Below the pieces are notes generated by a model that made no database searches, was not told where the DNA came from, and saw only the letters and a program-made list of their open reading frames with translations. A stretch of 48,276 nt of DNA. Origin: Actinomycetota bacterium. Lineage in GTDB: Bacteria; Actinomycetota; Acidimicrobiia; Acidimicrobiales; MedAcidi-G1. The position numbers and the translations under genes are program-made. The stretch lies in the NCBI GenBank assembly GCA_014381745.1, contig JACNLA010000036.1:14821-63096 (forward strand), written 5' to 3'. This document shows, piece after piece, positions 1 to 48,276 of this stretch. Every line of letters begins with the position of its first letter. Positions within the stretch are counted from its first letter, which is position 1.

Positions 1-86
1 GGCTCAGGCTCAGGCTCGGGCTCAGGCTCAGGAGTCGGCTCAGGCTCGGGCTCAGGAGTCGGCTCAGGCTCAGGAGTCGGCTCAGG
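1..86 (-). repeat. Hexanucleotide-type tandem repeat inside infB
   Basis: Nearly perfect repeats of ggctca and ggctcg with interspersed ggagtc, read on the minus strand as Glu-Pro and Pro-Thr-Pro codons. It encodes the flexible linker between IF2_N and the rest of IF-2, and continues past the window edge, so the full copy number is unknown. Such tracts are prone to slippage and to assembly errors. Confidence 0.85.
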
Positions 87-308
87 CTTCTTCTTCTTGG
101 CCTTCTTCGCTCCGGGCTCCTCGGGCTGTTCGTCCCGGGTAAGGCCCTCTCTGACAGCCTTGCGACGCACCCGGTCGGCCTGGGCCTCGACCATCCCCGA
201 AGAATGGCTCTTCGTGCCAACGCCCAGGGAATTGCAGAGGTCAAGGACCTCGCTGTTGGTCATCCCAAGTTCTCGCGCCAACTCGTAGACGCGGATGTTT
301 TTCGGCAC
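1..308 (-). CDS. infB: Translation initiation factor IF-2, N-terminal part (cut by window edge)
   Basis: About 102 codons of IF-2, the GTPase that places initiator tRNA on the 30S subunit; the GTPase core lies beyond the left edge. The protein opens with the IF2_N motif PKNIRVYELARELGMTNSE, followed by a lysine cluster (AKKKK) and then a run of Pro-Glu and Pro-Thr-Pro-Glu repeats reaching the edge. I use the GTG at 306-308: the IF2_N domain begins directly there and AGGA lies 5 nt upstream. An in-frame ATG at 405-407 would add 33 residues unlike the family. It follows nusA after a 184-nt gap, the usual rimP-nusA-infB order, but without ylxR. Confidence 0.93.
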   Translation of the reverse strand, partial: MPKNIRVYELARELGMTNSEVLDLCNSLGVGTKSHSSGMVEAQADRVRRKAVREGLTRDEQPEEPGAKKAKKKKPEPTPEPEPTPEPEPEPTPEPEPEPEPE

Positions 309-492
309 GTTGGTCCTGATGTCTTGTCGAGTCGGTGGGGCTTGCTGAGTGGAAGTTCCGGCGGGTAACACCCTCACGGAACCGGGAACAAGATGCCCGG
401 TTCCCATGGGCGGGACCGGTCAATGACGCTATCGGCCAGCAACCCCGATCACCCGTTGAGACGAGGCGTCCGCCCCGTCGGCATGGGCCAAT

Positions 493-1782
493 CTAGTCGG
501 TAGACACCTCAGCCTCGTCCCTGACCGGCTCCGCGGAAGCTTCCACCTCCGGCGAACCGTCGGCCTCGGGCTCATCGCCGCTGGTACCAGAGTCGTCAAC
601 CGTCGCTGCATCCTCAGCAGGCTCTGAGGCCTCCGAGGCTGCCTCAGTCTGGGTTTCAGCTTCGTCTTCCTCGTCGGTCACGGCTGCCTCGGTCCACTGG
701 TCAGCAGACACAGCCGGCCCGCCCTCAGCGGGTTTCCAGACCTGCTCACCTGTGGCCTCATCCAGAATCCATTCACCCTCAGCCCACTCAATCTCGGCGT
801 AGGCGGCCTCTTCGGCCACCTGGGTCTCGCTCTTGATGTCGACCCTCCAGCCGGTCATCCGTGCGGACAAGCGGGCGTTTTGCCCCTCCTTGCCGATAGC
901 CAGGGAGAGTTGGTAATCGGGAACAATCACCGTCGCAGTGCCGGTCTCCTCGTCTATGAGGACCTCTTTCACCTTGGCCGGTGACAGGGCCTTCATCACG
1001 AAGTCGGCGGGATCGTCTGAGAACGGCACAATGTCGATCTTCTCGCCACGCAGTTCGTTGACGACCATGCGGACACGCGCACCCCTGGCACCCACGCAGG
1101 CACCGACTGGATCCACGTTGGGATCGTTTGATCCGACGGCGATCTTGGTTCGGTGACCGGGCTCACGGGCACAGGCCCTGATCTCGACCACCCCGTCTGC
1201 GATCTCGGGTACCTCCAGCTCGAAGAGCCGCTTGATGAGGCCGGGATGGGTACGGCTGACCACGATCTGGGGGCCCTTGGCCGTCTTTCGTACCTCGACG
1301 ATGTAGGCCTTCAACCTGGTGTTCGCCTCTGGCCGCTCAAAGGGGACCTGCTCGGCCTGTGGCAGGAGTGCCTCGACCCGTCCAAGGTCCAAGAGGGTGT
1401 AGCGGGCGTCGGTCTGTTGGATCATGCCGGTGACGATGTCACCCTCACGACCCGCGTACTCCTCGTACTTGAGATCGCGCTCAGCCTCACGGATCCGCTG
1501 GGTCATCACCTGACGGGTGGTCTGAGCGGCGATACGTCCGAAATCATCGGGGGTTACGTCGTACTCCTCGCCGAGCGGCTCACCCTCCTCGTCGAGGTCC
1601 TGGGCGAACACGCGGATCTCCATGGTGTCAGGATCAATGGTCACCCACGAGAACTCGTGGGCGCCCTGCATGCGCTTGTAGGCGGACTCAAGGGCGTCGG
1701 CAAGCGCTGCGAACAACGTGTCAAGCGTGATTCCGCGCTCGTTTGCCAGGGCCTGGAGGGCCTCCATCATCTCGGGGTTCAT
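493..1782 (-). CDS. nusA: Transcription termination/antitermination factor NusA
   Basis: NusA binds RNA polymerase and nascent RNA and modulates pausing, termination and antitermination. The order is canonical: N-terminal RNAP-binding domain (about 1-105), S1 domain (about 108-180, starting GREGDIVTG), then two KH domains (about 185-320) with the KH loops VGARGARV and [12 protein letters not shown]. Residues after about 321 form an acidic Ala/Glu/Asp tail ending DEAEVSTD, instead of a folded C-terminal repeat. At 429 aa it is longer than a minimal actinobacterial NusA because of this tail. Its ATG overlaps the rimP stop by 4 nt (ATGA), implying translational coupling. Confidence 0.97.
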
Positions 1783-2330
1783 GTCCCGACCTTTCTCTCA
1801 GCGGCGCCAACCGGTTGTTCCTCGGAAACGACCGAAGAAGGACCGTTGTCGCCTTCATTGTCCCGGCGAGCCGTCTTGGGCCCCGGGTTCCATTCAAAGA
1901 TCGTGCGGGCAGTGAGAATCTCGTCGTAGCCGAGAACACGGAGCGTCCCCTCCTCGCTACGGATCGACACCCCCGAAGGGTCGGCTGTCTCGATGAGTCC
2001 GGACAGGCGGCGATCACCCTCGACTCCGGGATGGGTCTTGATGGCGACCTTTAGGCCGACGGCCTTCATGAAGTGCTCCGGTCGCTTGAGACGACGCTCC
2101 AGGCCGGGGCTCGTCACCTCGAGGGTGTAGGTCGATCCAATCGGGTCTTCGTGGTCTAGGGCGCGTGACACCTCACGGGTGACGCTGGCGATCGCCTCCA
2201 TGCCGACACCGTCGGAATGGTCGATGGTGAGCCGCAGAATTCCGCCCTCGTACTCGACATCGACCAACTCAACCCCGACACGCTCACAGAGGGGTGTTGC
2301 CATCAGGTCTACACGATCTGTAACACCCAC
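1779..2330 (-). CDS. rimP: Ribosome maturation factor RimP
   Basis: RimP assists late maturation of the 30S subunit. The 183-aa protein shows the family pattern ELVDVEYEGG, LRLTIDHSDGVGM and YTLEVTSPGLERRL, followed by a C-terminal SH3-like part and a charged tail. Start is GTG at 2328-2330 with an excellent AGGAGGAG ribosome-binding site. It is the first gene of the rimP-nusA-infB unit, separated from ispG by a terminator. Confidence 0.95.
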   Translation of the reverse strand: MGVTDRVDLMATPLCERVGVELVDVEYEGGILRLTIDHSDGVGMEAIASVTREVSRALDHEDPIGSTYTLEVTSPGLERRLKRPEHFMKAVGLKVAIKTHPGVEGDRRLSGLIETADPSGVSIRSEEGTLRVLGYDEILTARTIFEWNPGPKTARRDNEGDNGPSSVVSEEQPVGAAERKVGT

Positions 2331-2396
2331 GGCTCCTCCTCTCTGTGTTGTCGACCTCGAACCTCATCGCCTTCACCGGCCGCTACCGAAAACGAA

Positions 2397-2419
2397 AGGC
2401 GTGGGCAAAGCCCACGCCT
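2397..2419 (-). terminator. Intrinsic terminator after ispG
   Basis: Perfect 10-bp GC-rich stem (aggcgtgggc / gcccacgcct) with an AAA/TTT triloop. On the minus strand it is followed by TTCGTTTTC. It lies 61 nt after the ispG stop, so it ends the rpsB-to-ispG transcript and isolates rimP-nusA-infB. Confidence 0.85.
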
Positions 2420-2480
2420 CGTCGTCGAACACGAACGATGCACGCGACCACAAATCATACCTGCGCCCGGGCCGGTGCGC

Positions 2481-3707
2481 TCAGGCGGACTGGCGGCGGA
2501 TGGCCTCGATCACGATGCCGGTGTCGTTGGCGTCCTCACCCTGGTCGGCGAGAAGGCGCCTGCGATCCAACTCTGCCTCCCTCGCCGCCAACTCGGTATC
2601 GACCCTGGCCATGGCTGCCTCGGCTCCCTGGTCGTGAATCAACTCAGCCCACTCCACCAGGGCATCCACCATCTCGTCCTCGGCAACCACAGCCACGTTC
2701 CTGCCCTTCACGAACAGATGTCCACGCTTGTTTCCTGCAGCAATGCCGAGGTCGGCATCCCGAGCCTCGCCGGGCCCGTTTACGACACAGCCCATGACCG
2801 CCACCTGGAGCGGTATCTGGCGGTCGGCAAAAGCCTCCATCGCTGCCTCGGCAACGGCAATCACGTCGACCTCGGCACGGCCACAGCTGGGACAGGCAAT
2901 GAGGTCCACGTTCTTGCGTTCGCGAAGACCCAGAGCTTCGAGGAGTTGACGGCCGGCCCGGGCCTCCTGAACCGGATCAGCAGTGAGCGAATACCGGATC
3001 GTGTCACCGATTCCCTCGACCAGAAGGGCTCCGATGCCGGCAGACGACTTGATGAGGCCCGCCGGTGGAGGCCCTGCCTCGGTGACCCCCAGATGCAGCG
3101 GATGGTCGGTCACCTCGGCCAACTGACGGTAGGCATCGACCATGAGCGGCACGCTCGATGCCTTGACCGAGATCTTCACCTGATCAAAGCCCACCTCAGC
3201 GAAGTATCCGATTTCGGTCAGGGCCGACTCGACCATCGCCTCGGCCGTGACGACATCGCCGTACTTCTTGTAGAGATCGGGGTGAAGGGAGCCGCCGTTG
3301 ACGCCGATCCTGATGGGGACATCCCTGTCCCTGGCCTCGGCGGCAACCGTCCGGATGTGGTCGGGATTGCGGATGTTCCCCGGGTTCAGGCGCAGGCAGT
3401 GGACACCGGCTTCAAGTGCAGCCAGGGCCATCTTGTAGTTGTGATGAATGTCGGCGACGATCGGCACCGGAGATCTGGGCACGATTCTGGCCAGGCCCTC
3501 GGCTGCCTCGATCTCGTTGCAGGTGCACCGCACGATGTCGGCACCGGCCATCGCCAGGTCATAGATCTGTTGCAGGGTGGCTTCGTGGTCTGCGGTTCGG
3601 GTGACCGTCATCGACTGCACCGATACGGGTGCGCCACCGCCTACGGGGACATCACCCACCATCACCTGACGGGTCACCCGGCGGGGAAACGAAGCCTGGA
3701 CCTCCAC
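2481..3707 (-). CDS. ispG: 4-hydroxy-3-methylbut-2-enyl diphosphate synthase (flavodoxin) IspG/GcpE
   Basis: Penultimate step of the MEP isoprenoid pathway: reductive conversion of MEcPP to HMBPP by a [4Fe-4S] enzyme. The 408 aa fit the bacterial two-domain form: a TIM barrel (QSMTVTRT, IVADIHHNYKMAL, LNPGNIRNP, IRIGVNGGSL) and a cluster domain with CPSCGR (C272, C275) and MGCVVNGPGEA (C307, E314), the expected ligands. Two extra cysteines sit at 61 and 63 (VRCTCNEIE). It is the last gene of the operon, 22 nt after rseP, with dxr of the same pathway one gene further upstream. Confidence 0.97.
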   Translation of the reverse strand: MEVQASFPRRVTRQVMVGDVPVGGGAPVSVQSMTVTRTADHEATLQQIYDLAMAGADIVRCTCNEIEAAEGLARIVPRSPVPIVADIHHNYKMALAALEAGVHCLRLNPGNIRNPDHIRTVAAEARDRDVPIRIGVNGGSLHPDLYKKYGDVVTAEAMVESALTEIGYFAEVGFDQVKISVKASSVPLMVDAYRQLAEVTDHPLHLGVTEAGPPPAGLIKSSAGIGALLVEGIGDTIRYSLTADPVQEARAGRQLLEALGLRERKNVDLIACPSCGRAEVDVIAVAEAAMEAFADRQIPLQVAVMGCVVNGPGEARDADLGIAAGNKRGHLFVKGRNVAVVAEDEMVDALVEWAELIHDQGAEAAMARVDTELAAREAELDRRRLLADQGEDANDTGIVIEAIRRQSA

Positions 3708-3729
3708 GCCAAGGAGGCTACCGGCGTGC

Positions 3730-4956
3730 TCAGCCGAAGTCCGGCAGGTCCACGATGTCGCGGTAGAGGGCGATCAGCGCCACTCCCACAAGGAGCGTCA
3801 CGACCGCCCATGTGAGCGGAATCAATTTGGCGGCGTCGGCGGTGTAGCGCCGGCCACCCCGGGATCGAAGACGCTCGTAGGTTGCTATAGCCACGTGCCC
3901 CCCGTCGAGAGGCAGCAGTGGAACCAGGTTGAAGACACCCACGAACACGTTCACCAGAATGAGGAACCAGAGGTAGTTGGCTAGGCCGGTCTCGAGGGCC
4001 ACACCTCCGAGCCTCGCCACCCCGTAGATGGACAGCATCCGGGCATCCTCGGGTGTGCCCGAAGCCACCGCGATACCGGTGTCGGGGCCGCTGCTGTCGA
4101 CAGCGCCACCGACGAAACCCGCCAAACCGCCGGGGGTGAAGAACCTGGCGAGACCCTCAACGGAGATGAACAACAGATCCACAAACTGACCGAGCGCACC
4201 GGTCACGGCCTCGGCCGGCCCGACTGTCGTCAAGGGATATTCGGCACCGATGCCAAAGAAGCCCTCCATGGTCCCTACAGGGGTGGGTCTCTCCCCCATC
4301 ACGACCGTGTGCTCAGACAAGATGCCGTTTCGCTCAACCACGACATCAACCGTGTGAGATGGCACAACCCGGACTACGCGGCCGAAGGCATCGAACCCCG
4401 GTGTCTCGACACCGGCTACCGAGAGGATCCGGTCACCTGGTTGCACCCCCATCTCGTCAGCAGTCGAACCCGCCACGACCTCACTGACAGTCCATGACAG
4501 CGGATCGGGTCTGCCGACCATTCCCATCAGGGTTGCCAGCAACGCCACGGCGACGAGAAAATGGGTTGCCGAACCGGCCAGGGCGACCGCCATACGCCTG
4601 GGGTAGGTCTGGGCACGGTAGGTGCGGTGTTCATCGACAGGATCAACCGACTCGAGGTTGCTCATTCCGGTTATCCGCACGTATGCGCCGGCTGGAATCG
4701 CCTTGATGCCGTACTCGGTCTCGCCACGCTGAACAGACCAGAGCCTCGGCCCGAAGCCGATGAAGAACTCCGTCACCTGCATTCCGGTCCAGCGGGCCGC
4801 CAGATAGTGGCCGAGTTCGTGGAAGGCCAACATGAAGACGAAGGAGAGAACCACGATGATCGTGGCAGCGCTACCCAACAGACCCAGCGCCAGCACCGCC
4901 CCCACCAACAGCAACAGGCGAACCAGGCGGTCGCCATCCGCGACGGGAGGCCTCAC
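3730..4956 (-). CDS. rseP: Site-2 intramembrane metalloprotease (RseP/Rip1, M50 family)
   Basis: Membrane zinc protease that cleaves transmembrane anti-sigma factors or similar substrates in regulated intramembrane proteolysis. Visible: N-terminal membrane segment (about 13-44) carrying the zinc motif HELGH at 46-50, one PDZ domain in the middle (ADEMGVQPGDRILSVAG), and a C-terminal membrane part with NLVPLLPLDGGH, which supplies the third zinc ligand. 408 aa is normal for actinobacterial Rip1. It overlaps the dxr stop by 4 nt and precedes ispG, the conserved dxr-rip-ispG trio. Confidence 0.94.
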   Translation of the reverse strand: MRPPVADGDRLVRLLLLVGAVLALGLLGSAATIIVVLSFVFMLAFHELGHYLAARWTGMQVTEFFIGFGPRLWSVQRGETEYGIKAIPAGAYVRITGMSNLESVDPVDEHRTYRAQTYPRRMAVALAGSATHFLVAVALLATLMGMVGRPDPLSWTVSEVVAGSTADEMGVQPGDRILSVAGVETPGFDAFGRVVRVVPSHTVDVVVERNGILSEHTVVMGERPTPVGTMEGFFGIGAEYPLTTVGPAEAVTGALGQFVDLLFISVEGLARFFTPGGLAGFVGGAVDSSGPDTGIAVASGTPEDARMLSIYGVARLGGVALETGLANYLWFLILVNVFVGVFNLVPLLPLDGGHVAIATYERLRSRGGRRYTADAAKLIPLTWAVVTLLVGVALIALYRDIVDLPDFG

Positions 4957-6110
4957 CTGAGGCCTGCGATCAGGGCGGCGGTCATCTCACGCGCACGCTG
5001 GTCGGCATCAAGTACGGCCTCGACGCTGTCAGCCGATCCGCCGGGCCAGGACTCGAGGGCATCTGCCAGCACATCCGCTATTCCACGCCATTGGAGACCC
5101 CCAGACAGGAAGGCAACAACTGCCACCTCGTTGGCTGCGCTCAGCCATGCCGGAGCAGTCTCGCCCAGGCGACCGGCTGCGTACGCCAGGTCGAGGCACG
5201 GAAACGCTCCACGATCCGGCATTTCAAAGTCGAGCCGGTTCAGGTCCGACCAGTCGATGGCACCGAACGGAACATCGAGTCGGTCCGGGTATGCCAGCGC
5301 GTAACCGATGCAGAGCCTCATGTCGGGCAGCGACAGTTGAGCGATCGTGGCCCCATCGGAGTAGGTGACCATTGAGTGAACGATGGACTGCGGGTGAACC
5401 ACGACGTCGATCTCGTCGAAGCCGATGTCAAACAGTTCGTGGGCCTCGATGACCTCGAGGCCCTTGTTCATGAGGGTCGACGAGTCGACCGTGACCTTGG
5501 GGCCCATCGCCCATGTCGGATGGGCAAGAGCCTGTTCGACGGTCACGGACTCCAACTCGGACTGTGTGAGCCCGCGGAACGGACCGCCAGAGGCGGTGAG
5601 GACGATCCGGTCGACCCGGCGCGCGTTTTCGTTGGCGCGCAGGCACTGGTGGATGGCGCAGTGCTCGCTGTCGACCGGAAGCAGTTCGGCTCCGCTGGCC
5701 TGCCTGACCCGGCGTACAACGGGCCCCGCAGCGATCAGCGACTCCTTGTTGGCCAGGCCCAGACGATTGCCTGCCTCGAGGACGGCCAGGGTGACCGGCA
5801 GCCCTGCGAAGCCCACGACACCGTTGATCGCAACGTCAGCCATAACGGCGGCATCTGCCAATGCATCGACGCCCGACAAGACCTCGGTGCCGGCGGGCAC
5901 CCTTGCCGCCACGTCAGAAGCGACCGCCGCGTTCGCCACAGCAACCACCTGTGGACGAAACGCCGTGGCCTGTTCAACCAGGAGATCCGCCGACGTGGCA
6001 GCCCCGAGCGCGACCACATCAAAATCGTCAGGTCGGGAGGCGACGATGTCAAGGGTCTGGGTGCCTATCGACCCGGTAGAGCCGAGGACTGCGACGGTGG
6101 TCGCTGCCAT
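4953..6110 (-). CDS. dxr: 1-deoxy-D-xylulose 5-phosphate reductoisomerase
   Basis: Second step of the MEP pathway: NADPH-dependent conversion of DXP to MEP. Diagnostic segments: NADPH-binding VAVLGSTGSIGTQTLDIV at the N terminus, LANKESLIAAG, PVDSEHCAIHQCL with metal-binding Asp/Glu, ASGGPFRG and MNKGLEVIEAHELF. 385 aa is the family length. It lies 34 nt after cdsA and overlaps rseP by 4 nt. No rearrangement seen. Confidence 0.97.
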   Translation of the reverse strand: MAATTVAVLGSTGSIGTQTLDIVASRPDDFDVVALGAATSADLLVEQATAFRPQVVAVANAAVASDVAARVPAGTEVLSGVDALADAAVMADVAINGVVGFAGLPVTLAVLEAGNRLGLANKESLIAAGPVVRRVRQASGAELLPVDSEHCAIHQCLRANENARRVDRIVLTASGGPFRGLTQSELESVTVEQALAHPTWAMGPKVTVDSSTLMNKGLEVIEAHELFDIGFDEIDVVVHPQSIVHSMVTYSDGATIAQLSLPDMRLCIGYALAYPDRLDVPFGAIDWSDLNRLDFEMPDRGAFPCLDLAYAAGRLGETAPAWLSAANEVAVVAFLSGGLQWRGIADVLADALESWPGGSADSVEAVLDADQRAREMTAALIAGLR

Positions 6111-6144
6111 CTGGTGGAGTTGGACTCAGTTGGTCGCCATCTGA

Positions 6145-7437
6145 TCAGGCGGCGAACAGGTCCAACAGGCGAGCCGTGTAGTAGGTGGCCGGAAGGACGA
6201 ACAGCAGGGCATCGAAGCGGTCAAGGAAGCCACCGTGTCCGGGAAGGATCGTGCCCATGTCCTTGATGCCCAGGTCGCGCTTGATCATCGACTCGCAGAG
6301 GTCGCCGAGTGGTGCCGCCAGAGCGGCCACGACGCCCAGCACGAAGGCCGAGCCCAGATCGCCGGGTGCCTGCCCCATCGGGGCAATTCGACCAACGAGC
6401 AGAACCGCCACGGCGAAGGCAACGCCCATTCCGCCGATGAGCCCCTCCATGGTCTTGTTGGGGCTGACTGCCGCAAGCGGCGTACGGCCGACCATCTTGC
6501 CGAAGAGGAGGCCACCGGTGTCGTAGCCGACCGTGATCAGGACTGCCGCCAAAAGCATGCCGACGCCGTTCGGGTCGCTCAGCATCAGGCCCGCGTAGGA
6601 CCCCAGCAGGCCTATGTAGAGCACGCCAAACAGGGTTACCGAGACGTTCAGCATTGGAGCATCGCGGTCGATGCCGGTCAAATACCAGAGAAGCGAGAAC
6701 AGGACGGTCAACCCGAGCACGAGTGGAATCGCCGCCTCGAAGCGCCAGTACGCGCCGAGGCTCAGCGCCGCCACGGCCACGATTCCCAGAAGTGAAGCGG
6801 GTTGATACCCGGCACGGCGAACAGCCAGGAAGAACTCGGCTGCTCCGAGGGTCAGGACAAAGGTGACAAGAGCCAGGGTTGCGTCTGTACCCAACTTGAA
6901 GGCGATGAGGGCCAGGGCCCCCAGTGCCACGCCGGTGATGATCGCCATCGGCATGTCACGGGCGTCGCTGCGGCCTCCGCCACCGCCTCCGCCGCCAGGA
7001 CCACGTCGATCTGGTGCAGCTGGCCTCTCGGCTGTGGTAACCGGCGGTGCTGCCGGCTGCGGCGGCGGGTTGTCCGGCGGCATCAGCGGCGGGTCGAACT
7101 CCATGCCGCCAGCAACTGGGCCGGCCGACTCGTCGCCGAAGAAGAGTGCAGCCGATGATTCGTCCATCATCCCGACCGGCTGCTGGGACTCGTGGTCGCC
7201 CGGCACCTGATCGGCCCACTTGGGGGAGTCGTCCAGACCCGACCACTGGCCGGATGCGGCAGGGTCGACCGTGGCCGGCGGTTCCGTCCAGTGCGGCAGG
7301 TCCCCTTCGGCCGGTTGTTCGTCAAACACGGACCGTCCCGGCTCGACGTTGTCGTCAGCCGTCTCCAGGCCGAGGATGCGGATCTCCTCGAAGATCTGTC
7401 CCCCCTGCCCGATTCCCGGATTCTGTTGTTCGTTCAC
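6145..7437 (-). CDS. cdsA: Phosphatidate cytidylyltransferase (CDP-diacylglycerol synthase) with long N-terminal extension
   Basis: Makes CDP-diacylglycerol from phosphatidic acid and CTP at the membrane. The C-terminal signature, from MIKRDLGIKDMGTILPGHGG to the following FLDRFD, is complete, and about eight hydrophobic segments follow residue 165. The first 160 residues are unusual: acidic and Pro/Gly-rich, without an obvious fold, ending in a run of eight glycines and then RSDARDMP. Typical CdsA is about 270-300 aa, so the extension accounts for the 430 aa. Other ATGs near the membrane part lack a better start context, and frame and codon use continue through the extension. Set between frr and dxr as in other actinobacteria. 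Confidence 0.93.
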   Translation of the reverse strand: MNEQQNPGIGQGGQIFEEIRILGLETADDNVEPGRSVFDEQPAEGDLPHWTEPPATVDPAASGQWSGLDDSPKWADQVPGDHESQQPVGMMDESSAALFFGDESAGPVAGGMEFDPPLMPPDNPPPQPAAPPVTTAERPAAPDRRGPGGGGGGGGRSDARDMPMAIITGVALGALALIAFKLGTDATLALVTFVLTLGAAEFFLAVRRAGYQPASLLGIVAVAALSLGAYWRFEAAIPLVLGLTVLFSLLWYLTGIDRDAPMLNVSVTLFGVLYIGLLGSYAGLMLSDPNGVGMLLAAVLITVGYDTGGLLFGKMVGRTPLAAVSPNKTMEGLIGGMGVAFAVAVLLVGRIAPMGQAPGDLGSAFVLGVVAALAAPLGDLCESMIKRDLGIKDMGTILPGHGGFLDRFDALLFVLPATYYTARLLDLFAA

Positions 7438-7477
7438 GGAACCTCCCGTTGAACCTGTCTGTACAACCTGTCGAGGT

Positions 7478-8047
7478 TCACACCTCGAGAAGTTCGTCCT
7501 CTTTTGCCGAGCGGGCCTGTTCCACCTGACCCTCGTAACTGTGGATCAGGTCGTCCAACTGGCTCTCGGCCCACTTGATGTCGTCTTCGGAAACATGTCC
7601 CTCGCCCTGATAGTCGTCGAGGTCCTTGCGTGCACCCCGCCTCAACCCACGAAGGTGATTCTTGCCTTCTTCGGCCATGGTGTTGATCATTCGTACCAGA
7701 TCCCGGCGGCGTTCTTCGGTCAGGTCGGGAAAGACCAGACGGATGGTGCGTCCGTCGCTGCTGGGGGTGAGGCCAAGGTCCGCCTTCATGATCGCCTTCT
7801 CGATTGCCGGAACGTTGCCGGGATCATGTGGGGCAATCAGCAACTGCCGTGCCTCTGGCACGGAGAAGCTCGCCAACTCCTGCATGCGCATCTCGACACC
7901 GTAGGCATCCACGGTGAGCCTCTCGACCAGCCCGGACGACGCACGACCTGTTCTGACGGTCGAGAACTCGCGCCGGGTATGGGCGACGGCTTCATCCATC
8001 TTCTGGGTGGCCCCATCAAGGACCAACATGATCATCTCGTCGCTCAC
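7478..8047 (-). CDS. frr: Ribosome recycling factor
   Basis: Splits post-termination ribosomes together with EF-G. The 189-aa sequence has the three-helix-bundle core (FSTVRTGRASSGLVERLTV), the beta-rich head (APHDPGNVPAIEKAI, LVFPDLTEERRRDLV) and the C-terminal helix (YEGQVEQARSAKEDELLEV). Length is normal. It follows pyrH by 13 nt and precedes cdsA by 40 nt. Confidence 0.97.
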   Translation of the reverse strand: MSDEMIMLVLDGATQKMDEAVAHTRREFSTVRTGRASSGLVERLTVDAYGVEMRMQELASFSVPEARQLLIAPHDPGNVPAIEKAIMKADLGLTPSSDGRTIRLVFPDLTEERRRDLVRMINTMAEEGKNHLRGLRRGARKDLDDYQGEGHVSEDDIKWAESQLDDLIHSYEGQVEQARSAKEDELLEV

Positions 8048-8060
8048 GGAACTCCCTTGT

Positions 8061-8813
8061 TCAGGAGACCAGCGTACCGACAGGCTCCCCAGCGAGGATG
8101 GACCGGATGTTGCCCGTCTTCATCAGGTCGAACATCACGATCGGCATGTTGTTGTCCATGCAGAGCGTTATTGCTGTTGCATCCATCGCCTTCAGCCCCT
8201 TTTGAATGACATCCAGGTAGCTGACCTCGTTCATGAGGGTGGCTGAAGGGTCGTGGGCTGGATCGGCCGTGTAGATCCCGTCGGTTCCTGAATGTGTTCC
8301 CTTGAGCACCGCCCCGGCCTCCATCTCGACCGCACGAAGCGCTGCGGCGGTGTCGGTTGTGAAGAACGGGTTGCCGGTTCCGCCGGCAAAGATCACCACC
8401 CGGCCCTTTTCGAGATGACGTACCGCCCGGCGACGAATGTACGGCTCAGCGATCTGTGCCATGTGTATGGCGGTCTGGACACGGGTGGGTTGGCCCATCT
8501 GTTCAAGGGTGTCCTGTAGGGCGAGGGCGTTGATGGACGTGGCGAGCATTCCCATGTAGTCGGCCTGCGCACGGTCCATGCCCGCTCCTGCGCCTGACAT
8601 CCCCCGCCAGATGTTGCCGCCGCCCACGACGACGGCCATGTCCACATCGAACTCGGCGAGTACAGCCACGATCTCAGCCGCGATCTGGCCGACGATCTCT
8701 CCGTCTATGCCGTAACCCTCTGATCCGGCGAAGGCCTCGCCTGAGACCTTGAGAACCACCCGGTCCCAACGGGCCGCAACCCGGTCGCCAGGTGTGTCGG
8801 CTCCGGGGTTCAT
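8061..8813 (-). CDS. pyrH: Uridylate kinase (UMP kinase)
   Basis: Phosphorylates UMP to UDP with ATP. Amino-acid-kinase fold: [19 protein letters not shown] at the N terminus, [11 protein letters not shown], the [20 protein letters not shown] loop and [15 protein letters not shown]. 250 aa with a slightly extended N terminus. It sits 3 nt after tsf, in the conserved rpsB-tsf-pyrH-frr order. Confidence 0.97.
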
Positions 8814-8816
8814 GCC

Positions 8817-9608
8817 TCAGGCACCCAGGTATGCCTGGGTGAAGCCGACGATCCTGCCGCCGTTGAGCGAGTCGGCCACCTTCACCTTGTCGCCGTGGAG
8901 GCCCTGTTCCAGGAGAACCATCTCACGGAACCAGCCTGTCAGACGCCCCTCGACGATCTTCTCCCATGCCGGTTCGGGCTTACCCTCGGCCTTGGTAATC
9001 TCCAGCAGGGCCGTGCGTTCCGCCTCGACCCTCTCGGGATCGACATCTTCGCGGCTGAGTACCGACGGCTTGGCAAAGGCGACGTGCAACGCCACCTGAT
9101 GGAGGGTCTCCTGGTCGATTCCCTCTCCCTCGACGATCACACCGTTGACGCCGCGTCCGTCCTGTAAGTGCAGGTAGGTGTCGATCGTGTTGCCCTCGGA
9201 TGCCTCGACCAGACGAACCACACCCAACTCGACGTTTTCCTTTACCGCCAGCCTCAGGTCGTCGAGTTCAGCGGCCCTTGCATCGACGGCTGCCTCGCCG
9301 TCGACCAGCACCGCCTCGGCCAGCTCGTTGGCAAGCGAAAGGAACCTCTCGGACTTGGCCGAGAAGTCGGTTTCACACTTGAGGTGAACCAGCGCTGCCC
9401 TACCTTCGCCGATGGCTAGGCCAACAACGCCCTCGACGTTCTCGCGGTCGGAGCGGGTGGCTGCCTTGGCCAGGCCCTTTTCACGCAGGAACTGTGTGGC
9501 GGCTTCAAAGTCTCCGTCGACCTCTACGAGCGCCCTCTTGGCATCCATCATCCCGGCACCTGTGGCATCCCGCAGGGCCTTGACGTCCTTGGCGGAGATC
9601 TCTGTCAT
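8817..9608 (-). CDS. tsf: Translation elongation factor Ts
   Basis: Guanine-nucleotide exchange factor for EF-Tu. The N-terminal UBA-like domain ([19 protein letters not shown]) is followed by the Ts core ([35 protein letters not shown]). 263 aa is typical for actinobacteria. The start overlaps the rpsB stop by 4 nt. Its last codons contain a perfect inverted repeat just before pyrH. Confidence 0.97.
8822..8841 (-). promoter_or_regulatory. Inverted repeat at the tsf-pyrH junction
   Basis: Perfect 8-bp stem (cacccagg / cctgggtg) with a 4-nt loop, inside the last codons of tsf and 9 nt before the pyrH ATG. There is no U-tract. It could attenuate transcription between the ribosomal and UMP-kinase parts of the operon, or protect the rpsB-tsf 3' end; the sequence alone does not decide. 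Confidence 0.4.
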
Positions 9609-10675
9609 TGGGTGGCCTCGTCGTCAGAAGCGTCGCTGCCTGCGCTCTCGGGCTCGGCGGCCTCGTCGGATTCAACTGGGGCTTCCTCGGCGACGACATC
9701 CTCGACGACCGGCGCCTCCTCGGCGGCGGCATCCTCGACGACCGGAGCTTCCTCAGCGGTGGCATCCTCGACCACCGGAGCTTCCTCAACGACGGGTGCC
9801 TCCTCAGCGGTGGCTTCCTCAACGACGGGTGTCTCTTCGCTGGGCGGTGTCTCGCCTGCGGGCGCATCCTCGACCACACGGGCATCACGCTTCGCTGCGG
9901 CGGTAGCCGCCTCGTCGCGGGCCTGAGCCTGTTCGGCCGCCTTGTCCTCGGCTGTGAGAGACGGGCCGTCATCCGTCTCGCGGCGGGAGTTGTAGATGAA
10001 GCGTCCCTCCTCGACTGCGTCGGCGATGATCCGGCACAGGAGGCTCCCCGAGCGGATGGCGTCGTCGTTCCCGGGGATCAGATACTGGATCTCGTCAGGG
10101 TTGCAGTCGGTATCGACCACGGCGATAACCGGGATTCCGAGCTTGTTGGCCTCGGTCACGGCGATGTGTTCCTTGACGGTGTCAAGGACGAAGATGGCGT
10201 CGGGAAGCGACTCCATCTCCTGAATACCGCCCAGGTTCCTCTGGAGCTTCTCGAGCTCGCGGGAGATGAGCAGGGCCTCTTTCTTGGGCATCGCCTCGAA
10301 CTCGCCGGAGTCGCGCATGCGCTGGTACTCCTGCATCTTTCCGACACGCTTTGAGATCGTCTGGAAGTTGGTGAGCATTCCACCCAGCCAACGCTGGTTC
10401 ACGTGGGGCATGCCGCACTTCTCGGAATAGGAGAGGATGGCGTCCTGAGCCTGGCGCTTGGTTCCGACGAACAGCACACGGCCGCCATCGGCCACGAGGT
10501 CACGTGTGAACTTGTACGCCAACTCGATCCGCTCGAGGGTCTGTTGAAGGTCAATGATGTAGATACCCGAGCGCTCACCGTGGATGAACCTCTGCATCCT
10601 TGGATCCCAGCGGCGGGTCTGGTGTCCGAAGTGGACCCCTGCCTCCAGCAACTGCTTCATGGTCACGACTGCCAT
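9605..10675 (-). CDS. rpsB: 30S ribosomal protein S2 with long acidic repeat tail
   Basis: Primary 30S protein S2. The start is the ATG at 10673-10675 ([20 protein letters not shown]), with AGGAG 8 nt upstream; longer starts would add unrelated sequence. The normal S2 fold runs to about residue 235 ([20 protein letters not shown], then VEEGRFIY). Residues from about 235 to 356 are an added tail: an Ala/Glu-rich charged linker, then repeated (A/V)EEAPVVED-type units. Ordinary S2 is about 230-270 aa. First gene of the eight-gene run to ispG. Confidence 0.96.
9687..9838 (-). repeat. 33-nt tandem repeats encoding the S2 tail
   Basis: Units of 33 nt, for example 9704-9736, 9737-9769 and 9788-9820, with a partial unit at 9770-9787, encode an 11-residue motif of the type VVEDAxAEEAP. 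The units differ mostly at synonymous or A/V positions, so the repeat is maintained at protein level. Confidence 0.8.
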
Positions 10676-10761
10676 GTCGTGGTCTCCTTCCCATCGGTTC
10701 TTCTCGTCCCCACCCTGCGCCCGTGGGCGACCGTGGGTGGGTGGGGATGAATCTCTCATGG

Positions 10762-10780
10762 CCGGCACACGGTGTGCCGG
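10762..10780 (-). terminator. Strong hairpin between the M23/lipase gene and rpsB
   Basis: Near-perfect palindrome ccggcacac-g-gtgtgccgg, 67 nt after the stop of the upstream gene and 87 nt before the rpsB start on the minus strand. No U-tract follows, so it is either a U-less terminator of the secreted-protein gene or part of an rpsB leader. Confidence 0.5.
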
Positions 10781-10846
10781 ACCGGGGGTGGAGTGTACCG
10801 GCGGTCGACCGGCCTCCGACCTCGCGGTCCGACAGGTGAGGCACCC

Positions 10847-12505
10847 TCAGCCAGACACCACAGTGTCAACGAGACCATCGACCGGGCCGGCTATCGACAC
10901 CATCTCGTGGGCTCCCTGGATCAGACGGGGCACGACAGCGGCTCCAACCCGGTGCAGCAGCGATCGACAGGAAGGTGCCCTTCCGGCAAGGAACAGAGAT
11001 ATCTCGCGGCTGGTGTCCTCGTCGCCGACGAGACCATCGTGTCCGAAGCGGCCACCCGATCCGAGGGTGACCGTCTCTGCGCCGTCAAAGGCGGTTCGGA
11101 CTGCGGGCACGAGCGGATCTGCCATTGATCCGATGCTCAACATCGGCACGTTGTCTGGAAGAGCCGCCTGTGTGCCTGACGCCAGGTCCTCAATGATCGG
11201 CGAGCCTGCGGGTATTCCCAACCATCCCGTGAGGCCGGCAATGCCCGGGACGGAGCCGATCCTGTCGATGGTCCTGGCTGGTGCCAACCCACGATGGGGG
11301 CTGGCAATGGTCACAATTCGTACAACAGCCGGGACATCCCAGGTGCTCATCTGTCCGACTGCTGCCACTGCGACCATGCCGCCGATGGAGAACCCGTACA
11401 CCTCGATTGTGGCGCCGGGACGGAGTCGCCGAATGTCGTCGAGGAGGTCGGCCAAGAGGTCAGCACTATCAGCCACCGACCTGTGGGTGGCCTCGGGCCT
11501 ATTCAGGGTCGCTGGAAGCGGATCGGACCAGAGGCCGTCGGTGTTGTGGCTGTCGCGGACACGGCCGCCGTCGTAGGAGAACCTGATGACGTCAGTCGAG
11601 GCAAAGCCAAGGGCGTCCATGTCAAGGTCGACTATCGGCCCACCGTCTGCGGTGGTGTTCAGGCCTGGCACGAGAACGGCCACGCGCTGCCCGTCTGGTG
11701 GTGCCGGCCGAATGGATTCGGGGGTGCACTCGGGTGGGCTGATGACCGCCGAGGTGAGGGCCATGCCGAGGTCGGCCCACGCCTGGATGGCTATCACCGG
11801 TTTGGCAACCGTCCAGATGTAGCGCTCGACCATCAGGCGGCCGGCCTCGAGGCTGACGTCTACACCCTCGGCGACCCGATCAGAGACCCAGGTGCCGGCT
11901 GAGCTGGCAGCCCCTACCAGCCGACTGAGGTTGGACCTCTCCTCTAGGCGACGTGCCTCACGAGCGGCGCTTGCAACGGCCTCGTCGTCGTGTGGCGCCA
12001 GTTGGGCCCGCAGGATGGGCTGTCGGCCGATGATGCCGCCCGGGTCCATGTAGGCGCCAGACGGATCCCGGACACCGAAGTGGACCCGACGCGCAGCCCG
12101 CCCCACCACGGCACCTGCGAGAAGGCGACTGTTCTCTGCCACGTCAACGCTTGCCAGAAACGAGTAGCTGGTACGAAGTCCATCGTCGTGGAGGATCGTG
12201 ACGTGGAGGGTGCCGGCGACAGAGCCGGCGAAGATGACGAGCCCGTCTGCAGCAGCCACGACGGCCTCGCCGGGGAAGGTGGCGTATTCCAACCCCCGGT
12301 TTCCCGGGAGCCACGGTTTGGCTGGGGGCCTGTAGCCGTCTACGACGGGCCCGTCCACGGGATGCCTGTAGACGACATTCTCGTCGGCCGGTGACGGGTC
12401 GGAGGGGGCGTCGGGCGGTTGGGCCGACGCTGGAGCCGCTGAGGCGATGGTGCCTCCGATGATGGCGACGGCCACCAGAACGGCGGTGAGGGCTCTGTTT
12501 CTCAT
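10847..12505 (-). CDS. Secreted protein: degenerate M23 (LytM-like) domain fused to a lipase-like alpha/beta hydrolase
   Basis: 552 aa with a clear signal peptide (about 1-28, ending PASA-Q). Residues about 47-160 follow the M23 endopeptidase fold (GEAVVAAADGLVIFAG, HDDGLRTSYSFL, VHFGVRDPSG), but the zinc residues are lost: HxGxD is NRGLE (69-73), the usual YxHL is YSFL, and HxH is RVH (140-142). A helical linker leads to an alpha/beta-hydrolase domain from about 272 (VAVLVPGLNT) with nucleophile motif GFSIGG (S373), SMADPL and FGHDGL as likely Ser-Asp-His. A plain M23 gene stands next to rpsB in other actinobacteria; here it has become a likely cell-wall-binding or scaffolding module carrying an esterase. 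SD GGAG lies 5 nt before the ATG. Substrate unknown. Confidence 0.8.
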   Translation of the reverse strand: MRNRALTAVLVAVAIIGGTIASAAPASAQPPDAPSDPSPADENVVYRHPVDGPVVDGYRPPAKPWLPGNRGLEYATFPGEAVVAAADGLVIFAGSVAGTLHVTILHDDGLRTSYSFLASVDVAENSRLLAGAVVGRAARRVHFGVRDPSGAYMDPGGIIGRQPILRAQLAPHDDEAVASAAREARRLEERSNLSRLVGAASSAGTWVSDRVAEGVDVSLEAGRLMVERYIWTVAKPVIAIQAWADLGMALTSAVISPPECTPESIRPAPPDGQRVAVLVPGLNTTADGGPIVDLDMDALGFASTDVIRFSYDGGRVRDSHNTDGLWSDPLPATLNRPEATHRSVADSADLLADLLDDIRRLRPGATIEVYGFSIGGMVAVAAVGQMSTWDVPAVVRIVTIASPHRGLAPARTIDRIGSVPGIAGLTGWLGIPAGSPIIEDLASGTQAALPDNVPMLSIGSMADPLVPAVRTAFDGAETVTLGSGGRFGHDGLVGDEDTSREISLFLAGRAPSCRSLLHRVGAAVVPRLIQGAHEMVSIAGPVDGLVDTVVSG

Positions 12506-12570
12506 TTCATCTCCAAGGTGTGGTTTTCAGGCTTGGGGAAGTCGGTGCCGGTTGCGGGTTGTCGGGTGTG

Positions 12571-13746
12571 TCAGGGAACCTCCTGCCCTGCGCAGCGCTG
12601 CAGGAAACCGTGTTCTTCGGCCACCAGGCCGGCACGCTGCAGCCGACCGACCGCTGAGCCGAGCTGCACCGGCGCGAGTCGGGTTCTGGTAGCCAGCCCG
12701 TCGAGGGTCGTCGGCTCCCAACCGAGCGCTTCGAGGACATCGAGGTCAGCGGGGTCGCAACCGGACGGCCTCCGGGTCATGTCCTTATCGGGGTCGACGG
12801 AACCGGAGCCGACAAGGTCGAGGGCGCAGAGGACGTCGGCGAGGCCACAGACCGGTGCCGCACCATCTGCCAGGAGGCGGTTGGTCCCTTCCGACGCCGG
12901 ACTTCGGATCGACCCGGGAACAACCATCACCGGACGGTCACGCTCGAGCGCGGCCGCGACCGTGTACATGGAACCACCCTCGAGGTGTGACTCAACCACG
13001 ACCAGCACGTCGGCGAGTGCTGCGATGATCCGGTTGCGGGCCGGGAACCTCCACCTTGCAGGGCCAACGCCCAGAGGTGCCTCGGACAGGATCTGTCCAG
13101 CCTCGGCCACACGGTGCCAGAGAGAACGGTTTCGGGCCGGATAGACCACATCGAGCCCTGTTGCGACCACCGCAACCGGCGGTGAACCGCCGTCGACTGC
13201 GAGCACCCCGGAATGACTGGCCGCGTCGATTCCAGAAGCCAGGCCCGAGACCACGACGACACCCGCCTCGGCCAGGCCCCGCCCAAGCTCGACAGCCACC
13301 TCGGTTCCGTAACGGGTGCATCTACGGGTACCCACAATTGCGACCGCTGGGCCGTGGTTCTGGACCACGGGCCGGCCGATGGAGAACAGGACCTCTGGTG
13401 GTTCAGGGTCGTCGGTCAGGGCCGGTGGATACAGGGCGGCACCACGGCCGGCTACGACAACCCCCGCCTCGATCAGATCATCCATGACAACTCCCGGAGG
13501 CCTTCGGTGTGCAGCCTCGACCCATGTGGTCGACACCGACTCCACACGTGGGCCGATCACCTCTGAGACCTCGGGTGGCAACCGACCACTCGACACGGCC
13601 TTCCATGCGGCGGCTGCACCCAGTGAGGCCAGGAGCACCCGCAGACGCGCTGGTCCCATCTCGGGGAGGCCGGCCAGTGCCGCCATGAAGGCTTCGTCTT
13701 CTGGCCGGCTCGACACCTGCGCACCTGATACAGGATTACCGGACAC
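12571..13746 (-). CDS. dprA: DNA-processing protein DprA
   Basis: Binds incoming single-stranded DNA and loads RecA during transformation; widely kept also in species not known to be competent. Visible: N-terminal helix-hairpin-helix-like part (GLPEMGPARLRVLLASLGAA), Rossmann DNA-binding core (VAIVGTRRCTRYG, VVSGLASGIDAASHSG, PARNRIIAALADVLVVVE, EGTNRLLADGA) and a C-terminal winged helix (about 330-385). 391 aa. It overlaps comM by 11 nt, so the two are translated together. Confidence 0.95.
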   Translation of the reverse strand: MSGNPVSGAQVSSRPEDEAFMAALAGLPEMGPARLRVLLASLGAAAAWKAVSSGRLPPEVSEVIGPRVESVSTTWVEAAHRRPPGVVMDDLIEAGVVVAGRGAALYPPALTDDPEPPEVLFSIGRPVVQNHGPAVAIVGTRRCTRYGTEVAVELGRGLAEAGVVVVSGLASGIDAASHSGVLAVDGGSPPVAVVATGLDVVYPARNRSLWHRVAEAGQILSEAPLGVGPARWRFPARNRIIAALADVLVVVESHLEGGSMYTVAAALERDRPVMVVPGSIRSPASEGTNRLLADGAAPVCGLADVLCALDLVGSGSVDPDKDMTRRPSGCDPADLDVLEALGWEPTTLDGLATRTRLAPVQLGSAVGRLQRAGLVAEEHGFLQRCAGQEVP

Positions 13747-15253
13747 TGGGGCCCACCGGGCTGAACGGATCTATCCGGAGGCTGAGGGCTGTGTCGACCA
13801 GATCAGGTCCGAGCCGACCGTCGCCATCCATCAGGTCGCTGATCGTGAGGGCCACTGCACGCACCCGGTGGAGGCCACGGGCACTCAGGCGCCCAGCGTG
13901 GAGGGCAGCCTCGAGCAGGCGAACCGCTGCCGGTTCGAGCACCGCCGCGTCTTCGAGGTCGGACGGTGAGAGGTCGGCGTTGACCCTCACCCCCCTTTCG
14001 CGCGCCCGCTTTCTGGCTGACTCGACCCGTTCGGCCACGCTGGCTGATGCCTCACCGGGGTTTCCATCCAGGAGTTCCCCGGGATCGGGGCGTTGGACAT
14101 CGACCCTCAGGTCGAAGCGGTCAAGCAACGGGCCCGAGACGCGTCTGACGTATCGAGCCCGGACAGATTCTGGACACCGACAGCCACCGGGTGCGCCGGA
14201 TCCTCCGCAGGGGCACGGGTTCATCGCCGCCACCATCAGAACCCGGGCCGGGTACTCGGCACTGCCGGCCACCCGACTGACCCTCACCGTTCCCTCCTCG
14301 AGGGGTTGACGGAGCGTGTCGAGAACCTTCGGGGAGAACTCTCCCAGTTCGTCAAGGAACAGCACCCCGCCGTGGGCGAGGCTCATCTCACCGGGCCGCA
14401 TCGTGCCGCTGCCTCCACCCACCAGGGCGGCTGCGGAGGCACCGTGGTGTGGTGCCCTCCAAGGTGGGCGCCGCACGAGGCCGCCGGGCGGCAGGTCCTG
14501 CCCTGCTGCTGACCTGATCCGGGCGACCTGGAGGGCATCGGCGCCGTCGAGCCTGGGCAGCAGGCCCGGGAGACGCCTGGCAAGCATGCTCTTGCCGGCA
14601 CCGGGCGGGCCGATCATGAGGAGGTGGTGACCGCCGGTGGCAGCCACCTCTAGGGCGAAGCGGGGTATCGGCTGGCCCCGAACGTCCGAGAGGTCGGGGC
14701 CCTCGGTCGGTTCGTCTACCTCGTCTCGGGTCGGCGTGGCCGGCCATTCGTCGTCACCGCGCAGCGCCCTGACCAGACCCCGCAGGTCGCTGATGGCGTG
14801 CACCTGTCGGGCCTCTACGAGGGACGCCTCGAGCCGGTTCTCGGGTGCCACCACGACGGCGTCGACCTCGACGGCATCGACAAGTGGGAGGGCCCCCGCC
14901 ACGGGCCTGATGGATCCGTCAAGGCCCAGCTCGCCGAGAAATGCCAGGCCGTCGACTGTCTCCGGTTCCAGCTCACCGCATGCCACAAGCAGGCCGACCG
15001 CCATTGCAAGGTCGAGGACCGCTCCGGCCTTAGGTACGCCGGTGGGAGCCAGGTTCACGGTGATTCGGCGGGACGGCCACGACAGCCCGCTCGAGACCAG
15101 GGCCGCCCGTACGCGGTCCCGGGCCTCCCTGCATGAGGTGTCGGGCAGGCCCACCACTCCGAAGGCGGGAAGGCCGTTGGCGACGTGGACCTCAACGCGG
15201 ACCGGATGGCCACTCACACCAAGAAGGGTGGCTGAGTTGATGCTGGCGAGCAT
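13736..15253 (-). CDS. comM: ComM-like YifB family Mg-chelatase-type AAA+ ATPase
   Basis: Hexameric AAA+ helicase that promotes branch migration during uptake of homologous DNA in transformable bacteria. Order: N-terminal Lon-like domain (VEVHVANGLPAFGVVGLPD), Walker A GPPGAGKSMLARRLPGLLP, Walker B GVLFLDELGEF, MNPCPCGG with a CRCP pair, and the C-terminal Mg_chelatase_C domain (ARGLHRVRAVALTISDLMDG). 505 aa is standard. The ATG at 15251-15253 has a very strong SD (GGGAGGAG) that lies in the arm of a hairpin. Confidence 0.95.
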   Translation of the reverse strand: MLASINSATLLGVSGHPVRVEVHVANGLPAFGVVGLPDTSCREARDRVRAALVSSGLSWPSRRITVNLAPTGVPKAGAVLDLAMAVGLLVACGELEPETVDGLAFLGELGLDGSIRPVAGALPLVDAVEVDAVVVAPENRLEASLVEARQVHAISDLRGLVRALRGDDEWPATPTRDEVDEPTEGPDLSDVRGQPIPRFALEVAATGGHHLLMIGPPGAGKSMLARRLPGLLPRLDGADALQVARIRSAAGQDLPPGGLVRRPPWRAPHHGASAAALVGGGSGTMRPGEMSLAHGGVLFLDELGEFSPKVLDTLRQPLEEGTVRVSRVAGSAEYPARVLMVAAMNPCPCGGSGAPGGCRCPESVRARYVRRVSGPLLDRFDLRVDVQRPDPGELLDGNPGEASASVAERVESARKRARERGVRVNADLSPSDLEDAAVLEPAAVRLLEAALHAGRLSARGLHRVRAVALTISDLMDGDGRLGPDLVDTALSLRIDPFSPVGPSVR

Positions 15254-15284
15254 GGCTCCTCCCGAGCAGAGACTGCGGGAGGAG
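15254..15284 (-). promoter_or_regulatory. Hairpin sequestering the comM ribosome-binding site
   Basis: On the minus strand CTCCTCCC (15277-15284) can pair with the comM SD GGGAGGAG (15256-15263). An inner GCAG/CTGC stem (15266-15269 with 15273-15276), a triloop and a 2-nt bulge complete a 12-bp helix ending 2 nt before the ATG. If formed in the mRNA it would block initiation. Confidence 0.5.
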
Positions 15285-15377
15285 TCGTTGGGCGCCGACT
15301 CCGAGCGGCTGCGTCCGACTCTACGGTGCCGGTGTCCGGTTCACGACCGTCAGGTGGGTTCGAGCAGTCGAAGCGAC

Positions 15378-15383
15378 GATACT
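15378..15383 (+). promoter_or_regulatory. Possible -10 box (GATACT) 6 nt before a leaderless small gene
   Basis: GATACT ends 6 nt before the ATG at 15390, and no SD is present. It matches the ATnnT part of the actinobacterial -10 consensus but lacks the first T. No good -35 is visible. Confidence 0.3.
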
Positions 15384-15389
15384 TGGGTG

Positions 15390-15500
15390 ATGGGACTCAG
15401 CCCGAAGCGCTCAAGGCAGAGCCGACCCGACCAACTTCTCTACGTGGGTTCGGCGCTGCTTGTCGCGGTTGTGCTCATCGTGTGGGCACTCTTCGGATGA
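15390..15500 (+). CDS. Small single-pass membrane protein (36 aa)
   Basis: Unrecognised. It begins MGLSPKRSRQSRPDQ, a basic, probably cytoplasmic end, then one transmembrane segment (about 17-36: LLYVGSALLVAVVLIVWALF). The basic-then-hydrophobic layout is typical of real small membrane proteins. It lies on the opposite strand to comM and yraN and 43 nt before a zinc-binding small gene on the same strand. No SD, but a -10-like box just upstream. It could be a chance reading frame. Confidence 0.5.
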   Translation: MGLSPKRSRQSRPDQLLYVGSALLVAVVLIVWALFG

Positions 15501-15543
15501 TGCTCCGAGTCCTGACCGGGCATCCGGATCGACGGGGGATGTA

Positions 15544-15744
15544 ATGGAAGACCCGGAGGTGCTCGGCGACCTGGAGGTCAGGTTCATTCAGCCGTATCAG
15601 GCCACCAAGGCCTACACCTGCCCCGGCTGCCACCGGGAGATCCCGCAAGGTCTCGGCCACATGGTGGTTGTCCCCGTGGAAGCACCTGACCTGCGGCGCC
15701 ACTGGCACCGTGGCTGCTGGACCGGCCGGCGCACCCGTAGTTGA
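15544..15744 (+). CDS. Small actinobacterial zinc-ribbon-like protein (66 aa)
   Basis: A short protein type I recognise from actinobacteria, sometimes misnamed ATP/GTP-binding protein; function unknown. Conserved elements: QPYQATKAYTCPGC (C26, C29), GLGHMVVVP (H39) and DLRRHWHRGCW (H53, H55, C58), a credible Cys/His metal site. GGGGG just upstream may act as SD. It ends 10 nt before the convergent yraN stop. An in-frame ATG at 15460 would add 28 residues unlike the family. Confidence 0.75.
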   Translation: MEDPEVLGDLEVRFIQPYQATKAYTCPGCHREIPQGLGHMVVVPVEAPDLRRHWHRGCWTGRRTRS

Positions 15745-15754
15745 GCCGGCTCAG

Positions 15755-16135
15755 CTAGAAGGCTCCCTCCAGCCTCTCGACCCGACCCGGAAGCACGGCG
15801 ACCACGTCGAACCGGATGGAACCCGATCGACCGTCGGCCTTGATCCACTCAACTGCCGCCTGGCGTAATCGACCCTGGCGCCTCTGGTCCACGGCCTCGG
15901 CGGGGTGGCCGAAGGCCTCAGAGGTCCTCGTCTTGACCTCGCAAAACACAACGGTTCCGCTGCGTTCGAGGATTAGGTCGATCTCGCCTGACCCACAGCG
16001 CCAGTTACGGGCCAGCACCCGGTAGCCGTCTCGGCGGTAGTAGCGCTCGGCTACTCGCTCACCCCAGCGACCCAGGGCCAGATGCCCGGCGCTGCCAGAT
16101 GCTGAAGTCGATTCGTCGGCCGTGGTCCTCGCCAT
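15755..16135 (-). CDS. yraN: YraN family (UPF0102) nuclease-like protein
   Basis: Small protein with a Holliday-junction-resolvase/restriction-endonuclease fold; role unproven. The motif is intact: LGRWGERVAERYYRRDGY, GEIDLILERSGTVVFCEVKT (Asp and Glu-x-Lys of the PD-(D/E)XK core). 126 aa is the usual length. Found with comM and dprA in many bacteria. Start is ATG at 16133-16135 with TAGCGT 7 nt upstream and no SD, so the mRNA may be leaderless. The rnhB and lepB genes often found next to it are absent. Confidence 0.92.
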   Translation of the reverse strand: MARTTADESTSASGSAGHLALGRWGERVAERYYRRDGYRVLARNWRCGSGEIDLILERSGTVVFCEVKTRTSEAFGHPAEAVDQRRQGRLRQAAVEWIKADGRSGSIRFDVVAVLPGRVERLEGAF

Positions 16136-16142
16136 GGCGGGG

Positions 16143-16148
16143 ACGCTA
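16143..16148 (-). promoter_or_regulatory. -10 box (TAGCGT) for yraN, probably leaderless
   Basis: TAGCGT on the minus strand fits TAnnnT and ends 7 nt before the yraN ATG, placing the transcription start at or next to the start codon. Confidence 0.45.
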
Positions 16149-16166
16149 GGAACCGCCTGTGACAGA

Positions 16167-16194
16167 CGTGGCCCGCCATACTGGAAGGGCCACG
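16167..16194 (-). terminator. Hairpin terminator candidate after rplS
   Basis: Perfect 8-bp stem cgtggccc / gggccacg with a 12-nt loop, 27 nt beyond the rplS stop and just before the yraN -10 box. No U-tract, as is common for high-GC actinobacteria. Confidence 0.5.
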
Positions 16195-16221
16195 GGGAGC
16201 CCCCGAAACGGAGGCAGCGGG

Positions 16222-16569
16222 TTAGAAGTCCCGCTTCTCCTTGATCTTGGCCTTCTTGCCGATGCGGTCACGCAGGTAGTACAACTTGGCCCTGCGGACG
16301 TCTCCCCTGCTCATCACCTCGATGTGGTCGATGACAGGTGAGTGGATCGGAAAGGTGCGTTCCACGCCGACGCTGAAGCTGATCTTGCGCACGGTGAAGG
16401 TCTCACGCACGCCGCTTCCCTGACGGGCGATGACCACGCCCTCAAACACCTGCACACGCTGACGGTTGCCCTCGGTCACACGCACGTGGACCTTGAGGCT
16501 GTCACCGGGACCGAAGTCGGGAACATCGTCACGGAGGTTCTGGCTGTCAACGAGATCGGTGGGCTGCAT
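16222..16569 (-). CDS. rplS: 50S ribosomal protein L19
   Basis: L19 lies at the 30S-50S interface. The start is ATG at 16567-16569 ([19 protein letters not shown]) with AAGGA about 8 nt upstream; a longer start at 16632 adds 21 residues that do not fit. Family segments: [53 protein letters not shown] and [18 protein letters not shown]. 115 aa. It follows trmD. Confidence 0.96.
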
Positions 16570-16698
16570 GGCTCGTCCTTGAACGGTTCGTCCCTGAAGG
16601 GATCGGGTCTGGATGGAACCGGGGTCAGGCACCGGGACCGGGCAACAAGCATAGGCGCCGCCGAACCTGACGCCACCGGTGAACCGGTCACACCCGGC

Positions 16699-17424
16699 TC
16701 AGATGGCGAAGCCGAACTCCTCCAGAAGTTGCCGCTCACCGTCGCTGAGACCGCCCCGCTGGTCGATCATGTCGGGACGGTTGACGATTGTGCGCGCTAG
16801 CGATGCCGCCAGACGCCAACGTCTGACCCGGTCATGGTCACCCGACCTCAGCACCTCAGGAACCTCGAGGCCACGGAAGTCAGCCGGTCGCGTGTAGTGG
16901 GGATACTCAAGGAGACCCGCCGCATGTGACTCCTCGAGGACAGACTCCTCGTTTCCGAGGACACCGTCCTGCAGCCTCGCCACCGTCTCGATCACCGCCA
17001 GCGCAGCCAGCTCACCCCCCGCAAGAACGTAGTCACCGATTGAGATCTCGTCGTCGCAGAGGTCGGTCCGTATCCGCTCATCGACACCCTCGTAGCGGCC
17101 ACAGACAAGCGAAAACCCTTCGAGGGCTGACAACTCGCTAGCCACCCCCTGGTCGAAGGTCCGACCGCCCGGACCCAGCAGGATCAGGGGTCGTGGCGGC
17201 GCTACGGCCTCGACTGCCGCAAACACCGGTTCAGGCATGAGCACCATGCCGGCACCGCCTCCGAACGGGCTGTCGTCGACGGTGCGGTGGACATCGCTGG
17301 TGGCCAGCCTCAGGTCATGGCTGACCACCTCCAAGCTGCCTGAGGCGATAGCGCGACCCAGGAGGCTCAGCCCGACATAGTCGTCGATCATCTCGGGAAA
17401 GAGCGTGAAGACCTCGACCCGCAC
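16699..17424 (-). CDS. trmD: tRNA (guanine-N1-)-methyltransferase TrmD
   Basis: Methylates G37 of tRNAs reading CUN, CCN and CGG codons, preventing frameshifts, using SAM. SPOUT trefoil-knot enzyme: VEVFTLFPEMIDDYV, SPFGGGAGMVL, LVCGRYEGVDERI, EISIGDYVLAGGELAAL and LEYPHYTRPADFRGLEVP. 241 aa is typical. GTG start 2 nt after the rimM stop. Confidence 0.97.
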   Translation of the reverse strand: MRVEVFTLFPEMIDDYVGLSLLGRAIASGSLEVVSHDLRLATSDVHRTVDDSPFGGGAGMVLMPEPVFAAVEAVAPPRPLILLGPGGRTFDQGVASELSALEGFSLVCGRYEGVDERIRTDLCDDEISIGDYVLAGGELAALAVIETVARLQDGVLGNEESVLEESHAAGLLEYPHYTRPADFRGLEVPEVLRSGDHDRVRRWRLAASLARTIVNRPDMIDQRGGLSDGERQLLEEFGFAI

Positions 17425-17426
17425 GG

Positions 17427-17933
17427 TCAGACCCCGCCGTCGTCGAGGAGACCGTCAGGGACCTCGACCCGGACCTCGCTCCCGGCCACGTTTCCGACCA
17501 CGAACACGGCCGGGATGAGGCGCCCGTCCTCAAGTTCGAGCAGGTCACTGGCAGGGTTGTCGATCACCGACCTGACGGTGCCGTGTCGAGTGCCGTGCTG
17601 GTCGATCACGGTTGCACCGATCAGACGATGGGCCCACAGGGTCCCGTCGTCGGGCTCGTCGACGGCCTCTGCGCTGAGATCCACGCCACGCCATTCCTCA
17701 GCGGAATCGCAGTCGGGAATCCGGTCGAAGCGGACCAGAAAGCGGTGCTGGTGGGGCCTGCTGGACCTGACCGTGAGAGGTCCGCGATCGCTCGACAGGA
17801 CCGACCCCGGCGCGAGGCGCTCGGGTCTCGTGCTCAAGAGGGTGACGACGACCTCGCCAGTCAGGCCGTGCGGTCGGTCGATACGACCGACCTCCAACAT
17901 GACCGGTTCCGCAGCATCCGGTTCTGGCGCCAT
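17427..17933 (-). CDS. rimM: 16S rRNA processing protein RimM
   Basis: Assists maturation of the 30S head together with S19. N-terminal domain VMLEVGRIDRPHGLTGEVVV and C-terminal PRC-barrel part (LIGATVIDQHGTRHGTVRSV, LIPAVFVVGNV). I start at ATG 17931-17933 (MAPEPDAAEP), giving 168 aa; the open frame extends 40 codons further into khpA but that part is unlike the family. It lies between khpA and trmD as usual. Confidence 0.92.
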   Translation of the reverse strand: MAPEPDAAEPVMLEVGRIDRPHGLTGEVVVTLLSTRPERLAPGSVLSSDRGPLTVRSSRPHQHRFLVRFDRIPDCDSAEEWRGVDLSAEAVDEPDDGTLWAHRLIGATVIDQHGTRHGTVRSVIDNPASDLLELEDGRLIPAVFVVGNVAGSEVRVEVPDGLLDDGGV

Positions 17934-17955
17934 GGTCCGGTGTGACCGGTACCGG

Positions 17956-18204
17956 TCAGTCGACGAAGTCGACGTCGATCTCGGCCTCGTCGCGGACTGC
18001 GGCGGCTCGCACGATGGTACGAATGGCGTTGGCCACCCGGCCCCGCTTGCCAATTACGCGTCCCATGTCTCCGTCACCGACGGTCACGGAGAACACACAA
18101 CGGGAGTCGCCTCCCGTCGAAATACTCACGGCGTCAGGATCCTCAACGATGGACTTGATCAGGAACTCCAGAACATCTTCAGCTATTGGCGCTTCAACTG
18201 CCAT
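17956..18204 (-). CDS. khpA: KH-domain RNA-binding protein KhpA
   Basis: 82-aa single-KH protein that binds RNA broadly and affects cell length and division in Gram-positives, usually with KhpB. The GxxG loop is GKRG in MGRVIGKRGRVANAIRTIV. Position between rpsP (2 nt away) and rimM is diagnostic. Confidence 0.93.
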   Translation of the reverse strand: MAVEAPIAEDVLEFLIKSIVEDPDAVSISTGGDSRCVFSVTVGDGDMGRVIGKRGRVANAIRTIVRAAAVRDEAEIDVDFVD

Positions 18205-18206
18205 GG

Positions 18207-18668
18207 CTACTCCTCTTCGTCATCGCCGTCAGATGCCTCAACGGCTTCCTCGGCTACGGGCTCATCGGCTGCGGGGGCCTCCTCAGCGGGGGCTTCCTCG
18301 GCAACTGGCTCCTCGGCGGGGGCCTCCTCAACGGCGGCATCCTCAGCGGGGGCCTCCTCAACGGCCGGCTCAGCCGGTGCCGCCGGGGTGGCCACAACAG
18401 CCTCGAAGGCCTCTCCTGTGAAGGACTCCCATGCACCCGTGATCTTCAACAACTTCTCGACACGCTCGGTCGGCTGCGCACCGTTTCGGAGCCACCCGAC
18501 CGCCTTGTCGTTATCGATCTCGATCACCGACGGGTCGCGCCGCGGGTCGTAGAAGCCGAGCACCTCGATGAACCTGCCGTTGCGCGCCTTGCGCGAGTCG
18601 GCGGCCACCACCCTGTAGGTCGGCTGCTTCTTCTTGCCCATCCTCATAAGGCGGAGCTTTACTGCCAC
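18207..18668 (-). CDS. rpsP: 30S ribosomal protein S16 with acidic C-terminal tail
   Basis: S16 stabilises the 30S body. The start is GTG at 18666-18668 (VAVKLRLMRMGKKKQPTYRV), matching the family start. The S16 fold ends near residue 85 (QPTERVEKLLKITG, then WESFTGE); residues about 95-153 are an added Ala/Pro/Glu tail of VEEAPAE-like units ending DGDDEEE. Actinobacterial S16 often carries some tail; this one resembles the S2 tail in this window. Two competing hairpins lie upstream. Confidence 0.95.
   Translation of the reverse strand: MAVKLRLMRMGKKKQPTYRVVAADSRKARNGRFIEVLGFYDPRRDPSVIEIDNDKAVGWLRNGAQPTERVEKLLKITGAWESFTGEAFEAVVATPAAPAEPAVEEAPAEDAAVEEAPAEEPVAEEAPAEEAPAADEPVAEEAVEASDGDDEEE
18240..18372 (-). 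repeat. Imperfect repeats encoding the S16 tail
   Basis: Repeated gcctcctcagcgggggc-like units read on the minus strand as APAEEAP and related peptides. Similar in composition to the S2 tail repeats but not a recent copy of them at DNA level. Confidence 0.7.
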
Positions 18669-18690
18669 TTCGATACCACTCTCTTCTAGG

Positions 18691-18744
18691 CCCGGATCCG
18701 CACCGGTCCGGCGGATCTGGTCCGGGTGCGATGATGGTGCACCC
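18691..18744 (-). promoter_or_regulatory. Two mutually exclusive hairpins in the ffh-rpsP interval
   Basis: On the minus strand, hairpin A pairs gggtgc (18739-18744 side) with gcacccc-side bases 18724-18729. Hairpin B pairs gcggatccggg (18691-18701) with bases 18711-18717 and 18722-18726, with a 4-nt bulge. A and B share bases 18724-18726, so only one can form fully. B ends 22 nt before the rpsP start. It may be the ffh terminator, an attenuator or an S16 leader. Confidence 0.45.
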
Positions 18745-18831
18745 GATCGGTCGGAACAGTCTGCCGTGACCAGATCACTTTTCCAGCCTCTAGACGAAGA
18801 CTGGACCATGACACCGGCCCGTCCGGATGCC

Positions 18832-20295
18832 TCAGTCGATCGGCCAGGATCCGAGACGGTCCGTTCCAGAACCCTCGACGGCACCACCCAGACCCGGAAG
18901 CGACAGGCCGGGCTTGGCGGGCTTGTCAGGTGCCGGAGGCCTGGCCGGGCCTGAACCCCTGCTCTTACGGCCCTTGCCCCTGCGATTGGATGAGCGTCCA
19001 CCCGGAGCCTTCCCACCCATCTTCTTCATCATCTTGCGCATCTCCCGGAACTGCTTGACGAGCTGGGTCACGTCGGACGGTTGGGTTCCGCTACCCGCCG
19101 CGATTCGTGCCCGACGGGAACCATCTATCAGCCCGGGGTCGATCCGCTCGGCCGGCGTCATGGAGTTGATCATGCCCTCAAGGCGATCGACCCGGCCCTC
19201 GTCGAGAGCCTCGTCAACGTCACCCATCTGCTGGGACATTCCCGGAACCATCTTCATCACGGAACTGAGGGGACCCATCTTGCGCAATTGTTGAACCTGA
19301 TCAAGAAAATCGTCGAGGGTGAACCGTCCCTCGAGCATCCGGGCAGTCGCCTCCTCAGCCTGTTCCCTGTCGTAGGTCGTCTCGACCTGTTCGATGAGGG
19401 TCTCAACGTCGCCCATTCCGAGAATCCGGCTCGCCATGCGGTCCGGATGGAACACATCCAGGTCTTCGAGGCCTTCACCCGTGGATGCAAACGCAATCGG
19501 ACACCCCACGACCTCCCGCACCGACAGAGCGGCACCACCGCGTGCGTCTCCATCCAACTTGGTGAGAACAACCGCATCCAGGCTGAGGCGTTCATGGAAT
19601 GCCACCGCCACGTTCACGGCATCCTGGCCCATCATTGAATCCACCACGAGCAGCGTGTGGTCCGGCTGCACCGCCGACGAGATCCCGCCAACCTCGTCCA
19701 TCAGATCGTCGTCAATGGCGAGGCGTCCCGCAGTGTCGAAGATGACCACGTCACGTCCAAGGCGGGCAGCCTCGGCCAGGCCCGCCTCCGAAACTGCGAT
19801 CGGGTCCGTGGGTTGGCTGAACACAGGCACACCGATCCGCTCGCCGAGGGTCTCCAACTGGGCCACGGCGGCCGGTCGTTGGAGGTCGGCACCGACCAGC
19901 ATCGGGTTGCGACCCCGGGTCTTGAACCAGCGAGCCAACTTGGCCGCCGTCGTGGTCTTTCCGGAGCCCTGCAGACCGGCCAGGAGCACCACGGTGGGAG
20001 GCTTGGAGGCATAGGTGAACCTCATGGTCTCGCCGCCGAGAATCAGCGTCAGCTCCTCGAGCACGATCTTGACCACCTGCTGGCCGGGATTCAGAACCCC
20101 GCTCAACTCGGCTCCGAGAGCCCTCTCCCTGATCCTCTCCAGGAATACCTTCACCACGTCCAGGTGCACGTCGGCTTCGAGCAACGCCAGACGGATCTCA
20201 CGTAGAAGGTCCTCTACGTCTTCGGGGCCCAGACGCCCACGGCTCCTGGCCCTACGCAGGATCCCCTCGAATCTGGAGGCCAGTCCCTCAAACAT
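18832..20295 (-). CDS. ffh: Signal recognition particle protein Ffh
   Basis: SRP GTPase that targets nascent membrane proteins with 4.5S RNA and FtsY. Start at ATG 20293-20295 (MFEGLASRFEGILRRARSRG). N domain, then G domain with VVLLAGLQGSGKTTTAAKLA, VIFDTAGRL, LTKLDGDARGGAALS, and a methionine-rich M domain (KMGPLSSVMKMVPGM, FREMRKMMKKMGGKA). 487 aa, normal. 1 nt after ftsY. Confidence 0.97.
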   Translation of the reverse strand: MFEGLASRFEGILRRARSRGRLGPEDVEDLLREIRLALLEADVHLDVVKVFLERIRERALGAELSGVLNPGQQVVKIVLEELTLILGGETMRFTYASKPPTVVLLAGLQGSGKTTTAAKLARWFKTRGRNPMLVGADLQRPAAVAQLETLGERIGVPVFSQPTDPIAVSEAGLAEAARLGRDVVIFDTAGRLAIDDDLMDEVGGISSAVQPDHTLLVVDSMMGQDAVNVAVAFHERLSLDAVVLTKLDGDARGGAALSVREVVGCPIAFASTGEGLEDLDVFHPDRMASRILGMGDVETLIEQVETTYDREQAEEATARMLEGRFTLDDFLDQVQQLRKMGPLSSVMKMVPGMSQQMGDVDEALDEGRVDRLEGMINSMTPAERIDPGLIDGSRRARIAAGSGTQPSDVTQLVKQFREMRKMMKKMGGKAPGGRSSNRRGKGRKSRGSGPARPPAPDKPAKPGLSLPGLGGAVEGSGTDRLGSWPID

Positions 20296-20296
20296 G

Positions 20297-21220
20297 TCAC
20301 TCCACCATGCCCGCATCAATGTCGGCGTCGATGTCGAACAGGGCATCCACGAACTCGGTGGGAACGAACGAAATGAGGTCGTCGGGACCCTCCCCGACCC
20401 CGACCATCTTGACCGGAATGCCCAAATCCTCCTGCACCGCGACGACTATTCCACCGCGGGCCGAACCATCCAACTTGGTGAGCACCACCCCTGTCACATC
20501 GGCAGCCTCAACGAACCGTCGAGCCTGCACCAAGCCGTTCTGTCCGGTCGTGGCATCGATCACAAGGAGGGTCTCCGTGACCGTCCCGGCCCCCTTCTCG
20601 GCCACCCTCCTCACCTTGCTCAACTCGTCCATGAGGTTTCCCTGCGTATGCACACGCCCGGCCGTATCGGCCAGCACGAGGTCGGCCCCGATGGCTGCGG
20701 CGTGCTCAACGGCGTCGAAGATGACCGAGCTGGGGTCTGCTCCTTCCGCTCCCCGGACCACCGGAGCTCCGACCCGCTCACCCCAAAGAGCCAGCTGGTC
20801 CGCTGCCGCCGCCCTGAAGGTATCCCCAGCAGCAAGCACGACGCTGGTGCCGGACCCGACCTCCATGCGACCCAACTTGCCCACCGTCGTGGTCTTGCCG
20901 ACACCGTTGACCCCCACGAACAACCAGACCGACGGAGCCCCGCCTCGTGCCAGGCTGCGATCCGCCGTACCCAGGCGGCTGGTGATCTCCGCCTTGAGGA
21001 GATCCAACACGATGTGCGGTTCATCGACCGCTTCGTCATCGGCCCGGCTACGGACTGCTGACAAGATGTCGGCAGAGGTCGTGACGCCGATGTCAGCCAG
21101 AATCAGGGCCTCTTCAAGGGCATTCCATGCAGCAGGGTCGACCGTGGATCCGGACCTGACCCCCCGGAGTTGTCCGGCGAATGCGCTGCGGGCACGACCC
21201 AGTCTGGAGCGGAGGCTCAT
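20297..21220 (-). CDS. ftsY: SRP receptor FtsY
   Basis: Membrane-associated SRP receptor GTPase. NG core only: WLFVGVNGVGKTTTVGKLGR, LAAGDTFRAAAADQL, LVLADTAGRVHTQGNLMDEL, VVLTKLDGSARGGI. 307 aa, so the long acidic A domain of E. coli FtsY is absent, as in many actinobacteria with short forms. Basic start MSLRSRLGRARSAF may bind lipid. TAGGCT lies 9 nt before the ATG with no SD. Confidence 0.96.
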   Translation of the reverse strand: MSLRSRLGRARSAFAGQLRGVRSGSTVDPAAWNALEEALILADIGVTTSADILSAVRSRADDEAVDEPHIVLDLLKAEITSRLGTADRSLARGGAPSVWLFVGVNGVGKTTTVGKLGRMEVGSGTSVVLAAGDTFRAAAADQLALWGERVGAPVVRGAEGADPSSVIFDAVEHAAAIGADLVLADTAGRVHTQGNLMDELSKVRRVAEKGAGTVTETLLVIDATTGQNGLVQARRFVEAADVTGVVLTKLDGSARGGIVVAVQEDLGIPVKMVGVGEGPDDLISFVPTEFVDALFDIDADIDAGMVE

Positions 21221-21229
21221 AGCCGCCGA

Positions 21230-21235
21230 AGCCTA
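21230..21235 (-). promoter_or_regulatory. -10 box (TAGGCT) before ftsY
   Basis: TAnnnT ending 9 nt upstream of the ftsY ATG. Suggests a very short or absent leader for ftsY-ffh. Confidence 0.35.
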
Positions 21236-21259
21236 CCGGTACGCCCGTTTTTGACGGCC

Positions 21260-22735
21260 CTACTCGGGGCTGTCGTCTTCAGTTGTCACACCGTTGCTGA
21301 GGAAGTCGTCCAGGGCACCCAACTCGACGACCGTGCTGAGCAGTTCGCCATCGCGCAGGAACTCAAGGGTGACGCTCATCCCGGGGAGACGCAGCTGAAT
21401 GTCGGCCCTGAGTGCGTCCATGGCATCGATTGGCCGACCGTCAGATCCGACAATGAGATCACCCTCGGCGAGCCCGGCCAAGCTGGCCGGTGAGCCCTCC
21501 GTGACCTCGACGACCGAGGCGCCGTGCTGGCCGTCGGTGAGGGACTCACCGCGGATTCCCAGCCAGGCGGTTCCCACGGGTTCACCGGCCAAAAGCCGCT
21601 CGGCCACCAGCAGGACCGTGTCGCTGGGAAGGGCGAACCCGACACCGATGTTGGCGGTCAGGAAGCCATCTGTACGAATTGAGGTGTTCATGCCGATCAC
21701 CCTCCCCTTTCGGTCGGCGAGAGGGCCTCCCGAGTTCCCGGGGTTGATCGGGGCATCTGTCTGGATCATTGCGACGCCGGCACACAAGGCGCTGGCGTCG
21801 CCTCCGATCTGGCAGCCGTAGGAGGGAACCACTCGGCCGAGGGCGCTGACGATCCCGGCGGTTACGGTGCGGTTCAGGTCAAAGGGGCTGCCTACAGCAA
21901 CCGCCGTCTGGCCGACCTTGAGATCGTCGCTGGAGCCGAACACAGCCGGTTTGAAGCTGTAATCAATCTCCGACAGCAGCACAACGGCCACGTCGCGGCG
22001 GATGTCGGCTCCGAGAACCTCGGCCTCGACCCGTCTGCCGCTGGGAAGCGTGACGATCACGATGGCAGCATCACCGACGACATGGGCGTTGGTGACGACG
22101 TGGCCCAGATCATCGAGTGCGATACCTGATCCCTGGCCGACATCTGGCTCAGTTACCAGAACCACCGACGGGGTGAGCGCCTCGGCGACGGCCACGACCG
22201 GTTCGGGTCCGCCGTCCCTGACACGGGCCTCTGTGAACAGTCGGTCGACGAGGGACTCTGTCTCAGGGGCCGACATCCCAGCCGACTCGGCGATAAGCGC
22301 CTCGACCAGAACTTGGACCTCGTCTTCTGACATTCCCGCGAACTGGCTCGCCGACTCAGACACCATGGCCTCGACCAGAACCTCAACCTCGGCCTCGGTC
22401 ATGGCCCCCGACTCAGTTACCAGGCGGTCGACGAGATCCCTGATCTCGCCGGGGGTGAGGGCCTCGGATCTGGCAACGAGTTCATCGACCAGCGCCGAAA
22501 CAACCGTTTCGGTACCAGAACCGTCACCACCCTGGGACACCTTTACCTCGAGACCACCGGTTCCAGGGCCACGAACCAGCCAGCCGGTAAGAATCCCTCC
22601 CACAAACAGCGTCGCAACAAGGACACCGGCAACCAGCACGCGGGTCGTTCCCGAGCCGGACTGCTCGACCTGTACGTCGACAACCGGGTCGGCCAGAGGT
22701 TGCTCTTCTTCGCCCATCCCGCTCACTTCTTCCAC
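21260..22735 (-). CDS. HtrA/DegP-type membrane-anchored serine protease (PepD-like)
   Basis: Envelope quality-control protease. Layout: short acidic cytoplasmic end, one membrane segment (about 33-54), a region of five helical repeats (about 77-172), a trypsin-like domain with VTNAHVVG (H218), RRDVAV (D248) and NPGNSGGP (S335), then one PDZ domain (about 390-475). C308 and C318 could form a disulphide. 491 aa. I keep GTG 22733-22735 because TAGGTT ends 6 nt upstream; an ATG six codons later is the alternative. It follows the response-regulator/kinase pair as pepD follows mprAB in mycobacteria. Confidence 0.93.
   Translation of the reverse strand: MEEVSGMGEEEQPLADPVVDVQVEQSGSGTTRVLVAGVLVATLFVGGILTGWLVRGPGTGGLEVKVSQGGDGSGTETVVSALVDELVARSEALTPGEIRDLVDRLVTESGAMTEAEVEVLVEAMVSESASQFAGMSEDEVQVLVEALIAESAGMSAPETESLVDRLFTEARVRDGGPEPVVAVAEALTPSVVLVTEPDVGQGSGIALDDLGHVVTNAHVVGDAAIVIVTLPSGRRVEAEVLGADIRRDVAVVLLSEIDYSFKPAVFGSSDDLKVGQTAVAVGSPFDLNRTVTAGIVSALGRVVPSYGCQIGGDASALCAGVAMIQTDAPINPGNSGGPLADRKGRVIGMNTSIRTDGFLTANIGVGFALPSDTVLLVAERLLAGEPVGTAWLGIRGESLTDGQHGASVVEVTEGSPASLAGLAEGDLIVGSDGRPIDAMDALRADIQLRLPGMSVTLEFLRDGELLSTVVELGALDDFLSNGVTTEDDSPE
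22220..22507 (-). repeat. Five-unit helical repeat in the HtrA stalk
   Basis: Residues about 77-172 repeat a 19-23-residue unit of the form (I/V)xxLV(D/E)xxVxESxxMTxxE: ALVDELVARS, DLVDRLVTES, VLVEAMVSES, VLVEALIAES, SLVDRLFTEA. It is predicted helical and lies outside the membrane, between anchor and protease. Confidence 0.75.
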
Positions 22736-22741
22736 GTGGAG

Positions 22742-22747
22742 AACCTA
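22742..22747 (-). promoter_or_regulatory. -10 box (TAGGTT) for the HtrA gene
   Basis: TAnnnT ending 6 nt before the GTG start, without an SD. It suggests htrA has its own leaderless transcript besides any read-through from the kinase gene. Confidence 0.4.
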
Positions 22748-22808
22748 CGCCGAAGATCACACAACAACCACGCGGGGCGAGGACCGAGCCGCGTGCAGGG
22801 CCCGAAGA

Positions 22809-24023
22809 TCAGGAATCCACGAACCTGGGTAGCCAAACGGTGAAGGTCGAACCCACGCCGATAGTCGAACGCAGCGTGACCTGACCCCCGTGGGCCTCGG
22901 CTATCTGCCTCACAATTGCCAACCCAAGGCCCGAGCGTCCGGCCTCCCGCGCCGAGGCCCTGTCTCCACGCCAGAAGCGTTGAAACACCCTCTCCTGGTC
23001 CTCGGGGCTGAGGCCCGGACCGTCATCAAGAACCGACATCCAGACCATCTCGGCGTCCTGACCCGCAGTCACCCTCACACGACAGGTCGGATCCGACACC
23101 CTGATGGCGTTGCTCAGCAGGTTCGCCAGAGCACGCCTCAGCGCAACCGGGTCGCCAACCACGGGCAACTCGGGAGCAATCTCGTGCAGCAACACGATTC
23201 CGGCGGCAGCTGCAGTCGCACCAAAGTCCTCGACCGTCTCGGCCACCACGATCGCAGCGTCAACAGGCTCGCGCCGCGAGTCGGTTCTCTCATGGTGGGC
23301 GTAGAGCAGGAGGTCGTCGACAAGGGCTGACATCCGTGACGCCGCCCGACCGGCAACCTCACCTGCGGCCCTGAAGTCGTCGGTGTCGGCATCCGGGTCC
23401 GCCATCACGACATCCAGGTTGGCCCGCAGGACCGCCAGTGGATTCCGTAGTTCGTGAGACGCCTCCTGAACGAAACGGCGCTGGCTCTCAAAGGCCACAT
23501 CCAGACGCCCCAGCATGTCATCAAAGGTGTCAGCCAGATCACGAAGCTCATCGTCAGGACCGCCAAGGTCAATGCGCCTCGAAAGGTCGGTCGCCGAGAT
23601 CTCCCGGGCTACCGACGAAATCCTCCCTATTGGTCGCAGGACCAGACCCGCCACATACCACCCGACAGCAAGGCTGCCAAGAAAGAGGGCAACGAGGGCG
23701 GTTACCGAATAGGTGCGAAGTTGATCGAGGGCACGACGGTTGACCTCCCCTTCGAACGCAACGAGCCGGTCCGAGACCGGCAGGGCGTCGTCTCCGGAAA
23801 CTCCTGAAGCCGACTCCACCGCTGCGATCAGGTCGCCGTATCTGGTGTCGCGAGACAGCGGTTCGTCTGAAAGGGCACGCGACAGGCTCAGGTAGATGCC
23901 GCCGACCACGATCGCTGCCAGGCCAAACAGGAGAATCGAATACAGGAGGGTGAGGCGGGTACGGATGCTGCCCAGGCGGTTCGGCGCCCACGAGGCCACC
24001 CCAGACTCGTCCCGGACAATCAC
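22809..24023 (-). CDS. Sensor histidine kinase (MprB-like)
   Basis: Membrane sensor of a two-component system. Two membrane segments (about 25-47 and 107-129) flank a short extracytoplasmic loop of about 60 residues; then HAMP (about 130-182), the HisKA box FVQEASHELRNPL with phospho-acceptor H190, and the ATPase domain (NLLSNAIRVS, VLDDGPGLSPEDQERVFQRF, GLGLAIVRQIAEAHGG). GTG start overlaps the regulator stop by 4 nt. The partner gene and the downstream HtrA protease suggest an envelope-stress sensor; the signal is unknown. Confidence 0.94.
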   Translation of the reverse strand: MIVRDESGVASWAPNRLGSIRTRLTLLYSILLFGLAAIVVGGIYLSLSRALSDEPLSRDTRYGDLIAAVESASGVSGDDALPVSDRLVAFEGEVNRRALDQLRTYSVTALVALFLGSLAVGWYVAGLVLRPIGRISSVAREISATDLSRRIDLGGPDDELRDLADTFDDMLGRLDVAFESQRRFVQEASHELRNPLAVLRANLDVVMADPDADTDDFRAAGEVAGRAASRMSALVDDLLLYAHHERTDSRREPVDAAIVVAETVEDFGATAAAAGIVLLHEIAPELPVVGDPVALRRALANLLSNAIRVSDPTCRVRVTAGQDAEMVWMSVLDDGPGLSPEDQERVFQRFWRGDRASAREAGRSGLGLAIVRQIAEAHGGQVTLRSTIGVGSTFTVWLPRFVDS

Positions 24024-24715
24024 GAGGGATCCGCCCCATCGTCGAGCAGCCTGTAACCGCTGCCCACGATCGTCTCGATAATGGCTAGCTCATTCCCCTC
24101 GGACAGCTTGCGCCGAAGGGTTCCGACGGTCACGCGAACCGTGTTGGTGAAGGGATCCACATGCTCGTCCCATACATGGTCGAGCAGGTCCTCCTGAGAA
24201 ACAACATCGCCGGGACGTGACATGAAGTAGCGGAGGAGGGCGAACTCCTTGGCAGTCAGGTCCAGAGAGCGGCCGCCACGGCTTACGTCGTGGGTCGCCG
24301 TATCCAAGAGGAGCGACCCCACCATGAGGACTGCTCCGGTGCGTCCAGAGTCGCGGCGCAGCAGGGATCTGACCCTCGCAGCCAGCTCATCGAAGGCAAA
24401 CGGCTTCACCAGGTAGTCATCAGCACCCACGTCGAGACCCCGGATGCGCTCCTCGACGGTGTCGCGGGCCGTCAACATCAAGATCCTGGGCGCCACGCCC
24501 TCCGGCGGGTTCTCACGTAGCGCCCGACATACCTCGAAGCCGTCGAGTCCAGGCATTGTGATGTCAAGACAGATGAGGTCGTAAGGGGTCCAGGTGGCCT
24601 TAGCGAGGGCCTCGTCGCCGTCCAGCGCCGTGTCGACGGCGTAGCCGTTGCGACGCAGGCCACGGGCAATGGCGTCGACCAGGTCGGCCTCGTCGTCGAC
24701 GAGCAGGATGCGCAC
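24020..24715 (-). CDS. OmpR-family response regulator (MprA-like)
   Basis: Receiver domain with acidic pair D7/D8, phospho-acceptor D51 (LICLDITMPGLDGF) and K103 (DDYLVKPF); then a winged-helix DNA-binding domain (LTAKEFALLRYFMSRPGDVV, NTVRVTVGTLRRKL). 231 aa. Start is GTG at 24713-24715: no SD, TACCGT ends 6 nt upstream. First gene of the regulator-kinase-HtrA set. Confidence 0.95.
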   Translation of the reverse strand: MRILLVDDEADLVDAIARGLRRNGYAVDTALDGDEALAKATWTPYDLICLDITMPGLDGFEVCRALRENPPEGVAPRILMLTARDTVEERIRGLDVGADDYLVKPFAFDELAARVRSLLRRDSGRTGAVLMVGSLLLDTATHDVSRGGRSLDLTAKEFALLRYFMSRPGDVVSQEDLLDHVWDEHVDPFTNTVRVTVGTLRRKLSEGNELAIIETIVGSGYRLLDDGADPS

Positions 24716-24720
24716 GACAT

Positions 24721-24747
24721 GACGGTACCGCGACCGGCGGCACCGTC
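24721..24747 (-). terminator. Strong hairpin between smc and the response regulator
   Basis: 11-bp stem (gacggtaccgc / gcggcaccgtc, one G-U pair in RNA) with a 5-nt loop, 30 nt after the smc stop. No U-tract. It probably ends smc transcripts. Its far arm contains the regulator's -10 box at 24722-24727. Confidence 0.5.
24722..24727 (-). promoter_or_regulatory. -10 box (TACCGT) for the response regulator
   Basis: TAnnnT on the minus strand ending 6 nt before the GTG start, with no SD possible in the interval. Predicts a leaderless mRNA. Confidence 0.4.
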
Positions 24748-24777
24748 CCGGTCAGGAGGTGACGCTCGGCATCTCCG

Positions 24778-27700
24778 TCAGCTGGAGGCCATGGCTCGGG
24801 TTCGGCTCAGGACACGGCTGGCAGCAATGCGCTCACTAACCACCTTGGATGAGCCACCCGGTGCCATCGAGACGCCGTAGAGGCAGTCGGCTGCCTCCAT
24901 GGTGCGCTTCTGGTGGCTGACGATAAGCAACTGTGCGTCATCGCGGAAGCAGTCGACAAGGCCCAGGAAGCGGTGGAGGTTCACGTCGTCGAGAGCGGCC
25001 TCGACCTCGTCCATGACGTAGAACGGCGACGGCCGGCTACGGAACACGGCGAACAGGAACGCCAGCGCCGTGAGGGACCGCTCACCGCCAGACAACAGGG
25101 ACAGCTTCTTCACGTTCTTACCTGAGGGACGTGCCTCGATATCGAGGCCGGTCTCGAGCAGGTTGTCAGGGTTGATGAGCTTCAGGCGCCCCTGGCCTCC
25201 CGGGAAGAGCTGATCGAACAACTCGGTGAAGTGGGTGGAAACCTCGGCGAAGGCGGACCCGAACACGCTGACGATCTCCTCGTCGACTGACCGGATCACC
25301 TTGCGGAGCTCCTTGCGCGTGGAGCGGATGTCGTCAAGCTGCTCCTGGAGGAAGCTGCGGCGCTCCTCGAGCGCGTCGAACTCCTCGAGGGCCAGAGGGT
25401 TGATGGGACCCATCAACTTGAGCTCGCGTTCCAGCTCGACAACCCTCACCGAGGCACTCACACCGTCGGGCAGTTCCGGACAGGGCGAGTCCAAGATGGA
25501 GTCTGGCTCCCGGTCGAACTCGGACCTGACAGCCGCAGTCAGGTTCTCTAGACGGAGTCGCGTCTCGGCCCTCTCGATCTCGAGCCTCGATAGCTTCTCG
25601 CGGGCGCCTCGGAGTGCTGTCTCTGCGGAGGACCGGTCTCTCCTCAGCTCATCAAGGCGGGCGGCAATGCTGCGGACCCTCTCGGACTGGAGTCGGCGGC
25701 GCTCCCTCAGAGACTCGAGGCGGTCATCGACGGCGGCCATGCGCAGGTCGACAGCCGCAATGAGGCTGTTGGTGATCTCCTCGCGACGGTCCAGATCATC
25801 ACTTCTGCCGGCGGCTTCGAGCCTCTCGTCGGACAGGCGATCAAGGCGACCTGACAGGTCCGAGACCCTCGAACGGACCATTGCCATCCGACCGGAGACG
25901 TCGGCCGTACGTACCTCGTGTTCAGTTCTGCGGGCACCGACCTTCGCCGCACGTTCCTCCAGATCGCCGCGGAGGGTGGCCATACGGCGCCCGGCTTCGA
26001 GAGAGGCCTGTTCGGCCTGTTCAAGGTCGGGTAGCCGCGTCTCGAGGTCGGCTACACGGGCCGACTCGTCGGACAGACGCTGATCGAGCTCGCCGATGCG
26101 GCTTCGGAGGGCCTCGGTCTCGGCCCCCAGGTTCCGTTGCTCGGTCTGGATCCTGGCAAGGGCCTCAGCGGAGGTGGCAAACCTGTCGTCGTGGTCGTCT
26201 AGTTCACGTGACCTGCGTGCGATCTCGTCCTCGAGGGCGGCGGTTGTCTGCTCGGTGTTCCGGAAGGTGGCGGTCGCCTCCGAATGTGCCAACTCGGCAT
26301 CAACCAACCTGGCCTCGGCCTCGATCAGGGCCGCCCCTGTGGCTCCGCCGCCGCTGGTGCCGACCCTCCAGCCTGTCGAGCTGAAGCGATCGCCGTCGTT
26401 GGTGACCACCACGGCCTCGGGGTGTTCAAGCGCCGCATCTATGGCGGCCCGCGTACCACCGGCAACAAGCACGGCGTTCCCGAGGAGGCTGTCGAGCAGG
26501 TTCTCGACACCGGGCTCGGTGGCATGGACGTGGGCCCGTACCGGCTCACCGAAATCGGGTGTCGAAGCATGCGAGGAGCGTTCGTGGAGGGACAGAACCG
26601 CTGCCGTGAACTGCCCTGTCCTCAAAGCCTCGAGCGCCTCATGGGCCCGATCGACACCATCGACGATGACGGCATCGAGGGCCTCGCCGGCAGCCGCCCC
26701 GAAGGCGGCCTCAAAGCCCTCGTCCACCTCGACCAGGTCAAGCAGCGTTCCGAGCACACCCTCTACATCGGACAGGTGGGCTGCCCCGGCCCGGCAACGT
26801 GCCTCGTCGAGAGCCAGGCCCAGAGCCTCGACCCGCGCCCTGATGCTGCGAAGATCAGCCTCCGTGGCGACGACCTGTTCCCATGCGGCGTTGCGGTCCC
26901 TGGATGCGGCACCGGCACGCTGCTCGAGTTCGGCCATGGCATCGACCAACGGCTCCTCCGAGGTGGTTCCGGCCGACAGGTCTGAGCGCAGTCGATCTGA
27001 CTCGAGAGCAAGGACCGCCTCGGACTCGAGCGCTGAACTGAGCCGACTCTGGAACCTCTCGCGCTCGGCCCCAGCGTGGTCGACCGCCACACGTAGAACC
27101 CCCAGCTCGCCCCTCACCTCGGCGGCATGGCCACCAATGGCCGGGATTCCGTCTGCCCAGTCAATCTCGAAGCCAGCCCGATCAGCCGCCAACTCGGTTT
27201 CGGCCAGAGCAAGCTGCTCAGCCTCGGGTGCGAGGGCCTCGGACTCGTCATCGAGTTGGCTCATCTCGGCCTGGGCTCTGGCCAACTCGGCCTCGAGACC
27301 CACGACAACCTGCTGGGAGGCAAACAGCCCGCGGTCGCGCTCGATGCCCCTGAGGCGTTCCGAGAGAAGCGCACGCATGCCGCGCCCACGCTCCCGAAGT
27401 GCCTCGTATCGGGCCAGGCGGTCTCCCATGTCGTCTCCGCCGCGTGACGCCAACTCTGTCTCTGCTACGACCACCTCGGCGTCGAGGCGGCTCAGCGATG
27501 CCGCCTGACCGGTCTCCTCGGTTGCCAGGTCGGCCCTCCGGTTGGCCTCGTCGCCGGCCTGCCTGCGCAGGCGTGCCAGTTCCTGACCGGCCCGATGGAG
27601 ACGTAGGGCCGTCAACTCGCCCAGGAGGTCTCCATGGCGACGGGCGGCGTCGGCCTGCCGCTCGAGTGGGCGCAGTTGACGCCTGACCTCGCGCATCAGG

Positions 27701-28278
27701 TCGCCAAGACGGTCCACGTTGGCCTCGGTGGATCGCAGGCGCCGCTCGGCCTTCTCCTTGCGCTTGCGGTACTTGAGGATTCCCGCAGCGTCCTCGATGA
27801 TTGCCCGCCTGTCCTCGGGGCGGGCGTTCAGGACGGCGTCTATCTGACCCTGGGAGATGATCACGTGCTGCTGGCGTCCGACGCCCACGTCCGACAGGAG
27901 TTCCTGAATGTCGAGCAGGCGGCAGGGTGCACCGTTGATTGCGTAGTCGCTGTCGCCGCTGCGGAACAGGGTGCGGGTAATGGTCACCTCGGAGAACTCG
28001 ACCGGCAAGAGGCCCGAGCCGTTGTCTATTGTCAGCGAGACCTCGGCGCGGCCGAGGGCCGGCCTGGATGACGTTCCGGCGAAGATGACGTCGTCCATCT
28101 TCTGGGACCTGACGGCGCTCGGAGCCTGAGCACCGAGAACCCATGCGATGGCATCCACGACGTTGGACTTGCCGCTGCCGTTGGGTCCAACGACGACGGT
28201 TACGCCGGGCTCCATGTCGAGGGTCGCCGAGTCGGCGAAGGACTTGAACCCCTTGACGGTAAGACGCTTCAGAAACAC
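24778..28278 (-). CDS. smc: Chromosome segregation protein SMC
   Basis: Condensin ATPase that organises chromosome arms. Visible: Walker A VVGPNGSGKSNVVDAIAWVL near residues 30-48, long coiled coil, hinge about 505-650 (GVLGTLLDLVEVDEGFEAAF), second coiled coil, ABC signature SLLSGGERSLTALAFLFA and Walker B PFYVMDEVEAALDD. 1166 aa is full length. GTG start with TAGGGT 7 nt upstream and no separate SD. ScpA/ScpB partners are not in the window. In mycobacteria smc abuts ftsY; here three genes intervene. Confidence 0.97.
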   Translation of the reverse strand: MFLKRLTVKGFKSFADSATLDMEPGVTVVVGPNGSGKSNVVDAIAWVLGAQAPSAVRSQKMDDVIFAGTSSRPALGRAEVSLTIDNGSGLLPVEFSEVTITRTLFRSGDSDYAINGAPCRLLDIQELLSDVGVGRQQHVIISQGQIDAVLNARPEDRRAIIEDAAGILKYRKRKEKAERRLRSTEANVDRLGDLMREVRRQLRPLERQADAARRHGDLLGELTALRLHRAGQELARLRRQAGDEANRRADLATEETGQAASLSRLDAEVVVAETELASRGGDDMGDRLARYEALRERGRGMRALLSERLRGIERDRGLFASQQVVVGLEAELARAQAEMSQLDDESEALAPEAEQLALAETELAADRAGFEIDWADGIPAIGGHAAEVRGELGVLRVAVDHAGAERERFQSRLSSALESEAVLALESDRLRSDLSAGTTSEEPLVDAMAELEQRAGAASRDRNAAWEQVVATEADLRSIRARVEALGLALDEARCRAGAAHLSDVEGVLGTLLDLVEVDEGFEAAFGAAAGEALDAVIVDGVDRAHEALEALRTGQFTAAVLSLHERSSHASTPDFGEPVRAHVHATEPGVENLLDSLLGNAVLVAGGTRAAIDAALEHPEAVVVTNDGDRFSSTGWRVGTSGGGATGAALIEAEARLVDAELAHSEATATFRNTEQTTAALEDEIARRSRELDDHDDRFATSAEALARIQTEQRNLGAETEALRSRIGELDQRLSDESARVADLETRLPDLEQAEQASLEAGRRMATLRGDLEERAAKVGARRTEHEVRTADVSGRMAMVRSRVSDLSGRLDRLSDERLEAAGRSDDLDRREEITNSLIAAVDLRMAAVDDRLESLRERRRLQSERVRSIAARLDELRRDRSSAETALRGAREKLSRLEIERAETRLRLENLTAAVRSEFDREPDSILDSPCPELPDGVSASVRVVELERELKLMGPINPLALEEFDALEERRSFLQEQLDDIRSTRKELRKVIRSVDEEIVSVFGSAFAEVSTHFTELFDQLFPGGQGRLKLINPDNLLETGLDIEARPSGKNVKKLSLLSGGERSLTALAFLFAVFRSRPSPFYVMDEVEAALDDVNLHRFLGLVDCFRDDAQLLIVSHQKRTMEAADCLYGVSMAPGGSSKVVSERIAASRVLSRTRAMASS

Positions 28279-28285
28279 CTTCGAG

Positions 28286-28291
28286 ACCCTA
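28286..28291 (-). promoter_or_regulatory. -10 box (TAGGGT) for smc
   Basis: TAnnnT ending 7 nt before the smc GTG. The 131-nt interval back to the Fpg-like gene otherwise shows only a weak inverted repeat. Confidence 0.45.
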
Positions 28292-28409
28292 CAGCGCCTG
28301 AATCACACCGGTGTCATTCCCCATTTGAACACCCTAGGCGAGACAGGGCCCCGGACCAGCGCGCTTCAACTCGTCTCCCCCCTCCACCCGGTCCGGGCAG
28401 GGGACGCCT

Positions 28410-29252
28410 CTAGACCTGTGTGTCGCAGTAGTAGACCCAGCGGCCCTTCAGCTTGATGCGCTGGATAGGCGCCCTGCTCCTGGGGCTGAGCTCTCCGGCC
28501 CGCCCGTAGACAGCCAGATGGATCCCGAAATCTCCGTGTTCGCCGAATATGTCGACAAACGGACGGGCTTCGATGCTCGTGCCCCTGTACTTGATGGCGT
28601 CGTGGACGGTCTCGATGAGGGCCCTGTAGAACCGGCGGACCTCCTGGGTTGACAGGGAGTTGCTCATCCGGTCGTAGAGGAGGCCCGCGTGGAAGAGCAC
28701 CTCGTCGCTGTAGATGTCCCCCAGCCCGACGATCACAGAATCGTCTGTCAACAGGTTCTTCAACTCCATTTCACGGCCGAGGACCTGTCCGGCGAACACC
28801 GTCCACGAGATCGGCTCTCCCACCGGGTCGATTCCCAACTGGGCCAACTCTGGAACCTCGGCCATGAGGTCGTCTGCCGCTACGACGAAAACCTCGGAAC
28901 CGCCCTCTGGATCGATGAGGCAAAGGTGGCCCCCCTGGGTGAACGCAATCGTCAACTCGGTGCCCTTGGCTACAGCGGCACGAGCCGGAAGCCGCCGGAG
29001 AGAGGAACCCGGCCCCATCTTGATCACGAGCATGTCCTCGCCGTCGAGACCGATCAGCAGATGGAGGCCGATCCGACGAACGGAGTCCAACTTCCGGCCG
29101 GCCAGCCTGGCGGTGAACGACTTTCGGTTGCGATACCTCCCCAGCACCGCCATGGACTCGGCATCAGCCGACTTGATCTTGCGGCCTGAAATCTCGCGAT
29201 CCAGGTCACGTCGGATCGTCTCGATTTCGGGAAGTTCATACTCGACTGTCAC
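28410..29252 (-). CDS. Fpg/Nei-fold protein lacking catalytic residues (mutM position)
   Basis: 280 aa with the overall Fpg/MutM layout: YELPEIETIRRDL at the N terminus, VRRIGLHLLIGLDG, helix-two-turn-helix GLGDIYSDEVLFHAGL, and HLAVYGRAGE near the C terminus. Classical enzymes (PELPEVE start) use the N-terminal proline as nucleophile; here that position is Tyr5, after a four-residue extension. The catalytic lysine of RRGK is Leu63, the usual GNIYA asparagine is Asp179, and the C-terminal zinc finger keeps one cysteine (C276). It lies between rnc and smc, where actinobacteria carry mutM. GTG start overlaps the rnc stop (GTGA). Likely DNA- or RNA-binding rather than a base-excision enzyme of known type. 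Confidence 0.85.
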   Translation of the reverse strand: MTVEYELPEIETIRRDLDREISGRKIKSADAESMAVLGRYRNRKSFTARLAGRKLDSVRRIGLHLLIGLDGEDMLVIKMGPGSSLRRLPARAAVAKGTELTIAFTQGGHLCLIDPEGGSEVFVVAADDLMAEVPELAQLGIDPVGEPISWTVFAGQVLGREMELKNLLTDDSVIVGLGDIYSDEVLFHAGLLYDRMSNSLSTQEVRRFYRALIETVHDAIKYRGTSIEARPFVDIFGEHGDFGIHLAVYGRAGELSPRSRAPIQRIKLKGRWVYYCDTQV

Positions 29253-30040
29253 TGGCTCTCTCCGGTTGTGTCGTCTGCACTGGTGCCGTCCTCGGCGAGG
29301 AACGCGCATGCCATCTCCGCGGCGGCCTGCTCGGCCCGCTTCTTTGACGTTCCGACACCGGGCCCGAACGTCTTGCCGCCCACCTCCACGGTCGCAAGAA
29401 ACTGGCGGTCATGCTCCGGGCCGTCAAATGTGAGGCGGTACTCAGGCGCCTCACCTGAGCCCTGCGCCACCAACTCCTGTAGACGTGTCTTGAAATCGTG
29501 GTCGCCGGGGCTTAGGGACGCGACCCGTATCTGCTCAGCCATCAGGCCGTGGACCACATCGACAGCCCTGGCATGGCCGCCATCGAGGAACACGGCACCG
29601 ATCACCGCCTCCATTGCGTCGCAGAGGATTGAGGACTTGTCACGACCACCCGAGGCATCCTCACCGCGACCCAGTCGCAGAACGGTCCCCAACTTGATGG
29701 AACGTGCCGCATCGGCAAGTGCCTCCTCGCTGACGACAGCCGACCTGATCTTGGCGAGATCACCCTCGTCCTGGTCGGGCCGGGTGCGATAGACCTCGTC
29801 CGTAACTGCCAGGCCCAGCACCGAGTCCCCGAGAAACTCGAGTCGTTCGTTCGAATCACCTTCGTGCTCGGCGCACCAGGAGCGATGGGTGAGCGCCGTG
29901 GCCAAGAGATGAGGCTCGGAGAAGCGGTGTCCGAGCGACGTCTGGAAGGAGTCCAGTTCACCGGTTTCGGCGCCCTCATCGGGCTGCACACCGGTCGGAT
30001 GGTCGATGACCAGGATCTCAGCCGAGGCGGGAGACGACAT
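29249..30040 (-). CDS. rnc: Ribonuclease III
   Basis: Cleaves double-stranded RNA in rRNA maturation. Signature NERLEFLGDSVLGLAVTDEV, second acidic site CDAMEAVIGAVFLDGG, and a C-terminal dsRNA-binding domain (FKTRLQELVAQG, KTFGPGVGTSKKRAEQAAA). The start at ATG 30038-30040 gives 263 aa and overlaps acpP by 23 nt; I see no better one. Clustering with acpP and plsX is common. Confidence 0.94.
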   Translation of the reverse strand: MSSPASAEILVIDHPTGVQPDEGAETGELDSFQTSLGHRFSEPHLLATALTHRSWCAEHEGDSNERLEFLGDSVLGLAVTDEVYRTRPDQDEGDLAKIRSAVVSEEALADAARSIKLGTVLRLGRGEDASGGRDKSSILCDAMEAVIGAVFLDGGHARAVDVVHGLMAEQIRVASLSPGDHDFKTRLQELVAQGSGEAPEYRLTFDGPEHDRQFLATVEVGGKTFGPGVGTSKKRAEQAAAEMACAFLAEDGTSADDTTGESQ

Positions 30041-30275
30041 AGTCAACGGCGTCACGCACTGACCTGAGATCATCCAGGTCGTCGTCGTCGAATCGGAAGC
30101 CGATCGACCGCTCACTCAACTCCTCTTCGAGCGCCTCGACCAACTCGATCAACGCCAGAGAATCGGCGTTCAGGTCATCGGCGAAAGAGGCACCCTCGCT
30201 GATTGCGGTGGGTTCGATCTCGAGAATGTCGGCGAGTCGTTCCCGGATCATGCCGAGAACCTCGTCGCGCCCCAT
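30018..30275 (-). CDS. acpP: Acyl carrier protein
   Basis: Carries acyl chains on a 4'-phosphopantetheine arm in fatty-acid synthesis. The attachment motif is LNADSLALIELVEALEEE (S39). 85 aa from the ATG at 30273-30275, which has AAGG 8 nt upstream; a GTG at 30308 would add 11 residues. Between plsX and rnc. A possible -10 box (TAGAAT, 30352-30357) lies about 75 nt upstream. Confidence 0.93.
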   Translation of the reverse strand: MGRDEVLGMIRERLADILEIEPTAISEGASFADDLNADSLALIELVEALEEELSERSIGFRFDDDDLDDLRSVRDAVDYVVSRLG

Positions 30276-30351
30276 TGGGGTACCTTCTACATGGGTTTCT
30301 GCTGGCACCGGGGGCTCCTTGTCGCCATCTGCTGCGCTCGCGGCCGCCCGG

Positions 30352-30357
30352 ATTCTA
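30352..30357 (-). promoter_or_regulatory. Possible -10 box (TAGAAT) for acpP-rnc
   Basis: TAGAAT on the minus strand is close to TATAAT and lies in the 156-nt plsX-acpP interval. No convincing -35 at 17 nt. This leader would include the acpP SD, unlike the leaderless genes. Confidence 0.3.
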
Positions 30358-30431
30358 TCGGATGGGTATACCTGATGAGCATTGGCCGAAATGGTCTGAC
30401 ATAGATCTGAACGACCCGGTGGCCGCAGATC

Positions 30432-31412
30432 TCAGCCGGAATCACCCACGGCCTCGGTCAGGTGACCGACCACGCCTGCCTCGACCATCTCAGCCGCCGC
30501 CCCTATGGCGTTCTTCATCGCCGTTGCACCGGTAGAGCCATGGCTGATAATGCAGACGCCCCTCACACCCAACAGCATCGCTCCCCCGTAGGTGTCGGGG
30601 TTGAACTGCGCGTAGAGGGCATCGAACTCGGGACCCAGAACCCCGGCAGCCTCGATTGCCTCGGGACGCCCGGACATGCTCGTGAGAAGCGCTGTCATGA
30701 GGGTCTTCATGCTTCCCTCCAGGGCCTTGAGGGCCACGTTGCCGGTGAACCCGTCGGTGACGACCACATCTGCCGCATCAGTGAGAAGATCCCTGCCCTC
30801 GACGTTCCCGATGAACACGCCCTGTCTGAAATCGGCACCATCCAGGGCCTCGTAGGCCTCCTTCACAAGCGGGCTTCCCTTGCTGGGCTCCTCGCCGATC
30901 GACAGCAACGCAACCCGTGGCATCTCGATTCCGAGACGATCCCTGGCAAAGACCGCCCCCATCTGTCCGAACTGCACGAGCCAGTCGGGGCTGCACTCGG
31001 AGTTGGCGCCGGCATCCAGCAGAACCGTTGGGGTGGTACCCGGAGCTGGAAGCAGCGTGGCGATGGCAGGGCGGGATACTCCCCGGATACGACCCATCCG
31101 GAGCAGGGCACTGGCCATCGTGGCCCCGGTGTTGCCTGCGCTGACCATGGCCGAGGCGGATCCGTCCCGCACCGCCTCGGCGGCACGGACGAGAGAGGAG
31201 TCCTTCATACGGCGGACGCTGGAGCCCGGCTCGGCATCCATGGCGATTACCTCAGATGCTGGCAGCACGGGAAGATCGCCGATGTCGCCCATCTCGTCGG
31301 GGCGACCCACGAGCAGGACAGGAATGCCATCGTCGGCGGCAAGGCGGGCGCCGGCCACGATCTCAGCAGGGGCGTTGTCGCCACCCATGGCGTCAACTGC
31401 AATTGGAAGCAT
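30432..31412 (-). CDS. plsX: Phosphate acyltransferase PlsX
   Basis: Converts acyl-ACP to acyl-phosphate for phospholipid synthesis. IAVDAMGGDNAPAEIVAGA start, VSAGNTGATMASALLRMGRI, LDAGANSECSP, VVTDGFTGNVALKALEG, FNPDTYGGAMLLGVRGVCII. 326 aa, typical. Between rpmF and acpP, as usual. Confidence 0.97.
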   Translation of the reverse strand: MLPIAVDAMGGDNAPAEIVAGARLAADDGIPVLLVGRPDEMGDIGDLPVLPASEVIAMDAEPGSSVRRMKDSSLVRAAEAVRDGSASAMVSAGNTGATMASALLRMGRIRGVSRPAIATLLPAPGTTPTVLLDAGANSECSPDWLVQFGQMGAVFARDRLGIEMPRVALLSIGEEPSKGSPLVKEAYEALDGADFRQGVFIGNVEGRDLLTDAADVVVTDGFTGNVALKALEGSMKTLMTALLTSMSGRPEAIEAAGVLGPEFDALYAQFNPDTYGGAMLLGVRGVCIISHGSTGATAMKNAIGAAAEMVEAGVVGHLTEAVGDSG

Positions 31413-31474
31413 CAGAACCCGGTGATCAGCGGCCTGAAATGCCGTCGCGAACCGGGCGGGCAGAAACCCGACCG

Positions 31475-31654
31475 TCAGTCGACCTCAACCGCCTGGCGCC
31501 CGGCGTACCACCCGCAGTTGCCGCACACCCGGTGGGGCCTCTTGGTGGCACCACACCGGTCGCATGCACTGCGCGCTGCGGTCCCGAGGGTCCAGGCTGC
31601 GGCCTTACGGCTGCGACCCTTTGCCTTGGATGTCTTCTTCTTGGGAACGGCCAT
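31475..31654 (-). CDS. rpmF: 50S ribosomal protein L32
   Basis: 59 aa from ATG 31652-31654: MAVPKKKTSKAKGRSRKAA, then a four-cysteine zinc ribbon (CDRC, CGNC), so this is the zinc-binding form. SD GAGGA upstream. In the common yceD-rpmF-plsX order. Confidence 0.96.
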   Translation of the reverse strand: MAVPKKKTSKAKGRSRKAAAWTLGTAARSACDRCGATKRPHRVCGNCGWYAGRQAVEVD

Positions 31655-31693
31655 CGTCGGTTCCTCGGCGAAAATCGGCGGTCTGAACGAAAT

Positions 31694-31712
31694 GTCAGGA
31701 TGCTCTCCTGAC
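31694..31712 (-). terminator. Hairpin in the yceD-rpmF interval
   Basis: Perfect 7-bp stem gtcagga / tcctgac with a 5-nt loop, followed on the minus strand by ATTTCGTTC. It stands 71 nt after the yceD stop and 39 nt before rpmF: a partial terminator or an L32 leader element. Confidence 0.5.
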
Positions 31713-31783
31713 GACCCGGCAAGGCTAGCGGGCAGACTGCGCAACCCGCACCAATCACCCGTTCAACCGGAGTCTCCCAGGCG

Positions 31784-32332
31784 CTAAGTCGCTTCGTCAT
31801 CGCCGGAGTCGGGCCGAAGGGCATCCAGCACCGCCCACCGCGGATCCATTGGACGATCTGACTCGGAGTCGTCCGGAATCTCGAGCAGAGTGGGAAACCT
31901 CTCAGAGTCGGGGCCCAGACATTCATCGCGGCAGAGCGGAGACAGCGGCAACGTCAGGAGCACGGCATCGCGCACAAGTGGCTCAAGGTCCAGGTTCTCC
32001 TCACCAAGGAGGTAGACGTCTCCTGTGTCGGGCTGGTTGCCCTCTCCATCGGGTCGGTCGGGAACGTAGACCTCGCTGACATGCAGGTCCAGATGCCCCG
32101 AGACGGGTTCCAGACAGCGCCGACACTCAGCGGTCCAGTCGGCGGACACGCTGCCCGAGACAGCAATCTCGCTTCCCCGGACCTCAACGGAAAGCGAAAG
32201 GTCGACCTGGCCCTCAACGACCCGCACGGCACCGACAGCCAGATCAGCGAGGGTGGTTTCGAGCATGACCTCCCTGATGGACCCATGGCGTCGCCTAAGG
32301 GCATCCAGCGGGAACAGCAGGTTCTCGGTCAC
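31784..32332 (-). CDS. yceD: YceD/DUF177 family protein
   Basis: 182 aa; role linked to rRNA/ribosome metabolism by its constant pairing with rpmF but not settled. Family features: ECRRCLEPVSGHLDLHVSEV, DLEPLVRDAVLLTLPLSPLC and RDECLG, with Cys pairs. GTG start. Downstream of the SepIVA-like gene by 38 nt. Confidence 0.9.
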   Translation of the reverse strand: MTENLLFPLDALRRRHGSIREVMLETTLADLAVGAVRVVEGQVDLSLSVEVRGSEIAVSGSVSADWTAECRRCLEPVSGHLDLHVSEVYVPDRPDGEGNQPDTGDVYLLGEENLDLEPLVRDAVLLTLPLSPLCRDECLGPDSERFPTLLEIPDDSESDRPMDPRWAVLDALRPDSGDDEAT

Positions 32333-32370
32333 GGCAGAGATGTCAGCCGGCGAAGGTGGCGTGGCCGGCC

Positions 32371-33018
32371 TCAGCCGAACTCGTCGCCATCCTGGTCCTG
32401 GTCGAAGAAGACCGAGCTTGGCCTGGACCTGGCGGCCTCCTCTTCGGCAACCCGGGCCTCTTCCTCGCGGCTCTCGCGGTCGCGGTCCAGCACGGTCTCC
32501 TGGAGGCGACGGCGGCCGTTGGCGATGGCGTCTCGGGTGCTGGTCAGGAGCGTCTCGAAGCTGCCCAACTTCTGGTCGCAGTAGTCCTCGGTCTCACGCC
32601 GCATCCGACGTGCCTCTTCGCGGGCCGTCTCCAGCAACTGGCGTGCACGCTGCTCGGCGGTTCTCACCACCTCGGTCCGTTGAACCAGGCGCTCGGCCCT
32701 TGACCTCGCCAACTCCAAGATGTCGTCGCCCTCACCACGGACCTTTGCAAGGAACTCCTCTCGCTCCTTCAGCAGCCAGCGGGCCGCCCTCAACTCATCG
32801 GGCAGGCGCGCCACGGCCTCGTCGAGCATGTTCAACAGCTCGTCCTTGTTGATCATCGACGACGTCGAGAGGGGCATTGGGCGTGCCGACGCCACGACCT
32901 CGCGGGCCTGACGAAGGATGGCCTCGACCTGGGGCGGACGGTAGGGATCTGGAGCCACGGGTGCAGGAGCCTCAAAGGCCTCGGGTGCCGGTGGCACGGG
33001 TGGCTGCTGGTCGGTCAC
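32371..33018 (-). CDS. DivIVA-like coiled-coil protein, SepIVA type
   Basis: 215 aa: Pro/Ala-rich start (about 1-28), helix VEAILRQAREVVASAR, a conserved central segment MINKDELLNMLDEAVARLP, then a long coiled coil with many Glu/Arg (LELARSRAERLVQRTEVVRT onward) and a disordered acidic end. Mycobacterial SepIVA, a septation and elongation factor, sits in the same neighbourhood (yceD, rnc). GTG start overlaps the coaD stop by 4 nt. Assignment rests on context and shape. Confidence 0.75.
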   Translation of the reverse strand: MTDQQPPVPPAPEAFEAPAPVAPDPYRPPQVEAILRQAREVVASARPMPLSTSSMINKDELLNMLDEAVARLPDELRAARWLLKEREEFLAKVRGEGDDILELARSRAERLVQRTEVVRTAEQRARQLLETAREEARRMRRETEDYCDQKLGSFETLLTSTRDAIANGRRRLQETVLDRDRESREEEARVAEEEAARSRPSSVFFDQDQDGDEFG

Positions 33019-33494
33019 GACGCGTACCGGTCTGCCAGACGCAGCGACACTGCGTCGGGAACCATCGATGAGACATCGCCACCCAGCCTGGCTACCTCAC
33101 GGATCAACCTCGATGCCAGAAAGGAGCGGCGGGAAGCGGTGGGCAGGAAGAGGGTTTCAACCTCCGAGATGGCCGAGTTCATCTGGGCCATCTGGAGTTC
33201 GCTCTCAAAGTCGGACACAGCACGCAGGCCCTTGATGATGAAGTCGGCACCTACCTCGCTGGCAAGATCTACAACCAGCCCGTCAAACGACGTTGTCGTT
33301 ACGTTGCCCAGGTGCTCGAAGCACTCGTCGAGGAGGGCCATTCGCTCAGCCAGGTCAAACAGGCCATCGCCCTTGGCGGGATTGATGAGGGCAGCCACGA
33401 CGACCTCATCGAACAGGCGCGCTGACGTCTCGACCATCTCGACATGGCCATTGTGGACCGGGTCGAAGGATCCGGGATAGAGGACTCGGGTCAC
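33015..33494 (-). CDS. coaD: Phosphopantetheine adenylyltransferase
   Basis: Fourth step of coenzyme A synthesis. Nucleotidyltransferase motif LYPGSFDPVHNGHVEMVE, IIKGLRAVSDFESELQMAQM and C-terminal VARLGGDVSSMVPD. 159 aa. Overlaps rsmD and the SepIVA-like gene by 4 nt each (GTGA). Confidence 0.97.
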   Translation of the reverse strand: MTRVLYPGSFDPVHNGHVEMVETSARLFDEVVVAALINPAKGDGLFDLAERMALLDECFEHLGNVTTTSFDGLVVDLASEVGADFIIKGLRAVSDFESELQMAQMNSAISEVETLFLPTASRRSFLASRLIREVARLGGDVSSMVPDAVSLRLADRYAS

Positions 33495-34066
33495 GGCTGG
33501 TGGCTCCCAGTCGGTCGGGTTGGTTGGTTTGCGTCAGGCTTGGGCCTCATCAGCATCACCACGGTACTCCCGTGGCGGCGGGTGGACTCGACATGCCACC
33601 GTGGACCGGGGTCCACCTCGTGATCCGACTCAACCACGACCACCGATTCCGGTGGACCGTCGGCGAGGGAGTCGAGAAGGCCGGGCCAGGAGTCGAAATC
33701 GTAGGGCGGGTCCAACAACACGAGCCCCCACTCGGTCCGATCGGCACCCACCCACGCGGGCCCGTTGGCGACAACGACCGTGGACCGGTCCTCCATACCG
33801 CAGGTAGCGAGGTTTCCACGAACCAGATCGGCCGCCGACCGGGAACTCTCCACGAACACCGCCCGCTCAGCTCCACGTGAAAGCGCCTCAATCCCTAGTG
33901 CCCCGGTTCCGGCGAACAGGTCCAACACCACGGCCCCGTCGATGGCCCCGAGGCTGTAGAGGGCGTTGAACATGGACTCTCTCACCCTGTCGCTGGTCGG
34001 GCGCAGGCCGGGGCCGTCAGGTCCTGTCAGGCGGCGTCCTCCGGCGGTTCCCGCTACGACTCTCAT
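33491..34066 (-). CDS. rsmD: 16S rRNA (guanine966-N2)-methyltransferase RsmD
   Basis: SAM-dependent methylation of G966. MRVVAGTAGGRRLTGPDG start, RPTSDRVRESMFNAL, SAM loop VLDLFAGTGALGIEALSRGA, catalytic LLDPPYDF. 191 aa from ATG 34064-34066. CATACT ends 6 nt upstream and there is no SD. Same pairing with coaD as elsewhere. Confidence 0.95.
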   Translation of the reverse strand: MRVVAGTAGGRRLTGPDGPGLRPTSDRVRESMFNALYSLGAIDGAVVLDLFAGTGALGIEALSRGAERAVFVESSRSAADLVRGNLATCGMEDRSTVVVANGPAWVGADRTEWGLVLLDPPYDFDSWPGLLDSLADGPPESVVVVESDHEVDPGPRWHVESTRRHGSTVVMLMRPKPDANQPTRPTGSHQP

Positions 34067-34072
34067 CGGCTC

Positions 34073-34078
34073 AGTATG
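34073..34078 (-). promoter_or_regulatory. -10-like box (CATACT) for rsmD
   Basis: CATACT on the minus strand ends 6 nt before the rsmD ATG. It faces the TACGGT box of the divergent zinc-ribbon gene 36 nt away. Confidence 0.35.
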
Positions 34079-34114
34079 GTGCGCTCTCCGTCGTGGGCGG
34101 TGCTGCCGGGCCGC

Positions 34115-34120
34115 TACGGT
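34115..34120 (+). promoter_or_regulatory. -10 box (TACGGT) for the small zinc-ribbon gene
   Basis: TAnnnT ending 7 nt before the GTG at 34128, no SD. Confidence 0.4.
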
Positions 34121-34127
34121 CCGACAC

Positions 34128-34298
34128 GTGCGAGCGCCAGCCAACATCATTTGCGTCGACTGCGGGGGCACATGTCACCTGCTCGGCCATCCAGACCGTG
34201 AACTCGAGCCCGGAGACCCCGTCGCCTACAGGTGCGAACTCTGCATGGACCGCTGGGACATCGTCATGCCCGACGATGATGACGAACACGGCGGGTAG
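34128..34298 (+). CDS. Small zinc-ribbon protein between rsmD and recG (56 aa)
   Basis: No named function. Two cysteine pairs, IICVDCGGTC (C9, C12, with C16) and YRCELCMDRW (C36, C39), form a probable treble-clef or rubredoxin-like zinc site, and the end is acidic (MPDDDDEHGG). Start GTG 34128-34130 chosen from the -10 box spacing and because upstream frame sequence is antisense to rsmD. Divergent from rsmD, convergent with recG (5 nt between stops). Confidence 0.7.
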   Translation: MRAPANIICVDCGGTCHLLGHPDRELEPGDPVAYRCELCMDRWDIVMPDDDDEHGG

Positions 34299-34303
34299 TC
34301 CAC

Positions 34304-36433
34304 TCAGGACTTGAGAAGAAAGTCCGACTCGGCCTCTCCCAGGAAGAGCGCCACCTCGTCGGCCAGCCCGGGGTGTCTGCTCAACCCGTCTCCGTCCCCG
34401 ACGAGTTGGAGCGCCACCTCGCGTGCGACCTCCACCCACTCCCGGTCGCGTCGAAGCGACGCCAGACGCAGGTCGTTGCGGCCCTTCTGGCGCTCCCCCA
34501 TGATCGTTCCCTCGCCACGAAGGTCCAGATCTACCTCAGCCAACTCGAAGCCGTCGGTGCTGCGAACAAGTGCTCCCAACCGCTCCTCGGAGTCGGGAGT
34601 AGATGCCTCACCCACCAGAATGCACCTGCTGGCAACCGTCCCCCGGCCGACCCGGCCGCGCAGTTGGTGCAACTGGGCGATTCCGAACCGCGCCGCATCG
34701 AGCACCACCATGATCGTCGCATTCGGAACATCGACGCCGACCTCGATGACCGTCGTGGCCACCAACACGTCGAGGTCGCCGGCACGGAAGCGGCGCATTG
34801 TCTCCTCACGCTCGACGTGGCCCACCCGCCCGTGGAGGAGCCCGACCCGCATGTCCGCAAGCGGACCGGCTGACAGGTCGGCGAAGGTCTCCTCGGCCGA
34901 ACTCACCTCGAGGGTCTCGGACTCGTCGATCAGCGGGCACACGACGTATGCCTGCATTCCTGCCGCCACCTCGGACCTGACAGCCCCCCAGACCTCGTCA
35001 TCGGCATCGACCAGCCACGAGGTGGCAATCGGTGTCCGACCGGGAGGCATCTCATCGAGCACTGAAACGTCGAGGTCCCCGTAGACGGTCATCGCAGCCG
35101 TCCTGGGAATCGGCGTCGCCGTCATTACGAGGACATCGGGAACGGCTCCATCGGCGTTCTTCTCGCGCAGCGCTGCACGCTGTTCGACACCGAACCGGTG
35201 CTGTTCATCGATAACCACAACTCCAAGGGAGAAAAAGTCGACACCCTCCTGAATGAGTGCATGAGTGCCGATGAGGATGTCCACTCCGCCCGAAGCCAGA
35301 TCCCCGGTAATGCGTCGACGGTCAGCAACCGGAGTCCGGCCGGTGAGCAACTCCACCCGCAGAGGCCGATTCCCGAGCAGCGTCGTCGGATCGGGAACCG
35401 TGAGGTCACCCAGCATCTCGGCCACACCAAGGTGATGCTGCTCCGCCAGCACCCCTGTGGGAGCCATAAACGCACCCTGGTGGCCGCCCTGCACAGCTGC
35501 CAGCATGGCCGTGACCGCCACGACGGTCTTGCCAGAACCGACATCTCCCTGCAGGAGCCTGTGCATTGGTCGTGGCTCGACCAGGTCGGCCCGGATCTCG
35601 TCGATCGTGCGCACCTGGGCACCGGTCAGTTCGAAGCCCAGCACTCCGTGGAACGCCCCGACGAGGTCTCCGTCGACACAGTGGGCGATACCCATCGTTG
35701 TGCGTTCCAACTCAATCTTTCTCTGGACCAGCTCAAGCTGGATGCGCAGCAACTCGTCGAACACCAGGCGCCGTCTGGCCTCGGAAACCTCCTTCATCGA
35801 ACCCGGTCGGTGAATGCCGCCGAATGCCTCAGAGCGACCCACAAGGTGGTACGTGTCCAGAACCTCGGCCGGCACCGGATCAGCGAACCCGCGACCCCCG
35901 GTAACCCGGCGAAGCGCCTCGGCAGCCATCGAGTCGAACTCCCAGGTATGCAGCCCGGCCGCCTCGGACTGCGGGTAGACGGCGACGATCCTGCCGGTCT
36001 GGTCACCCACCAGATCCACGAGCGGGTTCGTCATCTGATTGTTCCCCTGATACTGGTCGACCTTGCCGAACACCACGGCCTCGATGCCAACCGACAACTG
36101 TCGCTCCCGCCACGGCTGATTGAAGAACGTGAGGCGCAGCGAACCGGTGTCATCCTCGACACGCACCTCGACGATGGTCCGCCTGTTGCGGGTACGGCGC
36201 GCCGACACCGAGGTGACCCGAACCAGGACCATCCCCTCCTCTCCGACCGAAAGGGCGCCGATTGTGGCCTCGCGGCTCCGGTCCAGGTACCTGCGCGGGT
36301 AGTAACAGAGCATGTCCATCACCGAGTGGACACCCACCTTGGCCAGCGCCGCAGCCCTCTTGTCACCTACGCCGTTCAGGTCGGTGACGGGCCTGTCATC
36401 AAGCTCCCTGAGGGTTACGCCGTCGCCGGCCAC
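34304..36433 (-). CDS. recG: ATP-dependent DNA helicase RecG
   Basis: Remodels stalled replication forks and recombination junctions. N-terminal wedge OB domain (about 60-160: RRTRNRRTIVEVRVEDDTGS), helicase motifs LLQGDVGSGKTVVAVTAMLA, MAPTGVLAEQH, VVIDEQHRFGVEQRAAL, MTATPIPRTAAM, LLHGRV, VATTVIEVGVDVPNATIMVV, QLHQLRGRVGRG. 709 aa. GTG start 11 nt after the fakA-like stop. Confidence 0.97.
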   Translation of the reverse strand: MAGDGVTLRELDDRPVTDLNGVGDKRAAALAKVGVHSVMDMLCYYPRRYLDRSREATIGALSVGEEGMVLVRVTSVSARRTRNRRTIVEVRVEDDTGSLRLTFFNQPWRERQLSVGIEAVVFGKVDQYQGNNQMTNPLVDLVGDQTGRIVAVYPQSEAAGLHTWEFDSMAAEALRRVTGGRGFADPVPAEVLDTYHLVGRSEAFGGIHRPGSMKEVSEARRRLVFDELLRIQLELVQRKIELERTTMGIAHCVDGDLVGAFHGVLGFELTGAQVRTIDEIRADLVEPRPMHRLLQGDVGSGKTVVAVTAMLAAVQGGHQGAFMAPTGVLAEQHHLGVAEMLGDLTVPDPTTLLGNRPLRVELLTGRTPVADRRRITGDLASGGVDILIGTHALIQEGVDFFSLGVVVIDEQHRFGVEQRAALREKNADGAVPDVLVMTATPIPRTAAMTVYGDLDVSVLDEMPPGRTPIATSWLVDADDEVWGAVRSEVAAGMQAYVVCPLIDESETLEVSSAEETFADLSAGPLADMRVGLLHGRVGHVEREETMRRFRAGDLDVLVATTVIEVGVDVPNATIMVVLDAARFGIAQLHQLRGRVGRGTVASRCILVGEASTPDSEERLGALVRSTDGFELAEVDLDLRGEGTIMGERQKGRNDLRLASLRRDREWVEVAREVALQLVGDGDGLSRHPGLADEVALFLGEAESDFLLKS

Positions 36434-36444
36434 GCCTGCAGCCC

Positions 36445-38073
36445 CTACTCGATTCCCAGGTAGTAGGGGTAGAGGGGTTGCCCGCCGACATGTGTCTCTA
36501 CCTCGAGGTCGGGATGTTCGGCCTTGAGCCAGGAGACAATGGCCGCTGTCGTGGCCTCATCGGCGTCGGCCCCCTCGATGAGGGTCACCAGCTCGTGTTC
36601 GCCGGTGACCACCGCGTCCAACAGCCCCGTAGTGGCAGCAATAAGGGAATCGGCAATGACCCGCACCTTTCCACCGGAAAGGCCCAGATGGTCTCCCTCG
36701 CTGATGGCGCCCGCTTCGCTGCCGGCATCGCGGACCGCCACGGTCACCTCTCCGGCCAGCACGGCCGATGCAGCCCTGGCCATCGCCGCGACGTTGCCGT
36801 CTGCGGTCCCACACGGGTCGTACTCGAGCAACGATGCGAAACCCTCGGTGACCCCACGGGTAGGCACCACCCTCACCGTCTTAGATGTCTGGCCGTCGAC
36901 CTGCTCGGCGACTGGAATGATGTTGCCGTTGTTGGGCAACAGCACTACCTCGTCGGCCGGCACGGCCTCGACCGCCTCAAGCAGGTCGGTGGTCGACGGG
37001 TTCATGGACTGACCACCCAGAACCACCCTGCCCACGCCCAGAGACCTGAAGATCTGACGAAGACCCTCTCCGTTGGCCACCGCCACAACGGCACAGTCCA
37101 CGGGGTCGGTCGGGCCGCCGTCATCGATGTGGTCACGGACCCATGCCTGCTCCTCGACCTCTTCGTAGAGATCGGTAACCCTTATGCGGTGTGGTCGGCC
37201 AGCGGCGATTCCGGCCTCGATCGCCGCTCCGATGTCGTCGGTGTGGACATGGCAGTTCCAGATTCCGTCGCCTCCCACCACGACTATCGAGTCACCGATT
37301 GAGTCCCAGGCCTCTTTGAATGCGGGCACGGCATCGTCGAGGGCGTCCAGGAAGTACATGACCTCGTACCTGGTTCCATCCTGTCCTGACGGATGCGAAT
37401 CGCCGACAGGTCCTACCGCCGGCCCGGACACCTCCGGTGGAGCCGGTAGCGGCCGGCCATCGAGAGTCGTCAACAGGGAGTCGAGCAGAAGTAGGAAACC
37501 GCTTCCGCCCGCATCGACCACACCTGCCTCGGCCAACACCGGCAAGAGCTCAGGGGTCCGTTCGAGCGCCTCGCCGCCGGCTGCCCTGGCGGCCTCGGCG
37601 ACCGCCAGAAGATCGCCGCCGTCATCGGCTGCACCGAGAGCCGCCGTGGAAGACTCGCGGACCACGGTCAGGATCGTGCCCTCAACGGGCCTCATCACCG
37701 CCGTATACGCAGCAGCAGAGGCGCTGGCCATGCCATCGGCGAGTACCCGACCGCCCACCTCGCCGGAACCGGCCACCACGTCCATGAGGCCGCGCAGAAT
37801 CTGGGAGAGGATCACCCCGGAGTTCCCACGGGCCCCCATGAGAGAACCATGCGAGATGGCCCCCGCCACTGAACCCAGGTCGGGGTCCGGGTCAAGTTCG
37901 TCCAACCCGGTCACCACGGACTCGACGGTCATGAACATGTTGGTGCCGGTGTCACCATCTGGAACCGGGTAGACGTTGAGAAGGTTCAGCACCTCACGGT
38001 GGCTGGAGAGCGCCTCGGCGAAACCCGTCATCACGGATCGCAGGGCACCCGCGTCAATAGAGGTGAGCGTCAC
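36445..38073 (-). CDS. fakA: DAK2-domain fatty acid kinase subunit, FakA/YloV-like
   Basis: 542 aa. The N-terminal Dhal/DAK2 domain binds ATP-Mg (LNLLNVYPVPDGDTGTNMFM, SHGSLMGARGNSGVILSQIL, GTILTVVRES), followed by a middle domain (YEVMYFLDALDD, HVHTDDIGAAIEAGI) and a C-terminal part (LLPNNGNIIPVAEQ, PDLEVETHVGGQPLYPYYLG). FakA with a DegV-like FakB phosphorylates free fatty acids, feeding PlsX/PlsY-type acylation. No FakB here. Start GTG 38071-38073 set by TACGAT 8 nt upstream and by family alignment; the frame runs further upstream without resemblance. Confidence 0.92.
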   Translation of the reverse strand: MTLTSIDAGALRSVMTGFAEALSSHREVLNLLNVYPVPDGDTGTNMFMTVESVVTGLDELDPDPDLGSVAGAISHGSLMGARGNSGVILSQILRGLMDVVAGSGEVGGRVLADGMASASAAAYTAVMRPVEGTILTVVRESSTAALGAADDGGDLLAVAEAARAAGGEALERTPELLPVLAEAGVVDAGGSGFLLLLDSLLTTLDGRPLPAPPEVSGPAVGPVGDSHPSGQDGTRYEVMYFLDALDDAVPAFKEAWDSIGDSIVVVGGDGIWNCHVHTDDIGAAIEAGIAAGRPHRIRVTDLYEEVEEQAWVRDHIDDGGPTDPVDCAVVAVANGEGLRQIFRSLGVGRVVLGGQSMNPSTTDLLEAVEAVPADEVVLLPNNGNIIPVAEQVDGQTSKTVRVVPTRGVTEGFASLLEYDPCGTADGNVAAMARAASAVLAGEVTVAVRDAGSEAGAISEGDHLGLSGGKVRVIADSLIAATTGLLDAVVTGEHELVTLIEGADADEATTAAIVSWLKAEHPDLEVETHVGGQPLYPYYLGIE

Positions 38074-38081
38074 GGTCAGCG

Positions 38082-38087
38082 ATCGTA
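38082..38087 (-). promoter_or_regulatory. -10 box (TACGAT) for the fakA-like gene
   Basis: TAnnnT ending 8 nt before the GTG start, no SD. It would drive fakA-recG. Confidence 0.4.
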
Positions 38088-38220
38088 ACCAACGACGTGG
38101 TGGAGGTAGTCCAACCCCGCGACCCGACACGCCCGAGGGTTGGAGACACGGGGTACCCGGCCGTACGCTTTCACGGTTCGATAACAGGTCCAGTCGGCTA
38201 ACCAGATTGCCGACGGTCCA

Positions 38221-38226
38221 TACAAT
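38221..38226 (+). promoter_or_regulatory. Possible -10 box (TACAAT) for rpmB
   Basis: TACAAT lies 17 nt before the rpmB ATG, leaving room for the AAGG SD at about 38234. The best TAnnnT in the 170-nt divergent fakA-rpmB interval. No clear -35. Confidence 0.4.
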
Positions 38227-38243
38227 GAAGACCAAGGTGTGTG

Positions 38244-38456
38244 ATGGCGTCCGTCTGTGAGATCTGCGGCAAGAAGCCCTGGTTCGGCAAGTCCCTGAGC
38301 CACTCCCATCGACGGACCAACCGTCGCTGGAACCCAAACATCCAGCGCGTGCGCGCCGTGGTCGGCAAGACCACCAAGCGGATCGACGTCTGCACCGGCT
38401 GCATCAAGGCCGGCAAGGTCACCAAGGCCGTACACAAGTCGGCCGACCGGGCCTGA
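38244..38456 (+). CDS. rpmB: 50S ribosomal protein L28
   Basis: 70 aa, zinc-type L28: [52 protein letters not shown] (two CxxC pairs). ATG at 38244 with AAGG upstream; an in-frame GTG three bases earlier is less likely. Divergent from fakA-recG, as in many bacteria. A cold-shock-like gene follows 32 nt later. Confidence 0.95.
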
Positions 38457-38488
38457 CCTTCCGGCACCAGACAGGTACAGGAACCACC

Positions 38489-38713
38489 GTGCAGGGTGTA
38501 GTCAAGTCCTACGACCCCGGCACCGGAGACGGCATCCTCGTCCGTGAGTCCGACCTGGCCGAGTTCGACCTTGCCGACAACGCCATTGAGGGCTCCATCT
38601 TTCGCATGCTCCGACAGGGACAGCGCGTTGTATTCGACCTGGACGGAGACGGTCGGGCCACCGGCCTGTCGCTCGGCTCCGAAGCCGACATGGGAACACC
38701 CGACCTGTCCTGA
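38489..38713 (+). CDS. Degenerate cold-shock-domain-like protein (74 aa)
   Basis: OB-fold pattern like CspA: VQGVVKSYDPGTGDGILVRE then GQRVVFDLDGDGRATGL, the spacing of the RNP1 strand and the VxF strand. The aromatic residues of RNP1 (KGFGFI) and RNP2 are missing (GDGILV), and the protein is acidic, so it may not bind RNA in the usual way. GTG start with AGGA 6 nt upstream. Same strand and probably same transcript as rpmB. Followed by a hairpin terminator. Confidence 0.75.
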   Translation: MQGVVKSYDPGTGDGILVRESDLAEFDLADNAIEGSIFRMLRQGQRVVFDLDGDGRATGLSLGSEADMGTPDLS

Positions 38714-38725
38714 AAGGTACGGGTT

Positions 38726-38745
38726 CCGGCTCCGCCCTGAGCCGG
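38726..38745 (+). terminator. Hairpin terminator after the cold-shock-like gene
   Basis: Perfect 7-bp stem ccggctc / gagccgg with a 6-nt loop, extendable by two G-U pairs, 12 nt after the stop. No U-tract. Confidence 0.55.
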
Positions 38746-38757
38746 GGAGGCCGAACA

Positions 38758-38811
38758 TTGACAGGAGTCACACCTGAGCGTGTGGCTTTTGCCACGGCAT
38801 CCCCATAACAA
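38758..38811 (+). promoter_or_regulatory. pckG leader: TTGACA, small hairpins and a -10-like box
   Basis: A consensus TTGACA stands at 38758-38763 without a good -10 at 17 nt. CACAC/GTGTG (38769-38784) and GTGGC/GCCAC with a TTTT loop (38782-38795) share bases and cannot both form. TAACAA at 38806-38811 ends 9 nt before the ATG and could serve a leaderless transcript. Confidence 0.3.
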
Positions 38812-38820
38812 TGGGTCCGC

Positions 38821-40611
38821 ATGGCACCAACCGGTAACCAGCAACTGATCGACTGGGTCTCCCACTGGCAGGAGATCCTCTCTCCCGACCAGATCCACTG
38901 GTGCGACGGCTCCGAAGCCGAATACGACCGGTTGGCAGGCGAGCTGGTCGAGGCCGGCACATTCGAACGCCTCAACGACGACCTTCGCGAGAACAGCTAC
39001 CTCGCCCTCTCAGACCCGGCCGACGTGGCAAGGGTCGAGGACCGCACCTACATCTCCACCACCAATGCGGGCGACGCCGGCCCCACCAACAACTGGCGCG
39101 ACCCCGACGAGCTGAAGGCCGAGATGCTCGAGCTCTACCGGGGAGCCATGAAGGGCCGGACCATGTACGTGGTCCCGTTCAGCATGGGTCCCCTCGGCTC
39201 ACCCATCGCCCACATCGGTGTGCAGTTGACCGACTCCCCGTACGTGGTGGTGAACATGAGGATCATGACCCGAATGGGTCAGGCGGTCCTCGACGTTCTG
39301 GGCGACAACACCTTCGTGCCCTGTGTGCACTCGGTTGGCTACCCGCTCCTCGACGGCGCCGACGACGTCCCGTGGCCCTGCGATGCCGACAACAAATACA
39401 TCTCCCACTTCCCCGAAACGAGGGAAATCTGGTCATACGGCTCGGGCTACGGAGGAAACGCCCTGCTCGGAAAGAAGTGCTTTGCCCTGCGGATCGCGTC
39501 GACCATGGCCCGCGACGACGGGTGGCTGGCCGAACACATGCTCATCCTCGGGATCACGCCTCCCGGCGGCGAGAAGCGCTACATCGCCGCCGCCTTCCCG
39601 TCTGCATGCGGCAAGACCAACATGGCCATGCTGGTACCCACCCTCCCCGGCTGGACCGTCGAGACGGTCGGAGACGACATCGCATGGATGAAGTTCGGCG
39701 ACGATGGACGCCTCTACGCCATCAACCCGGAAGCGGGGTTCTTCGGCGTTGCACCCGGCACCTCGTTGAAGACCAACGAGAATGCAATGAAGACCCTCTG
39801 GGGAAACTGCATCTACACGAACGTGGCCGCCACCCCCGACGGCGACATCTGGTGGGAGGGCATGACCGACGAGCCGCCAGCCGAGCTGACCGACTGGCGG
39901 GGCGACCACTGGACACCCGACAGCGAAAGTCGGGCAGCCCACCCCAACGCCCGCTTCACAGCTCCGGCATCACAGTGCCCTTCAATAGCCCCCGAGTGGG
40001 AGGACCCTGCCGGGGTCCCCATCTCGGCGATCCTGTTCGGAGGCCGCAGGGCAACCAACGTCCCACTTGTCACCGAGGCACACAGCTGGGAACACGGCGT
40101 GTTCCTGGGCTCGATCATGAGTTCCGAGAAGACCGCAGCCGCCGCCGGCACCGTCGGCGAGGTTCGCTTTGACCCGTTCGCGATGCTGCCCTTCATCGGC
40201 TACAACGTGGGCGACTACTTCGCCCACTGGCTGGAGATGGGGGCGGGTGCCGACCCGACGAAGTTGCCCCGGATCTACTGGGTGAACTGGTTCCGCAAGG
40301 ACGCCGACGGTTCCTTCATGTGGCCCGGCTTCGGCGAAAACTCCAGGATCCTGAAGTGGGTGATGGAACGGATCGGCGGAACCGGAGAGGCCGTCCCGAA
40401 CGCCATCGGCATGGTCCCCACGACCGATGCAATAGACCGCAGCGGCCTCGACCTGACCGACGCGGACATGGACGCCCTGCTTGCTGTCGACACCGATGCC
40501 TGGCAGGGCGAGGCCGACCTGATCGAACAGCACTACGCCAGGGCCGGCGACAGGCTGCCGGAGGAACTACGCCGCCAGCTGGCCGACCTCCGCAAGAGGC
40601 TGTCGGCCTGA
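38821..40611 (+). CDS. pckG: Phosphoenolpyruvate carboxykinase (GTP)
   Basis: Interconverts oxaloacetate and PEP with GTP/GDP, first step of gluconeogenesis. P-loop [13 protein letters not shown] (about 259-271), [63 protein letters not shown]-type segment [20 protein letters not shown]. 596 aa is the GTP-family length; the ATP form differs. No SD. Convergent with the membrane-protein gene (7 nt between stops). Confidence 0.97.
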
Positions 40612-40618
40612 GGGACGC

Positions 40619-41011
40619 TCAGACGGCCCCGACCAGCATGGCCCGGATGCCGAGCCCCATGAGGAACAGACCGGCGAAGCCGTAGAGCAGGTAGCGGTGG
40701 GCCCGCATGCTCTGGCGGTAGCTGTAGACGATTCCCACCGTGATGAACGCCACGAAGCCATAAAAGAGGTGGAACTGTGGCGGATCTATCCCCTGGCCTG
40801 CAACCAGGCCGACCCCGAGCGTCACCTGGGCCACGATCGTCAACTGCACCAGGCCCACAAACCACCAGAGGGAACGTCCACGCAGGACCACGACCCTGTG
40901 GGCCGCCAGCGCCCACGCGCCTGCCATGCCGTTCCCGATCACCATCATCCACGCCATGCCCTCGTGGATGTCACGGAGGCTTGCCAGGGTCACCACGAAC
41001 GGGTCGACCAT
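40619..41011 (-). CDS. Small multi-pass membrane protein (130 aa)
   Basis: Unrecognised. About four transmembrane segments: near 15-38, 46-70 (WWFVGLVQLTIVAQVTLGVG), 79-97 (FHLFYGFVAFITVGIVYSY) and 106-128. A HEGMAWMMVIGNGMAGAWAL start and conserved-looking histidines (H16, H38, H80, H104) could suit haem or quinone contacts, but this is speculative. Its ATG overlaps the CoA-transferase stop by 1 nt (TGATG), so the two are coupled. Confidence 0.75.
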   Translation of the reverse strand: MVDPFVVTLASLRDIHEGMAWMMVIGNGMAGAWALAAHRVVVLRGRSLWWFVGLVQLTIVAQVTLGVGLVAGQGIDPPQFHLFYGFVAFITVGIVYSYRQSMRAHRYLLYGFAGLFLMGLGIRAMLVGAV

Positions 41012-42153
41012 CAGGCCACCGCTCCTGATTCCCGGAGGGCGATGATCTCGTCGGCGTCGTACCCGGCAAGGTCCAGGATCTCGTCACTGTGTTGGCCCGG
41101 ATGTGCCGGCGGTCCCTGCACCTCGCCCGGTGTGCGGCTCAAGCGCGGTGCCGGCCCGGGCTGAACCAGCCCTGCCACATCCACGAACGTGCCCCTTTCA
41201 ACGTTGTGGGGATGAGCTGTTGCCTCGTTGAGGTCCAGCACGGGTGCGTAGCAGACGTCGCTGCCCTCCAGAATGGTGTCCCACTCGTCGCGGGTCCGGG
41301 TGGCCACCACGGCTGCAACCTTCTGCTTCAGCTCGGGCCAGCGGGAGCGGTCGTGCTGGCCGGCGAACACCTCGGGATCAAGACCCAGCTTGTCGATCAA
41401 CTCGGCGTAGAACTGCGGCTCGATCGAACCAATCGAGATCCACCCACCGTCGGAGCACTCGTAGACGTCGTAGAAGTGGGCGCCTGTGTCGAGCATGTTG
41501 CTACCCCTCGCGGGGTCCCAGAAGCCGGTGGCCGTCATCCCGTGGAACATACCCATGAGGCTGGCTACCCCATCCACCATGGCGGCATCCACCACCTGTC
41601 CCTCGCCAGACGAGCGAGCCTCGAGCAGGGCACACACCATCCCGAAGGCCAGATACATGCCGCCACCGCCGAAGTCGCCGACCAGGTTGAGGGGGGGCAC
41701 GGGGCCGGAATCGACCCGGCCCATGTGTGCCAGCGCACCTGCCAGGGCTATGTAGTTGATGTCGTGTCCCGCCGCATGCGAGTAGGGACCCTCCTGGCCC
41801 CAGCCGGTCATGCGCCCGTACACGACGGCCTTGTTGCGGGCCATGCAGTCCTGCGGGCCCACCCCGAGTCGTTCGGCAACGCCGGGACGGAAACCCTCAA
41901 AGACCATCTCAGCCTTTTCGACGAGGCGCATGACGACCTCGATGCCTTCGGGTGACTTGAGGTCGACGCCCACGCTGCGCCTTCCGCGGTCGTTCACCAT
42001 CATCGGAGGCTCTGCCGGGTCGCCACCCCGCACCGACGAGGCGCGGTCGATGCGGACCACATCGGCACCCATGTCTGAGAGCATCATTCCGCAGAACGGG
42101 CCCGGACCTATCCCGGCCAACTCCACTACCAGAACACCGTCAAGAGCTCCCAT
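41011..42153 (-). CDS. Family III CoA-transferase / alpha-methylacyl-CoA racemase-like
   Basis: 380 aa. LDGVLVVELAGIGPGPFCGM, LSDMGADVVRIDR, DLKSPEGIEVVMRL, FRPGVAERLGVG, YGRMTGWGQEGPYSHAAGHD then INYIALAGAL. The GHDINY segment and the surroundings are closest to alpha-methylacyl-CoA racemases (AMACR/MCR), which use a His/Asp pair to epimerise 2-methylacyl-CoA; a CoA-transferase role is possible. ATG 42151-42153 with a very strong GGAGGAGG SD. Overlaps the hydrolase gene by 14 nt. Confidence 0.88.
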   Translation of the reverse strand: MGALDGVLVVELAGIGPGPFCGMMLSDMGADVVRIDRASSVRGGDPAEPPMMVNDRGRRSVGVDLKSPEGIEVVMRLVEKAEMVFEGFRPGVAERLGVGPQDCMARNKAVVYGRMTGWGQEGPYSHAAGHDINYIALAGALAHMGRVDSGPVPPLNLVGDFGGGGMYLAFGMVCALLEARSSGEGQVVDAAMVDGVASLMGMFHGMTATGFWDPARGSNMLDTGAHFYDVYECSDGGWISIGSIEPQFYAELIDKLGLDPEVFAGQHDRSRWPELKQKVAAVVATRTRDEWDTILEGSDVCYAPVLDLNEATAHPHNVERGTFVDVAGLVQPGPAPRLSRTPGEVQGPPAHPGQHSDEILDLAGYDADEIIALRESGAVA

Positions 42154-43036
42154 CTGCGCCTCCTCCTGCATTCTCCTTGTCGGCTCGTTCCCGCTCGACA
42201 GCGCGGCAGTGGGTCGAGATGGCATCGATCAGGTGCGGCCAGGCACCCGTCGGCAGGTCGTGGCCCCAGCCCTCTATCAGCACCAGGTCGGCACCGGGGA
42301 CCACCTCAGCGGTCCGCTCGCCGCCGCTCATCGGAAGGAGCGTGTCAGCGGTTCCGTGGATGACACGTGTAGGGACCGTGAGGTTCCTGAGGGCCTCTTC
42401 CCTGTCACCGCCACCTGCGGCGAACTGGCGGTCAAACGCGCCGGTGGGCTGGACCGAACGGGCCGCATACCTGGCGAACGTAGCGAGGGCATGATCGTCA
42501 TCGTGCCATTCGGGACTTGCCCAGAGTCGACGGTCAGCCAGGTCCTTGGCGGCGCGCTCCCCAGGGTCTTCAGGTGCGGGTGCGACAAGGGCGGCCAATA
42601 CCTCACCCCCGGGTCGACCAAAATCCGGGTTGCCCGTGTTGGAACCCATCGAGACAAGGCTGCGGGTGCGGTCGGGATGTTCGATGGCGAAGGTCTGGGC
42701 GATCATCCCCCCGAGGGAGAAACCCACGATGTGTGCGGCATCCACCCCGAGGTAGTCGACCAGGCAGACGGCGTCGCCCGCCATGTCCGACAGCGTGTAG
42801 GAGTCGCCGTCGGCGAGCATCGTGGACAGCCCGCTGTCGCGGTGGTCGTAGCGCACAACCCTGAAGCCGGTGGCAGCCAGGCCCTCACAAAAGCCCTCCT
42901 CCCAGAGCAGCAGCTGGCTTCCCAGACCATGCATCAACAGGATCGTCGGCGCAGCAGAGTCGCCGAACGACTCGTAGCAGAGGTTGATTCCGGTAGGTAG
43001 CTCAGCGGTGCTCACAGCGCCATCATCGGATGCCAT
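42140..43036 (-). CDS. Alpha/beta-fold hydrolase
   Basis: 298 aa. HG oxyanion motif LLMHGLGSQLLLWEEGF, RYDHRDSGLST, nucleophile GFSLGGMIAQTFAIEHPDR, acid VIHGTADTLLPM and histidine IEGWGHDLP. Substrate unknown; coupling with the CoA-transferase suggests a thioester or ester in lipid or sterol catabolism. Start at ATG 43034-43036 is uncertain: no SD and no -10 spacing; the frame continues upstream into the divergent acetyltransferase promoter. Confidence 0.87.
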   Translation of the reverse strand: MASDDGAVSTAELPTGINLCYESFGDSAAPTILLMHGLGSQLLLWEEGFCEGLAATGFRVVRYDHRDSGLSTMLADGDSYTLSDMAGDAVCLVDYLGVDAAHIVGFSLGGMIAQTFAIEHPDRTRSLVSMGSNTGNPDFGRPGGEVLAALVAPAPEDPGERAAKDLADRRLWASPEWHDDDHALATFARYAARSVQPTGAFDRQFAAGGGDREEALRNLTVPTRVIHGTADTLLPMSGGERTAEVVPGADLVLIEGWGHDLPTGAWPHLIDAISTHCRAVERERADKENAGGGADGSS

Positions 43037-43081
43037 CGGCCGCCGGGCAAGCCGGGCGGGTCCGCAACGCCGGTCGACGGG

Positions 43082-43087
43082 TACCGT
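43082..43087 (+). promoter_or_regulatory. -10 box (TACCGT) for the acetyltransferase gene
   Basis: TAnnnT ending 7 nt before GTG 43095, no SD. Confidence 0.42.
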
Positions 43088-43094
43088 CACGTTT

Positions 43095-43538
43095 GTGACG
43101 ACCATCAGGGACCACAGGTTCGGCGACCTGGACACGCCGACCCTCTACTCGATTCTGCGCCTGCGCTCCGAGGTGTTCGTCGTCGAACAGGACATCGTCT
43201 ACACAGACCCCGACGGACGCGACGTCGAGGAAGGGACCCGCCACATCTTCGTATGCGGGCCAGACGAATCCGACAGGGTCACCGCCTACCTGAGGCTGCT
43301 GGCCGAGGTCGACGGAAGCCACCGGATCGGCAGGGTCGTGACGGATCCGGTAGCACGGGGAACGGGACTCGCCGGGATGCTCATCGGGCATGTCCACGAC
43401 TCCACCCCGGGACGAATCACCCTCCACGCCCAGGTCCACCTCGAGGACTGGTACCGGTCGCTGGGTTACGAGAGGACAGGGCCCGACTTCGACGACGAGG
43501 GGCTCCCCCACGTCCCCATGGAACGCCTCCAGAACTGA
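43095..43538 (+). CDS. ElaA-like GNAT N-acetyltransferase
   Basis: 147 aa. LYSILRLRSEVFVVEQDIVY is the ElaA-type N terminus; VTAYLRLLAEVDG and the acetyl-CoA loop RVVTDPVARGTGLAGMLI follow, then HAQVHLEDWYRSLGYERTG. Substrate unknown. GTG start chosen from the -10 box; the frame upstream is antisense to the hydrolase. Divergent from the hydrolase. Confidence 0.9.
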   Translation: MTTIRDHRFGDLDTPTLYSILRLRSEVFVVEQDIVYTDPDGRDVEEGTRHIFVCGPDESDRVTAYLRLLAEVDGSHRIGRVVTDPVARGTGLAGMLIGHVHDSTPGRITLHAQVHLEDWYRSLGYERTGPDFDDEGLPHVPMERLQN

Positions 43539-43562
43539 CAGCCGAACTCGGTTTCGGTGACC

Positions 43563-43922
43563 TCAGGCCCAGCCCAGTTCCTGCAGGCGGTCATCGTCGA
43601 TGCCGAAGTGATGGGCCACCTCGTGCACCACCGTCACGCCAATCTGGCGGCGTAGTTCGTCAAGGTCGTTGCAGACTCCACACAGGGTCTCCCGGTACAG
43701 GACTATCCGGTCCGGTAGGACGGCGCCACCTCCCCCGTAGTTCTCACGGTGGGTGAGGGGTACGCCCTCGTAGAGGCCCAGCAGGCTGCCCATGTCGGTA
43801 CGGTCGGTGCTGTCTGCCACCAGGACAGCAACGTTGTCCATGAGGTCACCCAGCTCGGCTGGCAGAGCATCCAGTGCCTCGGCCACGAGTGCCTCGAACG
43901 TCTCCGTATCGACCGTCTCCAC
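43563..43922 (-). CDS. Small zincin-type metallopeptidase family protein
   Basis: 119 aa. The HExxH zinc motif is intact in VTVVHEVAHHFGIDDDRLQE, and VETVDTETFEALVAEALDAL followed by LPAELGDLMDNVAVLV is the usual start of this bacterial family (Zincin_1). C-terminal GW end. Proteolysis has not been shown for most members. Start GTG 43920-43922 fits the family and has TACGAT 7 nt upstream; a GTG at 43967 would add 15 residues. Confidence 0.88.
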   Translation of the reverse strand: METVDTETFEALVAEALDALPAELGDLMDNVAVLVADSTDRTDMGSLLGLYEGVPLTHRENYGGGGAVLPDRIVLYRETLCGVCNDLDELRRQIGVTVVHEVAHHFGIDDDRLQELGWA

Positions 43923-43929
43923 GAGGGGA

Positions 43930-43935
43930 ATCGTA
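43930..43935 (-). promoter_or_regulatory. -10 box (TACGAT) for the zincin gene
   Basis: TAnnnT ending 7 nt before GTG 43922. It decides the start choice of this gene. Confidence 0.42.
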
Positions 43936-43994
43936 GGGGCGACAATCTGTCCCGAGGACGGCGCCACCCCGAGAAGGCCGTCACCGGCCGTGGG

Positions 43995-44000
43995 TAGGGT
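43995..44000 (+). promoter_or_regulatory. -10 box (TAGGGT) for the helicase gene
   Basis: TAnnnT ending 6 nt before the ATG at 44007. AGGG could alternatively act as SD if transcription begins further upstream. Confidence 0.4.
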
Positions 44001-44006
44001 GCAGCC

Positions 44007-46037
44007 ATGTCTTCACCAACGTCGGAACCCGGCATGCTCAGCGCCGAACCGGCAACCTCTGTAGCAGCCGATGCCCTGCTGGATGGCCTGAACGAGGCCC
44101 AGGCAACGGCCGTCACGACCGACGCTGTTCCCCTCGCCATCCACGCCGGTGCAGGTTCCGGCAAGACCCGGGTGCTCACCCGCCGGATCGCCTGGCGTTC
44201 GCTGACCGGCCGCAGCGACCCCCGCCGCGTCCTGGCCCTCACCTTCACGCGCAAGGCCGCCGCTGAACTGCGGTCCCGGCTACGCATCCTGGGCCTGCGA
44301 GATCAGGTTGCTGCCGGCACCTTCCACTCGGTCGCCTACGCGCAGCTGCGTATCTGGTGGAACGACAACAACATCTCCGAACCGGAGCTGATCGACAGCA
44401 AGTACAGCCTTGTCAACTCGCTGCTGCCACGGGACAAGCGAAGCACCGACACCCTCGACGTGATCGGAGAAATTGAGTGGGCCAAGGCCCGGCGGGTAAC
44501 TCCCGAGCGATACGCGGCCGCGGCGGAAGAAGCCGGCCGGAACCCACCGCTGCCGCTCACGATCCTGGCCGGCGTGTTCAAAGACTACGAGGACCTCAAG
44601 TCCCAGCAGGGAAAGGTCGACTTCGACGACCTCCTGGACGGCTGCCGGCGAGCCCTCACAGGCGAAGGCAGAAGGTCCAAGTTGTTCGCCGACGCCCAGA
44701 GGTGGCGCTTTCGCCACATCTACGTCGACGAATTCCAGGACGTCAACCCGCTGCAATTCTCCCTGCTTGATGCCTGGCTTGGAGGCCGCAACGACCTCTG
44801 CGTGGTCGGCGACCCCGATCAGGCCATCTACGGATGGAACGGCGCCGACGCCGACCACCTGCGCCGCTTCGACACCCATTTCCGCGACGGAACCGTGCTT
44901 GAGCTACGTCAGAACTACCGCAGCACCCCACAGGTCCTGCGTACAGCCGCCGCTGCACTTTCGGACCGTGACCCCATGGAGGCCAACAAGCCGAGCGGCC
45001 CCAACCCCACCATCACCGCCCACACCGACGACCGGGAGGAGGCTGCTGCAATCGCCCGCCGGGTCAGGGAGTCGCGTGGAGTCGACCGGCCGTGGTCACA
45101 ACAGGCGGTGCTTGTGCGCACCAATGCCCAGGCTGAGATGGTGGCTACCGCGCTAACCGCCGCCGAGATACCTGTCCGGACACGCTCCGGAAGCGCCCTC
45201 CTGGATCGGGCCGACGTGCGGGCCGCCCTGAGTTCTCTCAGGAAAAGAAAAGGGGCCCTTGCCGAGCAGCTGGGCGACCTCGGATCCGATGCCGGGTCCG
45301 ATACCTCATACCAGCCAGCCAACCCCCGCGATGCCGAACGAGATGTCGCGTTCGCAGAACTCCGACGCCTCATCGACGAGTTCCTCGCCCTCAACCCTCG
45401 CGGAACCCCCGACGACTTCAACACGTGGGTCCGCACAAGCGCCGGTGCCGGAATCGACGCCTCCACCGACGCCGTCGAGGTCTCCACCTTTCACGGCGCC
45501 AAGGGCCTGGAGTGGCCCATCGTCCACATCGCCGGTCTCGAAAAGGGGCTGGTGCCGATCGCGCACGCACGCGACCCGAAGTCCCTGGCCGAGGAACGGC
45601 GCCTTCTCTACGTGGCCTTGAGCCGCGCCGAGGAGGTGCTGCACTGCACCTGGGCAGCCGAACGCACATTCGGCACCAGAACCTCACGGAGGTCACCATC
45701 GCCGTGGCTCACCGACATTGACGCCGCCATCAACGGCCTCGACAAGCCCCTTGACCGCCGCGACCAGAGCCGTCTTGCCAAGGCAGCCCGCTCACGGACC
45801 CGCCGCCCTGCCCTTCCCGACAACCCCGACGTTGCAGCGGTCAAGGCGTGGCGCCTGGCAACCGCCAAGGCCGCCAACGTGCCGGCCTTTGTGGTGTTCA
45901 CCGACGCCACCCTCGAGGCACTCCTCGAGGCCAGGCCGACCACGCCAGCCGAACTGTTGACCGTGCCCGGAATCGGGCCGGTCAAGGTGGACCGCTACGG
46001 CGACGACCTGCTGGCTGTCCTCGCCGACCTCGAGTGA
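44007..46037 (+). CDS. UvrD/Rep-family DNA helicase with HRDC domain (UvrD2-like)
   Basis: Superfamily 1A 3'-5' helicase. Motif order: Q motif LNEAQATAV, Walker A HAGAGSGKTRVLTRR, Ia LTFTRKAAAELRSRL, II YVDEFQDVNPLQF (DEFQD), III VVGDPDQAIYGWNGA, IV LELRQNYRSTPQVL, V VEVSTFHGAKGLEWPIVHI, VI LLYVALSRAEE. An HRDC domain ends the protein (about 605-676; LLEARPTTPAELLTVPGIGP). 676 aa and HRDC resemble mycobacterial UvrD2; the four-cysteine linker of that protein is not visible here. Confidence 0.93.
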   Translation: MSSPTSEPGMLSAEPATSVAADALLDGLNEAQATAVTTDAVPLAIHAGAGSGKTRVLTRRIAWRSLTGRSDPRRVLALTFTRKAAAELRSRLRILGLRDQVAAGTFHSVAYAQLRIWWNDNNISEPELIDSKYSLVNSLLPRDKRSTDTLDVIGEIEWAKARRVTPERYAAAAEEAGRNPPLPLTILAGVFKDYEDLKSQQGKVDFDDLLDGCRRALTGEGRRSKLFADAQRWRFRHIYVDEFQDVNPLQFSLLDAWLGGRNDLCVVGDPDQAIYGWNGADADHLRRFDTHFRDGTVLELRQNYRSTPQVLRTAAAALSDRDPMEANKPSGPNPTITAHTDDREEAAAIARRVRESRGVDRPWSQQAVLVRTNAQAEMVATALTAAEIPVRTRSGSALLDRADVRAALSSLRKRKGALAEQLGDLGSDAGSDTSYQPANPRDAERDVAFAELRRLIDEFLALNPRGTPDDFNTWVRTSAGAGIDASTDAVEVSTFHGAKGLEWPIVHIAGLEKGLVPIAHARDPKSLAEERRLLYVALSRAEEVLHCTWAAERTFGTRTSRRSPSPWLTDIDAAINGLDKPLDRRDQSRLAKAARSRTRRPALPDNPDVAAVKAWRLATAKAANVPAFVVFTDATLEALLEARPTTPAELLTVPGIGPVKVDRYGDDLLAVLADLE

Positions 46038-46055
46038 CCTGCCAGTTACCGGAAC

Positions 46056-46838
46056 TCAGTTGAGGAAGAAGTCGGCCACGACCGGTGCGTGGTCGCTTGG
46101 CTTCTCGCCCTTGCGCTCGTTGCGGTCGATCAGCACAAAGTCAAGGACCTCAGCGGCGGGCGGCGAGGCCAGGATCAGGTCGATGCGCATGCCGTGCTTC
46201 TTGTAGAAGGCCCCGGCCCTGTAGTCCCACCACGAGTACAGGCCTTCCTGGTCGAAGCGCTCCCTGAACACATCGACGAGACCAAGGCTTGCCAGGCGTT
46301 CGATGGCCTCGCGCTCGGGCACGGTCACGTGGGTCGATCCCTCAAAGGCTGCAGGACTCCAGACGTCCCGGTCGTCGGGGGCCACGTTGAAGTCGCCCAC
46401 CACAACGACCCTGTCGCCTGACAGGTCCGTGTTTGCAACAAGATCATCGTGAAGGCGACCCAGCCAGTCCAGCTTGTAGTGGTAGTGGTCGTGATCGACC
46501 TCGCGGCCGTTGGGCACATAACACGATGCGACCCGCACTCCCCCGCAGGTCGCCCAGAGGATGCGGGCATCGGGATCGGGGTCGTCCCGACCGTCGGCGA
46601 AGCCGGCACGAACATCTTCGAGGCCGACCCTGGAGACAACGGCCACACCGTTCCAGCGGCCCTCTCCGTGGTGGGCGGACTCGTAGCCGAGCACCCCGAA
46701 GGCCGCGTGCGGGAACGCCTCATCGGTCATCTTGGTCTCCTGGATGCACAGCACGTCTGGTTGCACGGCCTTGATCCAGGCCTCGACCCTCCCCAGCCGG
46801 GCCTTCAGGGAGTTGACGTTCCATGTGACGATTCTCAT
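46056..46838 (-). CDS. xthA: Exodeoxyribonuclease III (AP endonuclease)
   Basis: Mg-dependent AP endonuclease/3'-5' exonuclease of base-excision repair. MRIVTWNVNSLKARLGRVEA, LCIQETKMTD, WNGVAVVSR, SCYVPNGRE, VVVGDFNVAPDDRDV, WWDYRAGAFYKKHGMRIDLI, PSDHAPVVADF: all catalytic motifs present. 260 aa. TACCGT ends 8 nt before ATG 46838; the GTG just before it (46841) is an alternative start. Confidence 0.95.
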   Translation of the reverse strand: MRIVTWNVNSLKARLGRVEAWIKAVQPDVLCIQETKMTDEAFPHAAFGVLGYESAHHGEGRWNGVAVVSRVGLEDVRAGFADGRDDPDPDARILWATCGGVRVASCYVPNGREVDHDHYHYKLDWLGRLHDDLVANTDLSGDRVVVVGDFNVAPDDRDVWSPAAFEGSTHVTVPEREAIERLASLGLVDVFRERFDQEGLYSWWDYRAGAFYKKHGMRIDLILASPPAAEVLDFVLIDRNERKGEKPSDHAPVVADFFLN

Positions 46839-46846
46839 CACGACCG

Positions 46847-46852
46847 ACGGTA
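46847..46852 (-). promoter_or_regulatory. -10 box (TACCGT) for xthA
   Basis: TAnnnT ending 8 nt before the ATG, or 5 nt before the in-frame GTG. No SD. Confidence 0.4.
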
Positions 46853-46870
46853 CCGCCTCGTCAGCCGGCC

Positions 46871-47494
46871 TCAGGCCAGCGTCAGGCCCACAGCGTCGGA
46901 CAACTCGGCGATCGCCGTTGCCGGATCTGCGACCTTGATGGTGGTCATGCCCATGGCGCGGGCCGGCTTCAGGTTGACGCCCAGGTCGTCGAGGAAGACG
47001 CACCCCGTAGCCTGCACACCAAGACGCTCACAGGCGATCTCGTAGAAGCGCTGTTCGGGCTTGCGACAGCCGACCACGCTGGACTCCACAACCACGTCGA
47101 ACAGCGCTACGACCTCGGCGAACCCCGGTTGCATCTCGCCGCCGGCCATGGGCTCGACGTTGTTGGTGAGCAGCGCCGTGGGAAACGCCTCAGAGCAGCG
47201 CCGCAGGGCCTCGACCATTGCGGGCCTCAGGTCGCCGTGCAGGCCGGCCAGGACCAGGGAGGCGTCGACCGTCAGACCCAGGGAGGCCGCCTCAGCCTCG
47301 AAGAGGCGGCAGAACTCGTCGGTACCGACGTCGCGGCGCTCATAGGCGGCCCAGGCGTTGGTATCGGGGTTGGTGGAGTTGATGAGCCTGATCGTGTCCG
47401 GCGGGAGACCCGCCTCAACCTCGTAGGCGGCGAACGCCTCAAAGGGGCTGACAGTCAACACACCACCGAAGTCAAAGAGAACCGCCTTGATCAC
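46871..47494 (-). CDS. HAD-superfamily hydrolase (phosphatase-like)
   Basis: 207 aa. Motif I KAVLFDFGGVLT, motif II LLTNN, motif III lysine in GCRKPEQRFYEIACERLGV, motif IV FLDDLGVNLKPARAMGM. Subfamily IA with a helical cap. It resembles the phosphatase domain seen with epoxide hydrolases and in ACAD10; substrate unknown. GTG start (47492-47494) set by TACGCT 7 nt upstream. Divergent from the ABC-F gene. Confidence 0.9.
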   Translation of the reverse strand: MIKAVLFDFGGVLTVSPFEAFAAYEVEAGLPPDTIRLINSTNPDTNAWAAYERRDVGTDEFCRLFEAEAASLGLTVDASLVLAGLHGDLRPAMVEALRRCSEAFPTALLTNNVEPMAGGEMQPGFAEVVALFDVVVESSVVGCRKPEQRFYEIACERLGVQATGCVFLDDLGVNLKPARAMGMTTIKVADPATAIAELSDAVGLTLA

Positions 47495-47501
47495 AGCGGG
47501 G

Positions 47502-47507
47502 AGCGTA
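47502..47507 (-). promoter_or_regulatory. -10 box (TACGCT) for the HAD gene
   Basis: TAnnnT ending 7 nt before GTG 47494, no SD. Confidence 0.42.
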
Positions 47508-47556
47508 GGGCCGATGGCGGCGCCAGACGACCACGGGGGCCGAGCAGCCGCGCCGA

Positions 47557-47562
47557 TAGCCT
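47557..47562 (+). promoter_or_regulatory. -10 box (TAGCCT) for the ABC-F gene
   Basis: TAnnnT ending 8 nt before ATG 47571, no SD. With 47502-47507 it makes a divergent leaderless pair in a 76-nt interval. Confidence 0.4.
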
Positions 47563-47570
47563 CAGCCGCC

Positions 47571-48276
<706 letters not shown>

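Follow-up and report, generated by a model that had tools for sequence, protein, structure and literature searches.

A first shell of P2, E3, K60, N174 and R264 has been described for the Fpg/Nei family as a whole (PMC3188539). In Mycobacterium tuberculosis, the gene of the active Fpg1 follows rnc, and a further Fpg homologue without the N-terminal catalytic residues, Fpg2 (Rv0944), has been reported (PMC2734929). The gene considered here lies within a window of 48,276 nucleotides, this being the whole stretch of DNA that was analysed. Its product, referred to as the window protein, resembles the MutM/Fpg proteins of Geobacillus, E. coli and M. tuberculosis (Fpg1) in its fold, its H2TH domain and its rnc-adjacent locus, with about 30% identity to Geobacillus MutM. 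Nonetheless, it is without the nucleophilic proline, K60, N174, the intercalation triad and the zinc finger, and it is acidic instead of basic. The absence of N-terminal catalytic residues is shared with Fpg2, although the latter is truncated in M. tuberculosis, full length in other mycobacteria and not encoded at the rnc locus. Zincless-finger Fpg/Nei enzymes stay catalytic, unlike the window protein, in which the catalytic residues are absent. A hairpin without zinc ligands is the feature shared with that group, represented by NEIL1 and the plant/fungal Nei clade (PMC3188539). When the window protein was compared to RqcH_arch, the match was not significant (E 0.24). The NFACT-N domain of RqcH/NEMF is an Fpg-related fold that is non-catalytic, but it occurs in another domain architecture and at another locus. 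No description of a conserved pseudo-Fpg family was found in the literature searched, which did not extend to subscription literature.

The gene and its position in the operon

The Fpg-like gene occupies the minus strand, the plus-strand frame being broken by stops, and belongs to a cluster with the order rpmF-plsX-acpP-rnc-mutM-smc. A search for rnc-adjacent homologues, which had been proposed together with the original prediction, found them in related genomes with identical order and strand. The features of the locus are as follows.

28410..29252, minus strand: gene of an Fpg/MutM-fold pseudo-glycosylase of 280 aa, starting with GTG (ORF, Pfam, MutM-structure matches, alignment)
28569..28802, minus strand: H2TH helical domain (residues 151-228), where the inactive form is most conserved
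29238..29240, minus strand: Tyr5 codon at the site of the nucleophilic proline (alignment to Geobacillus MutM)
29064..29066, minus strand: Leu63 codon where Geobacillus MutM has its active-site lysine, K60 (alignment)
28716..28718, minus strand: Asp179 codon at the N174 site, H2TH hairpin (alignment)
28413..28496, minus strand: C-terminal hairpin with replaced zinc ligands, SPRS...YYCDTQV (alignment, locus comparison)
29249..29252, minus strand: GTGA overlap of the rnc stop and the pseudo-MutM start (sequence; also in L004 and L005)
29249..30115, minus strand: rnc (RNase III), upstream partner (longest ORF; true start probably later)
24778..28278, minus strand: smc, downstream neighbour (ORF list, locus comparison)
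30018..30308, minus strand: acpP, conserved neighbour (ORF list, locus comparison)
30432..31412, minus strand: plsX, conserved neighbour (ORF list, locus comparison)
31475..31744, minus strand: rpmF, conserved neighbour (ORF list, locus comparison)

The longest rnc ORF, starting at 30115, overlaps acpP by about 97 bases. On the plus strand, an open frame of 470 aa runs antisense to smc (26096-27508) and is most likely a high-GC artefact.

Both an N-terminal Fapy domain (Fapy_DNA_glyco, 5e-15) and an H2TH domain (2.2e-16) were detected by Pfam, and MutM crystal structures matched the protein over its whole length in a sequence search (5e-35). An AlphaFold model built from seven rows was confident for the N-terminal domain only and poor beyond residue 137; Foldseek on this model, including its low-confidence C-terminal half, still returned MutM. 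These matches place the window protein in the Fpg/Nei superfamily, as had been read from the sequence at the outset, and it is a true Fpg homologue. The NCBIfam fpg equivalog models gave 171/212 and 156/203 bits, both below the cut-off, and the Nei/Nei2 models gave 38/252 and 29/400 bits, which does not make it an endonuclease VIII. Its position between rnc and smc and its tree position among the rnc-locus copies identify it as the rnc-locus MutM orthologue. The original prediction of a conserved, non-catalytic Fpg paralogue is thus kept as to conservation and absence of catalysis, but the protein is better seen as the usual rnc-locus MutM orthologue, and the catalytic paralogue is a protein encoded elsewhere in the genome, here called Fpg-B. 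The predicted overlap with rnc is real; among the orthologue loci, 31 of the 118 inactive and none of the 59 catalytic ones show such a 4-base start-in-stop overlap. The adjacency to rnc is itself ancestral, the same rnc/smc synteny being shared by catalytic forms.

Loss of catalytic and lesion-reading residues

Residue numbering and losses were taken from an alignment of the window protein to Geobacillus MutM. The replacements P2 to Y5, K60 to L63 and N174 to D179 were observed, together with a zinc finger in which C249 and C252 have become S256 and S259, C269 is kept as C276 and the fourth cysteine is missing, all in agreement with what had been predicted. The extension preceding the proline column is also present, but it comprises three extra residues (M-T-V-E-Y compared to M-P) instead of the four originally given. 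Further losses, absent from the prediction, affect H74 (K78), M77 (P81), R112 (E116), F114 (G118) and Q166 (D171). The residues E3, E6, R57, G59, K160, G173, Y176 and D178 (Geobacillus numbering) are retained, with the catalytic glutamate E3 corresponding to E6 of the window protein, and the finger arginine R264 is found as R271, a site where only 57% of the inactive copies have a basic residue. Another true start placing Met-Pro at the N-terminus had been named as a way out; none exists, and in L008 an upstream start is excluded, a stop lying two codons before the homologous GTG. Since the N-terminal proline, K60, N174 and the four-cysteine zinc finger are all absent, the window protein should not, judged by its residues, be named a glycosylase, despite its Fpg fold and positional orthology.

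The replacements themselves vary among relatives. When the conservation of Y5, L63 and D179 was checked, as had been suggested, L63 held family-wide (the K60 site is Leu in all copies tabulated from family f1), Y5 was kept in the genus only, and the D179 site varied, with D, E or P elsewhere. It follows that no replacement residue has been selected across the clade. Catalytic positions differ freely between inactive families, and of the basic residues contacting DNA, R112 has become D or E in 38% and H74 in 32% of the inactive copies. The N-terminal extension is absent in 68 of 118 inactive loci and consists of three residues in f1, and f20 keeps Pro2. The only residues newly invariant across the inactive copies are H217 and Y274, which gives no sign of a new active site common to the clade. 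What is kept is the rest of the protein and no particular replacement residue. Net charge has also fallen, from +6.9 in catalytic to -0.6 in inactive copies, the window protein standing at -4 with a pI of 5.9.

Retention of the inactive copies and complementary distribution of Fpg-B

The first search returned a match in all 61 genomes, the named relatives being Acidimicrobiales MAGs such as Acidimicrobiaceae bacterium ARS1426; sampling was carried out within the class of the source genome, and many of the comparison genomes are draft assemblies. Operon copies in the order fall into a fully catalytic type, whose residue signature is nearly invariant, and a type stripped of most catalytic residues, with partial forms occurring in f6, f20, f24 and f3. 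The inactive copies come from more than 20 GTDB-coded families, are full length in every family sampled, and no internal stops were found among the listed hits of the operon protein. Their dN/dS ranges from 0.016 to 0.16 (28 close pairs) and is equal to or lower than that of rnc from the same loci in most comparable pairs, several rnc comparators (pN about 0.7) having been left out as non-overlapping partial matches. The frame is therefore intact and not decaying, as had been noted from the window; a recent pseudogene is ruled out by this dN/dS and by retention, and a frameshift or sequencing artefact by the recurrence of the same losses in independent genomes. In the order sample, all of the 110 genomes with Fpg-B except G223 gave a hit for the operon protein at 1e-20, and the locus is counted as kept in about 108 of them. 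One clear loss was detected, in G223, where the gene after rnc is phosphoglycerate-mutase-like and convergent (L287 1-936); G101 has a weak match to the operon protein only, and rnc was not found in that assembly.

The source genome carries a second, fully catalytic Fpg, the Fpg-B mentioned above (G000:C25, L001). It belongs to the Fpg family like the window protein and is of canonical length, but it retains every catalytic residue, shares about 25% identity with the window protein and lies away from rnc. Fpg-B was searched for in 248 genomes of the order, and a set of 177 genomes that also took in other orders of the class was classified by operon copy. In the latter set, an inactive operon copy occurs with Fpg-B in 87 genomes and a catalytic copy without it in 76; 14 genomes have an inactive copy without Fpg-B, and the combination of a catalytic copy with Fpg-B was never observed. 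P2, K60, N174 and the four cysteines are present in 62 of the 63 Fpg-B genes read, the exception being the G155 copy, which diverges most and carries Val in first position. The Fpg-B copies form one clade (support 99). Those of f36 (L314, L318, L327) have K160 changed to P or S and D178 to T with the catalytic residues kept, and the match in G142 (L152) shows a single in-frame TAG close to its end. The 14 genomes with an inactive copy but no Fpg-B include two of f23, a parallel case in which genomes with inactive rnc-locus copies (L220, L221) encode another canonical Fpg outside that locus (L230, L231). Among the others are genus g2 of f1 and f6, with Nei-like proteins only, and G067, whose operon copy differs at N174 alone; some of these cases may be assembly gaps.

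A neighbour tree was built from rnc, plsX, acpP, smc and rpmF. In this tree, the inactive state is found separately in f70, f14, f23, f63 and a core clade: f70, inactive with Fpg-B, stands beside its sister G351, catalytic without Fpg-B (support 100), and the inactive f14 genome G265 is nested in catalytic f14 (support 98). The independent contrasts amount to four concordant and no discordant cases (p about 0.125), too few for significance. In a tree of the Fpg proteins themselves, calculated without the catalytic columns, the inactive copies group together, nested within the catalytic ones. In the Fpg gene tree, most inactive copies form one group, inside which f70, f63 and G265 also fall. 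The number of independent losses is consequently uncertain and depends on the neighbour tree, and the grouping of f70, f63 and G265 could be due to long-branch attraction or gene transfer. In f7 (L064, L211, L215), a catalytic but distant Fpg is found at the rnc locus without Fpg-B, and by its neighbouring genes the family belongs within the inactive clade. This may be a replacement in place that restored activity.

A putative second role of MutM at the rnc locus

A three-way comparison of columns has shown that the inactive copies have lost those common to catalytic operon copies and Fpg-B, which correspond to the lesion and DNA interface. Sixteen columns are common to both operon forms and absent from Fpg-B, largely clustering in the H2TH helices, although they may partly reflect shared ancestry. 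They include D142, D170, 185, L191, 192, D194, L200, E204, R210, D234 and V248, with the window protein departing from such columns at 111, 185 and 192. Entropy of the H2TH domain is 1.22 in inactive and 1.08 in catalytic copies. From these data we infer, as the probable course of events, that an ancestral operon-borne MutM became a retained pseudo-glycosylase, and that a non-catalytic, probably protein-binding role preceded the loss of activity. MutM at the rnc locus would already have held this second role when another Fpg took over 8-oxoG repair, the active site of the operon copy would then have been free to decay, and the second role would have kept the gene, resulting in a conserved pseudo-glycosylase. 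It is possible, if tentative, that this role is one of protein binding or scaffolding through the H2TH domain (about 185-210, with D142, D170 and D234), and not base excision or lesion sensing. Protein binding is favoured over DNA or RNA binding on account of the operon-specific columns clustered in the H2TH domain, its near-equal conservation in the two forms and the fall in charge.

Several other explanations have been considered. The damage sensor originally suggested is disfavoured, as the M77/R112/F114 probe, the phosphate contacts and the positive charge have been lost. Non-catalytic binding of nucleic acid, DNA or RNA, by the H2TH domain, be it as a damage-site shield, as an SMC/chromosome factor or as a partner that binds RNA for RNase III, would agree with the preserved H2TH hairpin GxGxxY, K160, Y/F242 and R/K244, and with synteny to rnc and smc. 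However, that synteny is equally true of catalytic copies, N174 becomes D, E or P, and the basic residues contacting DNA are lost and often acidic in a protein whose charge has dropped as described, so that such a function seems unlikely. It is more doubtful still that the gene is a functionless, slowly decaying relic or is retained just for translation coupling in the operon. The freely varying catalytic positions, the overlap in a part of the inactive loci and the loss in G223 are what would be expected of it; against this stand a dN/dS not exceeding that of rnc in most comparable pairs, the full length in every family, and an overlap which is with the upstream gene and absent from most inactive families. 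That the protein is still an enzyme, its active site changed to use another nucleophile like NEIL3 with Val2, is very improbable: E3 is present in most members, the N-terminal extension is missing from some inactive families and Pro2 is kept in f20, but f1 carries its three extra residues, K60, N174, the intercalation residues and the zinc finger are gone as well, and the replacements differ among families.

The preferred reading, an older non-catalytic role, can be extended to the class as a whole. There seems to be about an even chance that, at the rnc-smc locus of Acidimicrobiia, MutM serves a second, non-catalytic function which is older than the loss of activity and which is exposed by repeated cover of 8-oxoguanine repair from another Fpg, the operon copy becoming a conserved pseudo-glycosylase on each occasion. 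The annotation as formamidopyrimidine-DNA glycosylase is often wrong for the rnc-locus gene in these organisms. Fpg/MutM is a textbook repair enzyme that has been treated as having a single job, and a selected, widespread inactive MutM makes a hidden second function testable, with the catalytic, partial and inactive operon copies offering a natural separation-of-function series.
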